From: Halegenticoccus soli
GTDB taxonomy: Archaea > Halobacteriota > Halobacteria > Halobacteriales > Haloferacaceae
Reading direction: 5' to 3'
Length of the DNA: 64,000 nucleotides
Assembly (NCBI RefSeq): GCF_002844195.1
Contig: NZ_PEND01000001.1
Coordinates: forward strand, 496,001-560,000
Under the pieces are notes generated by a model. That model searched no databases. It saw only the letters and a program-made list of their open reading frames with translations, and was not told the DNA's origin. The stretch's first letter is position 1. Every line of letters begins with the position of its first letter. A program made the translations under genes and the position numbers. This document shows positions 1 through 64,000 of this stretch, piece by piece.

Positions 1-1
1 C

Positions 2-481
2 GTCGAGAAGGTCGTCGTCCACATGGGCGTCGGCGAGGGCGGTCGCACGCTCGCCAACGCGGAGGAGATCCTGGAGGACATCACCGGCCAGGAGAGCGTC
101 CGAACGACCGCAAAGCGCGCCGGGCAGGACTTCGGCGTCCGCCCCGGCACGCCGGTCGGCGCGAAGGTGACGCTCCGCGGCGAGGCGGCCGAGGAGTTCC
201 TGCGGACGGCACTGCCGCTCGCGGACCTGTCGCGCTCGCAGTTCGACGACACCGGCAACTTCAGCTTCGGCGTCGAGGAGCACACGGAGTTCCCGAGCCA
301 GGAGTACGACCCGAACATCGGCATCTACGGGCTGGACGTGACGGTCAACCTCGTCCGCCCCGGCTACCGGGTTCGGAAGCGCGACCAGGCGAACCGCCCG
401 ATTCCGTCGGGTCACCGCCTGACGCCCGAGGACGCGATCGCGTTCCTCGAATCGACCTTTGACGTGGAGGTGAACGAATGA
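2..481 (+). CDS. rpl5: 50S ribosomal protein L5 (5'-truncated by window edge)
   Basis: Large-subunit protein L5 (uL5), which binds 5S rRNA in the central protuberance. The frame is open from base 2, and the residues before the first internal Met (VEKVVVH) match the conserved N-terminal part of archaeal L5, so the true start lies upstream of the window. The visible 159 residues contain the L5 hallmarks, including the RPGYRV segment near the C-terminus. It is the first visible gene of the spc-type operon. Its TGA overlaps the ATG of rps14 (ATGA), implying translational coupling. Confidence 0.97.
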
Positions 482-654
482 GCGAAAGCGAGAGCGAAGC
501 CACGGGCGAGCACGCGACCCGACGCACCGGCCAGGAGAACGAGTGCCGGCGCTGCGGTCGAAAACAGGGGCTCGTCGGCAAGTACGACATCTACCTGTGC
601 CGACAGTGCTTCCGCGAGGTCGCCCGCAGCATGGGCTTCAAGAAGTACCGATAA
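478..654 (+). CDS. rps14: 30S ribosomal protein S14 (zinc-binding type)
   Basis: Small-subunit protein S14 (uS14), a head protein at the decoding side. A 58-residue frame begins at the ATG overlapping the L5 stop and ends in TAA. It has two CxxC pairs (C23/C26 and C41/C44), the zinc-binding form of S14, and the typical basic C-terminus ending GFKKYR. Length is normal for archaeal S14. Position between L5 and S8 is the conserved order. Confidence 0.97.
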
Positions 655-656
655 CC

Positions 657-1049
657 ATGGCAGGCAACGACCCACTCAGCAACGCGCTCTCTGGCGTGAA
701 CAACGCCGAGAGCGTCGGGCACCTGAACCACACGGTACAGCCCGCCTCGAACATCATCGGCTCCGTACTCGAGGTCTTCTACGACCGCGGGTACATCGAC
801 GGCTTCGAGTTCGTCGACAACGGGAAGTCCGGGAAGTTCGAGGTCGAACTGAAAGGCGCGATCAACGAGTGTGGCGCCGTCAAGCCCCGCTACTCCGCGG
901 GCGCGGACGAGTTCGAAAAGTGGGAGAAGCGGTTCCTCCCCGCCCGCGACTACGGGACGCTCATCGTCACGACGAGCCACGGCGTCATGAGCCACTACGA
1001 CGCCCGCGAACGGGGCATCGGTGGCCAGATCATCGCATACGTCTACTAA
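657..1049 (+). CDS. rps8: 30S ribosomal protein S8
   Basis: Small-subunit protein S8 (uS8), which binds the central domain of 16S rRNA early in assembly. The 130-residue protein starts [13 protein letters not shown], the usual archaeal S8 N-terminus, and carries the C-terminal signature region ([12 protein letters not shown], then GGQIIAYVY). The ATG at 657, two bases after the S14 stop, was chosen over a longer frame reaching 543 because it matches family length and operon spacing. Confidence 0.97.
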
Positions 1050-1050
1050 C

Positions 1051-1614
1051 ATGAGCAGAGTCGAAATCGAAATTCCGGACGACGTGTCCGCCGAGGTGGA
1101 CCACCTCGACCTGACCGTCGAGGGACCGAACGGGAGCGTGACGAAGCGCCTCTGGTACCCCAACGTCTCCGTCGCCGTCGAGAGCGTCGAGAACGACGAC
1201 GGCGACGACGTCGAAGCGGTGGTCGTCGAAAGCTCCGAGGAGAACGCGAAGACGAACGCGACCCTCGGAACCTTCGAGAGCCACGTCCGCAACATGATCC
1301 ACGGCGTCTCCGAGGGTTGGGAGTACCGCATGGAGATCTACTACGCCCACTTCCCGATGCAGGTCAACGTCGAGGGCGACGAGGTCGTCATCAACAACTT
1401 CCTCGGCGAGAAGTCGCCGCGGCGGACGCCGGTCCGGGGCGACACCGAGGTACAGGTCGACGGCGAGGAGATCGTCCTGAGCGGCCCCGACAAGGAGGCC
1501 GTCGGACAGACCGCCGCCGACATCGAACAGCTCACGCGCGTCACCGACAAGGACACGCGCGTGTTCCAGGACGGCGTCTACATCACCGAGAAGCCGAAGG
1601 CGGGTGGTGTCTAA
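1051..1614 (+). CDS. rpl6: 50S ribosomal protein L6
   Basis: Large-subunit protein L6 (uL6), two tandem domains near the factor-binding site. 187 residues from MSRVEIEIPDDV to the KPKAGGV tail. The start at 1051 follows the S8 stop by one base and agrees with haloarchaeal L6 proteins. An upstream in-frame Met at 1021 lies inside rps8 and is rejected. The next gene begins at the base after the L6 stop. Confidence 0.97.
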   Translation: MSRVEIEIPDDVSAEVDHLDLTVEGPNGSVTKRLWYPNVSVAVESVENDDGDDVEAVVVESSEENAKTNATLGTFESHVRNMIHGVSEGWEYRMEIYYAHFPMQVNVEGDEVVINNFLGEKSPRRTPVRGDTEVQVDGEEIVLSGPDKEAVGQTAADIEQLTRVTDKDTRVFQDGVYITEKPKAGGV

Positions 1615-2340
1615 ATGGCCGAAGAGGAAAACGACATTCAGGAGCTCGAAGACATAAGCGGGGTCGGCCCGAGCAAGGCCGACTCGCTCCGCGACGCGGG
1701 CTACGAGTCCGTCGAGGACGTGAAGGCCGCGAGCCAGTCCGAGCTGGCCGAGGTCGAGGGCATCGGCAACGCGCTCGCCGCGCGGATCAAAGCCGACGTC
1801 GGCGGCCTCGAAGTCACCGAGGAGACCGAAGCCGAAGTCGAAGTCGAAGAGGAAACCGAGGAGGCCGAAGCGGAGGCCGAACCCGAGGAGGCGGCGGAGA
1901 CGGAGCTCCGCCCCCGCGGACACGCCGACAAGACGCCCGACCTCAGCGACGAGAAGGCGCGCGCGCTGGCCCAGAAGCACCGCGAGGGCAAGCCGCAGTT
2001 CTACCGACAGGACTACCACAAGAAAAAGCGGACGCCCACCTCGTGGCGCCGTCCGCGCGGCAACCTCTCGAAGCAGCGCCGCGGCATCAAGGGCAAGGGC
2101 GACACCGTCGAGGCGGGCTACGGCTCGCCGAAGGCCGCCCGGGGACTGCACCCGAGCGGCTTCGAGGAGGTCTACGTGCACAACGTGGACGACCTCGAGG
2201 GCGTCGATCCGGCCACGCAGGCCGTCCGCATCGCGAGCAAAGTCGGCGCTCGCAAGCGCGAGCGCATCGAGGAAGTCGCCGAGGACCGCGAGATCCGCGT
2301 CCTCAACCCCACCTACGTCGAAGTCGAGGTGGAAGAATGA
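1615..2340 (+). CDS. rpl32e: 50S ribosomal protein L32e with N-terminal helix-hairpin-helix domain
   Basis: Archaeal/eukaryotic large-subunit protein L32e. The 241-residue product has three parts: an N-terminal helix-hairpin-helix module (about 8-65, motifs [10 protein letters not shown] and VEGIGNALA), a strongly acidic Glu/Ala linker (about 68-95), and the basic L32e core (about 96-241, [12 protein letters not shown] and [13 protein letters not shown]). The core alone would be about 140 residues, so the first 95 are an added domain, a fusion I associate with haloarchaeal L32e. Its TGA overlaps the rpl19e ATG. Confidence 0.96.
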
Positions 2341-2798
2341 CCGACCTGAAGGCACAGAAGCGAATGGCCGCCGACATTCTCGACGTGGGCAAGAGCCGCG
2401 TCTGGTTCGACCCGGAGGCCCAGAGCGACATCGCAGAGGCGATCACGCGCGAGGACGTCCGCGACCTGATCGACCAGGGGACCATCCGCGCCAAGGACGC
2501 GAAGGGCAACTCCCGCGGTCGCGCCCGGGAGCGGGCCGAAAAGCGGGCGTACGGTCACCGCAAGGGCCCCGGCTCCCGCAAGGGACGCAAGGGCGGCCGA
2601 CAGGACTCGAAGAAAGCATGGATCAGCCGGATCCGCGCCCAGCGCCGTCGCCTGCGCGAACTGCGCGACGACGGCACGCTGAACCGGACTCAGTACCGCG
2701 AGCTGTACAACAAGGCGAGCGGCGGCGAGTTCGACAGCGTGGACCGGCTCGAAGCGTACATCCGGAACAACTACGAAATCACGCTGGAGGACGAATAA
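2337..2798 (+). CDS. rpl19e: 50S ribosomal protein L19e
   Basis: Large-subunit protein L19e, a long-helical protein found only in archaea and eukaryotes. 153 residues starting [15 protein letters not shown], with the conserved basic stretch [18 protein letters not shown] around 68-86. The ATG overlaps the L32e stop (ATGA) and the stop overlaps the rpl18 start (TAATG), giving tight coupling on both sides. A 493-residue frame containing it begins far upstream inside rpl6 and is an artefact of high GC. Confidence 0.97.
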
Positions 2799-3388
2799 TG
2801 GCAACAGGACCACGGTACAAGGTACCGATGCGGCGTCGCCGCGAGGTCCGGACCGACTACCACCAGAGGTTGCGCCTGCTGAAATCGGGGAAGCCTCGCC
2901 TCGTTGCTCGCGTGAGCAACAAGCACGTCAGGGCGCAGCTGATCACACCCGGTCCGCAGGGCGACGAAACGCACGCGAGCGCCACGTCCGAGGACCTCGC
3001 CGAGTACGGCTGGGAGGCCCCCACGGGCAACCTCCCGAGCGCGTACCTGACGGGGTACCTCGCGGGCAAGCGCGCCGTCGAGGCCGGGGTCGAGGAGGCA
3101 GTCCTTGACATCGGTCTGAACACGGCGACGCCCGGCGGCAAGGTGTTCGCGGTACAGGAAGGAGCGATCGACGCGGGACTCGACATCCCCCACAACGACA
3201 GCGTGCTGGCCAACTGGTCGCGCACGCGCGGCGAGCACATCGCCGAGTACGCAGAGGGGCTCGACGAGCCGCTCTACAGCGGGGAGTTCGACGCCCGCGA
3301 TCTGCCCGAGCACTTCGACGAGGTGCTCGAACGACTACGGGACGACGGCGCACCGGCAGGCGCCGACGAGATGGAGGACGACGCATGA
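2798..3388 (+). CDS. rpl18: 50S ribosomal protein L18
   Basis: Large-subunit protein L18 (uL18), a 5S rRNA-binding protein of the central protuberance. 196 residues, starting [16 protein letters not shown] with the usual segment [16 protein letters not shown]. The length is typical for archaeal L18, which has a longer C-terminus than the bacterial form. The ATG overlaps the rpl19e TAA and the TGA overlaps the rps5 ATG. Confidence 0.97.
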
Positions 3389-4029
3389 GCAGAAACAACG
3401 ACGGCTGGGAACCGCAGACGCGGCTCGGCCGCAAGGTACAGGAGGGCGAGATCACCTCGATGCAGCAGGCGCTCGACTCCGGCCTGCCGCTGAAGGAGCC
3501 CGAGATCGTCGACCAGCTCCTCCCCGGACTGGACGACGACGTGCTCGACATCAACATGGTCCAGCGGATGACCGACTCCGGCCGCCGGGTGAAGTTCCGG
3601 TGCGTCGTGGCCGTCGGCAACCGCGACGGCTACCTCGGCTACGCCGAGGCCCGCGACGACCAGGTCGGCTCCGCCATCCAGAAGGCCATCGAGGTGGCGA
3701 AACTGAACATCATCCACGTGGACCGCGGCTCCGGTTCCTGGGAGGACCGCCCCGGCGGCACCCACTCTCTCAGCCGGAAGGCCGAGGGGAAAGCGGGGAG
3801 CGTCACCGTCGAGATCATCCCGGCCCCGATGGGGCTCGGGCTCGCGGCGGCGCCGACCGTCCGGAGCATCCTCGAACTCGCCGGCGTCGAGGACGCCTGG
3901 ACGAAGTCGAACGGGAACACCCGGACGACCGTCAACCTCGCGAAGGCGACGTACAACGCGCTGAAGAACGCCTCGCAGTCGCGCACGCCCCGGCGCGCGC
4001 GCGAAGTCCAGCGGGAGGTGCGCGAGTGA
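3385..4029 (+). CDS. rps5: 30S ribosomal protein S5
   Basis: Small-subunit protein S5 (uS5), important for decoding fidelity and mRNA entry. 214 residues. The double-stranded-RNA-binding-like N-domain includes the [20 protein letters not shown] region (about 68-87), and the C-domain includes the [14 protein letters not shown] region (about 151-164). Start ATG overlaps the L18 stop. Its TGA overlaps the ATG of rpl30. Confidence 0.97.
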
Positions 4030-4493
4030 TGCGCGCGGTCGTCCAGATCCGCGGCGACGTGAACATGAGCGGCGACGTCGAGGACACCCTCTCGATGCTC
4101 AACATCCACTCGGTCAACCACTGCGCGTTCGTCCCCTGGACGGACACCTACCGGGGGATGGTGACGAAGGTGAACGACTTCGTCGCCCACGGCGAGCCGA
4201 GTCAGGACGTCGTCGAGACGCTCGTCCGCAAGCGGGCGGAGCCCCTGGAGGGCGACGCCGAGATCGACGACGAGTGGGTCGCCGAGAACACCGACTACGA
4301 CGACGTCGCGGCGCTCGCGGCCGCGATCGTCGACGAGGAGACGACGCTGCGCGAGCAGGGCCTCTCGCCGGTGATCCGGCTGCACCCGCCGCGCGGCGGG
4401 CACAACGGCCTCAAGCACCCGACCAAGGAGGGCGGCCAGCTCGGCAAGCACACCACCGAGGAGATCGACGAGCTCCTGGAGGCGATGCGATAA
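4029..4493 (+). CDS. rpl30: 50S ribosomal protein L30
   Basis: Large-subunit protein L30 (uL30). 154 residues starting [21 protein letters not shown]. It is the long archaeal form with a C-terminal extension (LHPPRGGHNGLKHPTKEGG) absent from short bacterial L30. The start was set at the ATG overlapping the rps5 TGA. The stop overlaps the rpl15 start (TAATG). Confidence 0.97.
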   Translation: MRAVVQIRGDVNMSGDVEDTLSMLNIHSVNHCAFVPWTDTYRGMVTKVNDFVAHGEPSQDVVETLVRKRAEPLEGDAEIDDEWVAENTDYDDVAALAAAIVDEETTLREQGLSPVIRLHPPRGGHNGLKHPTKEGGQLGKHTTEEIDELLEAMR

Positions 4494-4990
4494 TGACGAG
4501 CAAGAAGCGACGACAGCGCGGCTCCCGCACCCACGGCGGCGGCACGCACAAGAACCGGCGCGGCGCCGGTCACCGCGGCGGCCGCGGCCGCGCGGGGCGC
4601 GCGAAACACGAGTTCCACAACTACGAACCGCTCGGCAAACACGGCTTCAAGCGGCCGCAGAGCGTTCAGGACACCGTCCTGGAGGTCTCGGTCCGCGAGC
4701 TCGACGAGGACGCGGCGCTGTACGCCGCCGACGGCCTCGCCGAGAAGGACGGCGACGCCTACCGCATCGACGCCCGCGACGTCGTCGAGGACGGCCACGA
4801 GGCGGACGTCGTGAAGGTGCTCGGCGACGGGCAGGTCCGACAGGAGCTGCACGTGGTCGCCGACGCCTTCTCCGCGAGCGCCGTCGAACTCATCGAGGAG
4901 GCGGGCGGGAGCGCCGAACTCTCGGAGCGCGCCCGGCGCGCCGAGGAAGCGGAGAACGTCGAGGGCGAGACCGTCGACGAGGCGGAGTAG
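4493..4990 (+). CDS. rpl15: 50S ribosomal protein L15
   Basis: Large-subunit protein L15 (uL15), a late assembly protein. 165 residues with a very basic Gly/Arg-rich N-terminus (MTSKKRRQRGSRTHGGG) and an acidic C-terminal tail (EENVEGETVDEAE type), the charge contrast usual in haloarchaeal ribosomal proteins. It is the last ribosomal gene of the run. It is followed by a 396-base gap before secY, so secY probably has its own promoter in addition to any read-through. Confidence 0.97.
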   Translation: MTSKKRRQRGSRTHGGGTHKNRRGAGHRGGRGRAGRAKHEFHNYEPLGKHGFKRPQSVQDTVLEVSVRELDEDAALYAADGLAEKDGDAYRIDARDVVEDGHEADVVKVLGDGQVRQELHVVADAFSASAVELIEEAGGSAELSERARRAEEAENVEGETVDEAE

Positions 4991-5386
4991 GGCGGTTTTC
5001 GCGCGCCGAGTTCCTCTTTCCGTCGCGGTTCGATCCCCGAGCGACGCGTCGGCGTCTCGCTCGGGTCGCCGTCGGCGCGCCGCTCGCATCGCCGGCGATC
5101 CCTCGACCGGACGGCGCTGTTTCCGGCCGATCTCCGTTCGGGAAGTAGACAAGTGCCGCTCGTTCACATCTCTCCGCCGAGTGGAATGTGACTGCCGCCG
5201 CCGCCGACCGCCGTTCGCCGCGACGCGCCGCTCGCGGGCCCCAGGTGCGCGGTGGCGACCCCGCACCGCGCCGGCCGTCGTGTCAACTTTGACGGAAAAT
5301 GCGCGTCGCCGACCGCATAATTCGTGTGATACTCCGGGCGCTCAAAACGAAGCATCTACAAACCCACGTGCGAAGTATGCGGGTAT
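4991..5386 (+). promoter_or_regulatory. rpl15-secY intergenic region
   Basis: About 396 bases without a convincing gene. Short frames here have no recognisable composition. The region becomes AT-richer towards secY (5315-5386). Weak TATA-like candidates are the ATAATTC stretch near 5319 and CTACAAA near 5355, either of which could give a short leader before the secY ATG at 5387. No RNA gene was recognised. Confidence 0.35.
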
Positions 5387-6862
5387 ATGGGATGGAAAGA
5401 AGCCGCCGAACCCGTGCTAACGCGGATGCCGGCAGTCCAACGTCCCGAGGGGCACGTCCCCTTCAAACGGAAGTTGGGCTGGACCGCCGGCATCCTCGTT
5501 ATGTACTTCTTCCTGACGAACATCACCCTGTTCGGGCTCCAGACCGGAACTGACGACTTCTACGGGCAGTTCCGGTCTATCCTCGCCGGGTCGCAGGGCT
5601 CGATCCTCCAGCTCGGGATCGGTCCGATCGTCACGGCGAGCATCGTGCTCCAGCTGCTCGGCGGGGCCGACCTGCTCGGATTGGACACGAACGATCCGCG
5701 CGACCAGGTGCTCTACCAGGGGCTCCAGAAGCTCCTGGTGGTCGTGATGATCTGCCTGACGGGGCTTCCGATGGTGTTCGCCGGGGGCTTTCTGCCCGCC
5801 GATCCGGCGGTCGCCCAGCAGCTCGGCGTCGGCCAGTTCGGGGTCGAGACGCTCATCTTCGTCCAGATCTTCGTCGGCGGCGTTCTCATCCTGTTCATGG
5901 ACGAGATCGTGAGCAAGTGGGGGGTCGGCAGCGGGGTCGGCCTGTTCATCATCGCCGGCGTGAGCCAGCAGCTCGTCGCCGGGCTGTTCAGCTGGCAGGA
6001 GCTGGGCCAGGCTTCCGGGTTCTTCCCGACCTGGTTCGGGATCGTCACCGGCTCCGTCCCGCTCGGCTCGCCGCTGACGGCGGAGGGCTTACAGGCGCTG
6101 TTCCTCGGCCAGGGACAGCTGCTCGCGCTCGTGACGACGGTGCTCATCTTCGCCGTCGTCGTCTACGCCGAGAGCGTCCGCGTCGAGATCCCGCTGTCGC
6201 ACGCCCGCGTGAAGGGGGCGCGCGGCCGCTTCCCGGTGAAGCTCATCTACGCGTCCGTCCTGCCGATGATTCTCGTCCGCGCGCTCCAGGCGAACATCCA
6301 GTTCCTCGGGCGCATCCTGGCGAGCCAGCTCGGCGAGGGCATGCCCGCGTGGCTCGGCGAGTACAACCAGCAGGGCCAGCCGGTCGGCGGCCTGTTCTAC
6401 TACCTCAACCCGATACAGAGCCGCGACCAGTGGACGTGGTTCCTCGGGACGACCTCGGCCGAGCCGTGGGAGGTGATGCTCCGCGTCGGCGTCGACCTGA
6501 CGTTCATGGTCGTCGGCGGGGCGATCTTCGCGGTGTTCTGGGTCGAGACCACTGGAATGGGCCCGGAGGCGACCGCCCGGCAGATCCAGAACTCCGGGAT
6601 GCAGATCCCCGGCTTCCGCCGGAACCCGCAGGTCATAGAGAAGGTGATGGAGCGGTACATCCCGCAGGTGACCGTCATCGGCGGGGCGCTCGTCGGGCTG
6701 CTCGCCGTCATGGCGAACATGCTCGGCACCATCGGGCAGGTCTCCGGGACCGGCCTGCTGCTCACGGTGTCTATCACCTACAAGCTGTACGAGGAGATCG
6801 CGGAGGAGCAGCTCATGGAAATGCACCCGATGATGCGCCAGGTGTTCGGCGGGGGCGACTGA
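5387..6862 (+). CDS. secY: preprotein translocase subunit SecY
   Basis: Central pore protein of the Sec61/SecYEG translocon in the cytoplasmic membrane. 491 residues with about ten hydrophobic spans, starting MGWKEAAEPVLTRMPAVQRP as in archaeal SecY, with the basic cytoplasmic loop VRVEIPLSHARVKGARGRFP (about 264-283) before TM6. Conserved downstream position after L15. Its last 35 bases (6828-6862), coding the C-terminal MMRQVFGGGD region, recur exactly at 10510-10544, so the 3' end appears to be the insertion site of the following accessory island. Confidence 0.97.
   Translation: MGWKEAAEPVLTRMPAVQRPEGHVPFKRKLGWTAGILVMYFFLTNITLFGLQTGTDDFYGQFRSILAGSQGSILQLGIGPIVTASIVLQLLGGADLLGLDTNDPRDQVLYQGLQKLLVVVMICLTGLPMVFAGGFLPADPAVAQQLGVGQFGVETLIFVQIFVGGVLILFMDEIVSKWGVGSGVGLFIIAGVSQQLVAGLFSWQELGQASGFFPTWFGIVTGSVPLGSPLTAEGLQALFLGQGQLLALVTTVLIFAVVVYAESVRVEIPLSHARVKGARGRFPVKLIYASVLPMILVRALQANIQFLGRILASQLGEGMPAWLGEYNQQGQPVGGLFYYLNPIQSRDQWTWFLGTTSAEPWEVMLRVGVDLTFMVVGGAIFAVFWVETTGMGPEATARQIQNSGMQIPGFRRNPQVIEKVMERYIPQVTVIGGALVGLLAVMANMLGTIGQVSGTGLLLTVSITYKLYEEIAEEQLMEMHPMMRQVFGGGD
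6828..6862 (+). repeat. left direct repeat (attL candidate) at secY 3' end
   Basis: Thirty-five bases ending with the secY TGA codon. They are identical to 10510-10544. The copy here is inside the functional secY gene. The two copies bracket about 3.65 kb of accessory genes, consistent with site-specific integration that regenerates the gene end. No integrase gene was found between the copies. Confidence 0.8.
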
Positions 6863-6974
6863 TGGAACTGCCGTAGAGCGCTAACTCACCTCTTTTCGGC
6901 GTCCTGAATCGCTCGTCTCATCGGAGCGGAAGGGCAGCGTAAGCTAGTTAGGCGCGTATGCAGTCCGTATACAC

Positions 6975-7172
6975 GTGAGCACGTCCATTCGCGTCTCGGA
7001 CGACACCAAGCGGATGCTGGAGCGGCTGAAACGGGAGGACGAGACGTTCGACGAACTCCTCGAACGGCTCGCACAGAGCGAACGCCCCATCGAAATCGGC
7101 GCGTGGAGCGAGGAAGAGGCCGAACGAGCGCGGTCGGCCGTGAAGCGCTCTCGGAGGAGCTTCGAGCGGTGA
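6975..7172 (+). CDS. VapB-like antitoxin
   Basis: 65-residue antitoxin partner of the PIN toxin that follows. The N-terminus (MSTSIRVSDDTKRMLERLK) resembles the short beta-strand plus helix of ribbon-helix-helix antitoxins, with an acidic, Arg-rich C-terminal part that would wrap the toxin. Start is a GTG at 6975, the only start giving this N-terminus. The TGA overlaps the GTG start of the toxin, so the two are coupled. It lies just inside the island's left boundary. Confidence 0.8.
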   Translation: MSTSIRVSDDTKRMLERLKREDETFDELLERLAQSERPIEIGAWSEEEAERARSAVKRSRRSFER

Positions 7173-7567
7173 CGTTCCTGGATAGCTCGGTCATCATCGA
7201 CATGCTGGAGGGCGTCCCCGAGGTCGTCTCGGCCGTCGAAGAGCGCGGCCAGCCGTACCTCACGTCCTCGCTCTGCGTGTTCGAGGTCGTAGACGGGAGA
7301 GTAGGTAGCGGCGAGACCGACGTCGTCGGAGTTCGCCGACAGTTCGGCGGCGTTCGGGCGCTGGACCTGAACGAGCAGATCGCGCTGGAAGCCGCCCGGA
7401 TGCAGGACAGATTGATGGACGACGGGGAACGAATGGCCGCGCGTGACCTGCTCATCGCGGCGACCGCCCGATCTACCGGGGACGAACTCGTCGTCTCGGA
7501 CAGCGACTTCGAGACGGGTTCGCTCACGGAGATGATGGACGTTGCGAGCCTCCGAGAGAGAGACTGA
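7169..7567 (+). CDS. PIN-domain ribonuclease toxin, VapC type
   Basis: 132-residue PIN-domain protein, the probable toxin RNase of a type II toxin-antitoxin pair. The acidic metal site is intact: D5 in the first strand (MTFLDSSVIIDML), E39 (CVFEV), D93 (ARDLLIA) and D111/D113 (VVSDSDFE). The start is the GTG at 7169 overlapping the antitoxin stop (GTGA). The apparent longer frame beginning at 7103 runs inside the antitoxin gene. The target RNA cannot be told from sequence; many VapC enzymes cut tRNA or rRNA. Confidence 0.85.
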   Translation: MTFLDSSVIIDMLEGVPEVVSAVEERGQPYLTSSLCVFEVVDGRVGSGETDVVGVRRQFGGVRALDLNEQIALEAARMQDRLMDDGERMAARDLLIAATARSTGDELVVSDSDFETGSLTEMMDVASLRERD

Positions 7568-7781
7568 ATTCGGCGAACGATACAATCTCCGCTACGAACT
7601 GGATTCGCGTAGTTAACAGCGGTCTCCAAACCCGTCATCCCGGACGCAGAAATCGAGCGCCGCGCTGCACACAGAGGATGTGTCCATCAATGGGGTACCG
7701 ATGATCCGCGGACGTAACCAAATCAGGAATCCGAGTACTATCCGCGGAGAGAACTGCACTTCAGTGCCTGACTCAGTGCTC

Positions 7782-8744
7782 TCATCCGCCACGATTCACA
7801 TCTACCACCTCCATCCGATCGTCGTACGTGAGCCCAAGCACATCGCCCTCCAACGGAATCGAGATGCGGATGCGAAGGGGGTCCTCCGAAAGAAGTTCCT
7901 CCTCGAAGTCGAGGAGGTACGCGCGTTGCTCGTAGGTAGCGAGGTCGAACTCAATGCCATGTTCGTAATAGAACGCGACCACCGCCGGGTGTCTTGACGG
8001 GTAGAACAACGTCGGCATCCGCCACCGGTATTTACACCCTTCGCAGACGTGCGAGACCAGCATCCAGAAGATCGACCCGCAGTTCTCGCAGAACTGGTAC
8101 TCGTTCCAATCTGGCTGGTGATCCTCGCAGATATCGACCGAGGTGATGGGCATCTCACCCGCACACTCGGGGCAAACGCCGTCCATCACCGACGCTCGTC
8201 GATGAGTACCCCAAATCCGGTCCGCCTCGTTGATCTCGTTTGGCGTCCGACCCCGCAACCCCGACGGAGGGAATTCGGTCTTGCTGATCACCCCCGGCGG
8301 GAACGACTCGACACACCTCGCTTCGCAGTTGGTACATTCCAAGTAGCGCCATCCCTCCCAATAACTCCACTCCGGTTGTCCACCGCAATACCAGCACGAG
8401 ATATCCACCGCCACGGGCTCAATCTCTGGATCGTCGATCGCGGTGCCGGAAAGTAACATCCGGACGATCCGCTTGCCCGAATCCATGAGCTCGTACCCGT
8501 CTTCTGTCCGCCGGACGAAGGTGTCCATGAGCTTGTTCAGGTGGTAGTTCAGACGGCCGGGGTCCTCAACGCCGACGCGCTCGCGGAGTTCGGCGAACCG
8601 GATTGAGGTTCCGTCCACCGGATCGTGGGCTTCCCAGAGGACCTGTAAGATTTCGAGTCTGGTCTCGTCCGAGAGGAGCTTGAACGCCTCGTTCGCGGTG
8701 GATGGGTCCGACCGTTCTGCCTGGCTTGGGATCGGGGGGTCCAT
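7782..8744 (-). CDS. ArsR-like winged-helix regulator with zinc-ribbon C-terminal domain
   Basis: 320-residue protein. Residues about 12-95 form an ArsR-type winged helix (EAFKLLSDETRLEILQVLW, then GRLNYHLNKL). The rest is rich in paired cysteines (CWYCGG, CTNC, CPEC, CENCGS, CEGC), suggesting two or more zinc ribbons, and ends in an acidic domain. The architecture is the same as the gene at 36425-37309 (DUF7351-type), so they are paralogues. The ATG at 8744 is preferred to one at 8798 because the winged helix follows it and a 15-bp palindrome lies upstream. Divergently transcribed from the DUF1059-methyltransferase pair, so it probably regulates that pair and itself (inference). Ligand unknown. 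Confidence 0.8.
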   Translation of the reverse strand: MDPPIPSQAERSDPSTANEAFKLLSDETRLEILQVLWEAHDPVDGTSIRFAELRERVGVEDPGRLNYHLNKLMDTFVRRTEDGYELMDSGKRIVRMLLSGTAIDDPEIEPVAVDISCWYCGGQPEWSYWEGWRYLECTNCEARCVESFPPGVISKTEFPPSGLRGRTPNEINEADRIWGTHRRASVMDGVCPECAGEMPITSVDICEDHQPDWNEYQFCENCGSIFWMLVSHVCEGCKYRWRMPTLFYPSRHPAVVAFYYEHGIEFDLATYEQRAYLLDFEEELLSEDPLRIRISIPLEGDVLGLTYDDRMEVVDVNRGG

Positions 8745-8781
8745 ACAGTAACGAGGTGGACGTGCGTAATGACCCTTACTC

Positions 8782-8796
8782 GTGGTATCATACCAC
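8782..8796. promoter_or_regulatory. palindromic operator candidate upstream of the ArsR-like gene
   Basis: Perfect inverted repeat GTGGTAT-C-ATACCAC, 38 to 52 bases upstream of the ArsR-like start on the minus strand. The location and symmetry suit a dimeric winged-helix repressor acting on its own promoter. No experimental basis is visible. Confidence 0.5.
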
Positions 8797-8887
8797 ACGG
8801 CTTTGAGGATCCCCCAGCCAGTGTCGCCTGCCGACGTAAGTTCACTCTCTCAAGGCATTGAGCCCGGAGCCACGCATCACACTCCTT

Positions 8888-8932
8888 ATAGAAGACGGGT
8901 TCTATCGACGTTCCTATAGAACTGTAGTTCTA
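8888..8932. promoter_or_regulatory. two adjacent inverted repeats in the DUF1059-methyltransferase promoter
   Basis: ATAGAA-6-TTCTAT at 8888-8905 and TAGAAC-4-GTTCTA at 8917-8932 share the TAGAA/TTCTA half-site and are spaced 29 bases centre to centre, roughly three helical turns. They lie 51 to 95 bases upstream of the DUF1059 start and look like a tandem operator. The half-site differs from the palindrome at 8782, so a second factor may act here. Confidence 0.5.
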
Positions 8933-8982
8933 ATTACAGCTATATCGGTAGCAGCGGATGGTGTTTCTGGAGGTCAACAGCA

Positions 8983-9156
8983 GTGGCACAGGCCCACAAC
9001 CTCGATTGTGAAGCAGCAGCGGTCGGTTGCCGGTTCATCATCCAATCGGAAGACGAGGCCGAGGCGATCGAACTTGCCAAGCGACACATGCGGGACGTCC
9101 ACGGTAAGGACTGCTCGGACGAAGAACTCCGGAGCGAACACCTGCGGATCGTGTAG
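8983..9156 (+). CDS. DUF1059 family small protein
   Basis: 57-residue protein beginning at a GTG with a good Shine-Dalgarno (GGAGG at 8969-8973, nine bases upstream). The composition matches DUF1059: cysteines at 9 and 16, then FIIQSEDEAEAIELAKRHM and the tail SDEELRSEHLRIV. The function of DUF1059 is not established; the cysteines and histidines suggest metal binding or redox. It ends 10 bases before the methyltransferase start, so the two form an operon. The gene is in a different frame from the long frame covering the methyltransferase. Confidence 0.82.
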   Translation: MAQAHNLDCEAAAVGCRFIIQSEDEAEAIELAKRHMRDVHGKDCSDEELRSEHLRIV

Positions 9157-9166
9157 GAAAGAAACC

Positions 9167-10243
9167 ATGTCAACGGAAACTGAAACGAACTCGATCGACG
9201 AACAGAAACTGACCGACCTGGTAGAAACGTCTCTCGTGGACCTCGGTGCGACGGTCCACGCCGCGCTCGCCGTCATCGGCGATGAACTCTGTCTTTATGC
9301 GGCACTGGACGAGGCTGGGCCGCTTTCGTCCGCTGAGCTGGCCGAGGAGACGGATACCGTGGAACGCTATGTCCGCGAATGGCTTCGAGCGCAGGCCGCC
9401 GGTGGATACGTGACCTACGACCCTGAGACCGACCGCTACTATCTCTCCCCCGAGCAGGCGTACGTCCTAGCCAATAGAGAGAGCCCCGTGTTCATGCCTG
9501 GTGCGTTCCAGCTGGTGACGTCGGCCTCCAAGATCGGACCCGAACTCCGAGAGGCCTTTCGAACGGGCGAGGGCATCGGCTGGCACGAACACGACGAGGA
9601 CGTGTTTCACGGTACCGAACGTTTCTTCGGACCATCCTACGGGACCTTCCTAATCGACTGGATCGGGGCACTTGACGGGGTCGATGCTACATTGCAGGCA
9701 GGCGGGAAGATCGTTGACGTGGGCTGTGGCCATGGCGCACCCACGATTCGCATGGCCCAAGCCTATCCCAGCTCCACGGTTATCGGCATTGACTACCACG
9801 AGGCTTCGATCGAAGTGGCACGCGAGCGGGCGGAAACGGCGGGCGTCGCCGACCGCGTCACCTTCGAGGTAGCGACCGCGAGAGGGTACAGCGGGACCGA
9901 TTACGACCTCGTCACGATGTTCAACTGCTTCCACGACATGGGCGATCCCGTCGGTGTGGCGGCCCACGTTCTGGAGACGTTGGCCGATGACGGGACGTGG
10001 ATGATCGTCGAACCCTACGCTGAGGATCGTGTCGAAGACAACCTCACCCCGTTCGGCCGCCTCGCATACTCCATCTCGACGGTTGCGTGTACGCCGAACT
10101 CGCTCAGTCAAGACGTTGGCTACGGGCTCGGCGCGCAAGCAGGCGAGGAGCAGACCCGGAAGGTCGTCACCGAAGGTGGGTTCGCGCGCTTCCGCCGTGC
10201 GGCCGAAACGCCGACCAGTCTGGTCTTCGAAGCGAAGCCGTAG
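9167..10243 (+). CDS. SAM-dependent methyltransferase with N-terminal winged-helix domain
   Basis: 358-residue class I methyltransferase. Residues about 15-105 are a winged-helix/dimerisation domain (ELAEETDTVERYVREWL). The Rossmann methyltransferase follows, with SAM motif I VDVGCGHG at 183-190 and an acidic residue after strand 2 (GIDYHE). This resembles the Rv2258c-type methyltransferase family. The ATG at 9167 follows the DUF1059 stop; the frame extends upstream to 8858 but that part overlaps DUF1059 and the promoter. Substrate unknown. AT-richer codon use than the ribosomal genes and the location in the island suggest acquisition by transfer. Confidence 0.82.
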   Translation: MSTETETNSIDEQKLTDLVETSLVDLGATVHAALAVIGDELCLYAALDEAGPLSSAELAEETDTVERYVREWLRAQAAGGYVTYDPETDRYYLSPEQAYVLANRESPVFMPGAFQLVTSASKIGPELREAFRTGEGIGWHEHDEDVFHGTERFFGPSYGTFLIDWIGALDGVDATLQAGGKIVDVGCGHGAPTIRMAQAYPSSTVIGIDYHEASIEVARERAETAGVADRVTFEVATARGYSGTDYDLVTMFNCFHDMGDPVGVAAHVLETLADDGTWMIVEPYAEDRVEDNLTPFGRLAYSISTVACTPNSLSQDVGYGLGAQAGEEQTRKVVTEGGFARFRRAAETPTSLVFEAKP

Positions 10244-10796
10244 TCCGATATCTGAGATATTGTTCTTTGACCATCCTTGATCGGTCAACCAGAATCTCTA
10301 CCGAGTCGTCTGTCTTCTCGATATCTCACCCTCCGTGACGCTGATCGTTAGGCCGTTTCCATCGCTAACCCGTATCCCGGAGGTGTTAAATCCGCGCCCT
10401 GTATTCAGCACGGTTATTCTCTCGGATCGGGTGGAAATAGCCACGTAAGCTCCCCGTGCTGTAGATGACGGCTTCGATCTGTTGGGGCTCCAGTAGGATC
10501 CCGTTGCATCGATGATGCGCCAGGTGTTCGGCGGGGGCGACTGAACCGCCGTTCCCGCCGCGGAGGACCGCAAGCGAACGCTTCGCGGGTTCCGCGTCTC
10601 ACGGGTTACCCTCCCTATGGGATTTCGTCGCAAAACGGCCGTATCTCTCGAATGGAGAAGAGAACCGCCCCGATTCTCCGGTGTGAGAATTAGTGGCACA
10701 GATTTATGTCCGGCCGGCCGTACGTTCAGAACGGTTCGCGGCGCGGCGGGGGGACGGGCAGTCGCCCCGTCGGCGTCGCGAAGGAGTGATTGACGC
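10244..10796. other. island right end and DUF7511 upstream region
   Basis: About 550 bases. 10298-10509 on the minus strand reads as a plausible C-terminal protein fragment (AYVAISTRSERITVLNTG near its middle) that runs into the 35-bp repeat without its own start, so it may be a truncated gene; its family was not recognised. 10510-10544 is the repeated secY end. A hairpin (GAACGC TTCG CGGGTTC type) follows at about 10574-10591 and may be the original secY terminator. A 27-codon frame at 10706-10789 precedes the next gene but has no support as a protein. Confidence 0.35.
10510..10544 (+). repeat. right direct repeat (attR candidate), copy of secY 3' end
   Basis: Exact 35-base copy of 6828-6862, including the TGA. 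It is not attached to any secY reading frame here. The sequence after it (10545 onward) is therefore probably what originally followed secY. Confidence 0.8.
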
Positions 10797-10994
10797 ATGA
10801 GCGCGATCGACACGTACGATCCGGACGACGGCACCGCCCTCCGCGAGCTCCCGCGCTTCCGACTGGAGTATCTCTTCGACGACGAGCGCCGTCCGACGGA
10901 GGTGACGGTGTTCCCGGCGGAGTCGGGCGACCTCGCGACGAACTGGATCACCATCGACGAGTCCCACGCGGTCCCGCTCGAAGACGTTCGGTGA
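10797..10994 (+). CDS. small haloarchaeal protein (DUF7511-like)
   Basis: 65-residue acidic protein without membrane segments. The central TEVTVFPAESGDLATNWIT and the C-terminal AVPLEDVR resemble the short haloarchaeal DUF7511 family, whose function is unknown. An AAGGAG stretch at 10781-10786 is about ten bases from the ATG and may serve as ribosome binding site. It is the first gene after the island. The family assignment is from memory of the motif pattern. Confidence 0.65.
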   Translation: MSAIDTYDPDDGTALRELPRFRLEYLFDDERRPTEVTVFPAESGDLATNWITIDESHAVPLEDVR

Positions 10995-11153
10995 GCGCGG
11001 CGACCGCTGTCTGCCGGCGTTCCTCGGCGACGACCGGACCGACGAGGTGGGCTTCCGCCCTCGCGCCGCCGTCGACGCCGTCCCCAACGTTATGAACTCC
11101 GAGAACGTGAATGGTAGCTCTTATTAATCTTGAGGCATCTCTTAACACTACGC

Positions 11154-12359
11154 ATGAGCGGATACACTCGCAGGAGGGCCCTCGGCATCGGGGCGGGGGT
11201 CGCGGTGGCGGCGTTCGCCGGGTGTCTGGGCGAGGGGGGCGACGGATCCGGAGGCGCGACGGGCGGCGACGGAGAACCGGTGCAGGCGTCGTTCTTCGTG
11301 CTGTCGGACTTCGCCGACAGCGTCGCGGGCGACGCCGTCGAGGTCGGGAACCTCGTCCCGTTCGGTCAGCACGGCCACGGGTGGGAGCCGGGCCCCGACA
11401 TCCAGCGGACCGTCCTCCGGTCGGACGCGCTCGTCTACATGGGCGACGGGTTCCAGCCGTGGGCGGACAAGATCGTCCAGAACGTCCGGGACAACGACGA
11501 GGACGTGTCGGTGATCGCGGCCCGAGAGGACGTCGATCTCCTCGGCCCGCCGGGCGAAGGGGGCGACGATCACGGACACGGCGACCACGAAGGTGGCGAG
11601 CACGGTCACGACGATCACGCCGAAGACGACCACGGGCACAACGACACCGCCGAGGACGACCACGACCACGAGGCGGGCGGCAACGAGACCGACCACGGCC
11701 ACGAAGCCGGCGGCAACGAGACCGGGGGCCACGAGGGAGGGTCCCACGACGAGCACGCGGAGGAATCTCACGAAGAGCACGGAGAGCACGGCGATCACGA
11801 AGGCGACGGTCACGACCACGGGCCGCACGACCCGCACTTCTGGCTCGATCCGACGCGGGCCGCGACCGCGGTCGAGAACGTCCGACGGGGGCTGGTCGAG
11901 GTGTATCCGGACCGCGAATCCGCGTTCGCCGACAACGCGGCGGCGTACGCGTCCGAACTGGAGGCGCTCGACGAGGAGTTTCGGTCGTCGCTCGACGGCC
12001 GCGAGCGGGACGACGTACTCGTCGCCGGGCACAACGCGTTCCAGTACCTCGGGAACCGGTACGGCTTCACCGTGCACGCCCTGACCGGCCTCGCGCCGGA
12101 TTCGCAGGCGTCGCCCCGCGACGTCTCCCGCGCGCAGGCGCTCATCGAGGAGCACGGCATCACCCACGTCCTCGCGCCCGTCTTCGAGTCCGACCGCGCG
12201 GCGAAGCAGCTGGTCGAAGAAACCGACGCGACGGAGGCCGTCCCGCTCACGCCGGTGCCGACGCTGAAGGCGGAGTGGGCCGAGAAGGGCTGGGGGTTCG
12301 TCGACGTGATGCGGAACGTCAACCTGCCGTCGCTGCAGAAGGCGCTCGGGGCGGAATGA
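11154..12359 (+). CDS. znuA: zinc ABC transporter substrate-binding lipoprotein, ZnuA-like
   Basis: 401-residue cluster A-I metal-binding lipoprotein. The N-terminus SGYTRRRALGIGAG is a Tat-type signal and FAGC with C24 is a lipobox. A very long His/Asp/Glu-rich segment lies at about 138-225, followed by PHFWLDPTRAATAVENV and a C-lobe with AGHNAFQYLGNRYGF. The His-rich loop is typical of zinc-binding ZnuA proteins. The start at 11154 was chosen because the signal sequence begins there. An AT-rich box (TTATTAAT, 11121-11128) lies about 26 bases upstream, so the transcript is probably leaderless. The stop overlaps the ATPase start. Manganese is a less likely substrate. Confidence 0.88.
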   Translation: MSGYTRRRALGIGAGVAVAAFAGCLGEGGDGSGGATGGDGEPVQASFFVLSDFADSVAGDAVEVGNLVPFGQHGHGWEPGPDIQRTVLRSDALVYMGDGFQPWADKIVQNVRDNDEDVSVIAAREDVDLLGPPGEGGDDHGHGDHEGGEHGHDDHAEDDHGHNDTAEDDHDHEAGGNETDHGHEAGGNETGGHEGGSHDEHAEESHEEHGEHGDHEGDGHDHGPHDPHFWLDPTRAATAVENVRRGLVEVYPDRESAFADNAAAYASELEALDEEFRSSLDGRERDDVLVAGHNAFQYLGNRYGFTVHALTGLAPDSQASPRDVSRAQALIEEHGITHVLAPVFESDRAAKQLVEETDATEAVPLTPVPTLKAEWAEKGWGFVDVMRNVNLPSLQKALGAE

Positions 12360-13192
12360 GTTCGAGCGACGAGGCGCGGCGGGGCGCCGGTGCCGTCGGC
12401 GGGGACGCGGGGACGGCGGACCGTCCCGAAGGCGAGCGCGAGTCGATCGACGGGGCCGTGATCGAGGTTTCGAACGTCACGTTCGGATACGGGGGGTCGC
12501 CCGTCCTCGAAGACGTGTCGCTGACCGTCGAAGCGGGGGAGTTCCTGGGCCTCGTCGGGCCGAACGGGTCGGGCAAGAGCACGCTCCTGCGGCTCGTCCT
12601 GGGGCTGCACCGGCCGGACAGCGGCGAGATTCGGCTGTTCGGCGAGCCCGCCCGCGCGTTCGACGACGGCGAGCGCGTCGGCTACGTGGCGCAGGACGTC
12701 ACCGGCGGAACGCGAGAGATGCCGATCACCGTCCGCGAGGTCGTCACGATGGGGCGGTACCCCCGCGTCCGGTTCGGGCGGGTCGGGTCGCGCGACCGGC
12801 GGATCGTGACGGAGGCGATGGAGACGGTCGGCGTCGACCACCTGGCGGACCGTCGGCTGGCGCACCTCTCCGGCGGCCAGCGTCAGCGGGTGTTCATCGC
12901 CCGGGCGCTGGCCGGCGAGGCTGACCTGCTCGCGCTCGACGAGCCGGCGGTCGGCGTCGACGCGGAGTCCCGCGAGGCGTTCTACGACCTCCTCCACGAG
13001 CTGAACGGCCGGGGGATCACCGTCGTCCTCATCGACCACGACATCGGCGTCGTGACCGAGCACGCCTCGCGGGTGGCCTGTCTGAACCGCCGGCTGTTCT
13101 TCCACGGCGACCCGGACGGATTCGCCGAGAGCGACGCGCTCGCGCGGGCGTACGGCGCGAACCAGCGGCTCCTCGACCACGATCACTCGTGA
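12356..13192 (+). CDS. znuC: zinc ABC transporter ATP-binding protein, ZnuC-like
   Basis: 278-residue ABC ATPase that would energise uptake of the metal delivered by the preceding lipoprotein. Walker A GPNGSGKST at 68-76, signature LSGGQRQR, Walker B LLALDEP and switch histidine (LIDHD) are present. The first 33 residues are a low-complexity acidic extension. The ATG overlaps the znuA TGA and the TGA overlaps the permease GTG, a tight three-gene operon. Confidence 0.9.
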   Translation: MSSSDEARRGAGAVGGDAGTADRPEGERESIDGAVIEVSNVTFGYGGSPVLEDVSLTVEAGEFLGLVGPNGSGKSTLLRLVLGLHRPDSGEIRLFGEPARAFDDGERVGYVAQDVTGGTREMPITVREVVTMGRYPRVRFGRVGSRDRRIVTEAMETVGVDHLADRRLAHLSGGQRQRVFIARALAGEADLLALDEPAVGVDAESREAFYDLLHELNGRGITVVLIDHDIGVVTEHASRVACLNRRLFFHGDPDGFAESDALARAYGANQRLLDHDHS

Positions 13193-14247
13193 ACCCGACC
13201 GAACTCACCTCCATCTCGGCCCTCTCGCCGCTCTGGCTCGGCCTCGCCGCGGTCTTCGAGGGGTTCGTCGGTCTCGTCGGCGCGGGGATCCGGCTCGTCG
13301 GCGAGCTACTGTGCGCCGTCGGCGGCGCGCTCGGCGTCGACATGCTCTGTTACTCGTTCATGCAGCAGGCGTTCGTCGCCGGGATCTGCGTCGGCCTCGT
13401 CGCGCCGCTCGTCGGGAGTTTCCTCGTCCACCGCGACATGGCGTTCATCGGCGACACGCTCGCGCACACCGCCTTCGCGGGCGTGGCCGTCGGCCTGTTC
13501 GTCGGGTCCGTGTCGGCGATCTCCGTCTCGCCGTACCTGACGGCGCTCGTCGTCGCGGTGATCGCGGCGCTGCTCATCGAACTCATCTCCGAGTACACCG
13601 ACGCCTACGGCGACGTGCCGATGGCGATCGTCCTCTCGGGCGGGTTCGCCCTCGGGACCGTCCTCGTCAGCCTCTCCGACGGGGGAATCGCCGTCAGCAT
13701 CAGCCAGTACCTGTTCGGCAGCCTCTCGACGGTCACGCTCGAAAACGCTGCCGTCCTCGTGGTCCTGACCGCGTTCGTGGTGGCCGTCGTCGCGGCGACG
13801 TACAAGCAGCTCCTTTTCATCACGTTCGACGAGACCGCCGCCCGCGTCGCGCGGCTGAACGTCGCCACGTACAACCGCCTCCTGGTGGTGCTCACCGCCC
13901 TGGTGGTCGTCGCGGCGATGCAGATCATGGGCGTCATCCTGGTCGCCGCGATGCTCGTCGTCCCCGTCGCGGCCGCCGCGCAGGTCGCCCGGAGCTTCCG
14001 GGGGTCGGTCGTCGTCGCGGTTCTCGCGGGCGAGCTCGCGGTGCTCGTCGGCCTCACCCTCTCGTACTTCTACGGCGTCGCCGCCGGCGGGACCATCGTC
14101 CTCGTCGCGATCGGCGTCTACGCCTGCGCGGTCGCGCTGGATCGGCTGGGCCTCTCTTTCAAGGCCGGGTCGGGCGAGCGGGTCGACGCGAGACCCGCGG
14201 CGGTCGACGGCGGCGAGGAGCCGAAGGGGCCGAAGGGGCCGAAGTAG
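13189..14247 (+). CDS. znuB: zinc ABC transporter permease, ZnuB-like
   Basis: 352-residue membrane protein of the ABC-3 permease family with about eight or nine hydrophobic spans. Conserved segments include RDMAFIGDTLAHTAFAGVA near 84-102 and VILVAAMLVVPVAAA near 248-262. The GTG start at 13189 overlaps the ATPase stop. The first ~45 residues form an extra hydrophobic span compared with bacterial ZnuB. The tail is a short repeat (GPKGPKGPK) from a nine-base tandem repeat at about 14221-14244. Confidence 0.88.
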   Translation: MNPTELTSISALSPLWLGLAAVFEGFVGLVGAGIRLVGELLCAVGGALGVDMLCYSFMQQAFVAGICVGLVAPLVGSFLVHRDMAFIGDTLAHTAFAGVAVGLFVGSVSAISVSPYLTALVVAVIAALLIELISEYTDAYGDVPMAIVLSGGFALGTVLVSLSDGGIAVSISQYLFGSLSTVTLENAAVLVVLTAFVVAVVAATYKQLLFITFDETAARVARLNVATYNRLLVVLTALVVVAAMQIMGVILVAAMLVVPVAAAAQVARSFRGSVVVAVLAGELAVLVGLTLSYFYGVAAGGTIVLVAIGVYACAVALDRLGLSFKAGSGERVDARPAAVDGGEEPKGPKGPK

Positions 14248-14330
14248 CCGCCCGGTGGGCGGAGGGTCGAAGTGCGCCGCCCGTCCGAAACGGCTCCAAG
14301 CTTTAACTCTCGGCCCCCGTATTCGGACGC

Positions 14331-14675
14331 ATGCCCGAGACGATCACGGGGTTGGAGGGCGAACTCCGGAGCAACGGGATCAGCGTCGAGGAGATCCGCC
14401 AGGAGGAGACGGTCGAGTTGACGTACATGACCGCCTTCCCCGGCGAGCGCGTCGACCACCGCGAGATGGGGCGGGCGCTGAACGTCTTCATCGACCTCGT
14501 CGAGGACGGCCGGTGGGAGCCGACGCGCGTCGACGCGACGGTGGTCCGCACCACGGACGACGTGCTGGGGACCTGGCGCGCCGAACCCGAGTGGTTCCGC
14601 GGGCTCGTCGAGTACCGCCTCAACGAGGTCGAGTTCTCCTCCTTGGTGCTCGACACGCTGTCGGAGGACGAATGA
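14331..14675 (+). CDS. conserved haloarchaeal hypothetical protein
   Basis: 114-residue acidic soluble protein starting MPETITGLEGELRSNGISVEEI. No catalytic motif or metal site is evident. It resembles a family of short haloarchaeal proteins of unknown function (possibly DUF8159; tentative). The stop overlaps the ATG of the downstream alpha/beta hydrolase (ATGA), so the two are translationally coupled. Confidence 0.75.
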   Translation: MPETITGLEGELRSNGISVEEIRQEETVELTYMTAFPGERVDHREMGRALNVFIDLVEDGRWEPTRVDATVVRTTDDVLGTWRAEPEWFRGLVEYRLNEVEFSSLVLDTLSEDE

Positions 14676-15625
14676 GCCGAGGGGCGTGGCGGAGCCGCCG
14701 GCCGGCGGAGACCGCCCCGAAACCCTCGCGCTACGAGTTCTCGAAGGTGATCGCCCACTTCGAGAGCGGCGGGACGGAGTGCGCCGGCTGGCTCTACCGC
14801 CCGGACCGCCCCGCGAACCCGCCGGTCGTCGTGATGGCCCACGGCCTGGCGGCCGAGCGGACGTTCGGCCTCCCGGCCGTCGCCGAGCGGCTCGCGGAGC
14901 GCGGGTACGCAGTCTACCTGTTCGACTACCGGACCGTCGGCGACAGCGAGGGCGAACCGCGGAACCTCGTGAACCCGGAGCGCGACGCGGCGGACTGGCG
15001 GGCCGCCGTCGCCAGGGTCCGGAACCTCGACGGCGTCGACGCGGGACGGATCGGGCTCTGGGGTGTCTCGCTCGGCGGCGGACACGCCGTCGAGGTCGCG
15101 GCGGACGACCCCCGGATCTCGGCCGTCGTCGCCCAGACGCCCGTGCTCGACGGCCGGGCGTTCGTCCGTCGCGGAGGGGTCGGCTACCTGCTGAAAGGCG
15201 TCGCGCTCGGCGTCCGGGACCGCCTCCAGTCGCTGCCGCTCGTGCCGCTCGGTCCGTACACGGTTCCCGTCGTCGGCGATCCGGAGGAGTTCGCGCTCCT
15301 CAACGACCCCGGCGCGCGGGCCGGCTTCGAGGACCTGATCCCGGCCGACGCCGACTGGGAGAACGAGACGCCCGCGCGGGCGTTCCTCTCGCTCCTCCGG
15401 TACCGCCCGGCGTCGGACGCCGCCGACGTGGCCTGCCCGACGCTGCTCCTGGCCGGGACGCGCGACGAGATCGCCCCCGCCGAGGCGATCGAGGCGGCCG
15501 CAGACGGGATCTCGAACGCCACGCTCGTCCGGCTGCCGGGCGATCACTTCGGCCTCTACCACGGCCGGCTGTTCGAGCAGACGCTCGGCCACGCGTTCGC
15601 GTTCCTCGACGCGAACCTCAGATAG
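14672..15625 (+). CDS. alpha/beta hydrolase
   Basis: 317-residue soluble alpha/beta-hydrolase. The nucleophile elbow GVSLGG carries S133, the oxyanion segment VMAHGLA is at 54-60, the acid is probably the Asp of GTRDEIAP and the histidine is in GDHFGLYHG near the C-terminus. The pattern fits the dienelactone-hydrolase/X-Pro-peptidase-like esterase group. The ATG at 14672 overlaps the preceding stop. The substrate cannot be predicted. Confidence 0.85.
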   Translation: MSRGAWRSRRPAETAPKPSRYEFSKVIAHFESGGTECAGWLYRPDRPANPPVVVMAHGLAAERTFGLPAVAERLAERGYAVYLFDYRTVGDSEGEPRNLVNPERDAADWRAAVARVRNLDGVDAGRIGLWGVSLGGGHAVEVAADDPRISAVVAQTPVLDGRAFVRRGGVGYLLKGVALGVRDRLQSLPLVPLGPYTVPVVGDPEEFALLNDPGARAGFEDLIPADADWENETPARAFLSLLRYRPASDAADVACPTLLLAGTRDEIAPAEAIEAAADGISNATLVRLPGDHFGLYHGRLFEQTLGHAFAFLDANLR

Positions 15626-15685
15626 GTGAAACGGTGCACCTATCAGGAAGAATTTATATACTTTCGGAGCGGCTGTCAACCGACC

Positions 15686-16183
15686 ATGAGATCCGTTTCT
15701 CGATCCGCGGCGCTGTTCGTCGCGGTGCTGGTGGTGGGCGCAGGCGCGAGCGGCGTCGTGGGCGGCTAGTCGGCGGAGGGAGAGCCAGCGTGGAGCGACG
15801 ACCTGTACGACGATCTGCGCGGGATGGTCGGCCTGTACAACGCGAACGTCGCGTCGGCCGACCTCGGCGTCGCCGGGGAGCAACTCGCCGACAGGCGGGT
15901 GAACCTCTACGTGCGCGGAAGCGGGGGGACCGCCGCGTACTCGTTCTATGTGGACGAGGACAACCGCATCAGCGATCTGCGCGACGGCCGCCACCCCGAC
16001 GCGGACCTGAAGATGACGACCGACAGGGCGACCGTCCGCGGAATCGCCGGCGCAGACGACCCGTCGGCCGCCTTCCGGCGGGCGGTCGCGCGGGGCGACG
16101 TCGTCGTCGGCGGGGAGAGAGGACGGATCGTCGAGCGGGTGAAGTGGACCGTGATCAACGCCGCCAAGGGGCTCCTGTTCTAG
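15686..16183 (+). pseudogene. SCP2-like sterol-carrier-fold protein with in-frame amber codon
   Basis: Reading from the ATG at 15686, a clean signal peptide (MRSVSRSAALFVAVLVVG) is followed at codon 28 by TAG (15767-15769). The same frame then continues without interruption for 137 residues (SAEGEPAWSDDLYDDL onward), matching an SCP2-like domain. The stop sits just after the expected signal cleavage region, where CAG (Gln) would give a normal secreted protein. A strong TATA box (TTTATATA near 15652-15659) precedes the gene. Either a nonsense mutation or a base error. Translation from an internal GTG/ATG would lose the signal. Confidence 0.75.
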
Positions 16184-16320
16184 CACGTAGCCGTCTTCCG
16201 CCCCCGACCGTCCCGTCCTCGCCGCTCCCGGTCGGGGCTCCGCGACGCCGGCCGCGGCACGCGCTCGCAAGGTTCCGTCAGTCCACAACCCTCATACTCC
16301 GTTCCGCCCACCACAGAGCA

Positions 16321-17631
16321 ATGGCAGTCGCTCGCACGGTCGAACTGGAGGGACACATCATCGACTCCGGGATGATGCAGCGTTGTTTCGGCATCGTGAT
16401 GGACATGGGTGGGAACTTCGAGGTCGAGGAGTTCCGCGTCGGCAAACACAAGGACGCCGAGTCGTACTGTCGGATGGAGGTGTACGCCGCCGACGAGGCC
16501 GACCTCACCTCGATCGTCCACGAGCTCCACCAGAACGGGGCGAACCTCCTGGACCCGGTGGACGCGACCCTCGACCCGGCCCCGGCGGACCAGGTCGTCC
16601 CCGCCGGGTTTTATTCGACGACCAACCACCCGACCCAGGTTCGGTACGACGGGGAGTGGATCGACGTGCAGAACGTGGAGATGGACTGCGCAGTGGTCGT
16701 CGAGGACCGCGACGCGACGGGCGAATCGAGCGGATCGGACGACCCGGACGGTTCGAGCGGCGGGGGCCGGCGGGACGCCGACGGGCCGCGGGCGTACACG
16801 AAGGTGCTCAACGCCATCCGCGAGGGCGACCTGGTCGTCACCGGCGAGGCCGGGATCCGGGTCAAACCGCCGGAGCGCCCCCGGGACGCCTCCGGCCCCT
16901 TCGGGTTCATGCAGGGCGGCGTCTCCAGCGAGCGCCCCTCCGATTCGCTCATCCAGCAGATCGCGGAGGCGGTGGTGGAGACGAAGCGGGAGGGCGGCAA
17001 CGTGCTCGTCGTCGCGGGGCCGGCGCTCATCCACGCGGGCGCGGGCGACGACCTCGCCCGCCTCGTCCGCGAGGGGTACGTCGACGCGCTCTCGGCCGGC
17101 AACGGCTTCGCCGTCCACGACATCGAGCGCGGCCTCTACGGTACCTCGCTCGGGATGGACGTCGAGACGCTCGAACACCCGCGGAAGGGCCACAAACACC
17201 ACATCTACGCGATCAGCGAGGTCATCCGCGCCGGCGGCATCGCCGAGGCGGTCGATGAGGGGCTGATCGCCGAGGGCGTGATGTACGAGTGCGTGAGGAA
17301 CGACGTGCCGTACGTCCTCGCCGGCTCCATCCGCGACGACGGGCCGCTGCCCGACACCATCTCCGACACCGTCGAGGCGCAGAACGCCATCCGCGAGCAG
17401 GCCCACGAGGCCGACCTGGTGCTCATGCTGTCGACGCTGCTCCACTCCGTGGCGGTCGGAAACTGCCTCCCGTCGACGACGAGGGTCGTCTGCGTCGACA
17501 TCAACCCGGCGACCGTGACGCAGCTGCTCGACCGGGGGAGCTCGCAGGCCATCGGGATGGTGACGGACATCGGGACGTTCGTCCCGACGCTCGCGGACAA
17601 GGTGCTCGACGAGGCGCGCGGCGGGGAGTGA
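16321..17631 (+). CDS. archaeal TIGR00300/LOR-SDH family protein (putative ornithine cyclodeaminase)
   Basis: 436-residue protein of the TIGR00300 family. The N-terminal LOR/SDH bifunctional-region domain (about 1-125) starts MAVARTVELEGHIIDSGMM. The C-terminal NAD-binding-like part includes NVLVVAGPALIHAGAG and the segment YVDALSAGNGFAVHDIE. Members in methanogens are reported as NAD-dependent ornithine cyclodeaminases making proline; that activity is inferred here. A Gly/Ser/Asp-rich linker (about 140-157) separates the halves. The long open frame upstream is a GC artefact; the start is set at the conserved N-terminus. Confidence 0.82.
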   Translation: MAVARTVELEGHIIDSGMMQRCFGIVMDMGGNFEVEEFRVGKHKDAESYCRMEVYAADEADLTSIVHELHQNGANLLDPVDATLDPAPADQVVPAGFYSTTNHPTQVRYDGEWIDVQNVEMDCAVVVEDRDATGESSGSDDPDGSSGGGRRDADGPRAYTKVLNAIREGDLVVTGEAGIRVKPPERPRDASGPFGFMQGGVSSERPSDSLIQQIAEAVVETKREGGNVLVVAGPALIHAGAGDDLARLVREGYVDALSAGNGFAVHDIERGLYGTSLGMDVETLEHPRKGHKHHIYAISEVIRAGGIAEAVDEGLIAEGVMYECVRNDVPYVLAGSIRDDGPLPDTISDTVEAQNAIREQAHEADLVLMLSTLLHSVAVGNCLPSTTRVVCVDINPATVTQLLDRGSSQAIGMVTDIGTFVPTLADKVLDEARGGE

Positions 17632-17700
17632 CTCTCGTCCCCCGTCTCGCCGCCGTCGGTCTCTCGCGGCTGCTCCGTCGGATCGAGTGGGGCCGGACGC

Positions 17701-18522
17701 TCACGCCACCGCGGTCCAGGCGAGGAACACGGCGAGGCCGCCGAGGGCCGTGCTCGCCACCGCGTGGAGGCGGAGCCTGTCCAGGAGCGCGTGCGCGTCG
17801 CCCTCGACGGAGAGCGCCTCGTGGATCTCGCTCCCCAGCTCGCAGCGCGGGAGGAAGTCCATCGCCACGTGGAGGAACACGCCCGCGGCGAAGCCGAAGA
17901 CCAGCCCCCGGACGGCCGGCGCTGCGGGGAGCCGAACCGCGCTCGCGCCGATGGCGGCGACGCCGACGCCCGCGGCGGGCAACAGCAGGGTCGACCAGGA
18001 CCGCCCCCGCAGAGCGAGGCGCTTCGCGGCCGCGTAGCCCGCCGGCCCCTTGTGCGAGACGATGGCCAGCCCGAGCAGCGGTCCGAGCGCCGGCATGTTG
18101 CCGTAGACGACGCCGATGATCGCGCCCGCGGCGAGCGCGTGGGCGCTCAGCTCGGCCACCGTCCGATCCATCGGGAGGTCCAGGTGGGAGAGGCGGTGGC
18201 CGACGGTGTGCGCGCCGAAGCCGACGAGCAGGCCGAGCGCGACGCCGAAGCCGCCGAACTGCGCGTGGTGGTCGATCGCCCCGGGGAGGAGGAACACCGC
18301 GGCGCTCGTCACCATCGCGCCGCTCGCCAGCCCGTACCCCCAGACGAGCGTTCCGGCGCGGTCGGTCCGCGTCCGCGCGCCGAGGATCGCCGCCGCCGCC
18401 ATCGCGGCGAACGCGACCCAGGAGATGCCGAGCAGCTTCCACGACCCGGCCGCCGCGGCGACCGCCGACAGCGCGACGAGCGTGAGCGTGGCGCCGAGTC
18501 CGAGGGCCGAGAGCCGTGCCAT
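17701..18522 (-). CDS. ZIP-family metal transporter-like membrane protein
   Basis: 273-residue membrane protein with about eight hydrophobic spans. The pair HTVGHRLSHLD (TM4-like) and VSHKGPAGYAAAKRL (TM5-like) resembles the metal-binding helices of ZIP transporters, so it probably moves Zn or another divalent ion. The start at 18522 was chosen since the upstream frame has no helix and reads like coding noise. Monocistronic. It lies convergent to the TIGR00300 gene with 69 bases between the stops. Confidence 0.72.
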   Translation of the reverse strand: MARLSALGLGATLTLVALSAVAAAAGSWKLLGISWVAFAAMAAAAILGARTRTDRAGTLVWGYGLASGAMVTSAAVFLLPGAIDHHAQFGGFGVALGLLVGFGAHTVGHRLSHLDLPMDRTVAELSAHALAAGAIIGVVYGNMPALGPLLGLAIVSHKGPAGYAAAKRLALRGRSWSTLLLPAAGVGVAAIGASAVRLPAAPAVRGLVFGFAAGVFLHVAMDFLPRCELGSEIHEALSVEGDAHALLDRLRLHAVASTALGGLAVFLAWTAVA

Positions 18523-18663
18523 GTTGTGAACGCGTCGCCGGTCGTTATTAAGCCCGTCGCCACGCGGTCGCGGCGCTCCTCGCGCGTCGGACGACCCGTT
18601 CGAAAGGCGCGGTTCGTCGGACGGGCCACCGCGGTTATGCTCCTGGCTGCCGGGACTAGTCGT

Positions 18664-19233
18664 ATGTCCATCGGCGAGCGGACGCAACAGCGTACGGACG
18701 AACTGCGCGAGCGGCTGCGGGAGGAGTACGGGGACTGCCCGGTCGAGGAGGAGAGCGTCGAGGTGCCGGTGACCCGCTTCGAGGACATGGTCGGCGTCGC
18801 GCCCGAGGGGCTTCTCGACGCCGGCGTCGCGTTCGTCACCGACGACGAGGGGCGGGTGCTCCTCGTTCGGACGGAGTCGGGGCCGGAGCGGTGGACCGCC
18901 CCCGGCGACGAGTGCGAGGCGGACGAGTCGCTAGAGGAGGCGGCGGTCCGCGCGGTCCGAGAGAAGGCCGGCGTCGCCTGCGAGATCGACGGCCTCCGGC
19001 TCGTCCGACAGCTCCAGTACCTCCCGGACGACGACGAGGACGAGCGGCTGCTGTACACCCTCGACGCGTTCTTCGCGGCGTCGGCGGCGAACGGGACGCC
19101 GGAAGACGAGGGCGAAACGCCGGAGAGCGGAACCTCGGAGAACGACTCCGAGGAGGCGCTCGAAGCCAGGTGGTTCGACGAACCGCCGAAGACGGTCGAC
19201 TCGCTCGTCGAGAAGTACGCCGAGGCGTGGTGA
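18664..19233 (+). CDS. Nudix-fold hydrolase with degenerate Nudix box
   Basis: 189-residue protein with a Nudix domain from about 55 to 180. The strand region GVAFVTDDEGRVLLVRTESG is clear, but the catalytic box reads SLEEAAVRAVREKAGV: in the canonical REUxEExGU the first Glu is Ala and the last Glu is Lys, with only one Glu of the trio kept. Activity may be weakened or lost. The N-terminal 55 residues are acidic and helical. A low-complexity insert (about 140-163) is rich in Glu, Gly and Ser. Confidence 0.78.
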   Translation: MSIGERTQQRTDELRERLREEYGDCPVEEESVEVPVTRFEDMVGVAPEGLLDAGVAFVTDDEGRVLLVRTESGPERWTAPGDECEADESLEEAAVRAVREKAGVACEIDGLRLVRQLQYLPDDDEDERLLYTLDAFFAASAANGTPEDEGETPESGTSENDSEEALEARWFDEPPKTVDSLVEKYAEAW

Positions 19234-19241
19234 ACGCCGGG

Positions 19242-19934
19242 CTACCGCGTCGCCCGCCGCCAGGCCTTCAGATCGAGCCGCCCGCCGTTCAACTCGTCCG
19301 GGTCGACCTCGGTCGCGGCCCAGACGAACATCGGGGCCACGTCGGCCGGATCGCGGCCCCGCCCGCCGCTGAGGTCCGTCCCGATGAGCCCGGGGTCGAC
19401 GATCCCGACGGCCTGTTCGACGTCCGCCGCGAACCCCCGCGCGAGCGCCTCGGCGGCGGCTTTCGACACCGCGTACGCGCCCGTTCCGGGCTTCGCGTCG
19501 CGCGCGACCGAGCCGGAGGGGATCAGCACGCGGGCGTCCCCGGCGAGGTGCGGCAGCGCCTCCTTCACGGCCGCGAACACCCCGCGCACGTTGGTCCGGA
19601 GCGTGTCGTCGAACCCGGAGTAGGGCTCGTCGGCGAGTGGCGTCGCTCCGGGCTCGCCGTGGGCGACCGCGGCGCAGGCGACGACGACGTCGATCTCCCC
19701 GTTCACGCGGGCGGCCCGTTCCATCAGCCGCTCCAGGTCGTACTCGTCGCGCACGTCCGCCCGCAGGCCCGACGCCCGCCCGCCGGACGTTTCGACGTCG
19801 TCGACGACCGCCTCCAGGGCGTCGACGTCTCGGGCGCAGCAGACGACGTGGGCGCCCTCGGCGGCGAACGCGCGGACGACCTGCTCGCCGATGCCGCGAC
19901 TCGCGCCGGTGACGACGACCGTTTTCCCGTCCAT
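19242..19934 (-). CDS. short-chain dehydrogenase/reductase
   Basis: 230-residue classical SDR. NAD(P)-binding motif TGASRGIG at 9-16, catalytic S140, Y154 and K158 (YAVSK), and a C-terminal PG motif (GIVDPGLIGTDL). The Arg after the glycine motif and CARD at 33-36 suggest NADP. Substrate unknown. It is divergent from crtD with only about 95 bases between starts, so the genes share a promoter region, though a link to carotenoids is not shown. Confidence 0.88.
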   Translation of the reverse strand: MDGKTVVVTGASRGIGEQVVRAFAAEGAHVVCCARDVDALEAVVDDVETSGGRASGLRADVRDEYDLERLMERAARVNGEIDVVVACAAVAHGEPGATPLADEPYSGFDDTLRTNVRGVFAAVKEALPHLAGDARVLIPSGSVARDAKPGTGAYAVSKAAAEALARGFAADVEQAVGIVDPGLIGTDLSGGRGRDPADVAPMFVWAATEVDPDELNGGRLDLKAWRRATR

Positions 19935-20029
19935 GGACGGCGTAGGGAGGGTCCGGACCTAAAGCTACGGTCGGCGGCCGCCGCCCCGCAGTCAGTCGTT
20001 TTATGCTCCGGACGCACCTATCAGGTCGC

Positions 20030-21697
20030 ATGAACCCGCTTTCGTTCCTCGGTCTCGGCGACGACGCCCCCGAGTCTGTCTCCCCCCCCGGCGATGCTTC
20101 CTCCCGCTTCGGTTCCGGGCTGGACGGCGACCGGGGCCGGCTCCGCGAGCGACTCCGGTCGCTCGACGGGCGGTCGGTCGTCGTGATCGGCGGGGGGTTC
20201 GGCGGCCTCTCGACCGCTTGCTACCTCGCGGACGCCGGCGCGGACGTGACCCTGCTGGAGAAGAACGAGCAGCTCGGCGGCCGGGCGAGTCGGCTCGAAC
20301 GCGACGGCTTCCGGTTCGACATGGGCCCGTCGTGGTACCTGATGCCCGACGTGTTCGAGGACTTCTTCGGCTACTTCGGCAGGGACCCGTCCGACTACTA
20401 CGAACTCGTCCGGCTCGACCCCCACTACCGCATCTTCTTCAAGGACGGCGACCGGGTGGACATGGTCCCCGACCTCGCGACCAACCGGGAGACGTTCGAG
20501 TCGTACGAACCCGGCGCGGGCGAGGCGTTCGAACGCTACCTCGACAAGTCGAAGCGCAACTACGAGATCGGGATGCGCCACTTCGTCTACGAGGACCGCC
20601 CCCGACTGCGCGACTACGTCGACCCCGACGTGCTCAGGCACGCCTGGGGGCTGTCGCTCGTGGGGTCGATGCAGGGTCACGTCGAGGACTACTTCGACCA
20701 CCCGAAGCTCCAGCAGATCGTGCAGTACACCCTCGTCTTCCTCGGGGGCGCGCCGAACAACACGCCGGCGCTCTACAACCTGATGAGCCACGTCGACTTC
20801 AACCTCGGCGTCTACTACCCCCGCCCGACCGACGGGGGCGGGTCGGAGTCCGACCGGAGTTCGGCCGCGGGCGGAGTCGGCGCGGTCGTCGACGGCATGG
20901 CCGCGCTCGGGCGGGAACTCGGCGTCGAGTTCCGCGTGGACCGCCCCGTCACCGAGATCCGCGGTCGGCGGGGCGGGTTCGTCGTCCGCACGGCGGGCGA
21001 CGAGTCGTTCCTCGCGGACCTCGTCGTCTCCGACGCCGACTACGCCCACACGGAGCAGGACCTCCTCCCGCCCGAAAAGCGCCAGTACGACGCCGACTAC
21101 TGGGAGTCGCGCACCTACGCGCCGTCGGCGTTCCTCCTGTACCTCGGCGTCGAGGGCGACGTGGACCCGCTCGCGCACCACACGCTCGTCCTCCCGACCG
21201 ACTGGAACGAGCACTTCGAGACGATCTTCGACGACCCGGGGTGGCCGGAAGACCCCGCTTACTACGTCTGTGTTCCGTCGCAGACGGACGACGCGGTCGC
21301 CCCCGAGGGCCACAGCAACCTGTTCGTGCTCGTGCCGATCGCCCCCGGGCTGGACGACGCGCCCGAGCGGCGGCGCGAGTACCGCGACCTCGTGCTCGCC
21401 GACGTCGCGGAGCACACCGGCGTCGACCTCCGCGACCGAATCGTCTTCGAGGAGTCGTTCTGCGTGTCCGACTTCGCCGACCGCTACAACAGCACGAAGG
21501 GGTCGGCGCTCGGTCTGGCGCACACGCTCCGACAGACCGCGCTGTTCCGCCCGCCCCGCGCCTCGAAGGGGATGGAGGGCCTCTACTTCACCGGATCGTA
21601 CACCACGCCCGGAATCGGGGTCCCGATGTGTCTCATCAGCGGTCGGCTGACCGCCGAGGCGATGGCGAAGCGCGAACGAGAGTCGGGACGAGTGTGA
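20030..21697 (+). CDS. crtD: carotenoid 3,4-desaturase / phytoene desaturase family
   Basis: 555-residue FAD-dependent carotenoid desaturase. The dinucleotide motif GGGFGGL is at 54-60, followed by EKNEQLGGRAS and the conserved DMGPSWYLMPDVF. The C-terminal GSYTTPGIGVPMCLISG matches CrtI/CrtD proteins. Because it lies directly upstream of lyeJ and cruF it is probably CrtD, which introduces the 3,4-desaturations of bacterioruberin; a CrtI role is the alternative. About 47 residues precede the Rossmann strand, longer than I expect. A TTTTATG box near 19999 suggests a nearly leaderless start. Confidence 0.87.
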   Translation: MNPLSFLGLGDDAPESVSPPGDASSRFGSGLDGDRGRLRERLRSLDGRSVVVIGGGFGGLSTACYLADAGADVTLLEKNEQLGGRASRLERDGFRFDMGPSWYLMPDVFEDFFGYFGRDPSDYYELVRLDPHYRIFFKDGDRVDMVPDLATNRETFESYEPGAGEAFERYLDKSKRNYEIGMRHFVYEDRPRLRDYVDPDVLRHAWGLSLVGSMQGHVEDYFDHPKLQQIVQYTLVFLGGAPNNTPALYNLMSHVDFNLGVYYPRPTDGGGSESDRSSAAGGVGAVVDGMAALGRELGVEFRVDRPVTEIRGRRGGFVVRTAGDESFLADLVVSDADYAHTEQDLLPPEKRQYDADYWESRTYAPSAFLLYLGVEGDVDPLAHHTLVLPTDWNEHFETIFDDPGWPEDPAYYVCVPSQTDDAVAPEGHSNLFVLVPIAPGLDDAPERRREYRDLVLADVAEHTGVDLRDRIVFEESFCVSDFADRYNSTKGSALGLAHTLRQTALFRPPRASKGMEGLYFTGSYTTPGIGVPMCLISGRLTAEAMAKRERESGRV

Positions 21698-21798
21698 GAT
21701 GAACGCGACGGGAGCGAGACGCACGCGAAACGAACGCGACGCGTTGGAGACGAACACGAAACGAGTGCGAAACGAACGCGACGTGGGAGTGAGATGAG

Positions 21799-22632
21799 GT
21801 GGTCCGTCTGCGCTACCTGCTGAAGCTCTCGCGGCCGCGATTCTGGCTCTATCTCGCCGGTCCCGTGCTCGTCGGCGTCGCGTTCGGCGCTGACGCCGCC
21901 GCCGACCTGTTCGCGCCGGTCGCGCTCGCCCTGTTCGGCTACTTCCTCGTCCCGGCGAACGTCCTCCTGTACGGCGTCAACGACGTGTTCGACGCCGACG
22001 CGGACGCGGAGAACCCGAAGAAGGACGACCGGGAGGTCCGCTACGAGGGCGGGGCGGCGGTCCCCCTCGCGGTCGCCGCGAGCGGCCTTCTCGGCGTCGC
22101 CCTCCTCGCGGTCGTCCCCCAGATCGCGCGACCGTGGCTCGCGGCCTTCTTCGTCCTCGCGGTCGAGTACAGCGCGCCGCCGCTGCGCTTCAAGACCACG
22201 CCGCTTCTCGATTCGCTGTCGAACGGCCTGTACGTCCTCCCGGGCGCGGCGGCCTACGCGGCGGTGTCGGGGGCGCATCCGCCGGCGCTCGCCGTGGTCG
22301 GAGGGGTGCTCTGGACGATGGGGATGCACACCTTCTCGGCGATCCCCGACATCGACCCGGATCGGGATGCCGGCATCCGGACGACGGCGACGGTCCTCGG
22401 CGAGTCCCGCACGTACGCCTACTGCGCCGGCTGCTGGCTCCTCGCGGCCGGGGCGTTCGGCCTCCTCGACCTCCGTCTCGGCGCGCTGCTGCTCGCGTAC
22501 CCCCTCTTCGCGCTCTTCGTCTACCGCTCCGGCGTCGACGTCGAGCGGGCGTACTGGTGGTTCCCCGCGCTGAACGCGGTCGCGGGGATGGCCATGACCC
22601 TCGGCGGCCTGTGGAGAGTCGCGTATGGCTGA
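21799..22632 (+). CDS. lyeJ: lycopene elongase/hydratase, UbiA-type prenyltransferase
   Basis: 277-residue UbiA-superfamily membrane protein with about eight helices. The two Asp-rich motifs are present: NDVFDADADAENPKK (about 70-84) and DIDPDRDAG (about 184-192). In this gene context it should transfer C5 units to lycopene to start C50 bacterioruberin synthesis. The start is the GTG at 21799; an ATG five bases earlier is out of frame. It follows crtD after about 100 bases containing short imperfect repeats (ACGAACGCGA-like, 21709-21785). Its 3' end overlaps cruF by eight bases. Confidence 0.9.
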   Translation: MVRLRYLLKLSRPRFWLYLAGPVLVGVAFGADAAADLFAPVALALFGYFLVPANVLLYGVNDVFDADADAENPKKDDREVRYEGGAAVPLAVAASGLLGVALLAVVPQIARPWLAAFFVLAVEYSAPPLRFKTTPLLDSLSNGLYVLPGAAAYAAVSGAHPPALAVVGGVLWTMGMHTFSAIPDIDPDRDAGIRTTATVLGESRTYAYCAGCWLLAAGAFGLLDLRLGALLLAYPLFALFVYRSGVDVERAYWWFPALNAVAGMAMTLGGLWRVAYG

Positions 22633-23491
22633 CGCCGGGGCGCTCTCGGAGCGGGTGCCGTCGACCCGGCGCGAGGCGGAGGCCCGGTTCGACCGCCTCG
22701 TCCGCGAGAACCGCTTCACGATCTCCGTGTTCTTCCCGCTGAACGGCGCGGTGCTTCTGGTCGCGAGCGCCGAAGGGTGGCTCCCGGCGCCGCTCGCGTT
22801 CAATCCGCTCTTGATCCTCCTCGGAACGGTCGTGATGCGCTCGCCGCTCGTCGCCGGCGTCGCCCCGCTCGTCGACCGCCGGGCGGCGGTCGGAGTCCTC
22901 GCGCTGGCGCTCTACTCCTACGGCGTCGAGTACGTCGGGATCGAGACCGGGTTCCCCTACGGGGAGTTCTTCTACGGGATCGACCTGGGGCCGACCGTGG
23001 CGGGCGTTCCGGTCGGCCTGCCCGTCTTCTTCCTCCCCCTCGTGATGAACGCGTACCTGCTCTGTCTGTTGCTCCTCGGCGGGCGCGCGGAGCGAACGGG
23101 GGTCCGTCTGGGCGTCGTCGTCGCGGCCGTGCTCGCGATGGACGCGGTGCTCGATCCCGGCGCGGTCGCGCTCGGCTTCTGGGTGTACCCCGGCGGCGGC
23201 GTCTTCTACGGCGTTCCGCTGTCGAACTACGCCGGCTGGGTGCTGAGCGCGACGGTCGCGGTGGTCACGCTCGACCGGGTGTTCGACCGGCGAGGGCTCC
23301 GCGCCCGGCTCGCAGACTGCGAGTTCGTGCTCGACGACCTCGTGAGCTTCGTCATCCTCTGGGGCGGCATCAACGCCTGGTTCGACAACTGGATTCCGGT
23401 CGTCGTCGCCGGCGTCTTCGGCGTGGGCCTCCTCCGGACCGAGCGGTTCGACGCGGGACTGCTCCGGGTCCGACGGTCGCCGTTCCGCTGA
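22625..23491 (+). CDS. cruF: bisanhydrobacterioruberin hydratase
   Basis: 288-residue polytopic membrane protein of the CruF carotenoid hydratase family (DUF422). The segment YGVEYVGIETGFPYGEF (about 98-114) and the later GFWVYPGGGVFYGVPLSNY (about 182-200) are its hallmarks. It adds water to the ends of the C50 chain to finish bacterioruberin. It begins inside the last codons of lyeJ and ends exactly one base before the convergent crtB stop codon, with no intergenic DNA. Confidence 0.9.
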   Translation: MADAGALSERVPSTRREAEARFDRLVRENRFTISVFFPLNGAVLLVASAEGWLPAPLAFNPLLILLGTVVMRSPLVAGVAPLVDRRAAVGVLALALYSYGVEYVGIETGFPYGEFFYGIDLGPTVAGVPVGLPVFFLPLVMNAYLLCLLLLGGRAERTGVRLGVVVAAVLAMDAVLDPGAVALGFWVYPGGGVFYGVPLSNYAGWVLSATVAVVTLDRVFDRRGLRARLADCEFVLDDLVSFVILWGGINAWFDNWIPVVVAGVFGVGLLRTERFDAGLLRVRRSPFR

Positions 23492-24445
23492 CTACCGTAT
23501 CGGGAGCCACTCGGTGCACTTGCGCCCGGCGGCGGTCGGTTCGCGGTCCGAGACGGTGCTCGCCCTCCGGAACACGGTCGCCGGATCCTTGCTCCACGCC
23601 CAGTGCCAGCGCGTTTTCGCGAGCAGCGTCAGCTTCCGGAGCGTCCCGAGCTGCGGCGTCTCGGAGAGCACGTCGTAGTTCCGCCGCCGGATGAGCCGGT
23701 GGTGCTCGGCGTACATGACGGCCGCGAGGAGCACGGGAAACTGGCAGTCCCGCGGGAGGTACTTGATCCCGGTGACGCCCTTCCTGTAGAGGCCCTCGGC
23801 CCGCGCGAGTTCAGCTCTGACGGCTGCGGCGAACCGATCGTCCATCTCGAATCGCCGTATCTGCCCCTCCGTGACGCCGTGGTCCGACAGCGTGGTCGCG
23901 GGCAGGTAGATCCGATCGCGCTCTTCGACGTCCTCGCGGACGTCGCGGACGAAGTTCGTCAGCTGGAACGCCTCGCCCAGGGCCGTGGCGTGCGGCAGCG
24001 CCTTCTCCGGCTCTTCGGGGCCCATCACCGCCGTCATCATCCGACCGACCGCCGCGGCCGACCCGTCCATGTACGCTTCGAGCTCCTCGTAGCTCGCGTA
24101 CCGGCGCTTCGCGATGTCGGTGGCCATCGCGTCGACGAACGCGTTCACGTCCTCGTCGTCGATCCCGTAGCGCTCGCGGAGTTCGGCGAACGCCGCGAGG
24201 ACCGGATCGGTCGCCTCGCGCTCGCCCAGCGCCTCGGCGCGGATGCGTTCGAGTTCGGCGCGCTGCCGTTCGGGCGCCTTCGGCATCCCCCCGTCGACGA
24301 CCTCGTCCGCGATCCGAAAGAACGCGTACAGGACGTACGTCGCGCGCCGCGTTCGCTTCGGCAGGAGCCGCGTCGCGAGGTGGAAGGTTTTCCCGGTCCG
24401 ACGCTGAATCGTCTTGCTCCGTTCGACTCGTTCGTCAGCTACCAT
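23492..24445 (-). CDS. crtB: phytoene synthase
   Basis: 317-residue squalene/phytoene synthase, which condenses two geranylgeranyl diphosphates to phytoene. First Asp-rich motif ADEVVDG (D47-D51) and second NFVRDVREDVEERDRIYLP (about 165-183) are intact. The tail after about 295 is basic and variable. It is transcribed towards crtD-lyeJ-cruF and its stop abuts the cruF stop. The upstream zinc-finger gene on the same strand (24645-24779) may share its transcript. Confidence 0.93.
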   Translation of the reverse strand: MVADERVERSKTIQRRTGKTFHLATRLLPKRTRRATYVLYAFFRIADEVVDGGMPKAPERQRAELERIRAEALGEREATDPVLAAFAELRERYGIDDEDVNAFVDAMATDIAKRRYASYEELEAYMDGSAAAVGRMMTAVMGPEEPEKALPHATALGEAFQLTNFVRDVREDVEERDRIYLPATTLSDHGVTEGQIRRFEMDDRFAAAVRAELARAEGLYRKGVTGIKYLPRDCQFPVLLAAVMYAEHHRLIRRRNYDVLSETPQLGTLRKLTLLAKTRWHWAWSKDPATVFRRASTVSDREPTAAGRKCTEWLPIR

Positions 24446-24644
24446 GTGGAGGGATGGGCGGCAGTGTCGTCTGCGCGTCGCTCCGACCGCTCATTTTGAC
24501 GTCGGGTCGTTGGGAGCCAACTGACATAACGCTTCGTGCTCTTCGGCTCCGAAAAGAGGGCGACAGATCGCCGATCCGCGGAGCGTCGGGGGTGGCGGTC
24601 GGTCGTCCGACCGTCCGGCGTGAGGACCGCGACCCCCTCCTCCC

Positions 24645-24779
24645 CTACCAGAACGTGTCGCTGCAGTCGTACACGACGCCGTGGGCCGGACAGACGTACT
24701 TGCAGTGGCGGCGGGCCATCGACGCCCCGCAGAGGGGACACGGGCGACCCCTCGTCCCCTCGGTCCGCTCTTCGTCCAT
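24645..24779 (-). CDS. small CPxCG-type zinc-finger protein (HVO_2523-like)
   Basis: 44-residue protein starting MDEERTEGTRGRPCPLCG and ending DCSDTFW. It has C14/C17 and C26/C30 plus histidines (H25, H33) and C39, consistent with one zinc finger of the haloarchaeal micro-protein class. In Haloferax volcanii a similar protein (HVO_2523) is next to the phytoene synthase gene, supporting the call and the neighbourhood. The function is not established. It lies about 200 bases upstream of crtB on the same strand. Confidence 0.85.
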   Translation of the reverse strand: MDEERTEGTRGRPCPLCGASMARRHCKYVCPAHGVVYDCSDTFW

Positions 24780-24998
24780 ACGTGGACACGCCGCGCCTCG
24801 CGCATCACTGTTACGCCCGCGGCGGTCGCTCGTCCGTCGTCCGACTGCCGCCCGTCCGTCGTCCGTCGTCCATCCGACTCCGCTCCCTCTCGTCTCGATA
24901 CCCGCGCCCGTCGCCCCCGTCGAATCCCCAGAATCGCCGGACGGCGTTAACTTGATTCCGTCACGCGACCAATAGAGTAACCGAGAGGTGAAACACAG

Positions 24999-25274
24999 AT
25001 GAAGTACGAAGGACGAATCCGGGCGACCTTCCTCGACTGGATCTCGCTCGCGCTCGTCATCGTCGGCGCGATCAACTGGGGTCTCGTCGGACTCGGGGAG
25101 TTCGCCGGTTCCAACTGGAACCTGGTGAACCTCGTCTTCGGCTCCGTCCCGGCCATCGAAGCCGCCGTCTACGTCGTCGTCGGGCTCGCCGGCCTGTACG
25201 AGCTGTACTTCGCGTACCAGCTCTACGGCGCGCGGACCGGCGCGGAGATGCCCGAGCGCAAGCCGACGAAGTGA
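24999..25274 (+). CDS. DUF378 family membrane protein
   Basis: 91-residue membrane protein with two hydrophobic spans. The first (WISLALVIVGAINWGLVGL) matches the DUF378 signature, and a second span (AAVYVVVGLAGLYELYF) follows. A GAGGTG ribosome-binding site lies about ten bases before the ATG. Function unknown; DUF378 proteins are short integral membrane proteins. Monocistronic between the zinc-finger gene and nrdJ. Confidence 0.85.
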   Translation: MKYEGRIRATFLDWISLALVIVGAINWGLVGLGEFAGSNWNLVNLVFGSVPAIEAAVYVVVGLAGLYELYFAYQLYGARTGAEMPERKPTK

Positions 25275-25361
25275 CGGTGAGGACCGCTGAACGCCCTTTT
25301 TCCGATCGTTCGAATCGACGACGCCGCGAAAAACCGGAGTCGGTCCGTCGGACGCGCTAGC

Positions 25362-28300
25362 TCAGCTGCACTCCGACCAGCCGCAGGACTCGCAGGTCTT
25401 ACAGCCCTCGGAGAAGTACAGCGTCATGCTGCCGCACTCGGGACACTCGGGGCTCTCGCCCGCGTCGAGGAGGTCCTGGGTGGCGTCGTGCGTCTCGTCG
25501 GGGGCGTCCGTCGACGCGTCTGGTCCGTCGGCGACCGCCGCGCCGCCGTCAGTCTCCTGCTTTCTCGCCTCCTCTTCGACCTCGCTCAGGTTCGTCTGCT
25601 TCGGGTACGGCTTTTCGATCTCGCCGTCGAGGTAGCGGCGCATCGCGGTGCCGATCGCGTCCGGGATGGAGTTGATCTGCTCGCCCTTGTCCCAGGCGAC
25701 CTTCGGGCTGCGGATCCCCTGCAGCTCGCTGGCGATCTCCTCGGGGTCGACGCCCGAGCGGAGCGCCGTGCTGATCGTCTTCGCCAGCGCCTCCGTGAAC
25801 GAGGCGGTGAAGCCGCCGGAGTTGCCGATGTTGGCGAACAGCTCGAACGGCTCGCCGTTCTCGTCCTCGTTGATGTTGACGTAGAGCTTCCCGTAGCCCG
25901 TGTCGATGCGCTGGGTGACGCCGTACAGCACGTCCGGGCGCGGCCGCTTCTTGCCGCTGCCCATCTCGCTCCTGCCGTCCCCGCCGACGCGCGCGCCGAG
26001 GGCGTCGAGGTCGTCCCCGAGCGCCTCGCGGACCTCCTCGCTGTCGAGGAAGCCCTCGATGCCGCCGAAGACCTCGCGAATCCCCTCGACGATTGCCGCC
26101 GCGGCCTCCTCGTCGTCGGAGAACTCCGCGTTCTTCGCGCGGGTCGTGAGCACCTGCTTCGAGCGCGTCCCGTCGCGGTAGACGGTGACGCCCTTGCCGC
26201 CGTGGTCGTAGATGTACCGGTACACCTCGTCCATGTCCTCGACCGTGGCCGAGTTGGGGAAGTTGCAGGTCTTCGAGATAGCCGAGTCGACGCCCTCCTG
26301 GCAGGCGCACTGCACGGCGGCGTGTTGGATGCCGGTGAGGTCCGCCGTGACGACGAACAGCTCGGAGATGGAGTCGGGCACCGTCGACAGCGAGTCCACG
26401 CCGTCGAACTCGTTGTTCGCCATCTGCTCCTGCGCCTCGCGCTTCACCTCGTCGACGTCGATGTCGTTGGCCTCCAGCACGCGCAGGAAGTAGTCGTCGA
26501 ACTCGACGAGCATCTCGTCGCCCTGCACGTCGTCGGAGACGTTCTTGTAGTAGGCGACGTTGTAGATCGGCTCGCAGCCGCCCGTCGTGTTGCCGACCAT
26601 CGAGGTGGTGCCCGTCGGCGCGATGGTCGTCGTGTTGTGGTTGCGGATCGGGAAGCCGTCCGCCCAGTCGTCGGCGTCGAGCCCCGTGTGGTGTTCGAAC
26701 CACTCGCGGTACTCCGTCGGGTTCGCGTACTTCGAGTCGGCCCAGTCCTCGAAGCTGCCGCGCTCCTTCGCGAGTTCGTGGGAGGTCCACTTCGAGCCGT
26801 GGTTGATGCGGGTCATCACCTGCCGGGCGACCTCGTTGCCCGCGTCGGAGCCGTAGCGGATGCCGAGCTGGATGTACAGCTGCGCCAGGCCCATGACGCC
26901 GAGGCCGATCTTCCGCATCTCGCGGACCTTCTGTTCGATCTTGTCGACCGGGAAGTCCGACATCGTGACGACGTTCTCCAGGAAGCGCGTGCCGTACTCG
27001 ACGCGGTGGTTGAACTCCTCCCAGTCGATCGCCTCCTCCAGGAAGGCCGCGACGGCGTCCTCGTAGCTGTCGTACTCGTCGAGGTGCGCCTCGGACCAGA
27101 CGCGCCAGTCGGGCGCGTCGCGCGCCGCCAGCGTCGAGAGGTTGATGTGCCCGAGGTTGCACGCCTCGTACTCCTCCAACGGCTGTTCCCCGCAGTTGTG
27201 GACGTTAATTGTGACCTCGCCGGATTCGCTTGCGAAGAAGTTGTGAGTACCCTCCACGGTGAGGTCGAACACGTCTTCGCTCCCGTCGGCTTCGACGCGT
27301 TCGACGGTCTCGACGATTGTTTCCTGAACCGGTCCCTGCGACGTGGCCAGGACCCGTGACAGGGCCACGATGGAATCCCCGGTCGAAAGGTCGGCCGCTT
27401 CGATCCAGTCACCGTCCGCGTTGCGGATCCTGTGGTCCGGCGTCACGCGAATGGAGGCGCCGGACTCCGTCGTGACGTGAACCACGTCGGCGTCCTCCTT
27501 CGTCTTGAACGCCCTCGCCGGACGAGAGCTGACTTCGCCTCCGTCGAGCGTACGGACGTGTACCGGTTCGTCCCTCTCCGCCAACTCACCGATCGGCTCG
27601 GTCGTGCCATCAGCCAACTGCACTTCCATCTCGGCGGTGAGGCACGGGTTCGTCGCAAGGATCCTGTGATCCGGATGTTCCTCCACGTCGAACGAATGTT
27701 CCTTGTTCACCCGTTCGAGGTAGATCACGCCCGGCTCGCCGTTCTCGTGGGCCCCCTCGACGATGTGCTGCCAGATCTCCCTCGCGGGGATCGACAGCAC
27801 CTCGCCGACCTCGACGTGCTCGCCGAGGCCGAACATGTCGTACAGCTCCTTCGTCTGGGGCGTGGCGACGTGCGGCTCCTCCGTCCGCGGGTTGGTGAAG
27901 ACGAACTCCTCGTCCGCGTACAGCGCCTCCATGAAGTCGTCGGTGACGCCGACAGAGATGTTGAAGTTCGAGAGGTGGCCCTCGACGGCGTTGCGGAGGT
28001 GCTTCGGGACGCGCCCCTCCTCGTCGATGAGTTCGCGCGCCTCTTCGAGCGCCTCCTTGAACGTCGTGTGGGTGTAGTCGTCCGGGTCGTTGAGCCGGAG
28101 CGAGTGCGCGAGCGAGACGTCCTTGTTCTTCGCGTGGATGAACTGGATGACGTCCGGGTGGCTGACGCGCATCACGCCCATCTGCGCGCCGCGTCGGGCG
28201 CCGCCCTGCGCGATCGTCTCGCACATCTGGTCGTAGGTGCGCATGAACGTGATCGGCCCGGAGGCGATGCCGCCCGTGGAGCCGACGGCGTCGCCGTACG

Positions 28301-28943
28301 GCCGCAATCGCCAGAAGGCGTAGCCCATGCCGCCGCCGCTCTGAAAGACCTCGGCGGCCTCCTGCATCGTCTGGTGGATGTCCGTGATGTCGTCGTCGGG
28401 GGAGTCGACGAAACACGCAGAGAGCTGCTGGAGCTCGTCGCCGGCGTTCATGAGCGTCGGCGAGTTCGGGACGAAAGAGAGCATCTCCATCAGCTCCTGG
28501 AACTCCTCGCGGGTCTCCTCGACGGCCGCGCGGATCTCCTCGGGGAGCTCGGGGACGACCGTATCGTAGGCGAACTTGTTGACGTTGTAGACCGAGAGCG
28601 CCGTCTCGGCCTCGTCGTCCGCGGCGACGCCCGCGCCGAAGACCTCCGCGGCGAGTTCGTCGCGGCGCGGGTGACCGGGTTTCAGCTGGTCGGGGCGGAC
28701 GGTGACCTCGACGTCTCGCTTTTCGGCCTCGAAGACCGCCTCCGCGAGGGCGATGTTCTTCGCGACGCGTGCGAACAACTCCTCCTGCGTCTCGATCAGA
28801 TTCCCGTCCGCGTCCTTCCGGAGGTAGCGCGCGGGGAGGATGTTGTTGTAGGCGTTCGACGTCATGCGCTCCTCCAGCGTCTCGCCGTCCGTCCGCTTGA
28901 TCGGCAGGACGAGCTCGTCGGCGCTGAGATCGGCGCGGCTCAT
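25362..28943 (-). CDS. nrdJ: adenosylcobalamin-dependent ribonucleoside-diphosphate reductase with in-frame intein
   Basis: 1193-residue class II ribonucleotide reductase precursor, making deoxyribonucleotides with B12. The extein is 1043 residues. Signatures include the RNR-LC segment VPNSPTLMNAGDELQQLSAC, and a C-terminal four-Cys zinc element (CPECGS, CKTCESCGWSEC) that probably holds the redox cysteines. A 150-residue mini-intein (residues 434-583) interrupts the active-site motif NPCGEQ directly before its Cys. The start ATG at 28943 follows a possible 23-codon upstream frame (28945-29016). Splicing is required for activity. Confidence 0.95.
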   Translation of the reverse strand: MSRADLSADELVLPIKRTDGETLEERMTSNAYNNILPARYLRKDADGNLIETQEELFARVAKNIALAEAVFEAEKRDVEVTVRPDQLKPGHPRRDELAAEVFGAGVAADDEAETALSVYNVNKFAYDTVVPELPEEIRAAVEETREEFQELMEMLSFVPNSPTLMNAGDELQQLSACFVDSPDDDITDIHQTMQEAAEVFQSGGGMGYAFWRLRPYGDAVGSTGGIASGPITFMRTYDQMCETIAQGGARRGAQMGVMRVSHPDVIQFIHAKNKDVSLAHSLRLNDPDDYTHTTFKEALEEARELIDEEGRVPKHLRNAVEGHLSNFNISVGVTDDFMEALYADEEFVFTNPRTEEPHVATPQTKELYDMFGLGEHVEVGEVLSIPAREIWQHIVEGAHENGEPGVIYLERVNKEHSFDVEEHPDHRILATNPCLTAEMEVQLADGTTEPIGELAERDEPVHVRTLDGGEVSSRPARAFKTKEDADVVHVTTESGASIRVTPDHRIRNADGDWIEAADLSTGDSIVALSRVLATSQGPVQETIVETVERVEADGSEDVFDLTVEGTHNFFASESGEVTINVHNCGEQPLEEYEACNLGHINLSTLAARDAPDWRVWSEAHLDEYDSYEDAVAAFLEEAIDWEEFNHRVEYGTRFLENVVTMSDFPVDKIEQKVREMRKIGLGVMGLAQLYIQLGIRYGSDAGNEVARQVMTRINHGSKWTSHELAKERGSFEDWADSKYANPTEYREWFEHHTGLDADDWADGFPIRNHNTTTIAPTGTTSMVGNTTGGCEPIYNVAYYKNVSDDVQGDEMLVEFDDYFLRVLEANDIDVDEVKREAQEQMANNEFDGVDSLSTVPDSISELFVVTADLTGIQHAAVQCACQEGVDSAISKTCNFPNSATVEDMDEVYRYIYDHGGKGVTVYRDGTRSKQVLTTRAKNAEFSDDEEAAAAIVEGIREVFGGIEGFLDSEEVREALGDDLDALGARVGGDGRSEMGSGKKRPRPDVLYGVTQRIDTGYGKLYVNINEDENGEPFELFANIGNSGGFTASFTEALAKTISTALRSGVDPEEIASELQGIRSPKVAWDKGEQINSIPDAIGTAMRRYLDGEIEKPYPKQTNLSEVEEEARKQETDGGAAVADGPDASTDAPDETHDATQDLLDAGESPECPECGSMTLYFSEGCKTCESCGWSECS
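27195..27644 (-). other. mini-intein inside nrdJ (150 residues)
   Basis: Protein-splicing element encoded in frame. It begins with Cys (CLTAEMEVQLADG, block A), has block B with TPDH (residue ~68-71 of the intein), block F (VFDLTVEGTHNFFA) and ends in HN followed by the extein Cys (block G). There is no room for a LAGLIDADG homing endonuclease between blocks B and F, so it is a minimal, non-homing intein. Inteins at this RNR position are known in archaea. The acidic composition matches a haloarchaeal host. Confidence 0.93.
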
Positions 28944-29470
28944 CTCACTGTGCCCCCCGCCCGGCGGCTCGGTGCCGGGCGATTCCGCGTGAAGTGACTG
29001 TCTCTGTTTCGTTCATTTATGACGGTGTTCCTGTGTCGGACTGGATCCCTTAATCCTTCGGTCTCGGTAGACGATCAGTCGGGGAATAATTATCACTCAT
29101 GTGTCTGTTCGACCGAATTCGCCGTCGGCGCGGCGGTGCGTACGTAGAACCCTGTCGAACGGAACGCCCATAACGCTAGTTGGAGCGCGGCGAAAGTGAT
29201 CCTTTCGGCCCGAGATTCGAGAGACGGTGTCGGGACGTCCAGTGGAACGAAAGGGGGGTTGCGGTCCCGCGCGCGCCGCGTCGTCCGGGCGAGCGACGAC
29301 CCCGCGAGTCGGTGGCGAAAATCGGCCTCCGAATTCCGTTCGTACCTGATATGACGGGAAATTTTCACGGACACGACTCCGCGCCACCGGAGGTACGCCG
29401 CGGCGACGGCGACCGCCGCCGAGCGGCGATACCCCACAGATTTATCTACTAGATGGTACTTCTAGCCCAC
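28944..29470. promoter_or_regulatory. nrdJ upstream region and unassigned DNA
   Basis: About 530 bases without a convincing gene. Next to nrdJ, on the minus strand, a 23-codon frame (28945-29016, MNETETVTSRGIARH start) ends one base before the nrdJ ATG and may be a coupled leader. A TTAAGG element at about 29048-29053 could be the TATA box. Frames on the minus strand between 29093 and 29437 lack protein character. At the right end TTTATCTA (29441-29448) is a TATA box for the next gene. Confidence 0.4.
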
Positions 29471-29686
29471 ATGACGCTCACCGGTATCGTCGCGTTCCTG
29501 TCAGTCCTCCAGTCCGCCGTGCTGTCGGGACTGCCGCTGGGACGGGCGTTCGCCGTTCTCGTCGCCGTCGGGGTCGTCGTCCTGGTGGGACGGCTCGTCC
29601 TCCGCGTCGCGTGGCGGGTCGTGACCGTCGGCGCGGTCGTCGTCGGCGCGCTGCTCCTGCTGTCGATGCTCGGGGCGGGAATCTGA
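29471..29686 (+). CDS. small hypothetical membrane protein
   Basis: 71-residue hydrophobic protein (MTLTGIVAFLSVLQSAVLSG start) with two probable membrane spans and a single Arg-containing loop. The start at 29471 was chosen over one 18 bases earlier because the TATA box at 29441-29448 lies about 26 bases upstream, implying a leaderless mRNA beginning at this ATG. Family not recognised. It is convergent with trpG, separated by no bases. Confidence 0.65.
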   Translation: MTLTGIVAFLSVLQSAVLSGLPLGRAFAVLVAVGVVVLVGRLVLRVAWRVVTVGAVVVGALLLLSMLGAGI

Positions 29687-30343
29687 TCACCGGGTCTCGG
29701 CGCTCGCCGTCGCCGCGGAGGCGCAGCACCGGACGAAGTTGCCGACGAGCTCGCGGCCGACCGCGGTGAGGACGCTCTCGGGGTGGAACTGCACGCACTC
29801 GATCGGGAACTCCCGGTGGCGGATGCCCATCACGAGCTCCCGAACTCCGTCCGGGTTCTGCCGATTCGTCGCGTGTTCAGTCGTCGCGCTGACCTCGAAA
29901 CACGCCGGCACCTCGGTCGCGACGAGCGAGTGGTACCGGCCGGCCTGGAACCCCTGTTCGAGCCCGGCGAACACCCCGCGGCCGTCGTGGTCGATCGGGA
30001 ACGCCTTGCCGTGAACCGGCTCCGGGGCGCGGCCGACGGTCCCGCCGTAGACGTGAACCGCCGCCTCCAGCCCGAGGCAGACCCCGAGCGTCGGGATCTC
30101 CGGGCTCAGCTCGCGCAACACGCCCGCCGTCACGCCCACGTCGCGCTCGTTCGCGGGGTGGCCGGGCCCGGGGCTGAGGACGAGCGCGTCGGGGTCGGCC
30201 GCGCGGACGTCCCCGAGGCTCGCGGTGTTCTTGAGCACCTCCACCGCGACCGGCTCGCCCGACGCGGGCGACCGCAGTTCGGAGAAGTACTCAACGAGGT
30301 TGTACGTGAAGGAGTCGTAGTTGTCGACGACGACGAGCCTCAC
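29687..30343 (-). CDS. trpG: anthranilate synthase component II (glutamine amidotransferase)
   Basis: 218-residue class I glutaminase subunit that supplies ammonia to TrpE. VDNYDSFTYNLVEY at 7-20, LSPGPGHP at 57-64, nucleophile C89 in GVCLGLEA, and QFHPES carrying the catalytic His and Glu near 190. The usual CLGHQ after the nucleophile reads CLGLE here, an unusual variation of non-triad residues. The start is the GTG overlapping the trpE TGA (GTGA). It is the last gene of trpD-F-E-G. A PabA role is the alternative, unlikely in this operon. Confidence 0.93.
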   Translation of the reverse strand: MRLVVVDNYDSFTYNLVEYFSELRSPASGEPVAVEVLKNTASLGDVRAADPDALVLSPGPGHPANERDVGVTAGVLRELSPEIPTLGVCLGLEAAVHVYGGTVGRAPEPVHGKAFPIDHDGRGVFAGLEQGFQAGRYHSLVATEVPACFEVSATTEHATNRQNPDGVRELVMGIRHREFPIECVQFHPESVLTAVGRELVGNFVRCCASAATASAETR

Positions 30344-31986
30344 CTCGGCACCTCCCGCGGCGGCTCGCGCTCGATCGCTTCGATGGCGGCGAGCACCCCG
30401 CCCATCTTCTGTTCGGTCTCCTCGTACTCCGCCGCGGGGTCGCTGTCGGCGACGACGCCCGCGCCGGCGCGCACGGTGATCTCGTCCTCGTCGCCGTCGT
30501 CGCCGCGGCGGATCGTCGCGGTCCGGATCACGATGGCGAAGTCGGCGTCCCCCGTCCACGAGTAGTAGCCGACGCCGCCGCCGTAGACGCCGCGAGGACC
30601 GCCTTCGAGCGCGTCAATGATCTCCATCGCACGGACCTTCGGCGCGCCCGAGAGCGTCCCGGCGGGGAAGGCCGCCCGCGTCGCGTCGAAGGCGTCCCTC
30701 CCCTCGGCGAGCGTCCCCGTCACGGTGCTCTCGATGTGCTGGACGTGCGAGTACTTCAGGACGTTCATGAACTCCTCGACCCGGACGCTGCCGGGCTCGG
30801 CGACGCGGCGGACGTCGTTGCGCGCGAGGTCGACGAGCATCGTGTGCTCCGACCGCTCCTTCGGGTCGGCGAGCATCTCGCCCGCCAGTCGCCGGTCCTC
30901 GACGGGGCTCGTCCCGCGCGGGCACGTCCCCGCGATGGGGTTCGAGACGACGCGCCGCCCCCGCACCGACACGAGCGTCTCGGGGCTCGCGCCGACGACG
31001 GAGAGGTCGCCGTGCCGCAGGAGGTACATGTACGGCGAGGGATTGATCCCGCGCAGCGCCTCGTAGAACCCCAGCGGGTCGATCTCGCCGCGGAGCTCGC
31101 GCGTGCGGGAGACGACGCCCTGGTAGATGTCGCCGTCGAGGACGTGTCGCTTCGCCTTCCGGACGGCGGCCTCGTACTCCTCGCGCGGTCCGGCCGTCTC
31201 GCCCGACCGGACGAATCCGCCGGTGTCCGGCGCGCCGGCGTCCGCGATCGTTCGGCTCACGCGGTCGGCCTCGGCGGCGAGGTCGTCGTACACCGCCCCG
31301 GCGTCGTCTCCGGGCCTGACGATGGGCGTGAACACGAGCGAGGCCGTCCCTTCGACCTCGTCGAAGACGAGCGTCCTCGTCGTCAGGACGAACTGCGCGT
31401 CGGGCAGCACGGGATCCGGCCGCTCGACGCCCACCTCGGACAGCCAGAGGTCGTAGACGGCGTCGTAGGCGACGAACCCGACCAGTCCGCCCTCCAGCTG
31501 CTGGCGGTCCGACTCCGGGAACCCGACGCGTTCGACGTCCGGCAGGGCGTCGCGGAGCGCGTCGAGCACGTCGCCGTCGGCTTCCGATTCTTCGACCTCG
31601 CCCGCCGCTCCGTCGCCCGCCTCGTCGCCCTCGTCGGCGAAGTCCACCAGCTCGGCCGTTCGCTCGTCGAGCGCCTTCACGTCGTTTCCGTCGGGGCCGA
31701 CGGTCACGACGGCGTCCGGGTCGTAGCCGACGAAGGAGTACCGCGCGTGCCGGTCCGCGTCCGCCCCGTCGGGCGAGAACGCGCCGTTCGGATCGCTCGA
31801 CTGGACCTTCTCGGCGCTTTCGAGGAGAAATCCGTACTCGCTCCGATCCGCGAGCGCCGCGTAGGCGGCGAGCGGCGTCGCCTCGGGGTCGAGCGCCGCG
31901 GCGACGCGCACCACGGCGGGCCGGTCGGCCGACGCCGCGAGGTCGACGAACTCCTCGCGCGATCGGTCGAGCGCGGCGCCGTTCAC
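30340..31986 (-). CDS. trpE: anthranilate synthase component I
   Basis: 548-residue chorismate-utilising enzyme, first step of tryptophan synthesis. The C-terminal catalytic domain has the GDIYQGVVSRTRELRG segment, SPETLVSVRGRRVVSNPIAGT, and the GTLSGAPKVRAMEIID signature. An acidic insert (about 130-155) is probably a haloarchaeal surface adaptation. The start is a GTG overlapping the trpF TGA, and the end overlaps trpG, so translation of F, E and G is coupled. Feedback inhibition by tryptophan is expected from the family. Confidence 0.95.
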   Translation of the reverse strand: MNGAALDRSREEFVDLAASADRPAVVRVAAALDPEATPLAAYAALADRSEYGFLLESAEKVQSSDPNGAFSPDGADADRHARYSFVGYDPDAVVTVGPDGNDVKALDERTAELVDFADEGDEAGDGAAGEVEESEADGDVLDALRDALPDVERVGFPESDRQQLEGGLVGFVAYDAVYDLWLSEVGVERPDPVLPDAQFVLTTRTLVFDEVEGTASLVFTPIVRPGDDAGAVYDDLAAEADRVSRTIADAGAPDTGGFVRSGETAGPREEYEAAVRKAKRHVLDGDIYQGVVSRTRELRGEIDPLGFYEALRGINPSPYMYLLRHGDLSVVGASPETLVSVRGRRVVSNPIAGTCPRGTSPVEDRRLAGEMLADPKERSEHTMLVDLARNDVRRVAEPGSVRVEEFMNVLKYSHVQHIESTVTGTLAEGRDAFDATRAAFPAGTLSGAPKVRAMEIIDALEGGPRGVYGGGVGYYSWTGDADFAIVIRTATIRRGDDGDEDEITVRAGAGVVADSDPAAEYEETEQKMGGVLAAIEAIEREPPREVPR

Positions 31987-32648
31987 TCCGCCGGACGGCA
32001 CGTCTCGACCTCCGTGAGGGACTCGCGGCCGGCGTTTCGAACGAAGCGTCGCACCGCGTCGTGATCCTTGACGCCGCCGTCGGCTTCGACGCCCGAGGCG
32101 ACGTCGACGGCGTACGGGCGGACGGTGGCCGCCGCCTCGGCGACATTCTCGGGGGTGAGCCCGCCGGCGAGGATCACCGGCGAGGAGAGCGTCCGGGCGA
32201 GGTCGCGCGTCCGCTCCCAGTCGTGGGTCTCGCCCGTGCCGCCAGCGCCCGATTCCGACGCCGAGTCGACGAGGATCGCGTCCGCGACGCCGTCGTGCGC
32301 CCGGGCCCGCTCGGCCTCGTCGCACGCGACGGCGACGACGACCTTCGTCTCCACCTCGGCGCGGACGAACCGGAGCTCGTCCGGGTCGATTGTCCCGTGG
32401 AGCTGCAGCACGTCTGGGCGGACGATCTTCGCCAGCTCGGCCGCCCGGTCCGGCGACTCCGGCATCGACACGAGCGTCGTCGCGAGGAACGGCGGCGCGG
32501 CCGCGGCGAGCTCAGCGGCCCGACCGGGATCGATCTCCCGGGGCGTGTCGACCGGCACCTCGGAGACGAGACCGATCGCGTCCGCGCCGGCCGACGCCGC
32601 GGCCCGGAGGTCGGCCTCCCGCGTGACGCCGCAGATCTTGACCCGCAC
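31983..32648 (-). CDS. trpF: phosphoribosylanthranilate isomerase
   Basis: 221-residue TIM-barrel isomerase converting phosphoribosylanthranilate to CdRP. The catalytic Cys is in the N-terminal KICGVT and the Asp is in the AVDVASGVEADGGVKDHDAV phosphate-binding region. LQLHG and LAGGLTPENV match the family. It follows trpD with a two-base gap and overlaps trpE. Length is normal with a short C-terminal tail. Confidence 0.95.
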   Translation of the reverse strand: MRVKICGVTREADLRAAASAGADAIGLVSEVPVDTPREIDPGRAAELAAAAPPFLATTLVSMPESPDRAAELAKIVRPDVLQLHGTIDPDELRFVRAEVETKVVVAVACDEAERARAHDGVADAILVDSASESGAGGTGETHDWERTRDLARTLSSPVILAGGLTPENVAEAAATVRPYAVDVASGVEADGGVKDHDAVRRFVRNAGRESLTEVETCRPAE

Positions 32649-32650
32649 CG

Positions 32651-33670
32651 TCAGTCACCCCGCGGCGCTTCGACCGTCGCGCCACGGAGGTCGTCGAACT
32701 TCGCCGCTGCCGCCCCCGTCTCGACGGCCTCGCGGGCCCGTTCGACGCCCTCCTCGACGGTGTCGGCGAGTCCCGCGACGTACACGGCCGCCCCGGCGTT
32801 CGCCAGGATGATGTCCCGCTTCGGGCCGGTCACCTCGCCGGAGACGATCCCGCGGAGGTCGCGGGCGTTCTCCTCGGGGGTCCCGCCTGCGACGGCCTCG
32901 ACCGGCGCGGACGCGAGGCCGAGATCCTCGGGCGAGAGGGTGTACTCCGCGACGTCCTCGCCGTCGATCTCGGCGACCGTCGTCTCGGCGTGGATCGCGA
33001 TCTCGTCCATGCCCGCGCCGTGGACGACGAGCGCGCGCTCGACCGGCATGTGCGCGAGCGCCCGGGCGATCACCGGGACGAGAGCGGGGTCGTAGACGCC
33101 GAGCACCTGCGCGTCGGCCCCGGCGGGGTTCGTGAGCGGTCCGAGGATGTTGAAGATCGTCCGCATGCCGAGCTCCTTCCGCGGGCCGATGACGGCCTTC
33201 ATCGCGGGGTGGAACACGGGCGCGAGCATGAAGCCGATGCCGTCGCGCTCGATGGCGCGCTCGACGGCGGCCGGTTCGGCTTCGACGTTCACGCCCGCGA
33301 CTTCCAGCACGTCCGCGCTCCCCGACGACGAGGAGACGGAGTAGTTGCCGTGCTTCGCGACCGCCGCCCCCGCGCCGGCGGCGACGATGGCGCTCGTCGT
33401 GGAGACGTTGATCGTGTCGTGATCGTCGCCCCCGGTGCCGCACGTGTCGACGAGCGGCGCGCGATCCGGCTCGATCGTCCGCGCGGCGTCGCGCATCCCC
33501 TGCGCGAAGCCGGCGATCTCCGCCTCGGTTTCGCCTTTGGCGCGGAGCGCGGCCAGGAGAGCGCCCATCTGCGCCTCGGTCGCCCCCTCGAATATCGCGC
33601 CGGCCGCCTCGCGCGCCTCGGCGAGCGTCAGATCCTCCCCGTCCGCCACGCGTTCGATGTAGTCCTGCAT
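32651..33670 (-). CDS. trpD: anthranilate phosphoribosyltransferase
   Basis: 339-residue enzyme that attaches phosphoribosyl to anthranilate. The PRPP-binding DTCGTGGDDHDTINVST (about 75-91) and VAKHGNYSVSSSSGSADVLE are intact, with the RTIFNILGPLTNPAGA signature in the C-domain. It is the first gene of the trpDFEG operon. The leader contains a palindrome (33703-33720) between a TATA-like CTTAAG and the start, suggesting repressor control by tryptophan status (inference). Confidence 0.95.
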   Translation of the reverse strand: MQDYIERVADGEDLTLAEAREAAGAIFEGATEAQMGALLAALRAKGETEAEIAGFAQGMRDAARTIEPDRAPLVDTCGTGGDDHDTINVSTTSAIVAAGAGAAVAKHGNYSVSSSSGSADVLEVAGVNVEAEPAAVERAIERDGIGFMLAPVFHPAMKAVIGPRKELGMRTIFNILGPLTNPAGADAQVLGVYDPALVPVIARALAHMPVERALVVHGAGMDEIAIHAETTVAEIDGEDVAEYTLSPEDLGLASAPVEAVAGGTPEENARDLRGIVSGEVTGPKRDIILANAGAAVYVAGLADTVEEGVERAREAVETGAAAAKFDDLRGATVEAPRGD

Positions 33671-33702
33671 TGTGTATCACCGTTGTATGGATTCGAGTTG
33701 TA

Positions 33703-33720
33703 ATGTACAAATGAGTACAT
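33703..33720. promoter_or_regulatory. operator candidate of the trpDFEG operon
   Basis: Perfect inverted repeat ATGTAC-AAATGA-GTACAT. It is just downstream of a TATA-like CTTAAG (33724-33729) on the minus strand and overlaps the expected transcription start region, a repressor position. The half-site contains TGTAC, close to the TGTACA box bound by TrpY in Methanothermobacter. A TrpY-like regulator is not in this window. Confidence 0.5.
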
Positions 33721-33935
33721 CGACTTAAGCCTGTTGGGAAGTCGAAGCGTCGCCGGTCGGACCGTCGTTCCTCCGTTCGGAGGCCGGACTCGGAAACGCC
33801 GCAGGTGTCGAGGAAGGACCGACGATTCCGACCCGGAGGCGGCGGTTTCGTCGAAACCACCCGGCGGCACGACGTTTCGAAAGGTTCAATTACTGTGCTG
33901 CGATACGTTAGAGTGCGTTCGGAAAGCGCGTAACC

Positions 33936-34010
33936 GGGTTGGTGGTCTAGTCTGGTTATGACACCTCCTTGACATGGAGGAGGCCGGCAGTTCAAATCTG
34001 CCCCAACCCA
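33936..34010 (+). tRNA. tRNA-Val (anticodon GAC)
   Basis: Folds as a tRNA: acceptor GGGTTGG pairs with CCAACCC (34003-34009), anticodon stem CCTCC/GGAGG encloses loop TTGACAT with anticodon GAC, T stem GGCAG/CTGCC encloses TTCAAAT, discriminator A at 34010. CCA is not encoded. No intron is seen. It reads in the plus direction between the trp operon and a GH13 gene. Confidence 0.95.
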
Positions 34011-34154
34011 CTTCCTCACTTCGTTCCGAACGGGACTCTCAATCGGATAGCGTCGGGTCACTCTGCTTCATCGAGACGCTCGACTGCATCGATCGCAGGA
34101 TACCGAGACGACCGCCGGACCGCCGGACCGCCGCAGTCGAGAGTTCCGATCCGA

Positions 34155-36059
34155 CTATCGCGCGCGCAGCACGGCGACGTCGCGGACCCGAACCCCGTCG
34201 TCGTCGCTCGCGTCGGTCCCGTCGAACAGGTTCTCGGTGTCGACGGGCCGCGCCGGCGTCACCGTCGCGGGGTCGACGCCGAAGTTCAGGACGACGACGA
34301 GCCGATCGTCCCCGCTCGCGCGCTCGTACGCGACGACCCGATCGGGATCCCCCTCGGCCACGTCGTGTCCGACCGGTTCGACGCTCGGGGCGCGGAGCGC
34401 CGGCTGCTCGTTCCGAAGCTCGACGAGCCGCCGGTGGAACGCGGTCAGCCCGGCGTCGCCGTCGTGCCAGCGCATCGTCCCGCGCCGCTCGGGGACGCCG
34501 CGCTCCTGCCCGTAGTAGAGCAGCGGCGCTCCCGGGAGGGTGAACGTCGCGGCCGCGGCCGCCCGCAGGCTGCCGTCGCCGCACTCCGTCGCGTACCGCT
34601 CCTCGTCGTGGTTTTCGACGTAGCGCATGTGGACCGCCTCGTCGGGGTAGCCGCGGCGTCGAGCGTCCGCGAGCGCGTCGAAGAGCGCCGGCGCCGGCGC
34701 GTCGCCGGTACCCACGTCCCGCAGCGCGAAGTACAGGTCGGTGTCGTAGTGGAGGTCGAACTCGTTCTCGCGGAAGGCGCTGTCCCGCGGGACGGTCTCG
34801 TCGAGCAGGAGGAAGTCCGGATCGTCGGCTTTCACGCGCTCGCGGACTTCCTTCCAGAAGCCGTGGGGGACCCCCCACGCCACGTCGCAGCGAAAGCCGT
34901 CGACCAGGGGCGCCCACGCGTCGATCACGTCGAGCATCCACCGCCGGACGGCCAGCGAGTCGTAGTTCAGGTTCGGTATCCTCGTCCAGTTGAAGTAGTA
35001 GCCGGGCGCGTCATCGCCGGCCCAGTTCACCCCCGACGCGTCCCGCTCGGCTGGGACGCGCTCGTAGCGGTCGGCGTAGTCCGGAACGCCCGCGCGGTGG
35101 AGCTGGAAAGCGGGGTGATCGCGCGAGGTGTGGTTGATCACGAGGTCGAAGATCACCCTGATGTCGGCCTCGTGGAGCCGCTCGACCAGCGACGCGAACT
35201 CCTCGCGGGTGCCGAGGTCGGAAGCGGTGTCGAACAGATCGGTGATGTGGTAGCCGTGGCGGGTGGGGCTCTCGCAGACGGGGGTCAGCCACACGGCGTC
35301 GACCCCGAGCCAGTCGAGGTAGTCGACGCGACGTTCGATCTCCGCGAACGTCGCGTCGACCGACTCGCCGGCGAACTCGCGGACGAAGATCTCGTACACG
35401 GTCGCGTCGTCGCGCCCGAGGGCGTCCCTGTCGTCGAGGTGAAACTCGACCGTCGGATCGCTCCCGTCGGGGGCGGCGCGGGCCGTCGCGGCGACGACGA
35501 CCTCGTCGCCGTCGCGGCGTCCGTCGAGGCGGACGCGGGGGCGGCCGGGCCCCTCGACGACGGCCTCCGCGGTCGCGTACCGCTCGAACTCGTCGTCGAA
35601 AACGAAGATCGCCTCGTGCTCGCCCGGCGGGAGCGGCACGTCGAGCGCCCACGCGTCGCCCTCGCGCTCGGCGCGGTGGACGCCCATCGTGAAGTCGTTG
35701 AACGCCCCGATGACGGTCGCGCGTTCGACGCCGTCGAGGTCGCCGTTCGCGTCGGTCTCGTCCACGCGGAATCGGGCTTCCCGTCGGGGGTCCGGAAACG
35801 CCCGCACCGTGACTGCGTGCGTGCCGTCGGGGGCGTCCAGTTCGGCGACGTACGTGCCGGGCACGTCGGGCGCGAGGTGGACGACGGGGCCGTCGCCGAG
35901 AAGGGCACGGCTGTCCGCGGGCGCGTCGACGAGCCGCCACTCGTACGTCGCGTCGGGATTCGGGTCGCGCGGGGCGAGTTCGATCCGTTCGCCGACGCTC
36001 GTGAATCGGGGAGGACCGGGATGGTGCACGGTATCGGGTCGGAGCCGCGGCAGCCACAT
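34155..36059 (-). CDS. cytoplasmic GH13 alpha-amylase-family glycosidase
   Basis: 634-residue glycoside hydrolase family 13 enzyme without a signal peptide, so it acts inside the cell. An N-terminal beta-rich module (about 1-205, including a CBM48-like GAFNDFTMGVHR) precedes the barrel. The four GH13 regions are present: DLVINH, GFRCDVAWG (nucleophile Asp), LLLDET (acid/base Glu) and YVENHD. A short C-terminal beta domain follows. Probable role is cleavage of imported maltodextrins or cyclodextrins; the exact specificity cannot be read. It starts at 36059, divergent from the ArsR-like regulator at 36425. Confidence 0.87.
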   Translation of the reverse strand: MWLPRLRPDTVHHPGPPRFTSVGERIELAPRDPNPDATYEWRLVDAPADSRALLGDGPVVHLAPDVPGTYVAELDAPDGTHAVTVRAFPDPRREARFRVDETDANGDLDGVERATVIGAFNDFTMGVHRAEREGDAWALDVPLPPGEHEAIFVFDDEFERYATAEAVVEGPGRPRVRLDGRRDGDEVVVAATARAAPDGSDPTVEFHLDDRDALGRDDATVYEIFVREFAGESVDATFAEIERRVDYLDWLGVDAVWLTPVCESPTRHGYHITDLFDTASDLGTREEFASLVERLHEADIRVIFDLVINHTSRDHPAFQLHRAGVPDYADRYERVPAERDASGVNWAGDDAPGYYFNWTRIPNLNYDSLAVRRWMLDVIDAWAPLVDGFRCDVAWGVPHGFWKEVRERVKADDPDFLLLDETVPRDSAFRENEFDLHYDTDLYFALRDVGTGDAPAPALFDALADARRRGYPDEAVHMRYVENHDEERYATECGDGSLRAAAAATFTLPGAPLLYYGQERGVPERRGTMRWHDGDAGLTAFHRRLVELRNEQPALRAPSVEPVGHDVAEGDPDRVVAYERASGDDRLVVVLNFGVDPATVTPARPVDTENLFDGTDASDDDGVRVRDVAVLRAR

Positions 36060-36424
36060 AAGGATCAGCAGAAGAACGGTTCTGTCCTCCGGAAGACAGG
36101 TATCGACGGCGGTCGCTCCGCGATCGGCCCGCGGCGTTCCGCGATCGCCGGCGCTCGGCCGACCGCGGCGGCGAGGGCGGACGCGCCCGGAACGGCGGAC
36201 GACCGTGCGGCGTCCGACGGCCGCCGCTCGGGGGCGTTACTGCGCGGCGAGCCGCCGAAGATTTTTTCTGCCGCCGCTCGTTGGGGAGGGGCACCGTGCT
36301 GATCGGCCGGCGCGCGGGGCGCGAAGCCGCCGGCGGCGGGGCGCAACCGGACGCGGGACGCGATCGGGCCGGGCCTTCGAGTCGAACACCATCACTCATT
36401 ACCGAGCGCCGCGCGATCCGAACT
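36060..36424. promoter_or_regulatory. divergent promoter region, GH13 gene and ArsR-like gene
   Basis: About 365 bases between two divergently transcribed starts. Only GC-rich frames without protein character are seen. A run of T (GATTTTTTCTG, 36259-36269) and the ACACCATCACTCATTACC stretch near 36387 are the AT-richer parts. No clear palindrome was found. Confidence 0.3.
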
Positions 36425-37309
36425 ATGGGCGAGTTCACGGCCGACGCGAGCGCCGACGACGACGCGAGTGCCCGACATGCGGCGTCGGCGTTCCGGTCGC
36501 TCGCGGACGAGAATCGGATCGCGATCCTCCTCGCGCTCTGGGAGCACGAGACGCTGCCGTTCGCCGCCCTGCAGGAGAAAGCGGGGTTCGAGGACAGCGG
36601 CCGGTTCAACTACCACCTCGGGGAACTTCTCGGGCGGTTCGTCGAGAAGCGCGACGGGACGTACCGGCTGCGGGCCGCCGGGGCGAAAGCCGTCGACATC
36701 GTCTTCGACGAGCGGTTCGGCGAATCGCCGTCGCCCGTCGAGGCGTCGATCGACGCCGACTGCCCGGTCTGCGACGAGGGGCTCTCCGCCCGATACGAGG
36801 ACGAGAACGTCTTCGTCGCGTGTCCGCGCTGCTCCACGACGGTCCACATGGGCTACTTCCCGCCGCGCGCGCGGATCGCCCACGAACCGACGGACCTCTT
36901 TCGGGCGTACGCCAGGCAGCTCTGGCGGGACTTCACCCTGGCCTCCGAAGGCGTCTGTCCGTACTGCCGCGGTCGAACGGCGACGCGCGTCGAGGTCGAT
37001 CCGGACTGGTACCTGTCGTACCCGGCCGTCAGTCGGTGCGGCGACTGCGGCGTCTCGATCGGCACGACGATCGGGCTCCGCCTGCTCGCCGATCCCGCCG
37101 TCGTCTCGTTCTTCCACGATCACGGGGTCCGCCTCGGCGAGCGCCCGTTCTGGGAGTTCGACTTCTGCCTCGACGACGGCGACGTGACCGTCGCCTCGGA
37201 CGACCCGCTGCGGCTCCGCGTCCCGATCCGGCGCGGCGACGAGACGCTGCTCGTGACCGTCGACGACTCCGCCGCCGTGGTAGAGACGGCGCGGATCTCG
37301 CCTCGGTGA
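36425..37309 (+). CDS. ArsR-like winged-helix regulator with zinc-ribbon C-terminal domain
   Basis: 294-residue paralogue of the island regulator at 7782-8744. The winged helix is at about 17-95 (SAFRSLADENRIAILLALW, GRFNYHLGELLGRF). The C-terminal half has CxxC pairs (CPVC, CPRC, CPYC, CGDC) for zinc binding and ends in an acidic beta-rich part. The ATG at 36425 was chosen at the start of the conserved region; the frame extends upstream to 36281 as noise. Next to starch genes, but no ligand can be assigned. It is a candidate regulator of the divergent GH13 gene. Confidence 0.8.
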   Translation: MGEFTADASADDDASARHAASAFRSLADENRIAILLALWEHETLPFAALQEKAGFEDSGRFNYHLGELLGRFVEKRDGTYRLRAAGAKAVDIVFDERFGESPSPVEASIDADCPVCDEGLSARYEDENVFVACPRCSTTVHMGYFPPRARIAHEPTDLFRAYARQLWRDFTLASEGVCPYCRGRTATRVEVDPDWYLSYPAVSRCGDCGVSIGTTIGLRLLADPAVVSFFHDHGVRLGERPFWEFDFCLDDGDVTVASDDPLRLRVPIRRGDETLLVTVDDSAAVVETARISPR

Positions 37310-37406
37310 GCGCGGGAGCGTTGCGACCGCGGCGAACGTTCCGCCCGCGGCCGCTTCTCGACCGTCCGGCGTCACCCGACTGGTCCGCCGCCCCCCCTCC
37401 CGGCCG

Positions 37407-39559
37407 CTACGTCCGCCAGTCGCCGACGTACTCGCCGGTCGAGTCGCTCGGCGTCGTGTACTGGCGGTCGGAGCCGGATTCCCACGTCACGGTCCCGTCG
37501 CCGTCGATCTTGACGAACTTGAACTCGATGGACGTCCCCGCGGGGACGTTGACGTCGTAGTACCAGGTCAGGTACTCGTGGACGACCTGATTGAAGAACG
37601 GCCCGACGGCCCGAGCCGCGTCCCACTCGCCCAGCTCGTGGACGTTCCCCGCTAGGTAGACGTTCTCTCCGATCGCTGTCTCCGCGTTGTCGACGACGAA
37701 CCGGACGGAGACCTGCTCGGCCGTCAGCACCTCGAACCCCTCGAAGGCGTCGCTCTGCGCGCCGTCGGCGTCGACGACGGTGACGTCGTAGTACCCTCCC
37801 GCGAGCGGCGGGACGGTCGCCTCGATTCGCGCGTCGGTCCACGAGACGACCTCGGCCTCGGTCGAGCCGAACGTGACCGTCCCGGCGACGTCGCCGAACC
37901 CCTCGCCGCTGATGGTGACGGTGTGGCCCGTCCGCCCCATCGTCGGTCCGACGCGACCGAGCGCGGGTTCCGACGTGTTCCCCGCGTGCTCCCACACGCA
38001 CACCGTCTGGGGGCCGAACGAGAACGCGTCGATCGAGCCGTCGCCGTTGACGGTCGTGCCGAACCCGTCGAGCACGCCGTCCAGGACGTCGGCGTACGAG
38101 CCCGGGGGGAGCGACGTGTACAGGTCGGTTATCTCGTACCACTCTCGACTCCGGTTGATCGCCACCAGCGCGACGTTGTCGCCGAACTCGCGTTCGTAGA
38201 CGAACACGTCGCCGTTGAGCCAGCGCTGGCGGGTACCGCCGTAGGCGAGGGCCGGGTTCGACTGACGCAGCGGCGCGAGCTTCGAGAGCACCTCGTAGGC
38301 GGTGGTGGAGGTGTCGAACGCCGGCATCGGCTTTCGGTTCTCCGGGTCGGCACCGCCCGTGAGGTACTGCTCCGTCCCGTAGTAGACGGTCGGCGTCCCC
38401 CTCGAAGTCAAAAGCACCGCCAGCGCCATGTCGGTGTTGACGGTCTCTCCGCCCTCGACCGTGAACCGCGCCATGTCGTGGTTGTCGATGAACGGCACCT
38501 GATCCACGACCTGGTCGTGCTCGTCGGCCGTCTCCCGGAGCACGTCCCAGAACCCGTACCAGTCGTCGGTGAAGTCCCGCAGCACCTGCCGTATCTCCTG
38601 GCCGAATCGGAAGTCGAGCAGGCTCATCCCGCTGTCGTTCGAGAAGTCGTAGTAGCGCCGGTTGTACTCGTCCGCGCCGAGGAACCACTCGCCGAAGGTG
38701 AAAACCGGCCTGCGGTCGTAGATCACGTCCATCAGGGTCTTCTGCCACTTGGGCGGCATGTGAGCGACGGCGTCGACTCGAATTCCGTCGATACCCGCGT
38801 CCAGCCACTGCTTGACCGCGTCCTTCAGGTACCGGTCGACGTACGCCTCCTGCTGGTCGAAGTCGGCGAGGTCGTACAGGTTGCGGTAGATCTGATCCTC
38901 GTAGCTGGAGTAATCGGTCCCGCCGTTGTGGTGGAAGTACCCGTTCGGATCGTCGCTGTAGGACGCGACGTACGCGTCGTCGTCGTAGAGCACCCCGTCT
39001 TCGAGTTCGCCGTCGGCGGTCGACGGGGAGGTGTGGTTCGGGACGAAGTCGATCACGACCTTGATGCCGTTGTCGTGGGCCGCGTCGATCAGCCCCTCGA
39101 ACGCGGCCGCGTCACCGAAGAACGGGTTCGGATCCTTGAAATCCCGCGCCCAGTAGCCGTGGTACGACGTTCCGGCGTCGGAGTCGACCGAGGTGACGTT
39201 CTCGAACGGCGGGGACACCCAGACGGCCGTGATTCCCATCCCGGTCAGGTACCCGTCCTCGATCTTCTCGACGATCCCCCGCCAGTCGCCGCCGCAGTAC
39301 TTCCGCAGGTTCGAACAGCCGCTGCTGTAGAGTTCTCCGTCCGGATTGTTGGCCGAGTTGCCGTCCAGAAAGCGGTCAGTGACGATCTGGTAGATGACGT
39401 CGTCCGCGTAGTCGACGCTGCTACCGGGGTCCGCCGCGGCCGCTCTCGCCGTCTGTGCGACGAACGCCAGATCCGCTTTTTCCGCGGTCTCGTCGTGCCG
39501 ACGAGACCGACCGTACCCAGACCGAGTGCCTTGAGGAACGTTCGACGATCGAATGTCAT
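37407..39559 (-). CDS. cyclomaltodextrin glucanotransferase, Tat-exported, with apparent frameshift in the signal region
   Basis: GH13 enzyme that makes cyclodextrins from starch outside the cell. The catalytic frame is open from 37407 to about 39490 and has DFVPNH, GIRVDAVAHMP, FGEWFLG and FIDNHD, then an IPT/TIG domain (TGHTVTISGEGFGD) and a C-terminal CBM20 (ENVYLAGNVHELGEWD), the layout of CGTases. A Tat signal (MTFDRRTFLKALGLGTVGLV) starts at 39559 but in another frame; one extra base between about 39480 and 39500 would join them. The mature N-terminus (DPGSSVDYADDVIYQIVTDR) lies in the catalytic frame without its own start until 39239. Either a mutation or a base error near the A5 run. 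Confidence 0.8.
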
Positions 39560-39723
39560 CGTAATCTATGTAGAACTAATTCGTACAACGTTTATAACTA
39601 TTTCCTAGCCAATAAATAAGGTATTAATTAATCGGACCAATTTGAGAAACACTCCGACATCCGGTCCGTCGCGGCCGAAGGAGGGCGACGTACCGTCCGC
39701 GAGCCGGTCGAGATCGTCGGCCG
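39560..39723 (-). promoter_or_regulatory. CGTase upstream region
   Basis: AT-rich stretch. On the minus strand TTATAAACG (39590-39598) is a strong TATA box about 30-39 bases upstream of the CGTase ATG. Between it and the start lies GTACGAATTAG (reverse of 39576-39586), whose GTACGAA half-site also forms the palindrome upstream of the importer ATPase. Possibly a shared sugar-regulator site. Confidence 0.4.
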
Positions 39724-40806
39724 CTAGCCCTCCATGCCGCTGAAGGAGAGTCCCCCCTCGATGTACCGCTGTGCGAACAGGTAGACGAGCACGATGGGGG
39801 CCGCGAACGTGAGGGCGAACGCCGAAAAGCGCGCCCAGGGGATGGAGTACTCGCTGACCAGCGAGAACAGGCCCACCGGGAGCGTGTAGTTCTCCGTCGA
39901 CAGCAGCGTCTGGGCGACGACGAACTCCGTCCACCCCGTGAGGAACGTGAAGATGAACACCGTCGCGAGCCCCGCCGCCGACAGCGGGATGATGACCTCC
40001 GTGACGACGCGCCACGGCGGCGCGCCGTCGACGACGGCCGCCTCCTCGTAGGAGACCGGGATCCCGTCCATGTACGTCTTCAACAGCCACGTGTTGAACG
40101 GGACGGCCGTCGCCGCGTAGTAGACGGCGAGCGCGAGTTTGCTGTCGTTGAGACCGATCTGCACGTACACGGCGTAGAGGCCGATGAGCAGCGCGATGCC
40201 GAGGCCGCCGCCGACCTGCGTCAGGAGGACGTAGGTGAACAGGATCTTCCGCCGGAAGATGAACTTCCGCCGCGACAGCGCGTACGACGCCGGCACGATG
40301 AGGCACATCGCGATGGCGACCGTCGGAATCGAGACGGTGAGGCTGTTCCAGAAGAACCGCTTGAACTCCGAGGCCCCCTCGACGCCGTAGTCGGAGACGT
40401 CGAGGAAGACGATCTCGGGGGTTTCGAACACCACCGCGAGGTCGGTCAGCGGGACGTTGACGGCGACGGCGTACGCCGGAACGACGAGGTCGCCGACGAC
40501 CCAGAGGAACGGGCGCAGCGACGGGTCGTCGGGCAGCAACCGCAGCCCGCCCGACGAGTAGATCGACCCGCCGGAACCGGAGAGCGCGGCCATCAGGATC
40601 CAGTAGATCGGGAACATCAACCCCGCGACGAGCAGCAGCGCCCCGAGGGTCGCGCCGACCGTCTTCAGCGGCTTCGACGGGGGGATCTCGCCGCGGCGGA
40701 CGCCGCCGACGGTGTACCTGATACCGCGCGCGACCTCGACGGGCGCCGACGCGGCGTTCCGGGCGTCCTCCTTCAGCTTTCGTCCGACCCCGCTCAGGAG
40801 GCTCAC
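39724..40806 (-). CDS. maltodextrin-type ABC transporter permease, MalG-like
   Basis: 360-residue permease with six main membrane spans after a cytoplasmic N-terminal region (about 1-45). The EAA loop reads EEAAVVDGAPPWRVVTEVIIPL. A large extracytoplasmic insert (about 65-145) follows TM1. The start is a GTG overlapping the malF-like stop (GTGA). It ends the malE-malF-malG operon. The substrate, maltodextrin or cyclodextrin, is inferred from neighbours. Confidence 0.87.
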   Translation of the reverse strand: MSLLSGVGRKLKEDARNAASAPVEVARGIRYTVGGVRRGEIPPSKPLKTVGATLGALLLVAGLMFPIYWILMAALSGSGGSIYSSGGLRLLPDDPSLRPFLWVVGDLVVPAYAVAVNVPLTDLAVVFETPEIVFLDVSDYGVEGASEFKRFFWNSLTVSIPTVAIAMCLIVPASYALSRRKFIFRRKILFTYVLLTQVGGGLGIALLIGLYAVYVQIGLNDSKLALAVYYAATAVPFNTWLLKTYMDGIPVSYEEAAVVDGAPPWRVVTEVIIPLSAAGLATVFIFTFLTGWTEFVVAQTLLSTENYTLPVGLFSLVSEYSIPWARFSAFALTFAAPIVLVYLFAQRYIEGGLSFSGMEG

Positions 40807-41780
40807 GAGTCGCTCACCCCGTCGGCGAGCTTCCCGCGCTTGACGTTCAGCCACATGAACGCCCCGATGAAGGCGACCGCGATGATGGAGATGGCCGCGC
40901 CCTCGCCGTACTCGGCGAACGAGAAGGCCTCGCGGTACCCGTAGACGACGACGAGCTCGTTCTGCCGCGCCGGTCCCCCCTCGTTGAACACGTACGGGAT
41001 GAGGAACTGCTGGAACGACGCCGCGGCCGTCAGAATCGAGGCGAAAAGCACCGGGCGCTTGATCGAGGGGAGCGTCACGTGGAGGAACCGCGAGACGTAG
41101 CCCGCGCCGTCGACCATCGCCGCCTCGTGCAGTTCCTCGGGGACGTCCTGCAGCGCGCTCACGGTGATGATGACCATGAACGGGTAGGCGAGCCACGCCT
41201 CGGTGACGTTGTAGGCGACGAACGCCATCCAGCGCTCGCTCAGCCACGAGACGGTCCCCATCCCGAGCGAGCGGAGTATCTGGTTCGCGAGGCCGAACTC
41301 CGCGGAGCTGAAGATGCCGCGCCACACCGTGATGGTGAAGATGGCCGGCAGCCCCATCGGGAGGATGATGAGAGAGCGCATGAGGCGCTTGCCGCGCACC
41401 CGGTCGCCAGTGACGACGAGCGCGATGCCGACGCTCAAAATCAGCTTCAGCGTGACGCTCGTCGCGACGATCAGCCACGTCACGCCGAAGGAGTTCCAGA
41501 ACGTCGGATCGGTGAGGACGCTGACGTAGTTCTCCAGCCCGACGAACGTCGCCTCGCCGAACGTCAGCACCGCCAGCGCACCCTCGCCGGCGAACAGGTT
41601 CGCGGGCTCGGCGTTCGTAAAGGAGATGCCGACGAGGTACAGCACCGGGAACAGCATGAACGCCGAGAAGACGAACAACCCGGGGAGGACGAACAGGAGG
41701 GACGCGTCTCGTCTGTCGAGGAAGGGGACCTCCTCGACGCGGCGGGCGACGCGCGAAACGGTGCTCACGAGCGCGCTCAC
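40803..41780 (-). CDS. maltodextrin-type ABC transporter permease, MalF-like
   Basis: 325-residue inner-membrane permease with six spans. The EAA motif is EELHEAAMVDGAGYVSRFLHVTLP, which docks the ATPase. The start overlaps the malE-like stop by four bases and the stop overlaps the malG-like start. It is shorter than enterobacterial MalF, as usual for archaeal homologues. Confidence 0.88.
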   Translation of the reverse strand: MSALVSTVSRVARRVEEVPFLDRRDASLLFVLPGLFVFSAFMLFPVLYLVGISFTNAEPANLFAGEGALAVLTFGEATFVGLENYVSVLTDPTFWNSFGVTWLIVATSVTLKLILSVGIALVVTGDRVRGKRLMRSLIILPMGLPAIFTITVWRGIFSSAEFGLANQILRSLGMGTVSWLSERWMAFVAYNVTEAWLAYPFMVIITVSALQDVPEELHEAAMVDGAGYVSRFLHVTLPSIKRPVLFASILTAAASFQQFLIPYVFNEGGPARQNELVVVYGYREAFSFAEYGEGAAISIIAVAFIGAFMWLNVKRGKLADGVSDS

Positions 41781-43036
41781 CCCCAGTTACTGCGGATTTC
41801 GTTCGCGGCCTGCTTCATCGCCGATTCGGGCTCGGCGTCGCCGTTGAACATCTTGGTGAGCGCGTTCTTCACCGGGTCCCACACCTTGTTCATCTTCGGG
41901 TCGCTCGGCATCGGGACCCCCTGCTGGACGGTTTCGGAGAACCCCTGTACCGAGTCGGGGAGCTCGTCGCCCTCGACGAGGCTTTCGAGGACCGGGATGC
42001 TCCCCTGCTCCTCGGCGTTCCGCAGCATGAGGTCCTCGTTCGTCGCGTACCACTCGACGAAGTCGAACGCGGCCGCCGCGTCGTCGCCGCCGTCCTCCAT
42101 CCCCTTGGCGAAGTACCACATCGTGACGCCCGTGTAGGGGGTGGGGCTTCCGCCCTCGGGAGTCGGAAGCGTCGCGACCTCGTAGTTGACGTCCTTCTCG
42201 TTGAGGGTGGAGAGGTACCACGGGCCGTTGAACGCGAACGCGGCGTTGCCCTCGGCGAAGGCGGACGACTGCGGTTCGTACTCGGGATCGTTCGGCATGT
42301 AGGGGTTGAAGTTCTCCACGGCGAACTCCGCGCCCCGGATCGTCGCCGGGTTGTCGACGCCGAGTTCGTCGTCGCGCTCCGGGTCGAAGAGGTAGCCGTC
42401 GAACGCCTGTAGCCATCCACTGAGGAAGTAGGGGTCGGCGAAGGGGTACCCCAGCCCGTACTGGTTGCTCCCCGGGTCGTGGAACTCCTCCATCGCCGAT
42501 TTCATCTCCGCCACCGTCTCCGGCGCTTCGTCGACGACGTCCGCGTTGTAGATGAGCGCCACCGTCTCCGCGTCGTGCGGGAGGCCGTACACGTTCCCCT
42601 CGAACTGGACGGCGTCCGCGGCCGCCTCGGTGAACTCGTCGAGACTGACGTTCAGTTGGTCGCTCCGGTCGACGAGAAACCCGCGCTCGGAGTAGTCGCC
42701 GACCCAGTCGTGGGCCCACTCGAAGGTGTGCGGGCCCTGTCCGGCGGGGATGGCGCTCGTCGTCTTCTTCGCCATGTCCGAGATGTCCGAGTGGTCGACG
42801 CTGTGGCCCGTCTCGTCCTCGAACCGCCGTATCGCCGCTTCGCGCTCGTCCTTTTCCGACTCGGACAGCGAGTACCACACCGTCGCGGTGCCGGACGGGC
42901 CGGACGAACCGGAGCCGCTTCCGTCGCCGGACGAACCGTCCGATCCCTGCTCCTGTACGCTGACGCACCCGGAGAGCGCGCCGAGCGCGCCCGCGACGCC
43001 GACCTTCTTGAGCACCGTTCTGCGATTCGTTGTCAT
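41777..43036 (-). CDS. sugar ABC transporter substrate-binding lipoprotein, MalE-like
   Basis: 419-residue family 1 solute-binding protein. MTTNRRTVLKKVGVAGALGA is a Tat signal and LSGC with C24 is the lipobox. A Ser/Gly-rich tether follows (about 28-50), then ATVWYSLSESEKDEREAAI, the first binding-lobe strand, and the FNGPWYLSTLNEKDVNYEV region typical of maltose binders. It would capture dextrins produced by the CGTase. A TATA box (TTTAATATG on the minus strand, about 43064-43072) precedes it. First gene of a three-gene operon, divergent from the ATPase. Confidence 0.9.
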   Translation of the reverse strand: MTTNRRTVLKKVGVAGALGALSGCVSVQEQGSDGSSGDGSGSGSSGPSGTATVWYSLSESEKDEREAAIRRFEDETGHSVDHSDISDMAKKTTSAIPAGQGPHTFEWAHDWVGDYSERGFLVDRSDQLNVSLDEFTEAAADAVQFEGNVYGLPHDAETVALIYNADVVDEAPETVAEMKSAMEEFHDPGSNQYGLGYPFADPYFLSGWLQAFDGYLFDPERDDELGVDNPATIRGAEFAVENFNPYMPNDPEYEPQSSAFAEGNAAFAFNGPWYLSTLNEKDVNYEVATLPTPEGGSPTPYTGVTMWYFAKGMEDGGDDAAAAFDFVEWYATNEDLMLRNAEEQGSIPVLESLVEGDELPDSVQGFSETVQQGVPMPSDPKMNKVWDPVKNALTKMFNGDAEPESAMKQAANEIRSNWG

Positions 43037-43246
43037 GCGTGAATATCGGATGAATAATTAGTTCACATATTAAACCTTCGGGTATGACACGATCTTTCGT
43101 CACGCTCCGTTTCGGGGCGCTGAGGGCGTGAAAGCGCCGATTCGCCGTTTTTATTCCCGGACGGGTGGACAACCGGGAAAACGGAGACGCGGGATTACAC
43201 CGGTTGAGCTCTCGGAAACCGGTCTGGCCGCTCGGTCGTATATTCG

Positions 43247-43260
43247 GTACGAAATCGTAC
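43247..43260. promoter_or_regulatory. palindrome in the malE/ATPase divergent promoter
   Basis: Perfect inverted repeat GTACG-AAAT-CGTAC, 60 to 73 bases upstream of the ATPase ATG. It is followed at once by TTCACAAAT (43261-43269). A related TTCACATAT is at 43062-43070 by the malE-like promoter, and TTCACAAAT at 46616-46624 by the GH15 promoter. Candidate binding site for the TrmB-like regulator at 46785; it does not match the published TACT-N-GAGTA TrmB motif. Confidence 0.4.
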
Positions 43261-43319
43261 TTCACAAATCGAATCGGGAGGGCAAGAATTAGACTCCGGG
43301 ATTTCCACTCGTGGAGACA

Positions 43320-44444
43320 ATGGGAACTGTCACGCTCGATGGTATCAGAAAGGAGTTCGACAACGGCCGGATCGTCGCCGTCGACGACCTCTCGTTGGAC
43401 GTCGAAGACGGGGAGTTCGTCACGGTCGTCGGCCCGTCCGGCTGCGGGAAGTCGACGACGCTGCGGATGGTAGCCGGCCTCGAACAGCCGACATCGGGGC
43501 GAATCCTCATCGACGGCGACGACGTCACCGACGTCCACGCCCGCAAGCGAGACGTGGCGATGGTGTTCCAGAACTACGCGCTGTACCCCCACAAGACCGT
43601 CAGGCAGAACATGGCGTTCGGCCTTCGGATGAGCACCGACCTCCCCAGGGCCGAGCGGGAGGAACTCGTCCGCGAGACGGCCGAGATGATGGGAATCGAG
43701 GACCTGCTCGACGACAAGCCCGGCGAACTCTCCGGCGGGCAGAAACAGCGCGTCGCGCTGGGGCGCGCCATCGTCCGCGAACCCGACGTCTTCCTCTTCG
43801 ACGAACCGCTGTCGAACCTCGACGCGAAGCTGCGGACGACGATGCGGACCGAGATCCAGCGACTGCAGAACGAGCTCGGCATCACCTCCATCTACGTGAC
43901 GCACGACCAGGAGGAGGCGATGACGATGGGCGACCGCATCGTCATCCTGAAGGACGGCGAACTCCAGCAGACCGGCGCGCCGACGGACGTGTACGAGAAC
44001 CCGGCGAACCGCTTCGTCGGCGGTTTCGTCGGCTCGCCGTCGATGAACTTCGTCGACGTTCGGGCGGCGGTGACGCGCGACGAAGTCCGCCTCTCCGACG
44101 GGACAGGGCGGTTCGAGTACCGCCTCCCGGCGGCCGACTACCCGTCGATATCGGACGGCGACGCGCTCACTTTCGGCGTCCGACCCGAGGACGTGTTCAC
44201 CGCCGAACCGGCGTCGGGTATCGAGACGGCCGTCGAAGTCGTCGAACCGGTCGGCAGCGACAACTACCTCTACCTCGATCTCGGCGACGACTTCATCGCC
44301 CGCGTCGACTCCGACGTCGAACCCGACCCGGGCGACGTCATCTACGTCGGCTTTGACGAGTCGGACGTCCACCTCTTCGACGCTCGGAGCGGCGGGTCGC
44401 TCGCGTTCGAACGCGGGGAGCCGACGCCGGCGCCGTCGGCGTAA
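43320..44444 (+). CDS. sugar ABC transporter ATP-binding protein, MalK/UgpC-like
   Basis: 374-residue CUT1 ATPase. Walker A GPSGCGKST at 38-46, Q-loop VFQNYALYPH, signature LSGGQKQR, Walker B VFLFDEPLSNLD and switch HDQEEAM are intact. The C-terminal third is the OB-fold regulatory domain typical of MalK/UgpC (TFGVRPEDVF). The ATG at 43320 is chosen; a GTG three codons earlier is in frame. It is divergent from the malEFG-like operon and should power that importer. Confidence 0.9.
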   Translation: MGTVTLDGIRKEFDNGRIVAVDDLSLDVEDGEFVTVVGPSGCGKSTTLRMVAGLEQPTSGRILIDGDDVTDVHARKRDVAMVFQNYALYPHKTVRQNMAFGLRMSTDLPRAEREELVRETAEMMGIEDLLDDKPGELSGGQKQRVALGRAIVREPDVFLFDEPLSNLDAKLRTTMRTEIQRLQNELGITSIYVTHDQEEAMTMGDRIVILKDGELQQTGAPTDVYENPANRFVGGFVGSPSMNFVDVRAAVTRDEVRLSDGTGRFEYRLPAADYPSISDGDALTFGVRPEDVFTAEPASGIETAVEVVEPVGSDNYLYLDLGDDFIARVDSDVEPDPGDVIYVGFDESDVHLFDARSGGSLAFERGEPTPAPSA

Positions 44445-44450
44445 CCGACG

Positions 44451-46568
44451 CTACTCGGTCGCCGGGACGGTCGCCTCGTCGGCGTCGACGCCGTCGATAT
44501 CGTCGGTGCCGCCGGTGCCGCCGAGCATTCCGCGCTCGTCCATCAGCGCCACCGTCGCCAGTCGGAGCGCGTGCGGCCACCCGAGCGGCGTCGCGCTGTC
44601 CGGCGTGCCGTCGTCGAACAGCTGTTCGGGGAGGTAGCCGGTGTCCGCGCAGAGCGGGCCGTCGGGGAGGACGAGCGCCAGCAGTTCGCGGGCGATTCCG
44701 GCGAACTCGGCGGCGCGGTCGTCGCCGCGCTCCGAGAGCAGCGCGGCGAGACTCGCCGCGGCGTGAGCGCCCCAGGCGGTCGAGACGGTCCACACCTTCT
44801 CGCTTTCCTGCCCGCGCCGTCTCCACTCGTCGCCCTCGTAGCGGACGAGCCCGGCCACGTCGCCCTCGTCGGACTCGTGCCACAGACCGTCGACGGTCTC
44901 ACGGACGTGCGAGACGAGCCGCGCTATCCGCTCGTCGTCGACCTCGCCGACCCGCGCGTACGTCAGGTGCGCGCTCGCGAGCGCCAGCGCGGCGGAGTCG
45001 TACCGCTCGTCCAGGTCTCCAGCCGCGTACGCGCCGTTCTCGGCGTCCTCGTGGTACTCCCGGAGCGCGTAGACGCCCCGTTCGGGAACCCACAGATCGT
45101 CGACGCTCTCGTACACCTGGTGGGCCCGATCGGCCGCCCGAGCCGCCGCGTCGCCGTCGCGGAGGTCGGTCGCCGCGAGCGCGGCGTACGCTTCGAGGAA
45201 CGTCGCCGTCGTGTGGGAAAAGCGGCCGATCATGTCCTCCCAGGCGTTCTGACAGGCGACCGGGCGACCGTCGTCGGCGAGCGTGTCGTCCAGTCCGTCG
45301 AGCGCCGCGACGAGCGCCGCCTCGATCTCCGCTTCGAGTCGGCCGTCGACGTCGTCGAGCACCGCCGCGAGGAACGCGATGACGCTCCCGGTCTGGTCGG
45401 CCTGGTAGTCGAGATCGTCACCCGCTTCGAGGCGACCGTTCGCCCAGCCGGGCGCGAGACTGCCGTCGAACGGCCAGACGCGGTGGGGCCACGTCCCGTC
45501 GTCGCGCTGGGTCGCCACGTACGCCCGGGCGCTACGCGCGGTCCACCCGTCGAGCGAGAGGCCGAAGTGCTCGGCGGCGTCGCGGACGAACAGCGAAATT
45601 TCGGCGTCGTCGCGGAACCAGGTGTAGCCGTACCCGCCCGAGTGAGCGAAGTGCGGGTCGAAGTCGGGGCCGGCGATTCGGAGACCGGTTTCGGCCGACA
45701 GCAGCCCCAACACCCTGAGATCGGTCGTCAACGCGCCGTCGTACGGAAGGTCCGACGGTACCTCGACCGGCGTCTCGGCGGCCGCGGCCCGCCGGAGCGT
45801 GTCGACGTCGTCGTACGCCTCTGTCAGCTCGGCGATCCGGGCCAGCGCCCGCTCGCGCGGCGTCTCGGTTTCGTTCGTGAGGAGCGTCACGAGCGTCGAC
45901 CCGCCGGATTCGAGCGGGAGGAAGACGACGAGGCCGCCGCTGAGGCGGTCCTCCTCGTAGCGATCCTCCGAGAGCGGGCGCGGCAGGCGGACGGGATCGG
46001 CGGCGAGCACCTCCTCGAACCGCGCCGGCACCTGTCCCCGAACCTCCGCGAATCCGGTGGCGGATCCGACGAAGTCGTGCTCGTCGGTGTGGTACACCTC
46101 GATGGCGTCCTCGTGGCGAAGCTGCCCGATTCGGGTGTCCTGCGCGTTCGGCGCGAGGTCGAGGTACGCGACGAGCTCCGCGTCGGCGTCGCGCGCCTCG
46201 TCGCCGCACTCGAACCGCGTCAGGTGCGCGTCGCCCAGCGCGAGATCGTACTGCACCACGGCCTCGTCTTCGCCGACGTGTTCCGTCACGACGAGCGCGG
46301 TGTCGCCGTGGTACGCCTGCGAGCCGACCGCGAACTCGTCGAACCACGTCACCTCGCCGCCGCGTCGAAGCCCGAATCGGGAGCGTTCGACGCCGTTCAA
46401 TCCCGTCAGCGGATACCCGAAGTCGCGGAGCGACCCGTCTCGGTCGACGTGGACGAGCCGGCCGCCGAGCCCCGAAAACAGCCCATGGGTCGACCGGCGC
46501 TCGCCCGGAAACCGCGTGTCGTGCCCCTCGTTGCGCTTGTAGTCGTCGAGGGCGTCGCGCAATTGCAT
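44451..46568 (-). CDS. GH15 glucoamylase-like glucan hydrolase
   Basis: 705-residue protein without a signal peptide. The N-terminal beta-sandwich (about 1-270, LFSGLGGRLVHVDRDGSLRD) is the super-sandwich domain of archaeal glucoamylases. The (alpha/alpha)6 barrel follows, with GYGYTWFRDDAEIS (about 312-325) binding the substrate end and DYQADQTG. It should release glucose from dextrins inside the cell. Its stop lies seven bases from the ATPase stop, convergent. The divergent neighbour is the TrmB regulator. Confidence 0.87.
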   Translation of the reverse strand: MQLRDALDDYKRNEGHDTRFPGERRSTHGLFSGLGGRLVHVDRDGSLRDFGYPLTGLNGVERSRFGLRRGGEVTWFDEFAVGSQAYHGDTALVVTEHVGEDEAVVQYDLALGDAHLTRFECGDEARDADAELVAYLDLAPNAQDTRIGQLRHEDAIEVYHTDEHDFVGSATGFAEVRGQVPARFEEVLAADPVRLPRPLSEDRYEEDRLSGGLVVFLPLESGGSTLVTLLTNETETPRERALARIAELTEAYDDVDTLRRAAAAETPVEVPSDLPYDGALTTDLRVLGLLSAETGLRIAGPDFDPHFAHSGGYGYTWFRDDAEISLFVRDAAEHFGLSLDGWTARSARAYVATQRDDGTWPHRVWPFDGSLAPGWANGRLEAGDDLDYQADQTGSVIAFLAAVLDDVDGRLEAEIEAALVAALDGLDDTLADDGRPVACQNAWEDMIGRFSHTTATFLEAYAALAATDLRDGDAAARAADRAHQVYESVDDLWVPERGVYALREYHEDAENGAYAAGDLDERYDSAALALASAHLTYARVGEVDDERIARLVSHVRETVDGLWHESDEGDVAGLVRYEGDEWRRRGQESEKVWTVSTAWGAHAAASLAALLSERGDDRAAEFAGIARELLALVLPDGPLCADTGYLPEQLFDDGTPDSATPLGWPHALRLATVALMDERGMLGGTGGTDDIDGVDADEATVPATE

Positions 46569-46784
46569 CGAGAGACGAACGTCGCCGCAGGGATATAAGC
46601 GTGATGTAAAAGTCGTTCACAAATTTGATCCCCGTTCGGTTCCCATTCGATCCCCGTTCGATCCCCGACGACCCTGCCGCGGCGCGATTTCCGGCGTCGC
46701 GCCCGACGCCGGTGCGCCGATTCCCCCGGTCGGCGCGCCTCTCGTGACCGACCGATGTAAATAGAGTCCTGAATTGGTACGCGT

Positions 46785-47840
46785 ATGAACGACACGGCGC
46801 TCGCGGATCTTCTCCGGCAGTTCGGGCTCTCCGGAAAAGCGATAGACACGTATCTGACTATCCTGGAGCACGGTGAAGCGAAGGCGAGCACCATCGCCGA
46901 CGCCGCCGGCGTCTCCAAGCGCTACGTGTACAGCATAAGCGAGACGCTCGAGGACCGGGGCTTCGTCTCGGTGAACGATCACGTGGTCCCGACGACCATC
47001 CGCGCGAACCCGCCCGCGGACGTCGTCGGCGCGCTGAGCCGCGACCTCGAGACGATGCAGCCGGCGCTCGAAGCGCGGTACTCGGAGACCGAACCGGCGG
47101 ACGATCGGTTCGAAGTCATCAAATCGCGCGTGACCGTGTTGAAGCGGATCCGGAGCCACATCGACGACGCCGACGACGAGGTGACGCTGTCGATCCCGAA
47201 CGCGCACCTCGGCGAGGTCGCAGAGGAGCTCGAGGCCGCGGTCGACCGCGGCGTGCTCGTGTTGCTCGTCGTCACCGGCGTCGGTCCGCAGTCGGAACTC
47301 GACTTCGACGGGATCGCGAGCGTCGTGCGCGCGTGGACGGAGCCGATGCCGACGATGCTGACCGTCGATCGCCGCGTGGGGCTGGTTGCGCCGACCGAGA
47401 TGGTCGTTCGCACGAACAGCGACGCGAGGGCGATCCTGTTCTCCGAACGACGGCTGGGTCCGGTCATCGTCGGCTCGTTCCTCGGGAACTACTGGCCGAT
47501 GGCCGAGGAGGTGTACGCGACCGAGGCGGCGTCGCTCCCGCGAACGTACCGCAACTTCCGACACGCGGTACTGCAGGCGACGCTCCACCATCGATCGGAG
47601 ACACCGCTTTTCGTTCGCGTGCGCGGGAGGCGACTCCCCGAGGGCGATCCCGCCGAACTGGGCGGGCGACTCGTGGACGTGCGCCAGGGGCTGCTCGCTC
47701 CGGCGAACAACTCCTTTCCGGTCGAGAACTCCCTGGTTCTCGAAACCGCCGACGGCGTCGTCACCGTCGGGGGCGGCGGCGCGTTCGTCGAGGATTTCGA
47801 AGCCGACGAGGTGATCCTGGACGTCACGGAGGAGCCGTAG
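46785..47840 (+). CDS. TrmB family sugar-sensing transcriptional regulator
   Basis: 351-residue regulator. The N-terminal winged helix (about 1-85) includes LLRQFGLSGKAIDTYLTILEHG and the recognition region AAGVSKRYVYSISETLED. A coiled-coil-like linker follows, then the TrmB C-terminal sugar-binding domain (TVDRRVGLVAPTEMVVRT; EVYATEAASLPRTYRNFRHAV). TrmB proteins respond to maltose, trehalose or glucose and control sugar transport and gluconeogenesis. Given the surrounding genes it probably controls the CGTase-malEFGK-GH15 set. Confidence 0.88.
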   Translation: MNDTALADLLRQFGLSGKAIDTYLTILEHGEAKASTIADAAGVSKRYVYSISETLEDRGFVSVNDHVVPTTIRANPPADVVGALSRDLETMQPALEARYSETEPADDRFEVIKSRVTVLKRIRSHIDDADDEVTLSIPNAHLGEVAEELEAAVDRGVLVLLVVTGVGPQSELDFDGIASVVRAWTEPMPTMLTVDRRVGLVAPTEMVVRTNSDARAILFSERRLGPVIVGSFLGNYWPMAEEVYATEAASLPRTYRNFRHAVLQATLHHRSETPLFVRVRGRRLPEGDPAELGGRLVDVRQGLLAPANNSFPVENSLVLETADGVVTVGGGGAFVEDFEADEVILDVTEEP

Positions 47841-48040
47841 CCCGGGCGCCGGGGCGCTCGAAAGCCGCGGTTCGGCCGCACCCGGCCGATCGCTCGGACC
47901 GCGTCGCCCGTCGGAGACGGGTCCGTAGGTGCGATCGGAGAACGGGGTCTATCAGGCATCCCGACCGCGGCCGCCGGACGTGAACTACTCGTATCAGGTC
48001 TTATTACGTATACTTCAAACTACCAGTTAAAATATGAAAA

Positions 48041-49570
48041 GTGTTTATCCACCGTGGTTGTCTGGTTGCGACCGTGAATTTCGCCGAGCGGATCCCCGGG
48101 ATGAAACCCGGGGCGACCGGACGGAACGCCGCCGTCGCGATCGGGTATCTGTTACTCTTCCCGTTCGCGCTCGCGTGGGCGATCGGGACGAACCGGTACG
48201 GACTCGCCGATCGGCTCGCCCGCGCGCCCGGGATCAGCAGGGGCGGCGGGCTGAAAACCGGCGTCGTCGCCTTCGCGTACGTCGCCGTCGCGCTCGCGGT
48301 TCTCGCCGCCGGGCTTCCGTCGGACGGGACGGGAGCCGAAACGCCGGCTTCGGACGCGCCGGAGACCGGGACGGCCGAAGCCTCCGACCGGAACGCCGCC
48401 GGTACGTCGACGCTGTCGTCGACGGGGACCCCGTCCTCTTCGAGCGCCCCGGCGTCGGATCGGTCGGTATCGGATCAGTCGGCGTCGGACTCGTCGGCCT
48501 CCGGTACGCCGGCGGCGGACCGATCCGAGACGTCGTCATCGTCGGAGGGACCGCCGTCGCCGAACGACGCCAGCTCCCCGCAGTCGACGGCCGCGTCGAC
48601 GGAGACGAGGGGGCCGTCGGCGGGGGCGTCCGGCTCCGAGACGGAGTCCGCACCCCCGACGGAGGAGACGCAGACCGCCGCCGACTCCGACGCGTCGAGC
48701 GACGAAGCGCCGCCGTCGAGCGGCGCGGACGCGCGCCGGGCGACGGTCGTCGAGGTCGTCGACGGGGACACGTTGAAGCTCCGGTTCGCGGACGGAACGC
48801 GGGAGACGGCCCGCCTCCTCGGCGTCGACACCCCCGAGACGTACGGCGAGAACGACCCCGAGGAGTTCGAGGGCGTCCCGAACACCGACGCCGGCGAGCG
48901 GTGCCTTCGAGAGCGCGGCGAGGCCGCGACGGCGTTCGCTCGCGAGCGGCTGCTCGGCGAGGAGGCGACGATCTCCTACGACGAGAACGAGGGGAAGCGC
49001 GGATACTACGGCCGCCTGCTCGTGTACGTCGAGCACGACGGCCGGTCGTTCAACTACCGGCTCGTCGACGAGGGCTACGCGCGGGTGTACGACAGCCAGT
49101 TCGAGGAGCGCGACCGATTCTACGCGGCCGAAGCGAAGGCGCAGGAGCGGGGAGCCGGGGTCTGGGAGTGCCGCGACGTCGGAACGCCGACCCCGACGCC
49201 AGCGCCGACGTCCACGCCGATTCCCGATGGCGGATCGGCCGGCGAGCTGACTGTGTCCGAAATCCGCGAGGACGCGCCCGGAAACGACCACGACAATCTG
49301 AACGGGGAGTACGTCGTCTTCGAGAACACCGGCGATTCGACGCTCGCCCTGAGCGGCTGGTCCGTCTCGGACGAGGCCGACCACACGTACCGCTTCCCGC
49401 AAGGCTTCACCCTGGAACCCGGTGCCGAAGTGACGCTCTACACGGGGAGCGGAACCGACTCGGCCACGGAACTGTACTGGGGTTCCGGATCGGCGGTCTG
49501 GAACAACGGCGGAGACACGATCTACGTCCGCGACGACAGCGGCGACCTCGTCGCGAAAGAGGCGTACTGA
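48041..49570 (+). CDS. secreted thermonuclease-family nuclease with lamin-tail domain
   Basis: Up to 509 residues. An N-terminal region with two hydrophobic spans (LLLFPFALAWAIG; VVAFAYVAVALAVLAAGL) anchors it, followed by a long Ser/Thr/Ala/Glu-rich spacer (about 95-235) that is likely glycosylated. A staphylococcal-nuclease-like domain follows (about 240-375), with VVEVVDGDTLKLRFADG, RLLGVDTPET and GYYGRLLVYV, and then a lamin-tail domain (about 395-509). The start is uncertain: GTG 48041 (used), GTG 48074 or ATG 48101. TATA-like TTAAAATA lies at 48027-48034. Confidence 0.83.
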   Translation: MFIHRGCLVATVNFAERIPGMKPGATGRNAAVAIGYLLLFPFALAWAIGTNRYGLADRLARAPGISRGGGLKTGVVAFAYVAVALAVLAAGLPSDGTGAETPASDAPETGTAEASDRNAAGTSTLSSTGTPSSSSAPASDRSVSDQSASDSSASGTPAADRSETSSSSEGPPSPNDASSPQSTAASTETRGPSAGASGSETESAPPTEETQTAADSDASSDEAPPSSGADARRATVVEVVDGDTLKLRFADGTRETARLLGVDTPETYGENDPEEFEGVPNTDAGERCLRERGEAATAFARERLLGEEATISYDENEGKRGYYGRLLVYVEHDGRSFNYRLVDEGYARVYDSQFEERDRFYAAEAKAQERGAGVWECRDVGTPTPTPAPTSTPIPDGGSAGELTVSEIREDAPGNDHDNLNGEYVVFENTGDSTLALSGWSVSDEADHTYRFPQGFTLEPGAEVTLYTGSGTDSATELYWGSGSAVWNNGGDTIYVRDDSGDLVAKEAY

Positions 49571-49578
49571 GGTCGGGA

Positions 49579-49598
49579 ATCGCCGGCTTTCCGGCGAT
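49579..49598. terminator. hairpin between convergent genes
   Basis: Perfect inverted repeat ATCGCCGG-CTTT-CCGGCGAT, nine bases after the nuclease stop and 23 bases beyond the stop of the convergent zinc-finger gene. It is well placed to end or stabilise both transcripts. There is no T run after it, so a processing or stability role is as likely as termination. Confidence 0.45.
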
Positions 49599-49620
49599 GC
49601 TCTCTATCGGACTACCGACG

Positions 49621-49767
49621 TCACGCGCGGTCGCGCCGCCACGCCGAGGTGATGTGACAGTGATAGCAGACGGTGAGGGTTCGTCGAATCTCGTGGACGT
49701 AGATGTCGCTCGCGTTCTCCTCGCTGCCGCCGCACACGTCGCACTCGCCGTATTGGTTCTCGACCAT
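49621..49767 (-). CDS. small zinc-finger protein
   Basis: 48-residue protein starting MVENQYGECDVCGGSEENAS. It has C9/C12 and C34/C37 (CDVCGG and CYHCH), a CxxC pair arrangement for one zinc, and a basic C-terminus (AWRRDRA). An AT-rich promoter region lies upstream on the minus strand (TTAATTTC at 49774-49781 and TTAAACTAAG at 49794-49803 read on the minus strand). The function is unknown; it belongs to the general class of haloarchaeal micro zinc fingers. Confidence 0.8.
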   Translation of the reverse strand: MVENQYGECDVCGGSEENASDIYVHEIRRTLTVCYHCHITSAWRRDRA

Positions 49768-50062
49768 AACAAAGAAATTAAGGACAAATTATCTTAGTTT
49801 AATCGATTTAATCCGAGCCAATTCGCGCTCGGATTCCGTCGGTTCCGCCCGTGATCGCTCCGGGAGCGATCCCAGCGCCGTGGGCCGATGACGTCGACCG
49901 AATCATCCCCCGACGGCTCGCCGTCGGTCCGGGCGCAGGCGATACCGACGGTCGTCCGCGGTCCGGGTGTGGCGTTCGCGACTTTTTCACGCGGAGTACG
50001 ACCGGGATACGGCGAAAAACGGGTGAATAACAATAGCTACGCGGGTTTCTTATTCTATTTCA

Positions 50063-50344
50063 ATGTTCGAACTCAGCGGGTTTCAGCGCGATCTCCTCGT
50101 CGTGATCGCGGGATCAGAAGAACCGTCGGGCCAGGACGTAAAGGAGGAGCTCGAAACCGTGTACTCGGGGGAGATCAACCACGGTCGGTTGTACCCGAAC
50201 CTCGACACGCTTCTCGACCGGGGGTACATCGAAAAGGGGACGATCGACCGGCGGACGAACTCCTACTCGATCACCGATCGGGGCGAGAGAGAGCTCCGGA
50301 AGTGGAACGAGTGGAAGGAGGAGGCCGCTTCGAACGCGTTGTAA
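50063..50344 (+). CDS. PadR family transcriptional regulator
   Basis: 93-residue single-domain PadR winged helix, starting MFELSGFQRDLLVVIAGSEE. PSGQDVKEELETVY forms the recognition helices and HGRLYPNLDTLLDRGYIEK the wing, with YSITDRGEREL. The short form lacks a long C-terminal dimerisation helix. An AT-rich promoter with CTTATTCTATTT lies directly before the ATG, so a very short leader is expected. Targets unknown. Confidence 0.88.
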   Translation: MFELSGFQRDLLVVIAGSEEPSGQDVKEELETVYSGEINHGRLYPNLDTLLDRGYIEKGTIDRRTNSYSITDRGERELRKWNEWKEEAASNAL

Positions 50345-50414
50345 CCCCGTAGCCGGCTTCCCACTTCGTCCGCGAGCGACGGCCCTCCCTCCCGAACGGC
50401 GATCCGACCGCCCC

Positions 50415-51368
50415 TCAGCAGCCGTGCGTCACCGCGATCGTCGCGTCGTCCACGACCGGTTCGCCGTCCGCCGCGTACGGACCGTCCTCCGCGCCTTCGG
50501 AGGTGACGAAGTCGTACTCGCCGTTCCCGTTCGAGTCGAAGTGCGGCATGGCGATGAGCGTCGCGTCCTCTTCCAGCATCTCCGTCTCGAACTCCCTGCC
50601 GGGGACGCCCTCGAACAGGTGGATCTCGACGTCCTCGTGGGTTCCGGCGTCGAGCGCCTCCGAAACGCCGACGACGCTCTGGAACACTTCGCCGTCGAGC
50701 AGCGTCGCGTCGTGGATGGTGACGAAGCCGCCGTCGGACAGCATCGCCTCGTGAACCACGACCGTCTTTCCGTCGGACTCCTGGTCCCGGAAGCAGACCT
50801 CCGCCGTCGGCTCTGCCGACGAGCCGGCCTCGACCGCGACCTTCGCGTCGTCGATCACCGCCTCGCCGTCGGCGGTGTACGGGCCGTCCTCCGCGCCCCC
50901 GGTGGCGACGAAGTCGTACTCGCCGTTCCCGTTCGAGTCGAGGTGCGGCATGGCGATGAGCGTCTGATCCCCCTCCAGCATCGTCGTCTCGAACTCCGCG
51001 CCCTTCACGTCGAACAGGTGGACCTCGACGTCCTCGTGGGCCCCGGCGTCGAGGTACTCCGAGACGCCCACGACGCTTCCGAGCGCGTCGCCGTCGAGGA
51101 GCCGCTCGTCGTGGATCGCCACGAAGCCGCCCTCGGACAGCGTCACCGACGCGACCGCGACGGTCTTCCCGTCCGTCGTCTGGTCCTCGAAGGTCACGTC
51201 CGCCGACGGCGCGTCCTCCTGGGCGATCGCCGTGCCGCCCAACGCGAGCGCCGCGCCGGCCGACGCGGCCACCGTGAGGAACCGCCGCCGCGACGTGCGG
51301 TCGACGGAAGTACCGACTGATTCGCGCGCTGTGCGTCCCGTGTCGTCTGCGGTGTCGTGTTCGGGCAT
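50415..51368 (-). CDS. Tat-exported protein with two DUF7282 repeats
   Basis: 317-residue secreted protein. The Tat motif SRRRFLTVAASAGAALALGG (about 26-45) is followed by a cleavage region near IAQ-ED. Two tandem copies of a roughly 125-residue domain follow; each has DGGFV(T/A)IHD, SVVGVSE-LDAG and the Asp-rich DSNGNGEYDF loop. DUF7282 is widespread on the surface of haloarchaea and its function is not established; the Asp/Asn loop suggests calcium binding. The ATG at 51368 (MPEHDTADD) is preferred to an upstream ATG at 51416. Confidence 0.82.
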   Translation of the reverse strand: MPEHDTADDTGRTARESVGTSVDRTSRRRFLTVAASAGAALALGGTAIAQEDAPSADVTFEDQTTDGKTVAVASVTLSEGGFVAIHDERLLDGDALGSVVGVSEYLDAGAHEDVEVHLFDVKGAEFETTMLEGDQTLIAMPHLDSNGNGEYDFVATGGAEDGPYTADGEAVIDDAKVAVEAGSSAEPTAEVCFRDQESDGKTVVVHEAMLSDGGFVTIHDATLLDGEVFQSVVGVSEALDAGTHEDVEIHLFEGVPGREFETEMLEEDATLIAMPHFDSNGNGEYDFVTSEGAEDGPYAADGEPVVDDATIAVTHGC

Positions 51369-51473
51369 GGGTGCGCTTCCGCCGTTCGGCGGACACCGGC
51401 TGTTCGTCGAACGCACTCAAGACGATTTTTCGAACTTTCACCCGATTCTGACCCAAATCTCCGCGCGCGTCGC

Positions 51474-51986
51474 TCACCGGTGGATCCGCTCCGCGGGATC
51501 GCTCCCGGCCGAACTCCGCCGCCGCGCGACCAGCGCGCCGAGCGCGACCGCCCACACCGCCGCTGTCTGCGCCGGGGAGTGGATCCCGAGCGCGACGCCG
51601 TATGACGACGGGACGATCGGGTAGTGCCACATCACGCCGCTCTTCGTGAACGAGTCGACGACGAGCTGCGAGAGGTAGCCGAGGCCGACGGCGGTCCGGG
51701 CGTCGCGCCCGACGCCGCCGACGTACAGCGCCGCGAGCGCCAAAAGGAGGACCGCGGGCGTGTGCGTGACCCCCCGGTGGACGAGCGGGAACGGCCACGC
51801 GTGGGGGAAGAGGAGGTCGACGTCGGCGGCGACGCCGGCGAGAGCGCCGACCGCGGGCGGCGCGTCCGTCGCGACGGTCGCGAGCGTGTACCCTATCAGG
51901 CCGTGCGTGGCGATCGCCGCCGCGAGGTACGCGGCGTGACCGAAATCGGCCCCGTGCAGGAGTGGAACCGCGTCGACGTAGTGCAT
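51474..51986 (-). CDS. YdjM-like membrane-bound metal-dependent hydrolase
   Basis: 170-residue integral membrane protein with about four spans. Metal-binding pattern: HGLIGYTLATV, DVDLLFPH, VHRGVTHTP and a later DSFTKSGV fit the LexA-regulated YdjM family of predicted membrane metal-dependent hydrolases. The start is uncertain: ATG 51986 (used) or ATG 52052 with 22 extra residues. Divergent from the CBS-domain gene. Substrate unknown. Confidence 0.72.
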   Translation of the reverse strand: MHYVDAVPLLHGADFGHAAYLAAAIATHGLIGYTLATVATDAPPAVGALAGVAADVDLLFPHAWPFPLVHRGVTHTPAVLLLALAALYVGGVGRDARTAVGLGYLSQLVVDSFTKSGVMWHYPIVPSSYGVALGIHSPAQTAAVWAVALGALVARRRSSAGSDPAERIHR

Positions 51987-52172
51987 GGACCGTGCCTCCC
52001 CGCCGTCGAGGGCGACGGCGGTGTCGTTGATTCTTCGGACGGGACGGACCATAGTTCTCCGCGTTTTTCGTTCGCCGCCCGCGTCCGTCCGGATCGGGCG
52101 AATCAACCGACTCCGCGGGCCTGGACGGAAACAACTTTCAAGACGGCCGAGAGAGTAGGTGGAACTTGGACT

Positions 52173-53315
52173 ATGGACATCACTGAGATCGCCATCCCGG
52201 AGTTCGTCACGGTCGACGCCGACCAGCGCCTGGGGAAAGTCCGCTCGATCTTCGAGCGGGAGAACCCGAAGGGGCTGGTCGTTCTGAACGATGGCGAGTA
52301 CGCGGGCGTCATCGCGGAGAAGCAGCTTATCCAGTCCCACATCGAGGACCAGACCAAGGCGGCCGCGTTCATGAAGTCCGCTCCGCGCGTGGACCGGTAC
52401 GAGGACGTCCGCGAGACCGCCCGGATGCTCATCGAGGGCGACACCCAGATCGCCCCGGTGTTCGAGGGCGACAACCTGTGGGGGATCGTCACCACCGACG
52501 CCATCCTCGAAGCCGTCCTGGAGAACCTCGACGCGCTCACCGTCGAGCAGATCTACACCGCCGACGTGGTCACGATCGGCGAAGAGGACCGCCTCGGCCA
52601 GGCGATCAACCGGCTCCGGGAACACGGCATCTCTCGGCTCCCCGTGCTCAACGAGAACGGCAAGCTCACGGGCATCCTCACGACCCACGACATCGTCGAC
52701 TTCGTGACGCGCAAGATGCACCGCCAGGGCAAGGGCGACCGCTCCGGCGACATCGACCGGATGCTCGATCTCCCCGTCTACGACCTGATGCGGAGCCCCG
52801 TCTTCACGACGAACCCCGGCGAGTCGGTCCGCGAGGCGGTCGAACGGATGTTCGAGAAGGACATCGCCGGTCTCGTCGTCACCCCGGCAGACAGCGACGC
52901 GGAGGTCATCGGCGTCCTCACGAAGACCGACGTGCTCCGCGCGCTCACGTACACCGAGCGGGACACGATGGACGTGCAGATCACGAACATCGGGCTGCTC
53001 GACACGATGTCCCGCGAGGAGCTCGTCGAGAGCATCCTCCAGGTCGTCGACAAGTACCAGGAGATGCGGGTCCACCACGCTCACGTGCGCTTCCACGAGC
53101 ACAAGGAGAAGCTCCGCGGGACGCCGCTGATCCAGTGTCAGATACGAATCCGCACGAGCCACGGCCAGGTCGCGGGCTCCGGCGAGGGGTACGGCGCGGA
53201 GCACGCGTTCCGCGTCGCGCTCGACAAGCTCGAGCGCAACGTCCTCGAACTGAAGGGCATCAACAGCGACGAGGAGTACCGCGGACAGCTCCTCCGGAAG
53301 CTCGGCGAACTCTGA
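52173..53315 (+). CDS. four-CBS-domain protein with C-terminal ribosome-hibernation-like (HPF/RaiA) domain
   Basis: 380-residue soluble protein. Four CBS repeats (about 1-60, 62-120, 125-190, 197-260) form two Bateman modules that usually bind adenine nucleotides. The C-terminal 115 residues (from MDVQITNIGLLDTM at 266) resemble the S30AE/HPF fold: an initial beta-strand, a long helix (VESILQVVDKYQEM), paired strands (VHHAHVRFHEHKEKL, CQIRIRTSHGQV) and an amphipathic helix AFRVALDKLERNV. This suggests nucleotide-controlled ribosome binding in stress or dormancy (inference). A TATA-like box is upstream. Confidence 0.85.
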   Translation: MDITEIAIPEFVTVDADQRLGKVRSIFERENPKGLVVLNDGEYAGVIAEKQLIQSHIEDQTKAAAFMKSAPRVDRYEDVRETARMLIEGDTQIAPVFEGDNLWGIVTTDAILEAVLENLDALTVEQIYTADVVTIGEEDRLGQAINRLREHGISRLPVLNENGKLTGILTTHDIVDFVTRKMHRQGKGDRSGDIDRMLDLPVYDLMRSPVFTTNPGESVREAVERMFEKDIAGLVVTPADSDAEVIGVLTKTDVLRALTYTERDTMDVQITNIGLLDTMSREELVESILQVVDKYQEMRVHHAHVRFHEHKEKLRGTPLIQCQIRIRTSHGQVAGSGEGYGAEHAFRVALDKLERNVLELKGINSDEEYRGQLLRKLGEL

Positions 53316-53367
53316 GCGCGACGGTCGACGCCTCGCCGGGCCACCGTCCCCGCCGGCTTCGACCCCG

Positions 53368-54069
53368 TCAGATCTCGTCCGCGTCTTCCATCCCCGACCC
53401 GGTGATCCGGAACGTGGTGATCTCCCCCGCGGGCTTGGCGCGGTGTTTCTCCAGCGTCGCGCGGCGGTTGCCGCCGCGGAACCGATCGAGGCGCACCACG
53501 GCCCCGGTCCAGTGTTGGAGCGTGTGCCCGCCCAGCGGCCTGGTGCGGTCGCTGTCCGGATCGGTGAACACCTGGTTCGTGACGACGACCGCGAGGTCGT
53601 GCTTCCGCGCGAGAGACAGAAGGTGCGTCACCTGGCGGGCGACCCGGCGGAGCGCCTCCCCGTCGTCGCCCTCCGCCGTCCGCTCCAGGCGGTAAAAGCC
53701 CGTCGCGCTGTCGAGGACGATGAGGTCGACCTCCGGGGCGAACTCGGCGGCGTCGCGGACGGCCTCCTCCTGCTCTTCGAAGTCGTACGCCTCGGTGACG
53801 ATGAGCCGGGAGGCGACCTCCTCGAACGCGCCCTCGTCGCCGTCGACGCGCGCCTCGATGAGCTGGCGGAAGCGGTCGATCGACAGCCCTTCGGTGTCGA
53901 TGTAGACGGCGGATCGGCCGTCGACGGCGGCCTCGACGGCGGCCGTCAGCGCCAGGTTCGTCTTGCCCGCGGCGGGCGGTCCGTACACCTGGGTGACGGT
54001 GCCGCGTTCGAGCCCCCCCGCCAGCAGCCCGTCGAGGGATTCACAGCCGGTGGTGAGTGACTCGCTCAC
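53368..54069 (-). CDS. radB: DNA repair and recombination protein RadB
   Basis: 233-residue archaeal RecA-family recombination mediator, shorter than RadA because it lacks the N-terminal HhH domain. Walker A GPPAAGKT at 30-37 and Walker B VDLIVLDSATG are present, with VVVTNQVF later. The start is the GTG at 54069 (VSESLTTGCESLDGLL), matching the family N-terminus. A longer frame upstream covers a tandem repeat and is rejected. The conserved neighbours, the CBS-domain gene and the RuvC-like gene, support the call. Confidence 0.92.
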   Translation of the reverse strand: MSESLTTGCESLDGLLAGGLERGTVTQVYGPPAAGKTNLALTAAVEAAVDGRSAVYIDTEGLSIDRFRQLIEARVDGDEGAFEEVASRLIVTEAYDFEEQEEAVRDAAEFAPEVDLIVLDSATGFYRLERTAEGDDGEALRRVARQVTHLLSLARKHDLAVVVTNQVFTDPDSDRTRPLGGHTLQHWTGAVVRLDRFRGGNRRATLEKHRAKPAGEITTFRITGSGMEDADEI

Positions 54070-54156
54070 GGGCTGAGTTGGCGCGGTCCGCGGAAAAACC
54101 CCCCGGTCCGGTCGTCGCGCGGCGCGTTCCGCCTCCGTCGACGGGGGACGAAACGC

Positions 54157-54218
54157 CGGCGACCGCCACCGTCTGAGGTCACACCATCGGCGACCGCCAC
54201 CGCCGGAGGCCACACCAT
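54157..54218. repeat. tandem duplication, two 31-bp units
   Basis: Two direct units (54157-54187 and 54188-54218) differing at three positions, in the divergent region between radB and the gene at 54288. A third partial unit may begin at 54219. Probably a replication slippage product in the promoter region; any effect on spacing of regulatory sites is unknown. Confidence 0.8.
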
Positions 54219-54287
54219 CGGCGGCGGCCCGTCCCCCGACGCCGCCCGCCCGTAGGTTTTACCTCGACCCTGACGAACTCCCACCCC

Positions 54288-55169
54288 GTGATCGTCGTCG
54301 CCACCGAGGACTTCGAGCTGTACCACGAGATCGTCACCGAACTCCGCGACCGCGGCGTGTCGTTCACGACGATCCGCCCCGGCGACGACCTCCCCGAGGG
54401 GACCCGCGTGCTCGTCACCGCGCCGGACGACGAGGTGGAGATCCCGGCGGCCGAGGGCGATTCCGAGCCCGACCCCGAAATCGAAGTCGAACGCGTCGTC
54501 GCGACCCCCGACGACGCCCGCCGCGCCGTCGAGGAGGCGCTGACGCACCTGCGCGGGGAGGGCGGCCGGACGGTCGTCGGCGTCGACCCGGGGACCCGCC
54601 CCGGGATCGCGGTGCTCGTCGACGACGCGGTCGTCGCGGCCTTCCACGTCCCGCTCGCCGACGCGGTCGACGTCATCGAGCGGGAGGTCGCGGACGCGGT
54701 CGATCCGGTCGTGCGCGTCGGCGACGGCGCTCGGCTCCAGGGCGCGCAGATCGTGAACGACCTCGACGGCGCGCCGGTCGAACTGGTCGACGAGACGGGG
54801 ACGACGCCGTACCTCGGCGCGGGCACCCGGGGCATGGGCGACGTGCTCGCGGCCGTCAACATCGCCCGGATCCCCGGCGAGCGCGTCGACTCGCGGGAGA
54901 TCGACCCGACGGCCGGCGAACTCCAGCGCATCAAGGACCGCTCGCGGCGGGCGTCCGGCGACAACCGCACCATCGACGAGGCGCTCGCCCGCCGGGTCGC
55001 CGCCGGCGAACTCACGATCGACGAGGCGCTGGACGAGCACCGCGGGCGACCGGTCGGCGTCCGCGACGGCGGCGACGATCGCGACCCGGATCGCGGTAAC
55101 GGCGAGGGTCTTGACCCGGCGGATCGCGGCGACGGCAGCGACGACGCCGGCGGCGAGCGGGAACGCTGA
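54288..55169 (+). CDS. conserved archaeal protein with RuvC/RNase H-like strand motif
   Basis: 293-residue soluble protein. After an N-terminal domain (about 1-90, MIVVATEDFELYHEIV start) comes VVGVDPGTRPGIAVLVDD, a motif like the first strand of RuvC/RNase H-fold nucleases. VRVGDGARLQGAQIVNDL and a GxGTRGMGDVLAAVNIARIPG stretch follow. The C-terminal 45 residues are low-complexity Asp/Gly/Arg repeats. Start is a GTG at 54288 with TTTTA at 54257-54261 upstream. It is divergent from radB, a conserved pairing. A nuclease or structure-specific role in recombination is possible but unproven. Confidence 0.7.
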   Translation: MIVVATEDFELYHEIVTELRDRGVSFTTIRPGDDLPEGTRVLVTAPDDEVEIPAAEGDSEPDPEIEVERVVATPDDARRAVEEALTHLRGEGGRTVVGVDPGTRPGIAVLVDDAVVAAFHVPLADAVDVIEREVADAVDPVVRVGDGARLQGAQIVNDLDGAPVELVDETGTTPYLGAGTRGMGDVLAAVNIARIPGERVDSREIDPTAGELQRIKDRSRRASGDNRTIDEALARRVAAGELTIDEALDEHRGRPVGVRDGGDDRDPDRGNGEGLDPADRGDGSDDAGGERER

Positions 55170-55250
55170 GGACGCTCGCCGGGCCGCATCCGTCGAGACG
55201 CGGCGGGATCCCCGCGGTGGGTTGATCCCCGCGGGCGTCGTAATTCCGCC

Positions 55251-56204
55251 ATGAGTTTCTCGGCTGGCGGGGACGCCGGCGGTCGGACGGCCGGACGGCG
55301 ATCCGATCAGGCGTCCGCACATCCGATAGACGCGAGCTGGCTGGACCGGAGCGCGTACCCCTTCGCGTCGAAGTGCCTCGGTCTCGACGCCGGCGCCGTC
55401 CACTACGTCGACGAAGGTCCCACCGACGAAGGCGAGACGCTCCTGATGCTTCACGGCAATCCGACCTGGTCGTTCCTCTACCGCCACCTCGTCGGCGGCC
55501 TCTCGGACGAACACCGGTGCGTCGCGCTCGACTACCTCGGGTTCGGTCTCTCGGAGGCGCCCGCGGGCTTCTCCTACCGACCGGAGGACCACGCCGCCGT
55601 CGTCCGGGAGTTCGTCGAGACGCTGGCCCTCGCCGACGTTACCCTCGTCGTGCAGGACTGGGGCGGACCCATCGGCCTCTCGTACGCCCTCGACCGACCG
55701 GAGAACGTCCGCGCGCTCGTCGCGATGAACTCGTTCGCGTGGCCGGTGCGCGACGACCGGCACTTCCGCGCATTCAGCTGGGCGGCCGGCGGCCCGGTCG
55801 GGCGCGTCCTCTGCGAGCGGTACGACTTCTTCACGCGAGTGGTCATGCCGCTTGCGTTCGCGGACCGCTCGAAACTCCCGCGCGCCGTCCACGAGCAGTA
55901 CCGGCGGCCGTTCGACGATCCAGACCGCCGGATCGGAACCTGGGTGTTCCCGCGGTGCATCGTCGACTCGACGCCCTGGCTCGCGGCGCTCTGGGAGGGT
56001 CGCGGGGCTATCGCCGACCTCCCGGCGCTGCTCGCGTGGGGGATGGAGGACCCGGCGTTCCGGCCGCGTGAGCTCCGAACGTTCGAGGGGCTGTTCCCGG
56101 ACGCCGACGTCCGCCGCTACGACGGCGTCGGCCACTACGTACAGGAGGAACTGGGACCGGATCTGGTGCCGCCGATCCGGTCGTTCCTCGACGGCCTCGA
56201 CTAG
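55251..56204 (+). CDS. haloalkane dehalogenase-like alpha/beta hydrolase
   Basis: 317-residue alpha/beta hydrolase. HGNPTWSFLYR at 68-78 carries the Asn/Trp-type halide pocket pair, and the nucleophile elbow is VQDWGG with Asp at 136, as in haloalkane dehalogenases rather than Ser esterases. The probable His is in GVGHYVQEE near the C-terminus. About 40 residues precede the core. Dehalogenase activity is a family inference; some relatives are epoxide hydrolases. Its TAG shares the palindromic CTAG with the stop of the convergent larC gene. Confidence 0.83.
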   Translation: MSFSAGGDAGGRTAGRRSDQASAHPIDASWLDRSAYPFASKCLGLDAGAVHYVDEGPTDEGETLLMLHGNPTWSFLYRHLVGGLSDEHRCVALDYLGFGLSEAPAGFSYRPEDHAAVVREFVETLALADVTLVVQDWGGPIGLSYALDRPENVRALVAMNSFAWPVRDDRHFRAFSWAAGGPVGRVLCERYDFFTRVVMPLAFADRSKLPRAVHEQYRRPFDDPDRRIGTWVFPRCIVDSTPWLAALWEGRGAIADLPALLAWGMEDPAFRPRELRTFEGLFPDADVRRYDGVGHYVQEELGPDLVPPIRSFLDGLD

Positions 56205-57724
56205 TCGTCCGCGTCGTCTTCGTCGGCGATCTCCTCCGCGCTCTCTCCGTTCGCGCTTTTCCGGTCCGCGACCCCCTCGTCCGCGACGCGCGCCTCGGCT
56301 CGGCGCATCACCTCGCGCGCCGGCAACCCGGTCTCGCGGGCGACCGCGGCAGCGTCCTCGTACTCGGCGCTCACGTCGTACACCTCGCCGGCCGCGTCGC
56401 TCGCGACCTTGACCGACACCTCGTACTCCCGCCCGTCGACCGAGAGCGTCGCCGCCTCGAACGACCGCGCGGCGATCCACCGGTGACCGCCGCCGTGCTC
56501 GCGGACCCCGAGCGTCCCCGTCTCCTCGGCGAGGCGGCGGGCGACGCGTTCGGCGTCCTCGGGTTTCGCCACGACCTTCACGAGGTGGCCCGGCCGGGAC
56601 TTCTTCATCGTCGCCGGGAGGATCGACACGTCCCGCGCGCCGACCGCCGCGAGGCTCTCCTGGAGCCCGCCGAGCACCTCCGGGGAGGCGTCGTCGAGGT
56701 TCGTCTCCAGCACGGTGATCTCGTCGCGGACGAGCGAGCCCCCGCCGTCGCCGACGAGCGCCCGGAGCACGTTCGGGTGCTCGGGGAAGTCGTAGCCGCC
56801 GGCGCCGTACCCCGCGGCGTCGACCCGCAGCGGCGGGAGGTAGTCGACGCCCTCGGCGACGTGCGCGAGGATCGCCGCGCCGGTCGGCGTCAGCAGTTCC
56901 GCCTCGACCGGTCCGCCCTTCAGCGACCAGTCCGCCCGCTCGGCGAGTTCGACGACCGCGGGCGTCGGAACCGGGTAGCGGCCGTGGCTCATGGACACCT
57001 CGCCGCCGCCCGCCGCGACCGGCGTCGCGACGACCCGGTCGACGCCGAGGTCGTCGAGGAGGAGGCACGCGCCGACGATGTCCGCGATGGCGTCGTCGGC
57101 TCCGACCTCGTGAAAGTGCGTCTCGGTCAGGTCGGTCCCGTGGACCGCGGCCTCCGCCTCGCCGAGGAGTTCGAAGACGGCGAGCGCGTCCGACTCGACC
57201 GCCGGCGGGAGATCCATCGACTCGACGATCCCGACGACCTCCGGGTAGGACCGGTGGGGACCGTGGCCCTCGGCGCGGACCCGATCGTCGCCCCGTCCGT
57301 CGCTCCCGCGAGAGTGATCGTGGTCGTGGGGGTGGTCGTGAGAACGTCCGTGCTCGTCGTGGTCGTGGGTGTGACCGTGATCGTCGTGGCCGCGAGGGTG
57401 GGGATGAGCGTGTTCGTGAGGATGGTGGTGCTCGTGGTGCCCGCCGTTTCCGTGTTCGTGCTCGTGATCCCGATCCGGGCTGTTCCGTTCGGTGCGGGTC
57501 TCGGTCCCCGCGTTGTCGGCCTCGGCCGCCGTGTCGCCGGCGAGCAGCACGTCGACCGTCGTCGCGCTGATCCCGTTCTTCTCGGTTCCGCCGATCTCGT
57601 ACCGGACGTCGAGCGCGCTCTCGACCGCGGAGAGCGCGTCGGGGTCGGCGCCGACGGCGATGAGCGAGCCGAGGAGCATGTCGCCGCTCGCGCCCATGCG
57701 GCCGTCGAAGGCAAGCGTGCGCAT
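56201..57724 (-). CDS. larC: LarC-like nickel insertion protein
   Basis: 507-residue LarC/DUF111 protein. It starts MRTLAFDGRMGASGDMLLGS, the conserved LarC N-terminus. A His/Asp-rich segment (about 84-155) is a likely nickel store. The conserved THFHEVGADDAIADIVG region and the second domain with LETNLDDASPEVLGG and TMKKSRPG follow. LarC is the CTP-dependent nickel cyclometallase that finishes the lactate-racemase cofactor in bacteria; larA, larB and larE are not seen here. It is a single gene, convergent with the dehalogenase-like gene. Confidence 0.88.
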   Translation of the reverse strand: MRTLAFDGRMGASGDMLLGSLIAVGADPDALSAVESALDVRYEIGGTEKNGISATTVDVLLAGDTAAEADNAGTETRTERNSPDRDHEHEHGNGGHHEHHHPHEHAHPHPRGHDDHGHTHDHDEHGRSHDHPHDHDHSRGSDGRGDDRVRAEGHGPHRSYPEVVGIVESMDLPPAVESDALAVFELLGEAEAAVHGTDLTETHFHEVGADDAIADIVGACLLLDDLGVDRVVATPVAAGGGEVSMSHGRYPVPTPAVVELAERADWSLKGGPVEAELLTPTGAAILAHVAEGVDYLPPLRVDAAGYGAGGYDFPEHPNVLRALVGDGGGSLVRDEITVLETNLDDASPEVLGGLQESLAAVGARDVSILPATMKKSRPGHLVKVVAKPEDAERVARRLAEETGTLGVREHGGGHRWIAARSFEAATLSVDGREYEVSVKVASDAAGEVYDVSAEYEDAAAVARETGLPAREVMRRAEARVADEGVADRKSANGESAEEIADEDDADD

Positions 57725-57812
57725 ACCCGAGAAGACATCGCGGGAGACAAAAGCCTCGCCCTCCCCAGGTGAGGGTAGGGATTAAGAGGCTAGCGAGGCA
57801 CAGTGCTACTAC

Positions 57813-57902
57813 ATGACAATCGACGCTCGGACGGTGGCGGTAGCAAAGAACTTATCCTGTGCCGTCGCCGAGAAATCACTAATCCCCGCAACTGAATCAT
57901 GA
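57813..57902 (+). promoter_or_regulatory. upstream reading frame coupled to cdc48
   Basis: A 29-codon frame (MTIDARTVAVAKNLSCAVA start) ends in a TGA that overlaps the cdc48 ATG (ATGA). GATTAAGA at about 57779-57786 could be a TATA box some 26 bases before its ATG, making the frame leaderless. An alternative promoter is ACTTATCC near 57849. It may be a coupled leader or chance. Confidence 0.35.
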
Positions 57903-60124
57903 ACGAAGTCCAACTCGAAGTGGCGAAGGCGTACCCGAACGACTCGGGTCGCGGAATCGCCCGTCTTGATCCGGACACGCTGCTCCATCTCAAGCTCTCG
58001 CCGGGCGACATCATCGAGATCGAAGGCGGTGAGACGACGGCGGCGAAGGTGTGGCGCGCCGACCGACAGGACTGGAACACCGACACGGTCCGCATCGACG
58101 GCTTCACCAGGCAGAACGCCGACGTCGGCATCGGCGAGCGCGTGACCATCCGGAAGGCGGAGGCCAAGAAGGCGAACCGGCTCGTGCTCGCGCCGCCGGA
58201 GGAGGCGAGCGTGCAGTTCGGCTCCGACGCCGCGGGCATGGTCAAGCGGCAGATCCTCAAGCGGCCGGTCGTCGAGCGCGACATCGTGCCCGTGATGTCC
58301 TCAACGAACCACCCGTTCATGCGCTCGCCCGGCCAGGCGATCCCCCTCATCGCCGTCGAGACCGACCCCGGCGGCGTCGTCCTCATCACCGAGGACACCG
58401 AGGTCGAACTCCGCGAGGAGCCCATCTCCGGGTTCGAGAAGACCGGCGGCGGCATCACCTACGAGGACATCGGCGGCCTGCAGAACGAGATCCAGCGCGT
58501 CCGGGAGATGGTCGAGCTCCCGATGAAGCACCCGCAGATCTTCAAAAAGCTCGGGATCGAGCCGCCGCAGGGCGTGCTCCTGCACGGCCCGCCGGGCACC
58601 GGCAAGACGCTGCTCGCGAAGGCCGTCGCCAACGAGACCTCGGCGAGCTTCTTCTCCATCGCCGGGCCGGAGATCATCTCGAAGTACTACGGCGAGTCCG
58701 AACAGCAGCTCCGGGAGATCTTCGAGGACGCGAAAGAGGAGTCGCCCGCGATCATCTTCATCGACGAGCTCGACTCCATCGCCCCGAAGCGCGAGGACGT
58801 GACCGGCGAGGTCGAACGCCGCGTCGTCGCCCAGCTCCTGACCATGATGGACGGGCTGGAGACGCGCGGACAGGTCATCGTCATCGCCGCGACCAACCGC
58901 GTCGACTCGGTCGACCCCGCGCTCCGCCGGCCGGGCCGGTTCGACCGCGAGATCGAGATCGGCGTCCCGGACGAGGTGGGCCGCAAGGAGATCCTCCAGA
59001 TCCACACCCGGGGCATGCCGCTGTCGGACGACGTGAGCCTCGACCACCTCGCCGACGAAACCCACGGCTTCGTCGGCGCGGACATCGAGAGCCTGACCAA
59101 GGAGGCGGCGATGAAGGCGCTGCGGCGGTACCTCCCCGAGATCGATCTCGACGAGGAGGACATCCCGCCGAGCCTCATCGATCGGATGATCGTGAAGCGC
59201 GAGGACTTCGGGGGCGCGCTCGCCGAGGTGGAGCCGAGCGCGATGCGCGAGGTGCTCGTCGAGCTTCCGAAGATCAGCTGGGACGACGTCGGCGGCCTCG
59301 AGGACGCCAAACAGCAGGTCAAAGAGAGCGTCGAGTGGCCGCTTTCGGACCCCGACAAGTTCGATCGCATGGGCATCGAGCCGCCGAAGGGCGTGCTCCT
59401 GTACGGCCCGCCGGGCACCGGCAAGACGCTGATGGCGAAGGCGGTCGCCAACGAGACGAACGCCAACTTCATCTCGGTGCGCGGCCCGCAGCTGCTGTCG
59501 AAGTGGGTCGGCGAGTCGGAGAAGGCGATCCGGCAGACCTTCCGCAAGGCGCGGCAGGTGTCGCCGACGGTGATCTTCTTCGACGAGCTCGACAGCCTCG
59601 CGCCGAGCCGCGGTCAGGAGGTCGGCAACAACGTCTCCGAGCGCGTCGTCAACCAGCTCCTCACGGAGCTCGACGGGCTCGAAGAGATGGGCGACGTGAT
59701 GGTCATCGGCGCGACGAACCGCCCGGACATGATCGACCCCGCCCTGATCCGCTCCGGTCGGTTCGACCGCCTGGTGATGATCGGCGAGCCGAGCGCGGAG
59801 GGCCGCGAGCAGATCCTCAAGATCCACACGCAGGACAGCCCGCTCGCCCCCGACGTGAGCCTGCGCGAGATCGCGGAGATCACCGAGGGGTACGTGGGCT
59901 CCGACCTCCAGAGCATCGCCCGCGAGGCGGCGATCGAGGCGCTCCGCGAGGACCCCGACGCCGACGAGGTCGAGATGCGGCACTTCCGCAAGGCGATGGA
60001 GAACGTCCGCCCGACGATCAACGAGGACATCATGGACTACTACGAGCAGATGGAGGACCGCTTCCGCGGCGGCGCGCGCGACCAGTTCGCCGAGCGCGGC
60101 GGCGGGCGGATCGGCTTCCAATGA
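57899..60124 (+). CDS. cdc48: AAA ATPase Cdc48/VAT
   Basis: 741-residue double-ring AAA unfoldase. The N-terminal double-psi barrel and beta-clam (about 1-185, [20 protein letters not shown]) precedes D1 with Walker A GPPGTGKT at 230-237 and D2 with Walker A GPPGTGKT at 503-510. Walker B ([18 protein letters not shown]) and arginine-finger segments ([16 protein letters not shown]) are intact in both. The C-terminus is short and Gly/Arg-rich. It unfolds proteins for the archaeal proteasome. It is followed immediately by the 3' repeat at 60126. Confidence 0.95.
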
Positions 60125-60125
60125 G

Positions 60126-60275
60126 CCTTTTACGCTGCGGTCGCGCGCCGTAGGCGCGCTCCCTCGGTAAAAGGTTCATCAAAAGCGCTTCGTCACCCCC
60201 TCGGGCGCGGCGACGCCGCACCCTCGAGGGTTCCTCGGCCCGCTCGCGCCGCGCGGCGCGAGCGGGCCGAGTACG
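60126..60275 (+). repeat. 3' hairpin repeat element, copy 1, with 38-bp palindrome
   Basis: Starts two bases after the cdc48 stop. CCTTTTAC (60126-60133) pairs with GTAAAAGG (60167-60174), followed by TTCATCAAAAGCGCTTCGTC and GC-rich hairpins. 60234-60271 is a perfect 38-bp palindrome. A homologous copy in inverted orientation follows the phoU stop (61560-61698). In both cases the element begins right after a stop codon in the orientation of the upstream gene, so it may act as terminator or 3' stabiliser. Confidence 0.65.
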
Positions 60276-60344
60276 CGGACACAGACCTACTCAGCTATCG
60301 ATGAGCCGGTGAACGTTTATCCGCGTCGAGTACATTTCGCGATC

Positions 60345-60732
60345 ATGACCGGTCCCAGACGATCGTGCGAGCGTACGTCGTCCGCCCTGCTCCCCGACCA
60401 CAGCCTCCTCTCGCTGTCGGACTACCTCGCCATGCAGCGGTCGATCGGCAACGAGACGCGCTTTCGGATCCTCGACGCGTTGACAGAGCACGGCCCCCCA
60501 GAGCGCGAAGGAACTGCGCGAACGGCTGGGCGTCGAGTCGAACACGCTGCACTACCACCTCGACGAACTCGTGGACGTCGGCCTCGTCGAGAACCGAAAG
60601 CGAAAGGAGCGCGGCGCGGACGGACTCTACTCGTACTACCGCGCGACGTCGCTCGGGGGTGGGATCCTCGAACGCGGCGTCCGTGAACTGATGCGCGAGG
60701 AGTGGGAACTGCTCGACGCCTACGGTCGCTGA
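60345..60732 (+). pseudogene. frameshifted winged-helix (ArsR-like) regulator
   Basis: The N-terminal half (from ATG 60345) reads SLSDYLAMQRSIGNETRFRI and LDALTEHGP, a typical ArsR helix pair. The other half lies in another frame: SAKELRERLGVESNTLHYHL, DELVDVGLVENRKRKERG and YSYYRATSLGGGIL. They join if one C is removed from the C6 run at 60494-60499, giving a 128-residue protein ending LDAYGR. A TATA-like TTTATCC (60316-60322) precedes it. Either a real +1 mutation in a homopolymer or an assembly error. A normal haloarchaeal regulator is implied. Confidence 0.75.
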
Positions 60733-60736
60733 AGCC

Positions 60737-61489
60737 TTACTTCCCCCCCGTGTCTTCGCTCTCGACGATTTCCACCCGCTCGCGCAGCCACGTCACCGCG
60801 GCGCGGACGGACTCGGCGTCCCGCCCGGTCACCTTGATGCGGTTGTACTCGTCGCCGCGCGTCGGATAGCTGCCGACCGCCACGTCGAACCGGTCTCGGA
60901 CCTCGGCGAGTTGCTTCGTCACCGCGCCCTCCGGGGCGGGCGTGAAGAGCGTCTCGGAGACGCCGTCGCCGCCGAACTCGTCGGCCACGAGTTCGAACAT
61001 CGCGCGCATCTCCTCGGGGATTCCGGGCAGGACGTACACGTTCTCGGTCACGCACCCCGGCGAGAGCCCGGCGGGGTTGAGAAGGGGGCGGCTCCCCTGC
61101 GGAATGGACGCCTGGGCGTCCGCGTCGATTTCGAGGTCGTACGCCTCGGCCAGCTCGGGGTTCGACTCCCGGAACGCGGCGACCGTTTCGAGCACGTCCG
61201 CCCTGGCCTCCTCGTTCACGACGAGCGGGCGACCGAACGCGGCCGCCACGCCGTCCATCGTCAGGTCGTCGTGCGTCCCGCCCAGCCCGCCGGTGACGAC
61301 GACCGCGCTGTACGCGCCGCTCCACTCCCGCACCGTCTCGGCGATGACGCCCTCGTCGTCGGGCACCGTGAGAATCCGCCTCACCGTCGCGCCGCGCTCG
61401 GTCAACCGCCGCGCCAGCCACGTCGCGTTCGTGTTCTCGGTGTCCCCGGCCAGCAGTTCGTCGCCGACCGTGAGGATCGCCACGTCCAT
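60737..61489 (-). CDS. CinA-like molybdopterin-binding-domain protein
   Basis: 250-residue protein of the CinA N-terminal/MoCF-biosynthesis family. It starts MDVAILTVGDELLAGDTENTN and has VVTGGLGGTHDDLT at about 64-77 and VLPGIPEEM near 173-181, the usual pyrophosphatase-type motifs. The deamidase domain of bacterial CinA is absent. Family members hydrolyse ADP-ribose or similar; the exact role here is unknown. It is convergent with the broken ArsR-like gene, four bases from its stop. Confidence 0.87.
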   Translation of the reverse strand: MDVAILTVGDELLAGDTENTNATWLARRLTERGATVRRILTVPDDEGVIAETVREWSGAYSAVVVTGGLGGTHDDLTMDGVAAAFGRPLVVNEEARADVLETVAAFRESNPELAEAYDLEIDADAQASIPQGSRPLLNPAGLSPGCVTENVYVLPGIPEEMRAMFELVADEFGGDGVSETLFTPAPEGAVTKQLAEVRDRFDVAVGSYPTRGDEYNRIKVTGRDAESVRAAVTWLRERVEIVESEDTGGK

Positions 61490-61559
61490 AGACCGGGTGG
61501 GGCCCCCGGGCGATTAAGCGTTGGTCAGGCGGCAGGGCGGCGGTGCGGTAAGCCCGAGG

Positions 61560-61698
61560 AGTCGTACTGCGAGCGAAGCGAGCGGGCCGACGACCGAACG
61601 GAGTCACGGCTTCGCCGTGACGAAGTGAGGGAGGAGCGCTTTTGATGAACCTTTTGCCGAGCGAGGCCGCGAAGCGGCCGAGCGCAGCGTAAAAGGTT
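61560..61698 (-). repeat. 3' hairpin repeat element, copy 2 (inverted relative to copy 1)
   Basis: Reading on the minus strand from the phoU stop: AACCTTTTACGCTGCGCTCG, then an inner GGCCGC hairpin, CAAAAGGTTCATCAAAAGCG, and further hairpins (GTCACGGC-GAA-GCCGTGAC) to about 61560. The outer arms are GTAAAAGG (61689-61696) and CCTTTTGC (61650-61657). It resembles 60126-60275 in order and sequence. It also separates phoU from the CinA-like gene. Confidence 0.65.
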
Positions 61699-62379
61699 CT
61701 AGTAGATGAGCTCGTCGTCGTTCTCGATCATGTAGAGGGTGCGCGCGGCGATGTTGACCGTGTGGTCGCCGACGCGTTCGAGGTCGCGGATCGTGAGGAG
61801 CAGCCGCGAGACGTCCTGCATGAGCGACTCGATCTCCTCGTCGTCCTCGCCTTCGAGCTGGTTCCCCTCGATCAGGTCCCGGACGACGATCTCGCTCGCG
61901 GCCTCGCACATCGCGTCGAGGTCGTCGTCGCGCGCGGCCACGGCGTAACACTCCTCGGCGTCGTCGGCCTCGTAGGCCTCCATGGCCTGATCGAGCATGT
62001 CGAGCGTGTAGTCGCCGAGCCGCTGGACGTCGACGTCGGGGAACACGTCCCGTTCGGCGTCGATGGCGTAGCCGCCGAGGTTGGTGGCGAGGTCGGCGAT
62101 GCGTTCGAGGTCGGTGATGATCTTGAACGAGGAGGCGATGAAGCGGAGGTCGCCCGCGACGGGCTGCTGGAGCGCGATGAGGTCGATGCAGTCCTGTTCG
62201 AGGTCGAGGTACATCCGGTTGACCTCGCCGTCGCCCTGAATCACCTCCTCGGCGAGGCGCTCGTCCTTCTGTTCGAGCGCGTCGAGCCCCATCCGGAGGC
62301 GTTCGGCGACGACTTCGCTCATGTACAGCACGTCGCTGCGGAGCGCAGAGAGTTTGGATTGATATTCGTTTCGCGGCAT
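61699..62379 (-). CDS. phoU: PhoU domain-containing phosphate-uptake regulator
   Basis: 226-residue all-helical protein with two PhoU three-helix bundles. The metal-binding motif ITDLERIADLATNLGGYA (about 88-105) is in the first and TIRDLERVGDHTVNIAARTL in the second. PhoU proteins restrain high-affinity phosphate uptake. It starts MPRNEYQSKLSALRSD, as in haloarchaeal PhoU. It is not next to pst genes in this window, but a PhoX-like gene is divergent from it. The stop abuts the hairpin repeat. Confidence 0.92.
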   Translation of the reverse strand: MPRNEYQSKLSALRSDVLYMSEVVAERLRMGLDALEQKDERLAEEVIQGDGEVNRMYLDLEQDCIDLIALQQPVAGDLRFIASSFKIITDLERIADLATNLGGYAIDAERDVFPDVDVQRLGDYTLDMLDQAMEAYEADDAEECYAVAARDDDLDAMCEAASEIVVRDLIEGNQLEGEDDEEIESLMQDVSRLLLTIRDLERVGDHTVNIAARTLYMIENDDELIY

Positions 62380-62816
62380 GCTTCCGACTTCCGTCGGTCA
62401 AGCGTATGTATATTGTGTTCCTGGGGTGACAATGCGGCGAGGCGCGCCCGGGGCCTCCCTCCCGCACTCGGGCGCGTGGGCGTCGACTACCGGCGGGGTC
62501 GACTCGAATCGGTCGGTGCGGGCCGGTCCGAAGATGTTCCCGATTCGGACGTTCTGCGCATCTATCAAACAGGTTGCCCGTGCTGTCGGACCGCGCGGCG
62601 GTGCCACCGACCCGCGGCGAGAGTCGGAGCAACCCGCGGTGGCGCCTCGCCGTGGTCGTGTTTTTCGAATCGGGGTGCGCGGTCCCGCTCTCGCGTCGAT
62701 CCGCGGCGTGCGTTTTATCTGTCAGATTGTTTCCTGTCCAAAACTCGAATAAATATCACTCAGTACGAGTATTATAAACTGTTATATGACGCTGAGATAG
62801 TGCGTTGACTGCAGTC
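62380..62816. promoter_or_regulatory. phoU/PhoX-like divergent intergenic region
   Basis: About 437 bases without a credible gene; GC-rich frames in the middle are noise. Near phoU, ATACATACGCTTG on the minus strand may be its promoter. Near the PhoX-like gene, the AT-rich TATTATAAACTGTTATATG (62769-62787) contains a TATA box roughly 40 bases before the ATG at 62817. A phosphate-responsive element could be here but none was recognised. Confidence 0.4.
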
Positions 62817-64000
62817 ATGGAATTCACCCGACGAAACCTGATGGAAGCGTCGCTGGCGGCGGCACTCGGCGCCAGCGTGGCCGGGGTGGCGAGCGCCGAG
62901 CACGCCGAGGAGGTCGAAGAGACGGATACGCCGGGCGCACCGAGCGTCAGGGGGAATCTCAAGCGATTCTCGACGACCGCTTTCGGAGCCGAGGTGACGG
63001 GGCCGTTCGTGTTCGAGGACGGCGGACTCCTGTACAGCCTCCAGCACCCGAACGAGGACAATCCGGAGCCGTTCGACAGGGCGGGCGTCGGCTACTTCAG
63101 CGGCTTCCGGTTCGAACTGGACGGCAACAACGACGACTTCACCGAGGTGTCGACGCCCCAGACCAGAGACGAACAGGGCAGGGTCCGCTCGGGCAACGGC
63201 GAGTACGTGCTGCTCGCGCAGGGGCGGGATCCGATACGCGGCGGCGCGGAGCGGCTCGGCGTGACTCAGACGCCCGACGGCACCGACATCACGCAGGACA
63301 ACTTCGCGGGCACCCAGTACGGGGACGCCGCGACCAACCCCGACTGTAACCAGTTCGTCGCCACGAACGACGAGGGTACCGAGGGCTACCTCTTCACGAA
63401 CTGGGAGAACAGCCCCGGGAACGTCTCCCGGATTCCGATCAGCCGGGACGAGGACGGCGAGTGGGAGGCCGACCTGGAGAACGCGATCAACCTCGCGAAC
63501 ACTGAGCCGCTCCGCTCCCTGGGCGGCACGCGCATCAACTGCTACGGCAACCTCACGCCGTGGGGGACGATGGTCTCCTCCGAGGAGAACTACGCGCACC
63601 CGCGCGTCTCCCTCACGCACACGGTGGGCGACGTCGCGGAGGCCGGGTCCGGCGAGGGAATCGTCGCCGCCTGCCAGTTCTGGAACCGGCCGAACCCCTC
63701 GGAGATTCAGGAGGCGATCGACGGGTACTACGGCGACAGCTCCTGGTACATCCAGGGGTCCTGGGCGCTGACGGGCGTCGAGTTCCTCGCGTACTACCTC
63801 GGCGCGGAGCCGGTCGACCAGACCGACGACGGGAAGAACGACACGACCCCGATCGGCGACGTCTACCCGAACCCGTACCGCTACGGCTACCACGTCGACT
63901 TCCGCGAGCCGACCGCGGACCCGCCGCAGCCGGTCAAGTACTACGTGATGGGCCGGGCGTCCTGGGAGGCCCCGGACTTCCTGGGCGACGAACGGACCGT
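62817..64000 (+). CDS. PhoX/DUF839-like secreted protein (3'-truncated by window edge)
   Basis: The frame is open from ATG 62817 to the window end, 394 residues visible. MEFTRRNLMEASLAAALGAS is a Tat signal. LKRFSTTAFGAEVTGPFVF and the segments VATNDEGTEGYLFTNWENSP, INCYGNLTPWGTMVSSEENY match DUF839/PhoX alkaline phosphatases, which use Fe/Ca. PhoX releases phosphate outside the cell, which fits the divergent phoU. The catalytic half may lie partly beyond the edge, so activity cannot be confirmed. Confidence 0.82.
   Translation, partial: MEFTRRNLMEASLAAALGASVAGVASAEHAEEVEETDTPGAPSVRGNLKRFSTTAFGAEVTGPFVFEDGGLLYSLQHPNEDNPEPFDRAGVGYFSGFRFELDGNNDDFTEVSTPQTRDEQGRVRSGNGEYVLLAQGRDPIRGGAERLGVTQTPDGTDITQDNFAGTQYGDAATNPDCNQFVATNDEGTEGYLFTNWENSPGNVSRIPISRDEDGEWEADLENAINLANTEPLRSLGGTRINCYGNLTPWGTMVSSEENYAHPRVSLTHTVGDVAEAGSGEGIVAACQFWNRPNPSEIQEAIDGYYGDSSWYIQGSWALTGVEFLAYYLGAEPVDQTDDGKNDTTPIGDVYPNPYRYGYHVDFREPTADPPQPVKYYVMGRASWEAPDFLGDERT

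Follow-up and report, generated by a model that had tools for sequence, protein, structure and literature searches.

Tyrosine recombinases of archaea mostly target tRNA genes, and the few protein-coding targets listed for them are an HMG-CoA reductase gene, a heavy-metal efflux gene and an AsnC regulator, with secY not among them (PMC8371274). BJ1 (found in the HMG-CoA reductase gene), Msmi-Pro1 and NitGar-E6 (PMC8371274) are archaeal proviruses or elements whose attB is likewise protein-coding; they are single cases, whereas the secY site is shared by numerous elements from several families within one order. Elements at gene 3' ends more broadly, such as those in archaeal tRNA genes and the bacterial trmE, dusA and ssrA islands, likewise show a duplicated 3' end and a restored gene, along with variable cargo, tandem stacking and integrase-less derivatives; here the target differs, being secY, an essential protein-export gene, in haloarchaea, with an integrase clade that in our survey was found at secY only. 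Integrases of the SNJ2 type are also halobacterial tyrosine recombinases, although SNJ2 targets tRNA genes rather than secY; SNJ2 also uses small helper proteins (PMC8371274). The ssrA islands of Dehalococcoides (PMC3146451) are again a recurrent module at the 3' end of one single-copy gene, in this case bacterial and at the tmRNA gene, the likeness noted here being one of site. Our literature search, mainly of open-access papers, turned up no description of secY as an attachment site in archaea, and we regard the novelty of the site as provisional.

The secY 3' end and its island in Halegenticoccus soli

The DNA that we analysed (the window) is a stretch of 64,000 nucleotides from the Halegenticoccus soli genome. 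As an earlier note on this DNA had stated, the final 35 bp of secY (6828-6862), which end with the stop codon, recur at 10510-10544 with 35 of 35 bases identical, both copies being on the plus strand. A search allowing up to 3 mismatches found the sequence in these two places only in the 4.6-Mb genome, and a chance origin was rejected, as direct repeats in 15 order-3 surrogates of the window reached at most 17-23 bp. Both copies sit ~0.5 Mb inside a 936-kb contig, and an assembly artefact is unlikely. The features of the locus are as follows.

5387-6862, plus strand: secY, an intact 491-residue open reading frame with 83-90% identity to SecY of closer relatives, its 3' end being the putative attachment site
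6828-6862, plus strand: proximal 35-bp copy, the secY end with stop codon (repeat search)
6975-7172, plus strand: vapB antitoxin gene (PF02697, E = 1.5e-10), directly after secY in G075 too, with 89% amino acid identity
7169-7567, plus strand: vapC PIN-domain toxin gene (PF01850, E = 4.5e-9), with 90% amino acid identity in G075
7782-8741, minus strand: HTH/CxxC-rich regulator gene (DUF7347 and DUF7351 domains, CxxC pairs), first gene of a cassette also present in G059 and G061
8983-9156, plus strand: gene for a DUF1059 small protein (PF06348), a member of the cassette
9167-10243, plus strand: gene for a winged-helix and class I SAM methyltransferase (PF21320, PF13847)
10482-10511, plus strand: attR left arm, TTGGGGCTCCAGTAGGATCCCGTTGCATCG, of the type seen at distal ends of integrase-bearing secY elements (profile scores)
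10510-10544, plus strand: distal 35-bp copy, the displaced native secY end (repeat search)
10797-10994, plus strand: DUF7511 gene (PF24351), the first native gene past the island, directly after secY in G051, G040 and others
11157-14247, plus strand: zinc transport genes resembling znuA-znuC-znuB, part of the native flank; in G011 and G079 they start 254-322 bp after secY

The island comprises the 3.6 kb between the secY stop codon and the distal copy (6863-10544 with that copy included). Domain annotation bore out the gene content given in the earlier note (VapB, a PIN toxin, a CxxC regulator, a DUF1059 protein and a methyltransferase) and revealed neither a transposase nor Cas1 among them. 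The GC content was 0.600 over 6863-10509 and 0.591 over 7568-10509, compared with a window-wide value of 0.685 and one of 0.701 over 10545-14000, in agreement with the AT-richer composition that had been described from about 7570; the base composition thus shifts within the island, after vapBC. In G075, vapBC is the sole cargo and is bracketed by secY-end copies, while the regulator-DUF1059-methyltransferase cassette has counterparts with the same gene order and ~82% DNA identity at loci other than secY in G059 and G061. Since vapBC is shared with the secY site of one genome and the cassette with other loci in two more, the island is, on this comparison, a patchwork. The methyltransferase is patchily distributed (16 of 147 genomes), its best 12 matches being at least 80% identical. 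Neither an integrase gene nor a recognisable integrase fragment was present in the island, where a fragment search gave chance-level matches, and the companion gene described below or fragments of it gave chance-level matches at most. An integrase of the secY clade was absent from the entire genome at E ≤ 1e-18. Comparison of 10240-10516 and 7560-7790 with the ends of other elements by DNA similarity was uninformative.

The flank beyond the island showed what an unoccupied site looks like. The genomes with znuA-C-B close behind secY (G011 and G079) are other genera of the same family, and the distance from secY to the start of DUF7511 is 119-173 bp in G051 and G040, with several other genomes having 550-743 bp. 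As these flank genes directly follow secY in relatives, the island separates genes that are otherwise close neighbours, and does so precisely at the secY stop codon. The earlier note had allowed that all related genomes might have the same order and repeat with no empty site; instead, znuA or DUF7511 stands directly after secY in all four of the genomes just named. For the window locus the empty site is therefore one of gene order, in other genera of the family, and for the element family it is resolved to the base in Haloferax. The congener compared (G001) has no empty site, and a different 5.4-kb insert occupies its secY end.

Insertions at secY across haloarchaea

A survey for secY-end copies in ~100 genomes, extending up to 15 kb downstream of secY, found second copies on the same strand in the window's own genome (G000) and in G001 (5.4 kb), G075 (0.95 kb; 946 bp), G034 (2.4 kb), G073 (11.2 kb), G167 (5.3 kb) and G108 (0.2 kb). 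A control with reversed sequence gave zero matches, and the few remaining matches, on either strand, carried 3-4 mismatches and were gene-internal by appearance. Tandem duplication was rejected on the basis of this survey. Wider pairs on one contig were present in G267 (7.2 kb), G233 (15.7 kb), G057 (16.2 kb), G449 (20.5 kb) and G153 (22 kb), and larger ones in G159 (37 kb), G145 (78 kb), G398 (80 kb) and G030 (93 kb); in G198 a pair 50 kb apart was accompanied by a third copy 1.0 kb further on (a 1.04-kb tandem unit). The second copy lay on another contig in the draft genomes G037, G055, G038, G327, G201, G440 and G441. Bracketed islands thus span 0.2-93 kb, and these many same-strand pairs around varied islands are what the earlier note had proposed looking for, namely haloarchaeal secY ends followed by different cargo and the same repeat.

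Haloferax supplied the most direct comparison. Over 720 bp starting at the distal copy, Haloferax prahovense (G159) showed 98.3% identity to G084, whose secY end and flank are uninterrupted; the same comparison gave 89% for G153, and uninterrupted-site matches were also found for G198 and G038. With a displaced end and flank matching another species' uninterrupted site at 98%, integration at the secY end in Haloferax is, as read from these alignments, precise. The Haloferax carriers have CAG in secY, against AAC at that position in both the displaced copy and native Haloferax secY, which indicates that the element supplies a new 3' end and the host's end is displaced. On this reading the last residues of SecY change upon integration and the gene stays intact. 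Secondary copies elsewhere mostly differ from their partners, unlike the window's pair, which is identical and includes a Val codon absent from every other secY end examined. This shared codon suggests that the last movement probably took place within the H. soli lineage, the donor carrying this lineage's secY end, or that the copies were homogenised.

The inserts differ in content and in state of preservation. The G001 element has a right arm and a companion gene cut by an early stop and is without an integrase, and a remnant of vapB is located past the second secY-end copy of that genome; this element appears to be another decayed member of the family, with decay in progress. It also encodes a PADLOC candidate-family protein, and two sampled integrase-bearing elements carry restriction-modification and GmrSD-type genes, one of them with an MCM helicase. 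A role for the secY site as a defence hotspot is plausible from the few elements sampled.

Integrase, companion gene and attachment arms

In many genomes a tyrosine recombinase gene (PF00589) follows the secY stop codon at ~0.65-0.84 kb, in the same direction. When an alignment of eight secY-site integrases was used as query against 147 relatives, the eight best matches all lay directly after secY, including that of G145, which was outside the query alignment; among the matches listed, those below ~300 bits sit at other loci. Extending the search to 392 genomes of the order gave 22 matches at E ≤ 1e-60, every one in a secY-attached element. For 20 of these the secY end or an inverted distal copy was within ~0.9 kb, and the remaining two were in G322, with secY 4.2 kb upstream (locus L210), and in G398, inside the 80-kb secY-bracketed region. 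Among named genomes, 15 of 20 integrase matches were 0.66-0.87 kb after secY, and named carriers include Halopenitus persicus, Halorubrum persicum, vacuolatum and aquaticum, Haloferax sulfurifontis and prahovense, Natrinema mahii, Natronomonas aquatica and Salinibaculum sp. KK48. A tree of 27 secY-site integrases and 20 related integrases from other loci placed all 27 on one side of a branch (support 94/89) and required 1 label change, compared with 15.5 in shuffles. Judged by this tree, the secY-site integrases are monophyletic, and the genome searches tie the clade to the secY site. In a 295-genome sample of the phylum, the genomes with matches at E ≤ 1e-45 all belonged to this order (6 of 6).

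The partner integrase that the earlier note had suggested searching for was therefore located at secY in sister elements, and not in the window's genome. Its view of secY as an unusual archaeal attachment site holds relative to the reported sites (PMC8371274) but not within haloarchaea, where the secY 3' end is, from these genome comparisons, a recurrent target with its own integrase clade, extending beyond one genome. Outside chromosomes, viral contigs contained neither the exact secY-end pattern nor relatives of the integrase alignment, the best match in phages was partial (26%), and among plasmids a 35% match on phalar01 of strain DL31 was without a secY-end copy in the 25 kb examined. These searches thus found no free element with attP.

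A companion gene separated the integrase from secY (or from the distal copy) in all 17 loci examined, and it usually overlaps the integrase start. Its predicted structure was of middling confidence (mean pLDDT 69); the C-terminal part looks like a winged helix, with matches that reach only Z 7 and may reflect a common arrangement. We infer that the companion may be a DNA-binding regulator or directionality factor. The label of ribbon-helix-helix protein was dropped, as it had no Pfam support.

The arms flanking the core copies tie the window's island to these elements at one end. The 30 nt at 10482-10511 (TTGGGGCTCCAGTAGGATCCCGTTGCATCG) match the distal arm of Halopenitus persicus (TTGGGGACCAAATAGGGGCCCGTTCGGCGG) at 19 of 30 positions, and the island has a distal left arm of the Halopenitus/Halorubrum type. 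With a profile built from 8 other arms, a score as high as that of the window's arm was reached at 8 of 127,940 window positions, and with a profile of the three closest arms (G037/G055/G198) at 1 of 127,940; the arm class had been spotted by eye before scoring, which weakens the figure somewhat, while the position of the arm was fixed by the repeat. The proximal right arm that follows the secY stop codon in G001 and in integrase-bearing elements, a palindromic GGGNCC..GGNCCC, is absent in the window's genome.

Several points count against site-specific insertion here: the island is without an integrase, its left end is without GGGNCC..GGNCCC, the uninterrupted sites come from other genera, and its two copies are identical, with their unique Val codon.

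Origin and meaning of the secY island

We consider it very probable that the window's island entered the secY 3' end by site-specific recombination, through the clade dedicated to secY. Comparison of genomes shows that the repeats are paired and in same-strand orientation, that uninterrupted sites exist, that the integrase clade lies at secY, and that these elements have an attR arm in common with the window. A tyrosine recombinase of the clade would recombine the chromosomal secY end with a copy borne by the element, presumably as a circular intermediate. The element's copy would complete secY, leaving the gene intact, and the original end would come to lie beyond the insert, where it forms the distal repeat. 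The crossover would lie near the Met-Met-Arg codons, because distal copies keep host sequence from about the Arg codon onward. VapBC may stabilise the element, and the regulator-DUF1059-methyltransferase cassette would be mobile cargo, present as it is at other loci in other species. The earlier note's proposal of site-specific integration into a gene 3' end is upheld by the paired repeats, empty sites and integrase clade, and by the arm at the island's right-hand end; its suggestion of a remnant or non-autonomous element fits the missing integrase.

With integrase, companion and left-end arm all missing, the island is most likely a decayed or trans-dependent member of the family, and probably a decayed one. 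That it should still be mobile, a cassette with functional att sites that moves by a secY-clade integrase acting in trans, much like a cis-mobilisable element, seems to us rather unlikely: both core copies are perfect and small bracketed units without an integrase recur (0.95 kb with vapBC only in G075, 2.4 kb in G034, 5.3 kb in G167 and the 1.04-kb tandem in G198), but the left-end arm is gone, the genome has no integrase of the clade, and the congener G001 shows decay. Not far short of an even chance is given to a composite origin, in which an older vapBC element and a separately gained cassette were joined by later deletion or capture, and the present ends do not stem from one integration. 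The solitary bracketed vapBC of G075 (946 bp), the vapB remnant past the second copy in G001, the occurrence of the cassette as a unit elsewhere in G059 and G061 (~82% DNA identity) and the compositional shift after vapBC all favour such a history, against which stands the lack of any surviving secY-end copy between vapBC and the cassette. That the repeat arose without site-specific recombination, either as the target-site duplication of a transposon or a casposon or by local copying of the secY end, we hold to be very improbable. A target duplication would also leave a direct repeat, and the window's copies are identical; yet neither a transposase nor Cas1 is encoded by the island genes, the copies in other genomes differ with the distal one matching the native secY end, an integrase clade goes with the site, and the island has an attachment arm.

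Insertion by the secY-dedicated clade, as we favour it for the window, can be set in a wider and more speculative frame, in which the secY end would be a general haloarchaeal site with its own integrase and DNA-binding companion, its elements repeatedly rewriting the SecY end, small cassettes without an integrase such as vapBC moving between genomes in trans, and the site acting as a bay for defence and toxin cassettes; taken as a whole, we regard this as doubtful. At a provisional level, secY would be a previously unnoticed landing site for mobile DNA, giving archaeal mobile-DNA biology a protein-coding attachment site that is present in single copy, is used recurrently, and comes with a matching integrase clade and clear arms. 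Haloferax, which has working genetics, offers pairs of species with empty and occupied sites, and opens the way to tests of a haloarchaeal integration tool, of the effect of swapping the SecY C-terminus on protein export, and of in-trans movement of integrase-less islands. With restriction-modification and defence-like genes in the secY elements sampled, the site may also be a place to seek new haloarchaeal defence systems.

Companion gene and integrase placement

The gene lying between the secY end, or its distal copy, and the integrase gene was present in 17 of 17 loci examined, usually overlapping the start of the integrase gene. Its product (the companion protein) matched no Pfam family; its C-terminus is modeled as a possible winged helix.

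L191:9384-10004 and equivalents: companion protein gene, conserved
Window 7672-10241; L263 (genome G059); L266 (genome G061): regulator-DUF1059-methyltransferase unit

A sub-branch of the integrase clade, found in four genomes (G201, G440, G441, and G039; loci L185-L187 and L081), differed from the rest of the clade in being located at the element's distal end and oriented away from the secY-end copy.

Stacked elements and a shared gene block

Halorubrum persicum (G198) had three consecutive secY ends (L245:839-1896). After a 50-kb element comes a unit of 1.04 kb, with a right arm nearly identical to that of genome G167; the three ends in a row therefore indicate stacking of elements at the secY site. 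In genomes of other genera (G059 and G061), the regulator, DUF1059, and methyltransferase genes also occurred together as a single block, at loci unrelated to this one, which suggests a mobile cassette.

The window held another exact 35-bp direct repeat besides the secY-end pair (50505-50539 and 50907-50941), which appears to be internal to one coding region. Separately, the single contig of G180 carried two secY ends ~2.7 Mb apart (L084 and L085; G180:C1:59012 and 2714857), perhaps a secY duplication; the coding 3' ends of the two were identical, but the DNA downstream of them differed.

The SecY end in Haloferax carriers

In Haloferax carriers (G153 and G159, the latter H. prahovense) the native Asn at the SecY end, as read from the distal copies L248 and L249, was replaced by Gln. 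Element integration swaps the last SecY residues, so that an essential membrane protein is edited by a mobile element.
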